Shown here: positions 1-12,544 of the stretch, one piece after another
Position numbering within the stretch: position 1 is the stretch's first letter
Layout of the letters: each line of letters begins with the position of its first letter
Assembly (NCBI GenBank): GCA_004377245.1
Contig: SOIK01000264.1
Location: forward strand, 1 to 12,544
Source: Sulfurovum sp.
Lineage (GTDB): Bacteria; Campylobacterota; Campylobacteria; Campylobacterales; Sulfurovaceae
Length of the DNA stretch: 12,544 bases
Reading direction: 5' to 3'
The notes under the pieces: model-generated
Told to the model about the DNA's origin: nothing
Database searches by the model: none
What the model saw: only the letters and a program-made list of their open reading frames with translations
Position numbers and translations under genes: made by a program

Positions 1-2
1 TT

Positions 3-548
3 GACCTTGTGGTTGTACCTGGTGGATTCTCTTATGGTGACTACCTTCGTTCAGGGTCTATTGCTAGATTTTCAACAGTGATGAAAGCGGTTAAAACCTA
101 TGCAGATAATGGCGGTAAAGTACTTGGTATCTGTAACGGTTTCCAGATCCTTACGGAAGCGGGACTTCTTCCTGGGGCATTGAAGCGTAACAACAACCTA
201 CACTTCATCTCAAAACATCAAAATCTTTGTGTCATCAACAATGACAATGCATTTTTAAATCAATGTAACAAAGGTGAAGTGCTTAACATCCCTATTGCTC
301 ATGCAGACGGTAATTACTACATCGATGATACAGGGTTTGAAAAACTTGAGGAAAATGGACAGATCCTTCTTCGTTATTCTGATGAAAAAGGAAACCCTGT
401 TGTTGTAAACGGTTCAGTCACATCTATCGCGGGTGTATGTAATGAAGCCAAAAACGTATTTGGACTTATGCCTCACCCTGAACGTGCTTTAGAAGCGATA
501 CTCGGCTCAGTTGATGGTACAAAGATGCTTAAAGGTTTTGAAGCATAA
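3..548 (+). CDS. purQ: Phosphoribosylformylglycinamidine synthase subunit PurQ (5' end outside window)
   Basis: This is the glutaminase subunit of FGAM synthase. It releases ammonia from glutamine for the PurL subunit in step 4 of purine synthesis, in the cytoplasm. The frame is open from base 3, and the first residues read DLVVVPGGFSYGDYLRSG, a PurQ hallmark, so the gene starts before the window and the GTG at 9 is not a start. Roughly 35-40 N-terminal residues should be missing. The catalytic Cys of the class I glutamine amidotransferase triad lies in GICNGFQ (Cys codon 132-134), and the His/Glu pair is in PHPERA near the C terminus. The stop overlaps the next start as TAATG, suggesting translational coupling. 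The small separate PurQ fits the PurQ/PurL/PurS type. Function is known from the family; identity is very likely. Confidence 0.95.
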   Translation, partial: DLVVVPGGFSYGDYLRSGSIARFSTVMKAVKTYADNGGKVLGICNGFQILTEAGLLPGALKRNNNLHFISKHQNLCVINNDNAFLNQCNKGEVLNIPIAHADGNYYIDDTGFEKLEENGQILLRYSDEKGNPVVVNGSVTSIAGVCNEAKNVFGLMPHPERALEAILGSVDGTKMLKGFEA

Positions 549-1588
549 TGTCATTTTTTCGCTCTATTTGGCTTCTATGGGGAGTCTTTTTTGCCTTAAC
601 TACCCTGCTAAGTGCACAGAACGAATATGAATACAGCTATATGCCTAAAAAGGTATATGAAAATCAACTTTTTCCTGTGACAGTGATAGATACTACAGAA
701 CGTGAAGATCATCCCCAATTTCAGTTTGATACTTCAAGTACTGTCCAGCCATTATTTAAAAAGCCTTTGGTTATCCGTAATGCTAATGATCGTTTTTATA
801 CTTTTTATTTTAAAACTTCTAAGATCGATGTACGTATCCCTAGACTTTTTATAGTATCTGATAGTGTAGATATCTCGCTTGACCCTCAAACTATCTTTCT
901 AAGTCCACTTAAAAGCAGAGAAGACTTTTGTGCTGTGCTTGCAGCAGATATGAAGATCAAAAACTCTCAAGTCTCCATTTATGATGAAGATCATCATTTA
1001 GTGACCCTCTCTATGGAAGCTTACGAAGCAAACCTTGAAGATATGAAGTTGAACAAGGTAGAAGAGTTTGGTATTGAGCATCTTGAAAGAAAGCATGCTA
1101 AAGTTGAAGCAGAGTTTTATGCCGTACTTCCTCTTACTCAAAAGGTCTTGAAATTTACTTACTTTAATACCATAAAAAAACAGTATGTTTTTCTTGAAAT
1201 ACCCGTAGAACTTGCAGATGCCAGCGTTACAACCCAGTCAGACTTGAATCCTAAAGAGGACAGCTTTGAGAAACTCAAAAAATATACATTTATCACACTG
1301 GTACTGTTTTTCTTTTTGATGTTTTTGGTCAGAAGAGATTTCTTTTATCTTGTGTTGGGTGTTATTTCTCTTATTACACTTTTAACTTTTTATATACCGC
1401 ATAAGCAGATATGCGTTAAGCAAGGAGCCCCACTCTACATCTTACCTACACAAACAAGCACAATGAGTACAAAAGTAGATCAAAAGTTTGAAACAATGTT
1501 ACTAGGTGAGCGTGGTGAATTTAAGAAAGTAGAGTATAAAAAAGGAATTATAGGATGGATCAAAAATGAAGATCTTTGCGAAAATTAG
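548..1588 (+). CDS. Membrane-anchored protein with C-terminal SH3-like domain
   Basis: This is a 346-aa protein of unknown role. A signal peptide is visible at residues 1-23 (FRSIWLLWGVFFALTTLLSAQ). A large, beta-rich, probably periplasmic part follows to about residue 245. Two closely spaced hydrophobic segments lie at about 247-283, separated by RRD. The last 60 or so residues (ICVKQGAPLYILPTQ to GIIGWIKNEDLCEN) look like a bacterial SH3 (SH3b) domain ending in the usual GWI motif. The overall plan of signal, extracytoplasmic domain, membrane hairpin and SH3b resembles BatD-like or wall-sensing proteins, but no specific match can be claimed. The start at 548 overlaps the purQ stop by one base, and the end overlaps plsC by 23 bp, so it belongs to this transcription unit. 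Confidence 0.85.
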   Translation: MSFFRSIWLLWGVFFALTTLLSAQNEYEYSYMPKKVYENQLFPVTVIDTTEREDHPQFQFDTSSTVQPLFKKPLVIRNANDRFYTFYFKTSKIDVRIPRLFIVSDSVDISLDPQTIFLSPLKSREDFCAVLAADMKIKNSQVSIYDEDHHLVTLSMEAYEANLEDMKLNKVEEFGIEHLERKHAKVEAEFYAVLPLTQKVLKFTYFNTIKKQYVFLEIPVELADASVTTQSDLNPKEDSFEKLKKYTFITLVLFFFLMFLVRRDFFYLVLGVISLITLLTFYIPHKQICVKQGAPLYILPTQTSTMSTKVDQKFETMLLGERGEFKKVEYKKGIIGWIKNEDLCEN

Positions 1589-2276
1589 ATTTTATTGGGG
1601 TGTTTTTGTCATCTCCTTTAATACTGCTGTTTTTATGATACCTGCATTGATGTTATTTGGAAAATATAAAAGTACTATTGTTCACCATATCAATGCTTTA
1701 ACACTTGCTATGATAGGTGGAAAATTGTCTCAAGAAGGTACCATGGACACCAGTGCAGATATGTACGTGATGAACCATCAGGGTGTCGTCGATATCATAG
1801 CGATGGAGGCATTACAGAACAATCATCTTCGATGGGTTGCGAAAAAAGAACTTTTTGATGCTCTATGGTTTGGAAATCTTTTACGTCATGGTGAGATGAT
1901 CTCACTTGATAGGGGCAACAAAGCAGGTCTTATAAAACTCATAAAAGATGTAAAAGAGTCAAAAGAGATTAAACATAGATCTGTAGCCATTTTTCCTGAG
2001 GGTACAAGAGCCAAAGGACAGCCTTTACTCTCCTTTAAACAAGGTACAAAGATCATAGCAAATAAGTTGGGCTTAAAAGTTCAACCTGTTGTGATTACAG
2101 GGAGTAAATGGGTATTCAATGGATATGAAAGAACAGGACACAGTGGTACGGTACACTACAAGTTTTTACCTACCATTGATGTCAGTAAAGCGGACGAAAA
2201 CTGGTTTGAAACATTACACGATGATATGCAAAAGGTGATAGACGATGAATACACTAACAATCGTCGCAGTCGCTAG
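1566..2276 (+). CDS. plsC: 1-acyl-sn-glycerol-3-phosphate acyltransferase (PlsC family)
   Basis: Enzymes of this family acylate lysophosphatidic acid to phosphatidic acid at the inner membrane, the second acylation of phospholipid synthesis. The 236-aa protein has the expected length. A hydrophobic N-terminal segment lies at about residues 8-32. Acyltransferase block I is NHQGVVD (the NHX4D catalytic pair), block II is around ISLDRGN, block III is FPEGTRAKG (phosphate binding) and block IV is VQPVVITGS. The ATG at 1566 follows an AGGATGG stretch and lies inside the end of the preceding gene. The end overlaps crcB by 32 bp. These overlaps suggest coupled translation. Another lysophospholipid acceptor is possible, but the family call is firm. 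Confidence 0.93.
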   Translation: MKIFAKIRFYWGVFVISFNTAVFMIPALMLFGKYKSTIVHHINALTLAMIGGKLSQEGTMDTSADMYVMNHQGVVDIIAMEALQNNHLRWVAKKELFDALWFGNLLRHGEMISLDRGNKAGLIKLIKDVKESKEIKHRSVAIFPEGTRAKGQPLLSFKQGTKIIANKLGLKVQPVVITGSKWVFNGYERTGHSGTVHYKFLPTIDVSKADENWFETLHDDMQKVIDDEYTNNRRSR

Positions 2277-2631
2277 TGGTGGTGCCGTAGGTGCTACACT
2301 GAGACTTCTCATTAACGGTACAGTAAACAAACACTTTGTACATGCCCTTCCTTTGGGGACATTAGCAGTGAACTTGCTGGGAAGTTTTATTATTGGTATG
2401 CTGTTTGCGTATTTTCACCTTAATACCTCACTCTCTCCTCATCTTAAAACTTTTATGGTGACAGGGATACTCGGTGCTTTGACGACCTACTCTACTTTTG
2501 CCATAGAGAGCTTCTTTTTGCTTGAAGCGGGAGACTACACACATGCTTTTGCCAACACGGCACTCAACGTTTTTGGTACCATCCTCCTAGCAGGTATCGG
2601 ATACCTTTTCATACTAAATTTTACAAAGTGA
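2245..2631 (+). CDS. crcB: Fluoride channel CrcB/Fluc
   Basis: This is a small four-helix membrane protein that works as an antiparallel dimer and exports fluoride. The 128 aa match the family length. Visible motifs are GGAVGATLR near the N terminus, GTLAVNLLGSF in helix 2, and GILGALTTYSTF, where the TTYSTF segment carries the conserved Thr/Ser and Phe residues of the pore. Four hydrophobic stretches can be traced. The start ATG at 2245 lies within plsC and is preceded by AAAGGTG. Because the genes overlap there is no room for a fluoride riboswitch directly upstream, so expression probably follows the upstream operon. The stop is followed at once by a 12-bp inverted repeat. Confidence 0.95.
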   Translation: MNTLTIVAVASGGAVGATLRLLINGTVNKHFVHALPLGTLAVNLLGSFIIGMLFAYFHLNTSLSPHLKTFMVTGILGALTTYSTFAIESFFLLEAGDYTHAFANTALNVFGTILLAGIGYLFILNFTK

Positions 2632-2666
2632 ATTATCTGAATAACCCTAGTCACTCAGATAATTCA
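2629..2666 (+). promoter_or_regulatory. Stem-loop between crcB and the next gene
   Basis: TGAATTATCTGA (2629-2640) and TCAGATAATTCA (2655-2666) are perfect 12-bp inverted copies with a 14-base loop. The stem begins at the crcB stop codon and ends just before the AAAGGAAA ribosome binding site of the 86-aa gene. It has no following T-run, so it is not a standard terminator. It could be an RNA processing or stability element, or affect initiation of the downstream gene. Confidence 0.5.
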
Positions 2667-2678
2667 AAAGGAAACACA

Positions 2679-2939
2679 TTGTCAACATTAAATCAAGAGA
2701 TAGAAAAACACATTAGAACACTCGTAAGACCTTTAAAAGATGAAGAGACACTTACAGAAGTACTTAAAGTAAAACTTACGAAAAAAGAGTTCAAACTCTT
2801 AAAAGCATGGGCTAATGAAACCCCACAAGAAGAAGTACAAACAAGTTTGAATCTCGATGACGAGCGTTACGGTGAACTCTCAACCAAACTCATCAAAAAA
2901 CTTAACCAGGAAAAACTCAAACAAGAGATGTGTATATAG
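2679..2939 (+). CDS. Small protein with possible helix-turn-helix, 86 aa
   Basis: I do not recognise this gene. The frame is open from a GTG at 2628 overlapping the crcB stop, but that start has no ribosome binding site and would place a perfect hairpin inside the coding region. The TTG at 2679 is preceded by AAAAGGAAA at a good distance (2666-2674) and gives 86 aa, so I chose it. The protein is charged and helical. Residues around LTKKEFKLLKAWANE followed by LNLDDERYGELSTKLIKKL have the spacing of a sigma-region-4 or LuxR-type helix-turn-helix, although the usual glycine turn is absent. No membrane segment is seen. It is probably cotranscribed with crcB. The DNA-binding role is inference only. 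Confidence 0.75.
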   Translation: MSTLNQEIEKHIRTLVRPLKDEETLTEVLKVKLTKKEFKLLKAWANETPQEEVQTSLNLDDERYGELSTKLIKKLNQEKLKQEMCI

Positions 2940-2966
2940 TAAGATTTCATAAAACATAAAGTTTTT

Positions 2967-2993
2967 TTGTCCTATCATATAAAAAGGTATAGT
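2967..2993 (+). promoter_or_regulatory. Possible promoter for the Lys-rich small gene
   Basis: TATAGT at 2988-2993 is a plausible -10 box, with a weak TTGTCC (2967-2972) upstream at 15-bp spacing. An alternative -10 is TATAAA at 2978-2983. The gap before the small gene is 93 bp and very AT-rich, so box matches by chance are likely. Confidence 0.3.
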
Positions 2994-3032
2994 TAACAGT
3001 GACTAGCCTAAAACAAATAAAAGGATCTAAAA

Positions 3033-3188
3033 ATGATGAAAAAGAAAAAAATCAAAAAGTACATTAAAAAAGAGATGGATAGTAGGCTCAAAAAAGAGTT
3101 AAGACAAGAGATCAAGAAGCATATCAAAGACTATACGAAAAAAGAGAAGATAGCCAAAAAAGCTAAAAAGATCAAATGTGCAGAATGA
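3033..3188 (+). CDS. Lysine-rich small basic protein, 51 aa
   Basis: This is a short ORF beginning with two consecutive ATG codons (3033, 3036) after a clear AAAGGAT ribosome binding site (3020-3026). The protein has 21 lysines in 51 residues plus two arginines. It starts MMKKKKIKKYIKKEM and ends KKIKCAE with a lone cysteine. It has no hydrophobic segment and is predicted by eye to form amphipathic charged helices. Such composition suits nucleic-acid or ribosome binding, but no family is recognised and low-complexity lysine runs also arise by chance in AT-rich DNA. It sits alone between the crcB unit and the convergent ppsA, and its stop lies in a palindrome. The good ribosome site and clean boundaries favour a real gene. 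Confidence 0.6.
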   Translation: MMKKKKIKKYIKKEMDSRLKKELRQEIKKHIKDYTKKEKIAKKAKKIKCAE

Positions 3189-3202
3189 GTTTTTAAAACT
3201 CA
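3186..3202. terminator. Palindrome between convergent genes, possible bidirectional terminator
   Basis: TGAGTTTT and AAAACTCA form a perfect 8-bp inverted repeat around a single T. It begins in the stop codon of the Lys-rich gene and lies 12 bp beyond the ppsA stop. The arms carry A/T runs on both sides, so a short hairpin with a U-rich arm could form in either direction. G+C content is low and no long T tail follows. Confidence 0.4.
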
Positions 3203-3214
3203 CTTTGCAAAAGC

Positions 3215-5635
3215 TTACTCATCTAAAATGAGTTTCTCTTCATACACAGTGATATTTTGTATAGTTTGTAATACAGTATCTGGATTTAAACTGATAGAGT
3301 CTATGCCTAGTTTGACTAGTGCTTCTGCCATCTCAGGGTAGTCTGAAGGTCCTTGGCCGCAGATACCGCTATGACGGTGGTTTCGTTTTGCACCTTTCAC
3401 GGCCATCTCTATCATCTTCATCACTCCCGGGTCACGTTCATCATAATCAAATGCAACTATCTCACTGTCACGATCGACTCCTAATGTCAGTTGTGTTAAA
3501 TCATTGGAACCGATACTGAAACCGTCAAAAAGTTCACTGAAGGCATCTATCTCTATGACATTATTTGGTATCTCACACATAACGTAAATCTTTAATCCAT
3601 TTTCGCCACGTTCAAGACCATATTTAGCCATCGTATCAAGCACCCTTTGCCCCTCTTCTACCCTACGGCAAAATGGTATCATCAAAATAACATTATCAAA
3701 GCCCATCTCGTCTCTAACACGCTTCATAGCTGCACACTCCAAAGCAAAGCCCTCTTCATAGCTAGGATGTGTATAGCGTGATGCCCCACGAAAACCTATC
3801 ATAGGATTGGCTTCATGCGACTCAAAGAACTTTCCTCCGAGCAGTGTGGCGTATTCGTTGGTCTTAAAATCACTCATTCTCACAACACAAGGCTTCGGAT
3901 AGACTGCTGCTGCAATGCTTGCTACCCCTTCCGAGAGGGTTTTAATGAAAAAGGTTTCGGGACTATCATGCACACCAGTGAGTTGAGCTATCTTCTGTTG
4001 TGTAGACTCATCAAGTTTTTCAGGGTGTATGAGTGCCATAGGGTGAGCTTTGATGGAAGTATTGATGATGAATTCCATCCGTGCCAGACCTATGCCATCC
4101 ACGGGAAGAGAAGCAAGGGAAAAAGCCATGTCAGGATTGCCGAGGTTCATCATGATCTGTGTCTTGGTTGTAGGTATGGTACTAAGATCTGTTTTAGTGA
4201 TCTCAAAATCAAGATTTCCTTCATACACAAAGCCAGTTTCACCTTCTGCACAGCTCACCGTGACTTCCTTCCCATCTTCTAATATTTCTAAAGCATTTTT
4301 TGCACCTACAATGGCAGGAATACCCAGCTCTCTGGAGACGATAGCGGCATGACAGGTTCTCCCTCCACTGTTTGTTACGATGGCAGAGGCTATCTTCATG
4401 ATAGGTTCCCAGTCAGGACTGGTAGTTTCTGCGAGAAGCACATCTCCTGCTTCAAATTGATCGAGTCTGCTTACATCAGTGATCTTACATATCTTCCCAC
4501 TTCCGATCTTTGTACCGACTGCTTGTCCTTGTATCAGTACTTTTGAGTGTTCTTTAAGGCCATACATTTCTAGATACGTTTCTTTTTTCCGTGACTCAAC
4601 TGTTTCTGGACGTGCCTGTACTATATAGAGTTGACCATCTAAACCATCTTTTGCCCACTCCATATCCATAGGTTTATCATAACCGGCTTGTTTGGAGTAG
4701 TGCTCTTCAATTTTGATGGCATATTCCGCTAAAAGCACCACATCCTCATCACTGATACAAAACTTTGTTTGATCCTCTTTAGGTGTAGGTATGTTCTTGG
4801 TATACTCTACAGCGATATTGTCTTCATTGATCTCATCGGCAAAGACCATTTTAAGTACTTTATCCCCTAGTCTTCGTTTGAGTACGGTACGGTAGCCTTT
4901 TTTGAAAGTAGGTTTATGCACATAAAAGCTATCTGGAGCGATGGTACCTTGGACGATGTTCTCACCCAAACCATACGCTGCGTTAATAAAGACTACATCT
5001 TTAAAACCTGTCTCTGGGTCGATAGAGAACATCACCCCACTCTCACCGATGTCACTTCTGACCATTTTCATCACCACTACACTCAGATAGACTTTCAGGT
5101 CGTCAAATCCATGGTCATACTTGTAGTGGATAGAACGGTCTGTAAAGTTGGAGGCAAGACAGCGTTTGTAAGCATCTAAAAGTGCATCTAAACCACTAAT
5201 GTTGAGATAGCTGTCATTTTGTCCTGCAAAAGAGGCTTCTGGAGAGTCTTCGGCTGTAGCAGAGCTTCTAACGGCAAGGGCCACATTCTCACCATACTCG
5301 ACTTTGAGTGCTTCATAAGCACTTTTTATCTGTACTATCAAGTCACCAGGCAGTACACAGTCCTGTATGATCTCTCTACAACGCTTTCCTCTTTTTTGTA
5401 ACTGCGTTACATCATCAGGATCAAATACATCAAGCTGTTCATGTAACTTTCCCCAAGCATCATTGTCATCGAGAATATGACGATAGGCATCTGCAGTGAT
5501 GGCAAAACCATTGGGTATACGTATCCCCTTTTCTGTGAGGTTTTGGTACATTTCACCTAAAGAGGCATTTTTACCACCTACTAGATCAACATCTTTGATA
5601 TTTAGTTCATTAAACCATTTGATATACTTGAACAT
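3215..5635 (-). CDS. ppsA: Phosphoenolpyruvate synthase
   Basis: The enzyme makes phosphoenolpyruvate from pyruvate and ATP (products AMP and phosphate), the entry to gluconeogenesis in autotrophs and organic-acid users, in the cytoplasm. The 806 aa are close to the usual 790-800. Domains in order are an N-terminal ATP-grasp-like nucleotide-binding domain (GGKNASLGEM near residue 20, AVRSSATAEDSPEASFAGQ near 120), a swivelling phosphohistidine domain (GGRTCHAAIVSRELGIPA, phosphorylated His429), and a C-terminal PEP-binding barrel (GSNDLTQLTLGVDRD, GICGQGPSDYPE with proton-donor Cys759). All key residues are present. The ATG is preceded by AAAGGAT. The nitrilase gene lies 79 bp upstream on the same strand. 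Pyruvate phosphate dikinase is excluded by length and motif style. Confidence 0.97.
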   Translation of the reverse strand: MFKYIKWFNELNIKDVDLVGGKNASLGEMYQNLTEKGIRIPNGFAITADAYRHILDDNDAWGKLHEQLDVFDPDDVTQLQKRGKRCREIIQDCVLPGDLIVQIKSAYEALKVEYGENVALAVRSSATAEDSPEASFAGQNDSYLNISGLDALLDAYKRCLASNFTDRSIHYKYDHGFDDLKVYLSVVVMKMVRSDIGESGVMFSIDPETGFKDVVFINAAYGLGENIVQGTIAPDSFYVHKPTFKKGYRTVLKRRLGDKVLKMVFADEINEDNIAVEYTKNIPTPKEDQTKFCISDEDVVLLAEYAIKIEEHYSKQAGYDKPMDMEWAKDGLDGQLYIVQARPETVESRKKETYLEMYGLKEHSKVLIQGQAVGTKIGSGKICKITDVSRLDQFEAGDVLLAETTSPDWEPIMKIASAIVTNSGGRTCHAAIVSRELGIPAIVGAKNALEILEDGKEVTVSCAEGETGFVYEGNLDFEITKTDLSTIPTTKTQIMMNLGNPDMAFSLASLPVDGIGLARMEFIINTSIKAHPMALIHPEKLDESTQQKIAQLTGVHDSPETFFIKTLSEGVASIAAAVYPKPCVVRMSDFKTNEYATLLGGKFFESHEANPMIGFRGASRYTHPSYEEGFALECAAMKRVRDEMGFDNVILMIPFCRRVEEGQRVLDTMAKYGLERGENGLKIYVMCEIPNNVIEIDAFSELFDGFSIGSNDLTQLTLGVDRDSEIVAFDYDERDPGVMKMIEMAVKGAKRNHRHSGICGQGPSDYPEMAEALVKLGIDSISLNPDTVLQTIQNITVYEEKLILDE

Positions 5636-5714
5636 GAATTATCCTTTCAACTACTTCACTATATTTTACTCCTAAAAACTTATACTATCGACATCATAAG
5701 GTCTTATATGAATT

Positions 5715-6698
5715 TTATGCATTCTCTTCCATATTTTCCCTCTCCTCATAACTCTCTTTTTCCCTAATGATAGGTGCAGCTCTTTTCCTCACAGTCAACT
5801 CAAATGCATCTGGACGAGCATAATGCCCCGCAGTATCAAGATTCCACTTTGATGCACGCAGCATATGCAAGTCAACTTCAGCAAGCAAGATGCCCTCTTT
5901 TGCATTTAAAGGTCCCGCCAGAACTTTACCGTTTGGATCTACGATGAGACTGTTTCCTTTGTTTATCCATTCACCTACGGATGTATAGTATGGCTCTAAT
6001 TCAGGAAGTTTTTTGAGTACATCTTCTTTTTTGAGTACCATACTACAGCCAGAAACAAAGCATCGTCCCTCTTTGGCAATATGTCTCATCGAAGCATTCC
6101 ATGTCTGACCCTCATCATACGTTGGCGCCAGATACAACTCTATACCTTCCGCATACAATGCATAACGTACCAATGGCATATAATTTTCCCAACATATCAA
6201 TCCACCTACTTTACAGATGTCTGTATCATATACTATAACCGTACTGGCATCTCCATATCCCCAGATCGTACGTTCTGCTATTGTAGGGATAAGTTTTTGG
6301 TGATGACTAAAGATATTTCCCTCTGGATCTATAAAAAGAAGTGTGTTGTTGATGCTCCCTCCACTGGCTTGAGAGTTTTTCTCATTGATACCTATAACAA
6401 CATAAATACCGGCTTCTTTTGCAGCCTCACATAAACGATCTGTTTCTCTGCTGCCAATCGCAACTGATTGTTCCAGTAACCTTGCATACAGATCTTGATT
6501 GAGAGCTATCTCTCCGGGTGGGATATGCCATATCCAATCAGGATAACCAGGTACAAATGCTTCAGGAAAAACTGCAAGACTGGCACCTTTTTTCGCAGCT
6601 TTCTTGATAAGATCACAAGCTTTTTCAATGGTCGCGTCCAAGTCCATAAAAACCGGGGATGCTTGTATCGTAGCAATGGTAAATGTATCTTTTTTCAT
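5715..6698 (-). CDS. Nitrilase-family carbon-nitrogen hydrolase
   Basis: This is a cytoplasmic hydrolase of 327 aa, expected to convert organic nitriles to carboxylic acid plus ammonia. The catalytic Glu-Lys-Cys triad is complete: Glu46 in FPEAFVPGYP, Lys135 in HHQKLIPT and Cys169 in GGLICWENYMPL. The CWEN context and the ERTIWGYGD stretch after the lysine are characteristic of branch 1 true nitrilases rather than amidases or carbamoylases. The last 20 or so residues are a Glu-rich tail. The start ATG follows a strong GGAGGAAT site. It lies upstream of ppsA in the same direction with a 79-bp gap that could hold a separate ppsA promoter. The natural substrate cannot be read from the sequence. 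Cyanide-active nitrilases also share these motifs. Confidence 0.92.
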   Translation of the reverse strand: MKKDTFTIATIQASPVFMDLDATIEKACDLIKKAAKKGASLAVFPEAFVPGYPDWIWHIPPGEIALNQDLYARLLEQSVAIGSRETDRLCEAAKEAGIYVVIGINEKNSQASGGSINNTLLFIDPEGNIFSHHQKLIPTIAERTIWGYGDASTVIVYDTDICKVGGLICWENYMPLVRYALYAEGIELYLAPTYDEGQTWNASMRHIAKEGRCFVSGCSMVLKKEDVLKKLPELEPYYTSVGEWINKGNSLIVDPNGKVLAGPLNAKEGILLAEVDLHMLRASKWNLDTAGHYARPDAFELTVRKRAAPIIREKESYEERENMEENA

Positions 6699-6838
6699 GA
6701 TATTCCTCCATTTGATTATTTATTTATATTAGTATATTGAGAGTTTGTGTAGGATATATGTAGTTTTTGAAGCTGTACTTGTTAATTATTGATGTAAGGT
6801 TATTTACTCCTCTAGTTAAAGATTACTCCTGAGACAAT

Positions 6839-6869
6839 AACCTTATAAAATTATATATTTTATAAGGTT
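6839..6869. repeat. AT-rich palindromic repeat, copy A
   Basis: The arms AACCTTATAAAA and TTTTATAAGGTT are perfect 12-bp inverted copies around the 7-bp centre TTATATA. With the following TTTTG it is identical to copy B at 8568 except for one base. The layout of two 11-12 bp arms and a 6-8 bp centre is like a tyrosine-recombinase crossover site. It could also be an operator, because it lies directly upstream of a TATAAT box. Confidence 0.85.
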
Positions 6870-6880
6870 TTGAAAAAAGG

Positions 6881-6886
6881 TATAAT
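6881..6886 (+). promoter_or_regulatory. Candidate -10 box for the NADAR-peptidase unit
   Basis: A perfect TATAAT lies 11 bp after palindrome A, followed by an AT-rich leader. The -35 position (about 6858-6863) falls in the right arm of the palindrome and reads TTTTAT, which is poor. If the box is used, anything that binds palindrome A would overlap the promoter. Confidence 0.4.
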
Positions 6887-7032
6887 ATTGAGATTTCAAA
6901 AAATACTGTGTTAGCTGAATAAAAAACTATCTATATTATTGGGGTCATTCCATACATTATCAAGGACATAATAAAAATTAGTACTTTAGATAACATTATC
7001 TCTAAGCTAACTAAATGAAAAAGGGAAAAGCA

Positions 7033-7476
7033 ATGAAACAAAAGAAAATATATTTCTACATGGCAAGAGAAAAATATGGAGAGTTTTCTAACTTTGCTCC
7101 TTATGGTATAGAGATGGATGGTAGATGGTGGAAAACTCCTGAGTACTACTTCCAAGCACAAAAGTTTACTGGTGAAGCACACAAAGAGAAGATCGCCAAT
7201 GCTGTTGATACTAAAACAGCATTTAATTTGGGTCGTTCTAGAGAGATACCAATACGAGAGGATTGGGAAGAGGTTAAAGATAAGGTAATGTATCGTGCTA
7301 TCTTGAAAAAGTTTAAAACCTACCCCAAACTCAAAGCTCTCCTCCTTAGTACGGGAGATGCTGAAATCATTGAGAACTCTCCTCTGGATAACTATTGGGC
7401 TTGTGGAAAAGATGGCAAGGGTAAGAATATGTTGGGGCAGATATTTATGAGGGTTAGGGGTGAGTTAAAAATATAG
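7033..7476 (+). CDS. NADAR-domain protein (YbiA/RibX-like)
   Basis: This is a 147-aa single-domain protein of the NADAR family. Members are N-glycosidases: E. coli YbiA cleaves an early riboflavin intermediate, and others remove ADP-ribose from guanine in DNA as antidotes to DarT-type toxins. Conserved features seen are YGEFSNFAPY at the start, the WWKTPEYYFQAQKF helix, FNLGR, and the C-terminal DNYWACGKDGKGKNMLGQIFMRVR, which covers most of the known active-site signature. The ATG at 7033 was chosen over the in-frame ATG at 7015 because AAGGGA lies 7-10 bases upstream of it. The gene is followed 62 bp later by an M28 peptidase on the same strand and lies between palindromes A and B. No riboflavin gene or DarT-like partner is in the window, so its substrate is open. 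Confidence 0.9.
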   Translation: MKQKKIYFYMAREKYGEFSNFAPYGIEMDGRWWKTPEYYFQAQKFTGEAHKEKIANAVDTKTAFNLGRSREIPIREDWEEVKDKVMYRAILKKFKTYPKLKALLLSTGDAEIIENSPLDNYWACGKDGKGKNMLGQIFMRVRGELKI

Positions 7477-7538
7477 TTTTTTTGAGCAATTATACAAATA
7501 AAAATCTTCAAAAGGTTAAAATTATAAAAAGGAAAGAT

Positions 7539-8444
7539 ATGTTTATCACTAGTTCAGAAACCAAGCAATCATCTTCTAAAATCATAACAAATAAAACAAT
7601 CACTATCTCTGAATCCTATCTGCAAAAAGTCATAGATAGTATCTCTGTACCAAGGCATTACATCTATGAAAAAAAGAACAATTTAAAAGTTAGAAGTTGG
7701 ATAAAGAGAGAGTTTGAATCTTTGGGGTTGCATAGTGTATATCAAGGTGATTATGACAATATCATTGCTACTTATGATGGCGTACTTATGAGTGAGTGTA
7801 CTATCATCATTGGTGGACACTATGATAGCGTACCAAACTCTACAGGAGCAGATGACAATGCCAGTGCTATAGCAGGTCTCTTGGCTACAGCAAAAGCCCT
7901 CAAAGAAGTTGCCCTTTCCTTACCTGTAATGTTCGTGGCATTTAATAGAGAAGAGGATGGGTTGTTGGGGAGTCAAGAGTTTATGGATACTCTTCCTCAA
8001 TCTCTAAGAGAGCAGATAAAATGTGTGCATATACTAGAGATGATAGGCTACTGTAGTCATGAAGCACACTCTCAGCATATCCCCGAAGGACTCCCTATCA
8101 AGGTTAGTGATGTAGGAGACTTCATAGCCATTATCTCAAATAGAGACTCCAACCACCTTATCAAACCTATCATAAAATTGGCAGAGAGCCATCAACCCCA
8201 ATTAGCAGTCAAGGCTTTAAAAGTTTTTCTAGGAGTTGAGAAGTTCTTCCCTCATCTATCACGAAGTGATCATGCACCATTTTGGCAAAGTAGAATACCT
8301 GCTATGATGTGGACAGATACCTCAGAATTTCGCAATCCTCACTACCATAAACCTAGTGATACTCCTGATACTTTAGATTATGAGTTTATGAGAAGAGTTG
8401 TAGAGTTATTGGGTGAGGTGGTGTTGGAGGAGTTGCGTGAGTAA
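7539..8444 (+). CDS. M28-family zinc peptidase
   Basis: This is a 301-aa metallopeptidase with the aminopeptidase fold using two zinc ions. Likely ligands and catalytic residues are all visible: GGHYDSVPNSTGADDNASA (His94, Asp96, Asp105), FNREEDGLLGS (general base Glu138 and ligand Glu139), HILEMIGY (an acidic ligand, Glu in place of the more common Asp), and HYHKPSDTPDTL, which supplies the last His. No signal peptide or membrane segment is present, so it probably acts in the cytoplasm on peptides. The ATG at 7539 follows AAAAGGAAAG. A frame extending back to a TTG at 7482 has no ribosome site and was not used. It is in line with the NADAR gene and probably cotranscribed. The substrate is unknown. 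Confidence 0.92.
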   Translation: MFITSSETKQSSSKIITNKTITISESYLQKVIDSISVPRHYIYEKKNNLKVRSWIKREFESLGLHSVYQGDYDNIIATYDGVLMSECTIIIGGHYDSVPNSTGADDNASAIAGLLATAKALKEVALSLPVMFVAFNREEDGLLGSQEFMDTLPQSLREQIKCVHILEMIGYCSHEAHSQHIPEGLPIKVSDVGDFIAIISNRDSNHLIKPIIKLAESHQPQLAVKALKVFLGVEKFFPHLSRSDHAPFWQSRIPAMMWTDTSEFRNPHYHKPSDTPDTLDYEFMRRVVELLGEVVLEELRE

Positions 8445-8445
8445 G

Positions 8446-8538
8446 ATGAAAGTGCCATCTGAGACTTTGGAGAAGTTGGTGATTTGGAAAGAGACAAAAT
8501 CTTTGAGTACTATTATTAAGAAGTTGGGAAAAACATGA
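8446..8538 (+). CDS. Short ORF coupled to a truncated gene, 30 aa
   Basis: An ATG one base after the peptidase stop opens a 30-codon frame (MKVPSETLEKLVIWKET to KKLGKT). It ends in ATGA, whose ATG starts the next frame. The only ribosome site is GGAGG at 8426-8430, rather far upstream. It resembles nothing I know. The tight packing suggests either a real small gene or the surviving end of a longer one. Confidence 0.4.
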   Translation: MKVPSETLEKLVIWKETKSLSTIIKKLGKT

Positions 8539-8594
8539 AAAGTCTAGAAGAATATATACATTCAAAAAACCTTATAAAGTTATATATTTTATAA
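8535..8594 (+). pseudogene. Gene start truncated in palindrome B
   Basis: The ATG overlaps the preceding stop as ATGA and reads MKSLEEYIHSKN, a normal-looking protein beginning, before running into palindrome B and stopping there after 19 codons. Coupled starts of this kind normally lead into a full gene. I infer that the rest was replaced by the sequence beyond the palindrome, though a chance short frame is possible. Confidence 0.4.
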
Positions 8595-8600
8595 GGTTTT
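8566..8600. repeat. AT-rich palindromic repeat, copy B
   Basis: Arms of 14 bp (AAAACCTTATAAAG and TTTTATAAGGTTTT, one mismatch) surround the centre TTATATA. The core at 8568-8598 differs from copy A by a single base and is in the same orientation, so A and B are direct repeats 1,729 bp apart bracketing the NADAR and peptidase genes. Confidence 0.85.
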
Positions 8601-8647
8601 GCAAATAAGATATTTGGTTCTTGTTTCGTTTCTACCTTTTTCTATAA

Positions 8648-8731
8648 CGTTCAGCTTGAGCGGCGCCGCCACCGAACTTCCCGCGAAGCGCTGCTGTGCT
8701 TCCTGGCGTCCGCTCGAAGCTGGTGTTAGGC
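8648..8731 (-). repeat. attC recombination site
   Basis: On the - strand the order is R'' GCCTAAC (8731-8725), L'' CAGCTTCGAGCGG (8722-8710), a terminal region, L' CCGCTCAAGCTG (8663-8652) and the R' core beginning at 8648. The arms pair over 12 bp with one extrahelical base, which on the + (recombining bottom) strand is G8716. T8709 is a second unpaired base before a further CGCC/GGCG pairing. The inner part can fold again (GAAGC 8685-8689 with GCTTC 8698-8702). An extrahelical G, paired arms and an unpaired spacer next to the cores are the defining attC features. Confidence 0.9.
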
Positions 8732-8783
8732 AGCCCCATTGCGAAGCCAGCGTCCTGCCCATGAGGCCCTCATATTGCTATCC

Positions 8784-9101
8784 TTATTGCAACTCCCCTT
8801 CTCCAACCGGCTCGCGTGCCGTGGAGAAATATCCCATCTTGCGGATATCGCTGAAATGTAGGTAGACTGGCCCCTCGTTTCTCAGAAGATCAAGCACATC
8901 TGAGTACTGCTCCGGTGGATAATGGCACGCGATAAAACCAGACGGAAGCTTCGTGTCGTGCGCCTGAACATCGTTTGAGTTCTTGTAGAACCTGACGTTG
9001 GCAACCGTTGCCCGGTTTTCATCGTATAGCCAGATCATAGCTCTCAGGAAATAGCCTGTCCCACCGGCGAAATGTTGAACCTGATACTTTTCGATTTTCA
9101 T
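8784..9101 (-). CDS. Integron cassette protein of unknown function, 105 aa
   Basis: This is the only ORF of the cassette and is oriented towards the attC, as in standard cassettes. The stop lies 52 bp before the attC left core. The ATG follows a near-perfect AAGGAGGGG ribosome site. The protein is soluble, with no signal or membrane segment. It starts with a beta-strand-like KIEKYQVQHFAGGTGYFLRAMIWLYDE and has a central VANVRFYKNS. Its C-terminal half is LPSGFIACHYPPEQYSDVLDLLRNEGPVYLHFS. The alternating pattern and size fit the many small hypothetical cassette proteins, but I cannot name a domain. Its G+C content and codon use (GCC, CCG and CGC codons) are foreign to this genome, which supports recent transfer. 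Confidence 0.88.
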   Translation of the reverse strand: MKIEKYQVQHFAGGTGYFLRAMIWLYDENRATVANVRFYKNSNDVQAHDTKLPSGFIACHYPPEQYSDVLDLLRNEGPVYLHFSDIRKMGYFSTAREPVGEGELQ

Positions 9102-9198
9102 GATCCCCTCCTTTTTAGGTATGATGCTCTCAGAAATCAGTGAGGCAAATAGTACTAACGTCTGCTCCCCTTTGTTCGGCAGCCTAACTATTTATTAG

Positions 9199-9424
9199 GG
9201 GAACAAAATGTCCCACTATTAGTGTATTTTTCATATTAGTAGTATATCAAAAATGTCTGTCTATTTCTAAAAATATGACAATTTGACAGATTTTTTCCAT
9301 GCTTTGTGAAAAAACTATACAATTATTATACATGCTTATGTCCTTTTAGTCAGATTTGAGCCAATATCTGGACAAAGTGTTCCTCTATTTGCCAAATAAT
9401 CCATTAAAAGGACACTTTGTCCTT
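9199..9424. repeat. Three GGACA-NNN-TGTCC palindromes
   Basis: Three related palindromes lie within 226 bp. Site 1 is GGGAACAAAATGTCCC (9199-9214), with one bulged A. Site 2 is GGACAAAGTGTTCC (9370-9383), with one bulged T. Site 3 is AAGGACACTTTGTCCTT (9408-9424), perfect, and inverted relative to site 2 (centres AAG and CTT). A half-like GGAACAAAGT recurs at 9748-9757 near the hemoglobin promoter. The size fits operators of a dimeric regulator. Confidence 0.55.
9221..9250 (-). promoter_or_regulatory. Possible promoter reading into the cassette
   Basis: On the - strand TTGATA (9250-9245) and TACACT (9226-9221) are 18 bp apart and lie 34 bp before the cassette start. This position would let host DNA supply the promoter that promoterless cassettes need. 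In such AT-rich DNA the match may be chance. Confidence 0.3.
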
Positions 9425-9485
9425 CAAGTGAAAGGTTAGAAATATGAAGATAAAAATATTTCTCTCCAAAATGATTAGCTGATTC

Positions 9486-9682
9486 AAAACCTTATAATCT
9501 AACATATTTTATAGCGTTTGTCGCTACAACGACATTCAAAAGTACTAGATCAGAAATGAAAACCTTATAAAGTTATATATTTTATAATGTTTATCGCTGT
9601 AGCGACACCTTTTTACTATAGTACTAAAATTTACAGATGAAAACATTATAAAACATGCCTATATGGGAGATTTTATAATTAA
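9486..9682. repeat. Degenerate tandem array of the palindrome (copies C, D, E)
   Basis: Copy C (9488-9518), copy D (9561-9591) and copy E (9642-9682, with its centre expanded to 17 bp) repeat the AACCTTATAA/TTTTATAA arms at spacings of 73 and 81 bp. C and D are each followed directly by a second small palindrome: GTCGCTACAACGAC (9520-9533) and ATCGCTGTAGCGAC (9593-9606). AGTACTA recurs at 9541 and 9620. The repeat unit is therefore about 75-80 bp and longer than the palindrome alone. The left arms are better conserved than the right arms. Confidence 0.7.
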
Positions 9683-9719
9683 ATATCAAAGATATATAGA
9701 TAACTTTTAAAATTTCTGA

Positions 9720-9748
9720 TTGACTTAGAGTTTATTGTAGTATATATG
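9720..9748 (+). promoter_or_regulatory. Possible promoter of the truncated hemoglobin gene
   Basis: TTGACT (9720-9725) is a good -35 box, and TATATA/TATATG (9741-9748) lies 15-17 bp downstream. A start near 9755 would leave a leader of about 75 bases containing the hairpin at 9783-9816. Confidence 0.4.
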
Positions 9749-9782
9749 GAACAAAGTCAGTACATACAAAGTGCACATGAAA

Positions 9783-9816
9783 CCTTTATAATCAATAAGC
9801 TCATTATTATGAAAGG
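9783..9816 (+). promoter_or_regulatory. Hairpin covering the hemoglobin ribosome binding site
   Basis: CCTTTATAAT (9783-9792) can pair with ATTAT-G-AAAGG (9806-9816): ten pairs, one bulged G and a 13-base loop. The right arm contains the AAAGG of the AAAGGAGAG ribosome site. Pairing would hide it and could limit translation. The stem is A/U-rich and weak, so the effect is uncertain. Confidence 0.35.
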
Positions 9817-9827
9817 AGAGCAAAACT

Positions 9828-10190
9828 ATGAAAAATACATTATATGATCGGCTAGGCGGAGCTGAAGTCATTAGGAAATTGGCAAACGATATAGCAGAAA
9901 ATCATCTTGCTAACCCTCTTATAAAAACTCGATTTGAAGTAGTTGAGAATATGGATAAGGTGAAAGAAATGGTTTTTGAATTTATTTGTGCCGGTACCGG
10001 TGGTCCTCAGACCTATACAGGTAAAGATATGCTGAGTGCACACAAGGGGATGAATGTTTCCGAACAAGAATTCATAGCGGTGGTGGATGATATCCTTGCT
10101 GCAATGGATCAAAATAATATTGGTGAAACTGAAAAAAATGAGATGCTGGTGATTGCCTATTCGCTCAAAGGTGAAATTATACGTGTATAA
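9828..10190 (+). CDS. Group 1 truncated hemoglobin
   Basis: This is a 120-aa heme protein of the two-on-two globin fold, expected to bind O2 or NO in the cytoplasm. The N-terminal LYDRLGGAEVIRKL is the usual opening. GGPQTYTGKDMLSAHKGMNVSEQEF holds the E-F region with proximal His72. The C-terminal helix ends SLKGEII. Compared by eye with typical members, the B9-B10 Phe-Tyr pair appears replaced by Ile22-Ala23, so the distal Tyr that stabilises bound O2 in many family members seems absent. The start is fixed by AAAGGAGAG 7-8 bases upstream. The gene stands alone between the repeat region and the convergent superoxide dismutase. NO detoxification or oxygen sensing is inferred from the family and neighbour only. 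Confidence 0.92.
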   Translation: MKNTLYDRLGGAEVIRKLANDIAENHLANPLIKTRFEVVENMDKVKEMVFEFICAGTGGPQTYTGKDMLSAHKGMNVSEQEFIAVVDDILAAMDQNNIGETEKNEMLVIAYSLKGEIIRV

Positions 10191-10280
10191 ACAGAATATG
10201 ATATTGAAACTTCTTTCCTTCCTTTACGGGATCTAAAGATCTTTCTCTATCAAGGGGCAGCCAAATGCTCTTTGTTTAAA

Positions 10281-10321
10281 TGATCATGAGAAATCTCTGT
10301 CTGTTCCTCATAAAAAGATCA
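10281..10321. terminator. Inverted repeat between convergent hemoglobin and SOD genes
   Basis: TGATC-ATGAG (10281-10290) faces CTCAT-aaaaa-GATCA (10307-10321), giving two 5-bp pairings with an internal bulge. The right end overlaps the SOD stop codon. A second small palindrome, GATCT-AA-AGATC, lies upstream around 10230. Neither has a clear T tail, so a shared terminator is only a suggestion. Confidence 0.25.
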
Positions 10322-10960
10322 CTTCCCTTCTTTAAATTCACATGCACCACTATACTCGTCACATGGAAATTCAATATACAGATGATTCGCCAAATTCTCT
10401 GAAACAAAATCCCAATTGACCAGTTCCCACCATTTTTCAAGATACGCTGCCCTTACATTTCTATAATCTATATAGTAGGCATGTTCCCAGACATCACAGG
10501 TGAGTAAAGGTCTATGCTCATAAAGGATCGGATTATCGGCGTTAGATCGTGCTTCGATGATCAAGCTGCTCTCTTTGTTGATGCTCAGCCATACCCATCC
10601 TGATCCAAACAGGGTTGCAGCAGTTTGCAGGAAACGTTCTTTAAATTGCTCCATTGAATCAAAGTCACGTTGTATCCACTCTAACAACGTATCTGAAGGT
10701 GCACTTTTTTTGCTGCTCATTCCATTGAAGTAAAAGTCATGATTGTAAACCTGAGAAGCATTGTTAAAAATGCCTCCATCAGATTTTTTAATGATCTCTT
10801 CGAGTGCCATCTCTGCAAACTCTGTATCTTTGATCAATGTATTTAATTTATTGACATAGCCCGCATGGTGCTTACCGTGATGATACTGCATAGTTTCTTT
10901 TGAGATATACGGTTCCAAAGCATTTTCATCAAAAGGCAATTTCATTAATGTATGTGTCAT
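10319..10960 (-). CDS. sodB: Iron-type superoxide dismutase
   Basis: It dismutates superoxide to O2 and H2O2 in the cytoplasm. The protein has 213 aa, and the metal ligands are His27 (QYHHGKHH), His74 (VYNHDFYF), Asp156 and His160 (CDVWEHAYYIDYRN). Gln70, four residues before His74, together with Ala141 in SNADNP, is the arrangement of iron enzymes rather than manganese enzymes. Two oddities are visible: the usual FYWN next to the second ligand is FYFN (Trp to Phe78), and the chain continues about 20 residues beyond the usual NLA end with a CX6C tail (FPCDEYSGACEF). The ATG follows AAAGGAAT. It is convergent with the hemoglobin gene and divergent from the RNase-like gene. Confidence 0.95.
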   Translation of the reverse strand: MTHTLMKLPFDENALEPYISKETMQYHHGKHHAGYVNKLNTLIKDTEFAEMALEEIIKKSDGGIFNNASQVYNHDFYFNGMSSKKSAPSDTLLEWIQRDFDSMEQFKERFLQTAATLFGSGWVWLSINKESSLIIEARSNADNPILYEHRPLLTCDVWEHAYYIDYRNVRAAYLEKWWELVNWDFVSENLANHLYIEFPCDEYSGACEFKEGK

Positions 10961-11150
10961 AATAATTCCTTTCCATATTCTAATTTTAAAGAAAATATGT
11001 ATTTCATTTTAGATTTTAAACAGAAAGTATGTAATACTTGTGTAGTGAAATATTTTAGTAAAAATCTATACTTAACTTACTGATCCACTGATCTTAATGA
11101 AACTATAAACTAAAGGGAGTAAACTAAAAGAATAAAGTTAAGGAGTTCTC

Positions 11151-12544
11151 ATGGCAATATTACAATCATACGGCGCTGCCGAGGTCGTTACTGGTTCCTG
11201 TCATCTACTACAGTTACAATATGGAACAAAGATTCTAGTGGACTGTGGAATGTTTCAGGGACTGGAGGAAGAGCGTAATGAGAACCCTTTTGGTTTTGAT
11301 CCTGCAGATGTGGACTTTCTTCTTATTACACATGGGCATCTTGATCATGTAGGACGCATCCCTAAACTGGTCAAGGAAGGCTTTAAAGGAACTATCATCA
11401 CACACCGCTCAACGATGGATTTGGCTGAAGTGGTTATGCTTGACAGTGCACGCCTAATGAAAGAAGAATACAAAACTCGCTATAGAAAAGCAGAGCGTCG
11501 TGGTGAGGAAAAAGAGGTAAAAGAGCCTCTTTACACGGAGAATGATGTACAGGATGTCTATCATTGTCCGATGATCTTTGCTACTTATAATGAACAGATC
11601 GATCTTGGAAATGGTATTTTTGTAAACTTTAAAAATGCTGGGCATATTCTTGACTCGGCGATCATTCAAGTGATGTTTGAAGAAGATGGAGCAAAAAAAA
11701 CAGTTGTTTTCAGCGGAGACCTTGGTAATGAGGATGATCTGGTTATGCCTTCCCCTGATATCATTGAAGAAGCAGATGTTCTCTTCATCGAATCTACCTA
11801 TGGAGATAGAAACCATAAAGGGGTTAAAGAGAGTGATCTTGAATTGAAACATGTGATACAGAAGACATTCATGAATGACGGGAACGTCCTTATCCCCTCT
11901 TTTGCTATAGAACGTACTCAAGAGATATTGTGTCTGCTTAAACAGATGTATGACAGAGGTGAACTGCCGGTGTGTCAGATCTTTCTTGATTCACCCATGG
12001 CGATCCGTGCGACAGAGATCTATAAACGATATCACGAAGAGTTAAGTGAGTGTTGTAATGAGTTTTTAGAACGTGATGGTACGATTTTTGATTTTCCGTA
12101 TCTACACTATACTCCCAGTGTACAAGACTCCATAGAGATCAATGATGAAGATTCCCACTGTATCATTATCGCTGGTGCAGGTATGTGTAATGGTGGACGT
12201 ATACTCCAACACTTTAAACATCGTCTCTGGAATGAAAAGAATGCGCTTGTATTTGTAGGGTATCAGGTACAAGGCACACTTGGACGAAAGATCGTAGATG
12301 GTGCCAAAAAGATCAAAGTGTATGGTGAGGATATAATCATCAAAGCAAAAGTACACACCATTAATGGATTTTCCGCACATGCAGATCAAAATGGTCTTAT
12401 AGATTGGATGAGTAAATTCAAGAAACTAGATAAAATTTTCCTCATCCATGGAGAAAGAGATAAACAGGAGATATTCCAAAAAGAGATAGAGAGACGTTTA
12501 CATAAAAAAGCACATATTGTGAAACATGGAGAGAAGATCGGTAT
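11151..12544 (+). CDS. MBL-fold/beta-CASP RNA-processing metallohydrolase (3' end outside window)
   Basis: The frame is open for 464 codons to the window end and is only slightly short of the usual 460-480 aa. The zinc site motif is THGHLDHVGRIP (His61, His63, Asp65, His66; Gly62 replaces the common Ala). NAGHILDSA and SGDLGNE supply the next ligands. The beta-CASP part follows with IESTYGDRNH, LIPSFAIERTQEIL, the IIIAGAGMCNGGRILQHF motif and the GFSAHADQ histidine motif. Bacterial members are RNA endo/exonucleases of the CPSF73-like group, separate from RNase J. The ATG lies 5 bases after AAGGAG. A leader of about 190 bp separates it from the divergent sodB. No frameshift was seen. Confidence 0.93.
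   Translation, partial: MAILQSYGAAEVVTGSCHLLQLQYGTKILVDCGMFQGLEEERNENPFGFDPADVDFLLITHGHLDHVGRIPKLVKEGFKGTIITHRSTMDLAEVVMLDSARLMKEEYKTRYRKAERRGEEKEVKEPLYTENDVQDVYHCPMIFATYNEQIDLGNGIFVNFKNAGHILDSAIIQVMFEEDGAKKTVVFSGDLGNEDDLVMPSPDIIEEADVLFIESTYGDRNHKGVKESDLELKHVIQKTFMNDGNVLIPSFAIERTQEILCLLKQMYDRGELPVCQIFLDSPMAIRATEIYKRYHEELSECCNEFLERDGTIFDFPYLHYTPSVQDSIEINDEDSHCIIIAGAGMCNGGRILQHFKHRLWNEKNALVFVGYQVQGTLGRKIVDGAKKIKVYGEDIIIKAKVHTINGFSAHADQNGLIDWMSKFKKLDKIFLIHGERDKQEIFQKEIERRLHKKAHIVKHGEKIG

Follow-up and report, generated by a model that had tools for sequence, protein, structure and literature searches.

An integron is understood to combine one integrase, one attI site and one cassette array, with expression largely limited to the first cassettes. 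An element with a single attC site and no integrase is named a SALIN. Cassettes that are bounded by attC and lack a neighbouring intI are described as CALINs in excerpts of two reports (PMC10295459, PMC8618304), and off-target insertion and loss of intI are among the origins proposed for them (PMC8618304). CALINs of strain NBC37-1 are listed in a table of PMC10295459. Insertions at attG sites were reported by Loot et al. 2024, as cited in an excerpt of PMC11023631, and are also treated in excerpts of PMC12901181 and PMC12444791. The literature already covers intI loss, CALINs, attG insertions, delta-attI cassettes and MITE-bracketed integrons, and in the titles and abstract openings of the open-access literature we found no description of many dispersed attI copies per genome.

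Here, we describe an integrase-less locus of Sulfurovum, a sulfur-oxidising bacterium. The window, i.e., the whole stretch of DNA analysed, is contig C30 (12,544 bp) of the Sulfurovum MAG G000 (1.19 Mb, 58% complete), and the genus comparison covered 78 genomes, its own and 77 others. An initial annotation had placed the window in a Campylobacterota-like chromosome, which agrees with the genus, and had described a lone foreign cassette inserted at a secondary G^TT site. The coordinates of the cassette proved right, while its surroundings point elsewhere: it very probably occupies the first position, as the sole cassette, of a small integron unit without integrase, which it would have entered by attC x attI recombination at AAATAG^TT. 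Read on the minus strand, the unit consists of palindromes, intI stump, attI with a Pc-like block, cassette, array end and palindrome. Its features in the window are as follows.

8566..8600, no strand assigned: palindrome AAAACCTTATAAAG...TTTATAAGGTTTT, flanking the unit on its cassette side
8603..8647, minus strand: array end after attC (TTATAGAAAAAGG...CTTATTT), also at C95 4869-4913 and, diverged, at C95 3541-3585
8642..8731, minus strand: attC, with R'' GCCTAAC at 8731-8725, a stem with one extrahelical base, and R' G^TTATAG at 8648-8642
8648..9187, minus strand: gene cassette, 540 bp, starting with TTAGGC at 9187 and ending in ...AACG at 8648
8784..9101, minus strand: cassette ORF, 105 aa (pLDDT of the model 89)
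9188..9456, minus strand: attI, the intI-attI intergenic region of the native Sulfurovum integron, with G^TT at 9188/9187
9241..9269, minus strand: Pc-like promoter block by consensus match, with -10 TATACT at 9246-9241, reading into the cassette
9444..9482, plus strand: intI start remnant, in which ATGAAGATAAAAA aligns to intI and is followed by unrelated codons and a stop
9486..9592, no strand assigned: palindromic repeats AAAACCTTATAATCTAACATATTTTATA..., flanking the unit on its intI side

The cassette and its attC site

The crossovers lie at 9187/9188 and 8647/8648, and the two ends of the cassette coincide with the end of attI and with the start of the repeated array end. An ORF and an attC site are thus bounded by G^TT recombination points, as in an integron gene cassette. 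The GC content is 52.8% in the cassette against 37.5% elsewhere in the window, and the adjacent 540-nt flanks have 35.6% and 26.9%, bearing out the sharp change in base composition noted initially; the richest other 540-nt stretch of the window, sampled every 10 nt, reaches 46.1%.

In the circular cassette, R'' GCCTAAC and R' GTTAGGC are perfectly complementary, and the junction would read AACG^TTAGGC. Between YAAC and GTT, the stem comprises 12 bp with one extrahelical base; when the 160-nt region was dinucleotide-shuffled 1000 times, no shuffle attained this (best 10; 797 scored 0) under a score that was devised after the site had been seen. The single-stranded folds are moderately unusual, with z-scores of -2.2 for the minus strand (7 of 200 shuffles fold equally well) and -2.4 for the plus strand (5 of 200). 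In known attC sites, recombination takes place on the bottom strand, the one opposite the gene, and in the plus-strand fold the extrahelical base is a G; the paired arms, matching cores and extrahelical G of the initial annotation are all recovered. Rfam at gathering thresholds gave no match in the window, and a covariance model built from native Sulfurovum attC sites did not match the window site at E<=0.05, the outcome to be expected of an attC of another type; the window attC is not of the native type. The model was trained on 14 sequences, and only 4 base pairs were retained in its automatically derived structure, so that the model works mainly by sequence. It replaced the stem score, which was too noisy as an attC detector after ORFs (at least 9 pairs in 12 of 42 intI-less attI copies vs 40 of 250 controls).

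The cassette ORF is preceded by AAGGAGG. A search of 5.8 billion proteins gave ten homologs with 61-86% identity, including one in Vibrio quintilis. The ORF matched no family in Pfam, NCBIfam or PADLOC, and its model matched no PDB fold at E<=0.001 (best E 0.19). A peptide-word search of genome contigs gave 43 stretches, none of which was confirmed, and the plasmid search found neither the ORF protein nor the attC DNA. The ORF is missing from all 77 other Sulfurovum genomes, by which the cassette is judged to be foreign and laterally acquired, as had been proposed.

The flank of the cassette is the native attI

Upstream of the cassette, the alignment of the window with loci of relatives extends from the recombination point as far as the start codon of intI, and the likeness to intI ends after ATGAAGATAAAAA, leaving about five intI codons at 9444. 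In relatives with an intact intI, the same ~270 bp separates intI from the first cassette and ends at AAATAG^TT, in 11 of 11 loci of sufficient length. A DNA search identified the sequence beside the cassette start as a repeat in the genus: window positions 9160-9400 match G015:C45:28193-28397, G082:C1:54485-54690, G065:C117:3037-3252 and G081:C73:274-479 at 77-87%, and each of these matches directly adjoins an IntI match. IntI above the curated cut-off is present in 20 of the 78 genomes. The edge CTATTTAT... lies upstream of intI in 11 of the 15 intI loci inspected; the remaining four are G021 (292 nt upstream, edge absent) and G019, G035 and G089, which are too short. We take attI1 (…AAAACAAAG^TTAGGC) to have the same layout as this AAATAG^TT edge. 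Because the flank is homologous to the attI beside intI, the AAATAG^TT that had been read as half of an empty chromosomal site is the attI core.

The locus therefore has an attI beside its first cassette, as a complete integron does, and lacks the intI that would adjoin it, in agreement with the initial observation that no integrase stands next to the cassette. The annotation had also allowed for a source integron elsewhere in this genome; further attC sites do occur, on contig C95, and no IntI match was found in the MAG, which is 58% complete.

According to the initial reading, the cassette was placed by an integrase encoded elsewhere into a secondary, attG-like G^TT site of the chromosome. 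The missing intI would fit this, and cassette insertion at non-att sites is described in excerpts of PMC12901181 and PMC12444791; however, ~265 bp of the flank is homologous to the attI beside the intI of relatives, the intI start is still present, and the opposite flank is repeated where an array ends on C95, which leaves a secondary site very improbable. The predicted empty site AAATAG^TTATAGAAA has no exact match in the 78 genomes; seven of them match with 2 mismatches each, against 14 matches of the reversed control. Three of these seven matches were inspected (G033:C11, G065:C117 and G017:C130), and all are attI copies followed by other sequence, while none of the 69 attI copies examined below continues with TTATAG. 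The class of attG insertions, whose target is neither attI nor attC, was rejected for this locus, where the target is attI.

Several short palindromes (GGACAnnnTGTCC, flanks TATT/AATA) were seen in the intI-attI region of the window (9188-9456) and of G015, G016, G019, G082 and G092. By eye, their sequences covary from one attI type to the next, which would fit binding by a co-evolving protein or by the integrase.

Integrase-less arrays on contig C95 of the same MAG and a possible unit on C45

At C95 4869-4913, the array end and a palindrome follow directly after the attC crossover G^TTATAG. The window and this copy are 94.8% identical across 97 nt, a stretch that starts 12 nt ahead of the crossover, within the end common to the two attC sites. 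The diverged copy at C95 3541-3585 stands ~60 nt after its attC and is preceded by A, not G. The long array-end pattern matched one of the 78 genomes, namely its own, at three places, and thus the tails of other genomes rest on a looser six-locus comparison, in which G003, G012, G023, G026, G063 and G075 have similar 3' tails. Contig C95 carries two integrase-less arrays with other cassettes than the window, whose ORFs match the ACP_PD, Cdd1, DUF6228 and MJ1316 families, so the cassette is not alone in its genome. With at least two clustered attC sites and no intI, C95 answers to the definition of a CALIN, and the window, with one attC, does not. Taken together, the attI flank and the recurring array end place the cassette at position 1 of an integrase-less integron unit.

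The first C95 array also contains a GC-rich FAD-dependent oxidoreductase-like gene (L077 1998-3269, minus strand), which lies opposite to the cassette orientation and is flanked by two attC matches.

An assembly chimera, in which the cassette was wrongly joined to the contig, would have to be considered for a 12,544-bp contig of a single MAG with no read data. Yet both junctions fall exactly at recombination points, and on C95 this truncated attI and this array end stand with other cassettes, making such an artefact highly unlikely.

Window positions 9393-9571, which span the intI truncation and reach into the palindrome, are identical on C95 over 179 nt, and a homologous junction exists in G012 (L117). 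C95 matches the window attI only from 9251 onward. Compared with C95, the window attI looks like a mosaic, and homologous recombination between units may accordingly have moved the cassette and the attI end together; the 179 identical nt could reflect recent recombination between the two loci. Contig C45 of the MAG has an attI-end match with 2 mismatches, palindromes and an attC recognised by eye, which the attC covariance model did not match on this contig, and it may hold a further small integrase-less unit.

attI copies without intI across the genus

Copies of attI were surveyed at loci chosen for fetching as best BLAST hits in 36 genomes, which are not a random sample; six loci inside larger ones were dropped, and copies whose match starts more than 3 nt from the edge were excluded. 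There are 71 copies starting at the recombination edge: 11 have an intact intI (at least 280 of 315 IntI residues found, reading frame unverified), 6 a partial one, and 54 are intI-less. The intI-less copies are 55-318 nt long and stand at separate loci; 28 genomes have one, and 12 have two or more. Seven of the 71 copies have less than 700 bp of sequence on the cassette side, and the set of 69 used below omits those with less than 150 nt there.

G^TT lies at the edge (within 2 nt) in 57 of 69 copies, comprising 11/11 intact, 5/6 partial and 41/52 intI-less ones, and is missing in 11 of the 52. In a collection of named contigs, which come largely from the same genomes and are not independent of the survey, TT follows 26 of 30 matches to an attI pattern that itself lacks TT, and one other match is at a contig end. 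An ORF of at least 60 aa starts no more than 80 nt from the edge in 42/52 intI-less, 6/11 intact and 4/6 partial copies, compared with 423 of 1281 random positions. The native attC model gave 42 matches at E<=0.001 in 408 kb, 14 of them being its training sequences, and all 42 are on the cassette side and strand of attI. At E<=0.05 it gave 47, and among the five weaker matches at least one (L083 4790) is on the wrong side. A native attC is found within 2 kb of 24 of the 54 intI-less copies, and 30 are without one. Modules of ~155-190 bp at the attI edge recur farther along the array of another genome (L082/L123 and L078/L132, 95% identity over 155 and 193 nt), and in L132 the module follows an attC match.

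The attI-end pattern, with up to 3 mismatches, has 177 matches in the 78 genomes vs 40 in the reversed control. The closed genome G023 has 10 such matches against 0 in the control and no IntI above the cut-off, and G012 has 12 against 1 together with two IntI genes above the cut-off.

GC-rich modules with little or no ORF were observed at the attI edges of L078, L085, L086, L118, L133 and L077 (TTGCACGC/TTGCTCGC) and at those of L082 and L084 (TTGTTCGAA); such modules recur across several genomes and at several attI sites of G012. A Sulfurovum-type attI was also encountered on short contigs of MAGs labelled Bacteroidetes (L179, 253 nt at 80%) and Thiotrichales (L169, 32 nt only). These attI copies in MAGs of other phyla would be explained by misbinning or transfer.

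The Pc-like block of the window matches 9 of 12 consensus positions and is one of 10 such matches found vs 3.4 expected. TATACT is kept in 51/54 intI-less, 3/6 partial and 5/11 intact copies, the copies with intI including other attI types, and GACA-N6..9-TATACT is present in 40 of the 54 intI-less copies. This block looks like a putative promoter aimed at the cassette, and the cassette ORF is probably transcribed from it. Loss of intI with retention of Pc, the attI end and a cassette gene is the pattern that selection for an expressed gene would leave.

Palindromes and shared truncation points

The palindromes at 8566-8600 and 9486-9592 belong to one family and are not identical. Of the 54 intI-less copies, 14 have a member of this family (AAAACCTTATAA...TTATAAGGTTTT) no more than 150 nt from their intI-side end, as does none of the 17 copies with intI or a piece of it, the baseline being 9 in 278,917 bp. 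Ten of the 14 have a second palindrome within 3 kb on the cassette side, and neighbouring units on C95 share one. Over all 54 intI-less copies, a palindrome stands within 2 kb on the cassette side in 9, vs 3.0 expected. One 5' junction, with the truncation 'CAGGACA' beside the palindrome, is common to G003, G063 and two loci of G023, and variants of it are found in G012 and G013. A related repeat, AAAACCTTATAATCTAACAT, is present in 29 of the 78 genomes with no matches in the control. In five genomes, 8 of 29 copies of this repeat lie within 3 kb of an attI end vs 0.45 expected; most stand away from attI and hence form a repeat family of their own. The arrangement suggests that palindromes bracket mini-elements.

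The surroundings of the unit were also inspected. A further AAAACCTTATAA palindrome is located at window positions 6838-6870, between a nitrilase-like gene and a NADAR and M28 peptidase gene pair (7015-8444), and this pair may be another palindrome-bounded insertion. The truncated-haemoglobin gene beside the unit (9828-10190) has a match in one of 37 relatives (G010), which points to a variable neighbourhood. Sequence drawn from G004, G007, G010 and G016 contained one side of the locus only, and thus gave no empty locus; in G007, nitrilase and gene 548 are separated by ~7 kb.

Two other accounts of the family have to be weighed here. One holds that the units spread as palindrome-bracketed, non-autonomous MITE-like elements, whose cassettes were swapped by homologous recombination and not by an integrase acting in trans. 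The restriction of intI-side palindromes to intI-less copies, the second palindrome of 10 of these 14 and the mosaic attI are consistent with it. However, 40 of the 54 intI-less copies have no intI-side palindrome, the cassette side has only 9 within 2 kb over all 54, and most AAAACCTTATAATCTAACAT repeats stand away from attI. Spread of this kind is possible, if somewhat doubtful, as an account of the family.

The other is plain decay, whereby resident integrons lost intI in place and the copies are independent dead integrons, with nothing dispersed. Six loci with pieces of intI (L027, L097 and L133-L136) fit such decay; intI pseudogenes are reported to be common (PMC2426708, excerpt), and intI loss to be frequent in Xanthomonas (PMC12444791, excerpt). 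Against it stand the identical truncation at two loci of one MAG with its homolog in G012, the common 'CAGGACA' truncation in three genomes, the similar 3' tails in six genomes and the 10 attI-end matches in the closed chromosome of G023, and we regard decay as a rather unlikely explanation.

Proposed origin of the unit

We propose that IntI-catalysed attC x attI recombination at AAATAG^TT inserted the foreign cassette into the unit. The integrase would have been encoded at the locus before the deletion of intI, or would have been supplied in trans by another integron in the cell. Loading in trans is favoured by the two units of one MAG with identical truncation and different cassettes, while the mosaic attI and the 179 identical nt mean that recombination between units could have exchanged cassettes as well. 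Once in place, the cassette ORF would be transcribed from the predicted Pc-like promoter in attI. The unit would belong to a dispersed Sulfurovum family, in which attI and cassettes persist, and partly multiply, without an adjacent integrase.

As a tentative extension, which might hold with a little less than an even chance, these loci may form a 'distributed integron' of many short integrase-less attI and Pc platforms, scattered over the chromosome and spread in part as palindrome-bracketed mini-elements. Each platform would hold and express one or a few cassettes, and its loading in trans would be the work of one or two integrases, or of integrases passing through the population. Cassette capture would then have many expressed first positions at its disposal, not a single one. 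Multi-copy integrase-less attI sites with a promoter block would provide many 'first positions' per genome; such platforms would explain some of the integrase-less cassettes and suggest how integron platforms multiply. Off-target insertion should not be concluded from a lone cassette without intI before a comparison of its flank with the attI native to the genus.

Comparison with known systems

Like CALINs, the Sulfurovum units contain attC-bounded cassettes with no adjoining intI (PMC10295459, PMC8618304). They differ in that they keep attI with a Pc-like block and occupy several loci per genome, whereas the CALIN definitions given in the excerpts of these reports omit attI; in addition, part of the Sulfurovum units share truncation points and ends. 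The chromosomal integrons of Xanthomonas, as portrayed in an excerpt of PMC12444791, are similar in that intI is truncated or absent, cassettes are kept and CALINs stand at other loci. In Xanthomonas, however, there is one ancestral locus (ilvD) with CALINs, and that excerpt mentions no dispersed attI. Insertions at attG likewise place a chromosomal cassette where no integrase adjoins it (excerpts of PMC11023631, PMC12901181 and PMC12444791), but the target in Sulfurovum is the native attI.

The delta-attI cassettes of class 1 and 2 integrons resemble the Sulfurovum units in having attI pieces that extend from the core site and are duplicated off the platform (PMC12901181, excerpt). There, attI pieces replace attC downstream of the gene, whereas attI in Sulfurovum is upstream, with a promoter block, measures 55-318 nt in the intI-less copies and stands at separate loci. 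The MITE-flanked Tn402-like class 1 integrons of Acinetobacter (PMC3934969, excerpt) share constant truncation points, brackets of short repeats and varied arrays with the Sulfurovum units. The Acinetobacter system has 439-bp MITEs, 5-bp target repeats and intI1, in contrast to the AT-rich palindromes of the intI-less chromosomal units of Sulfurovum, for which no target repeats are shown.
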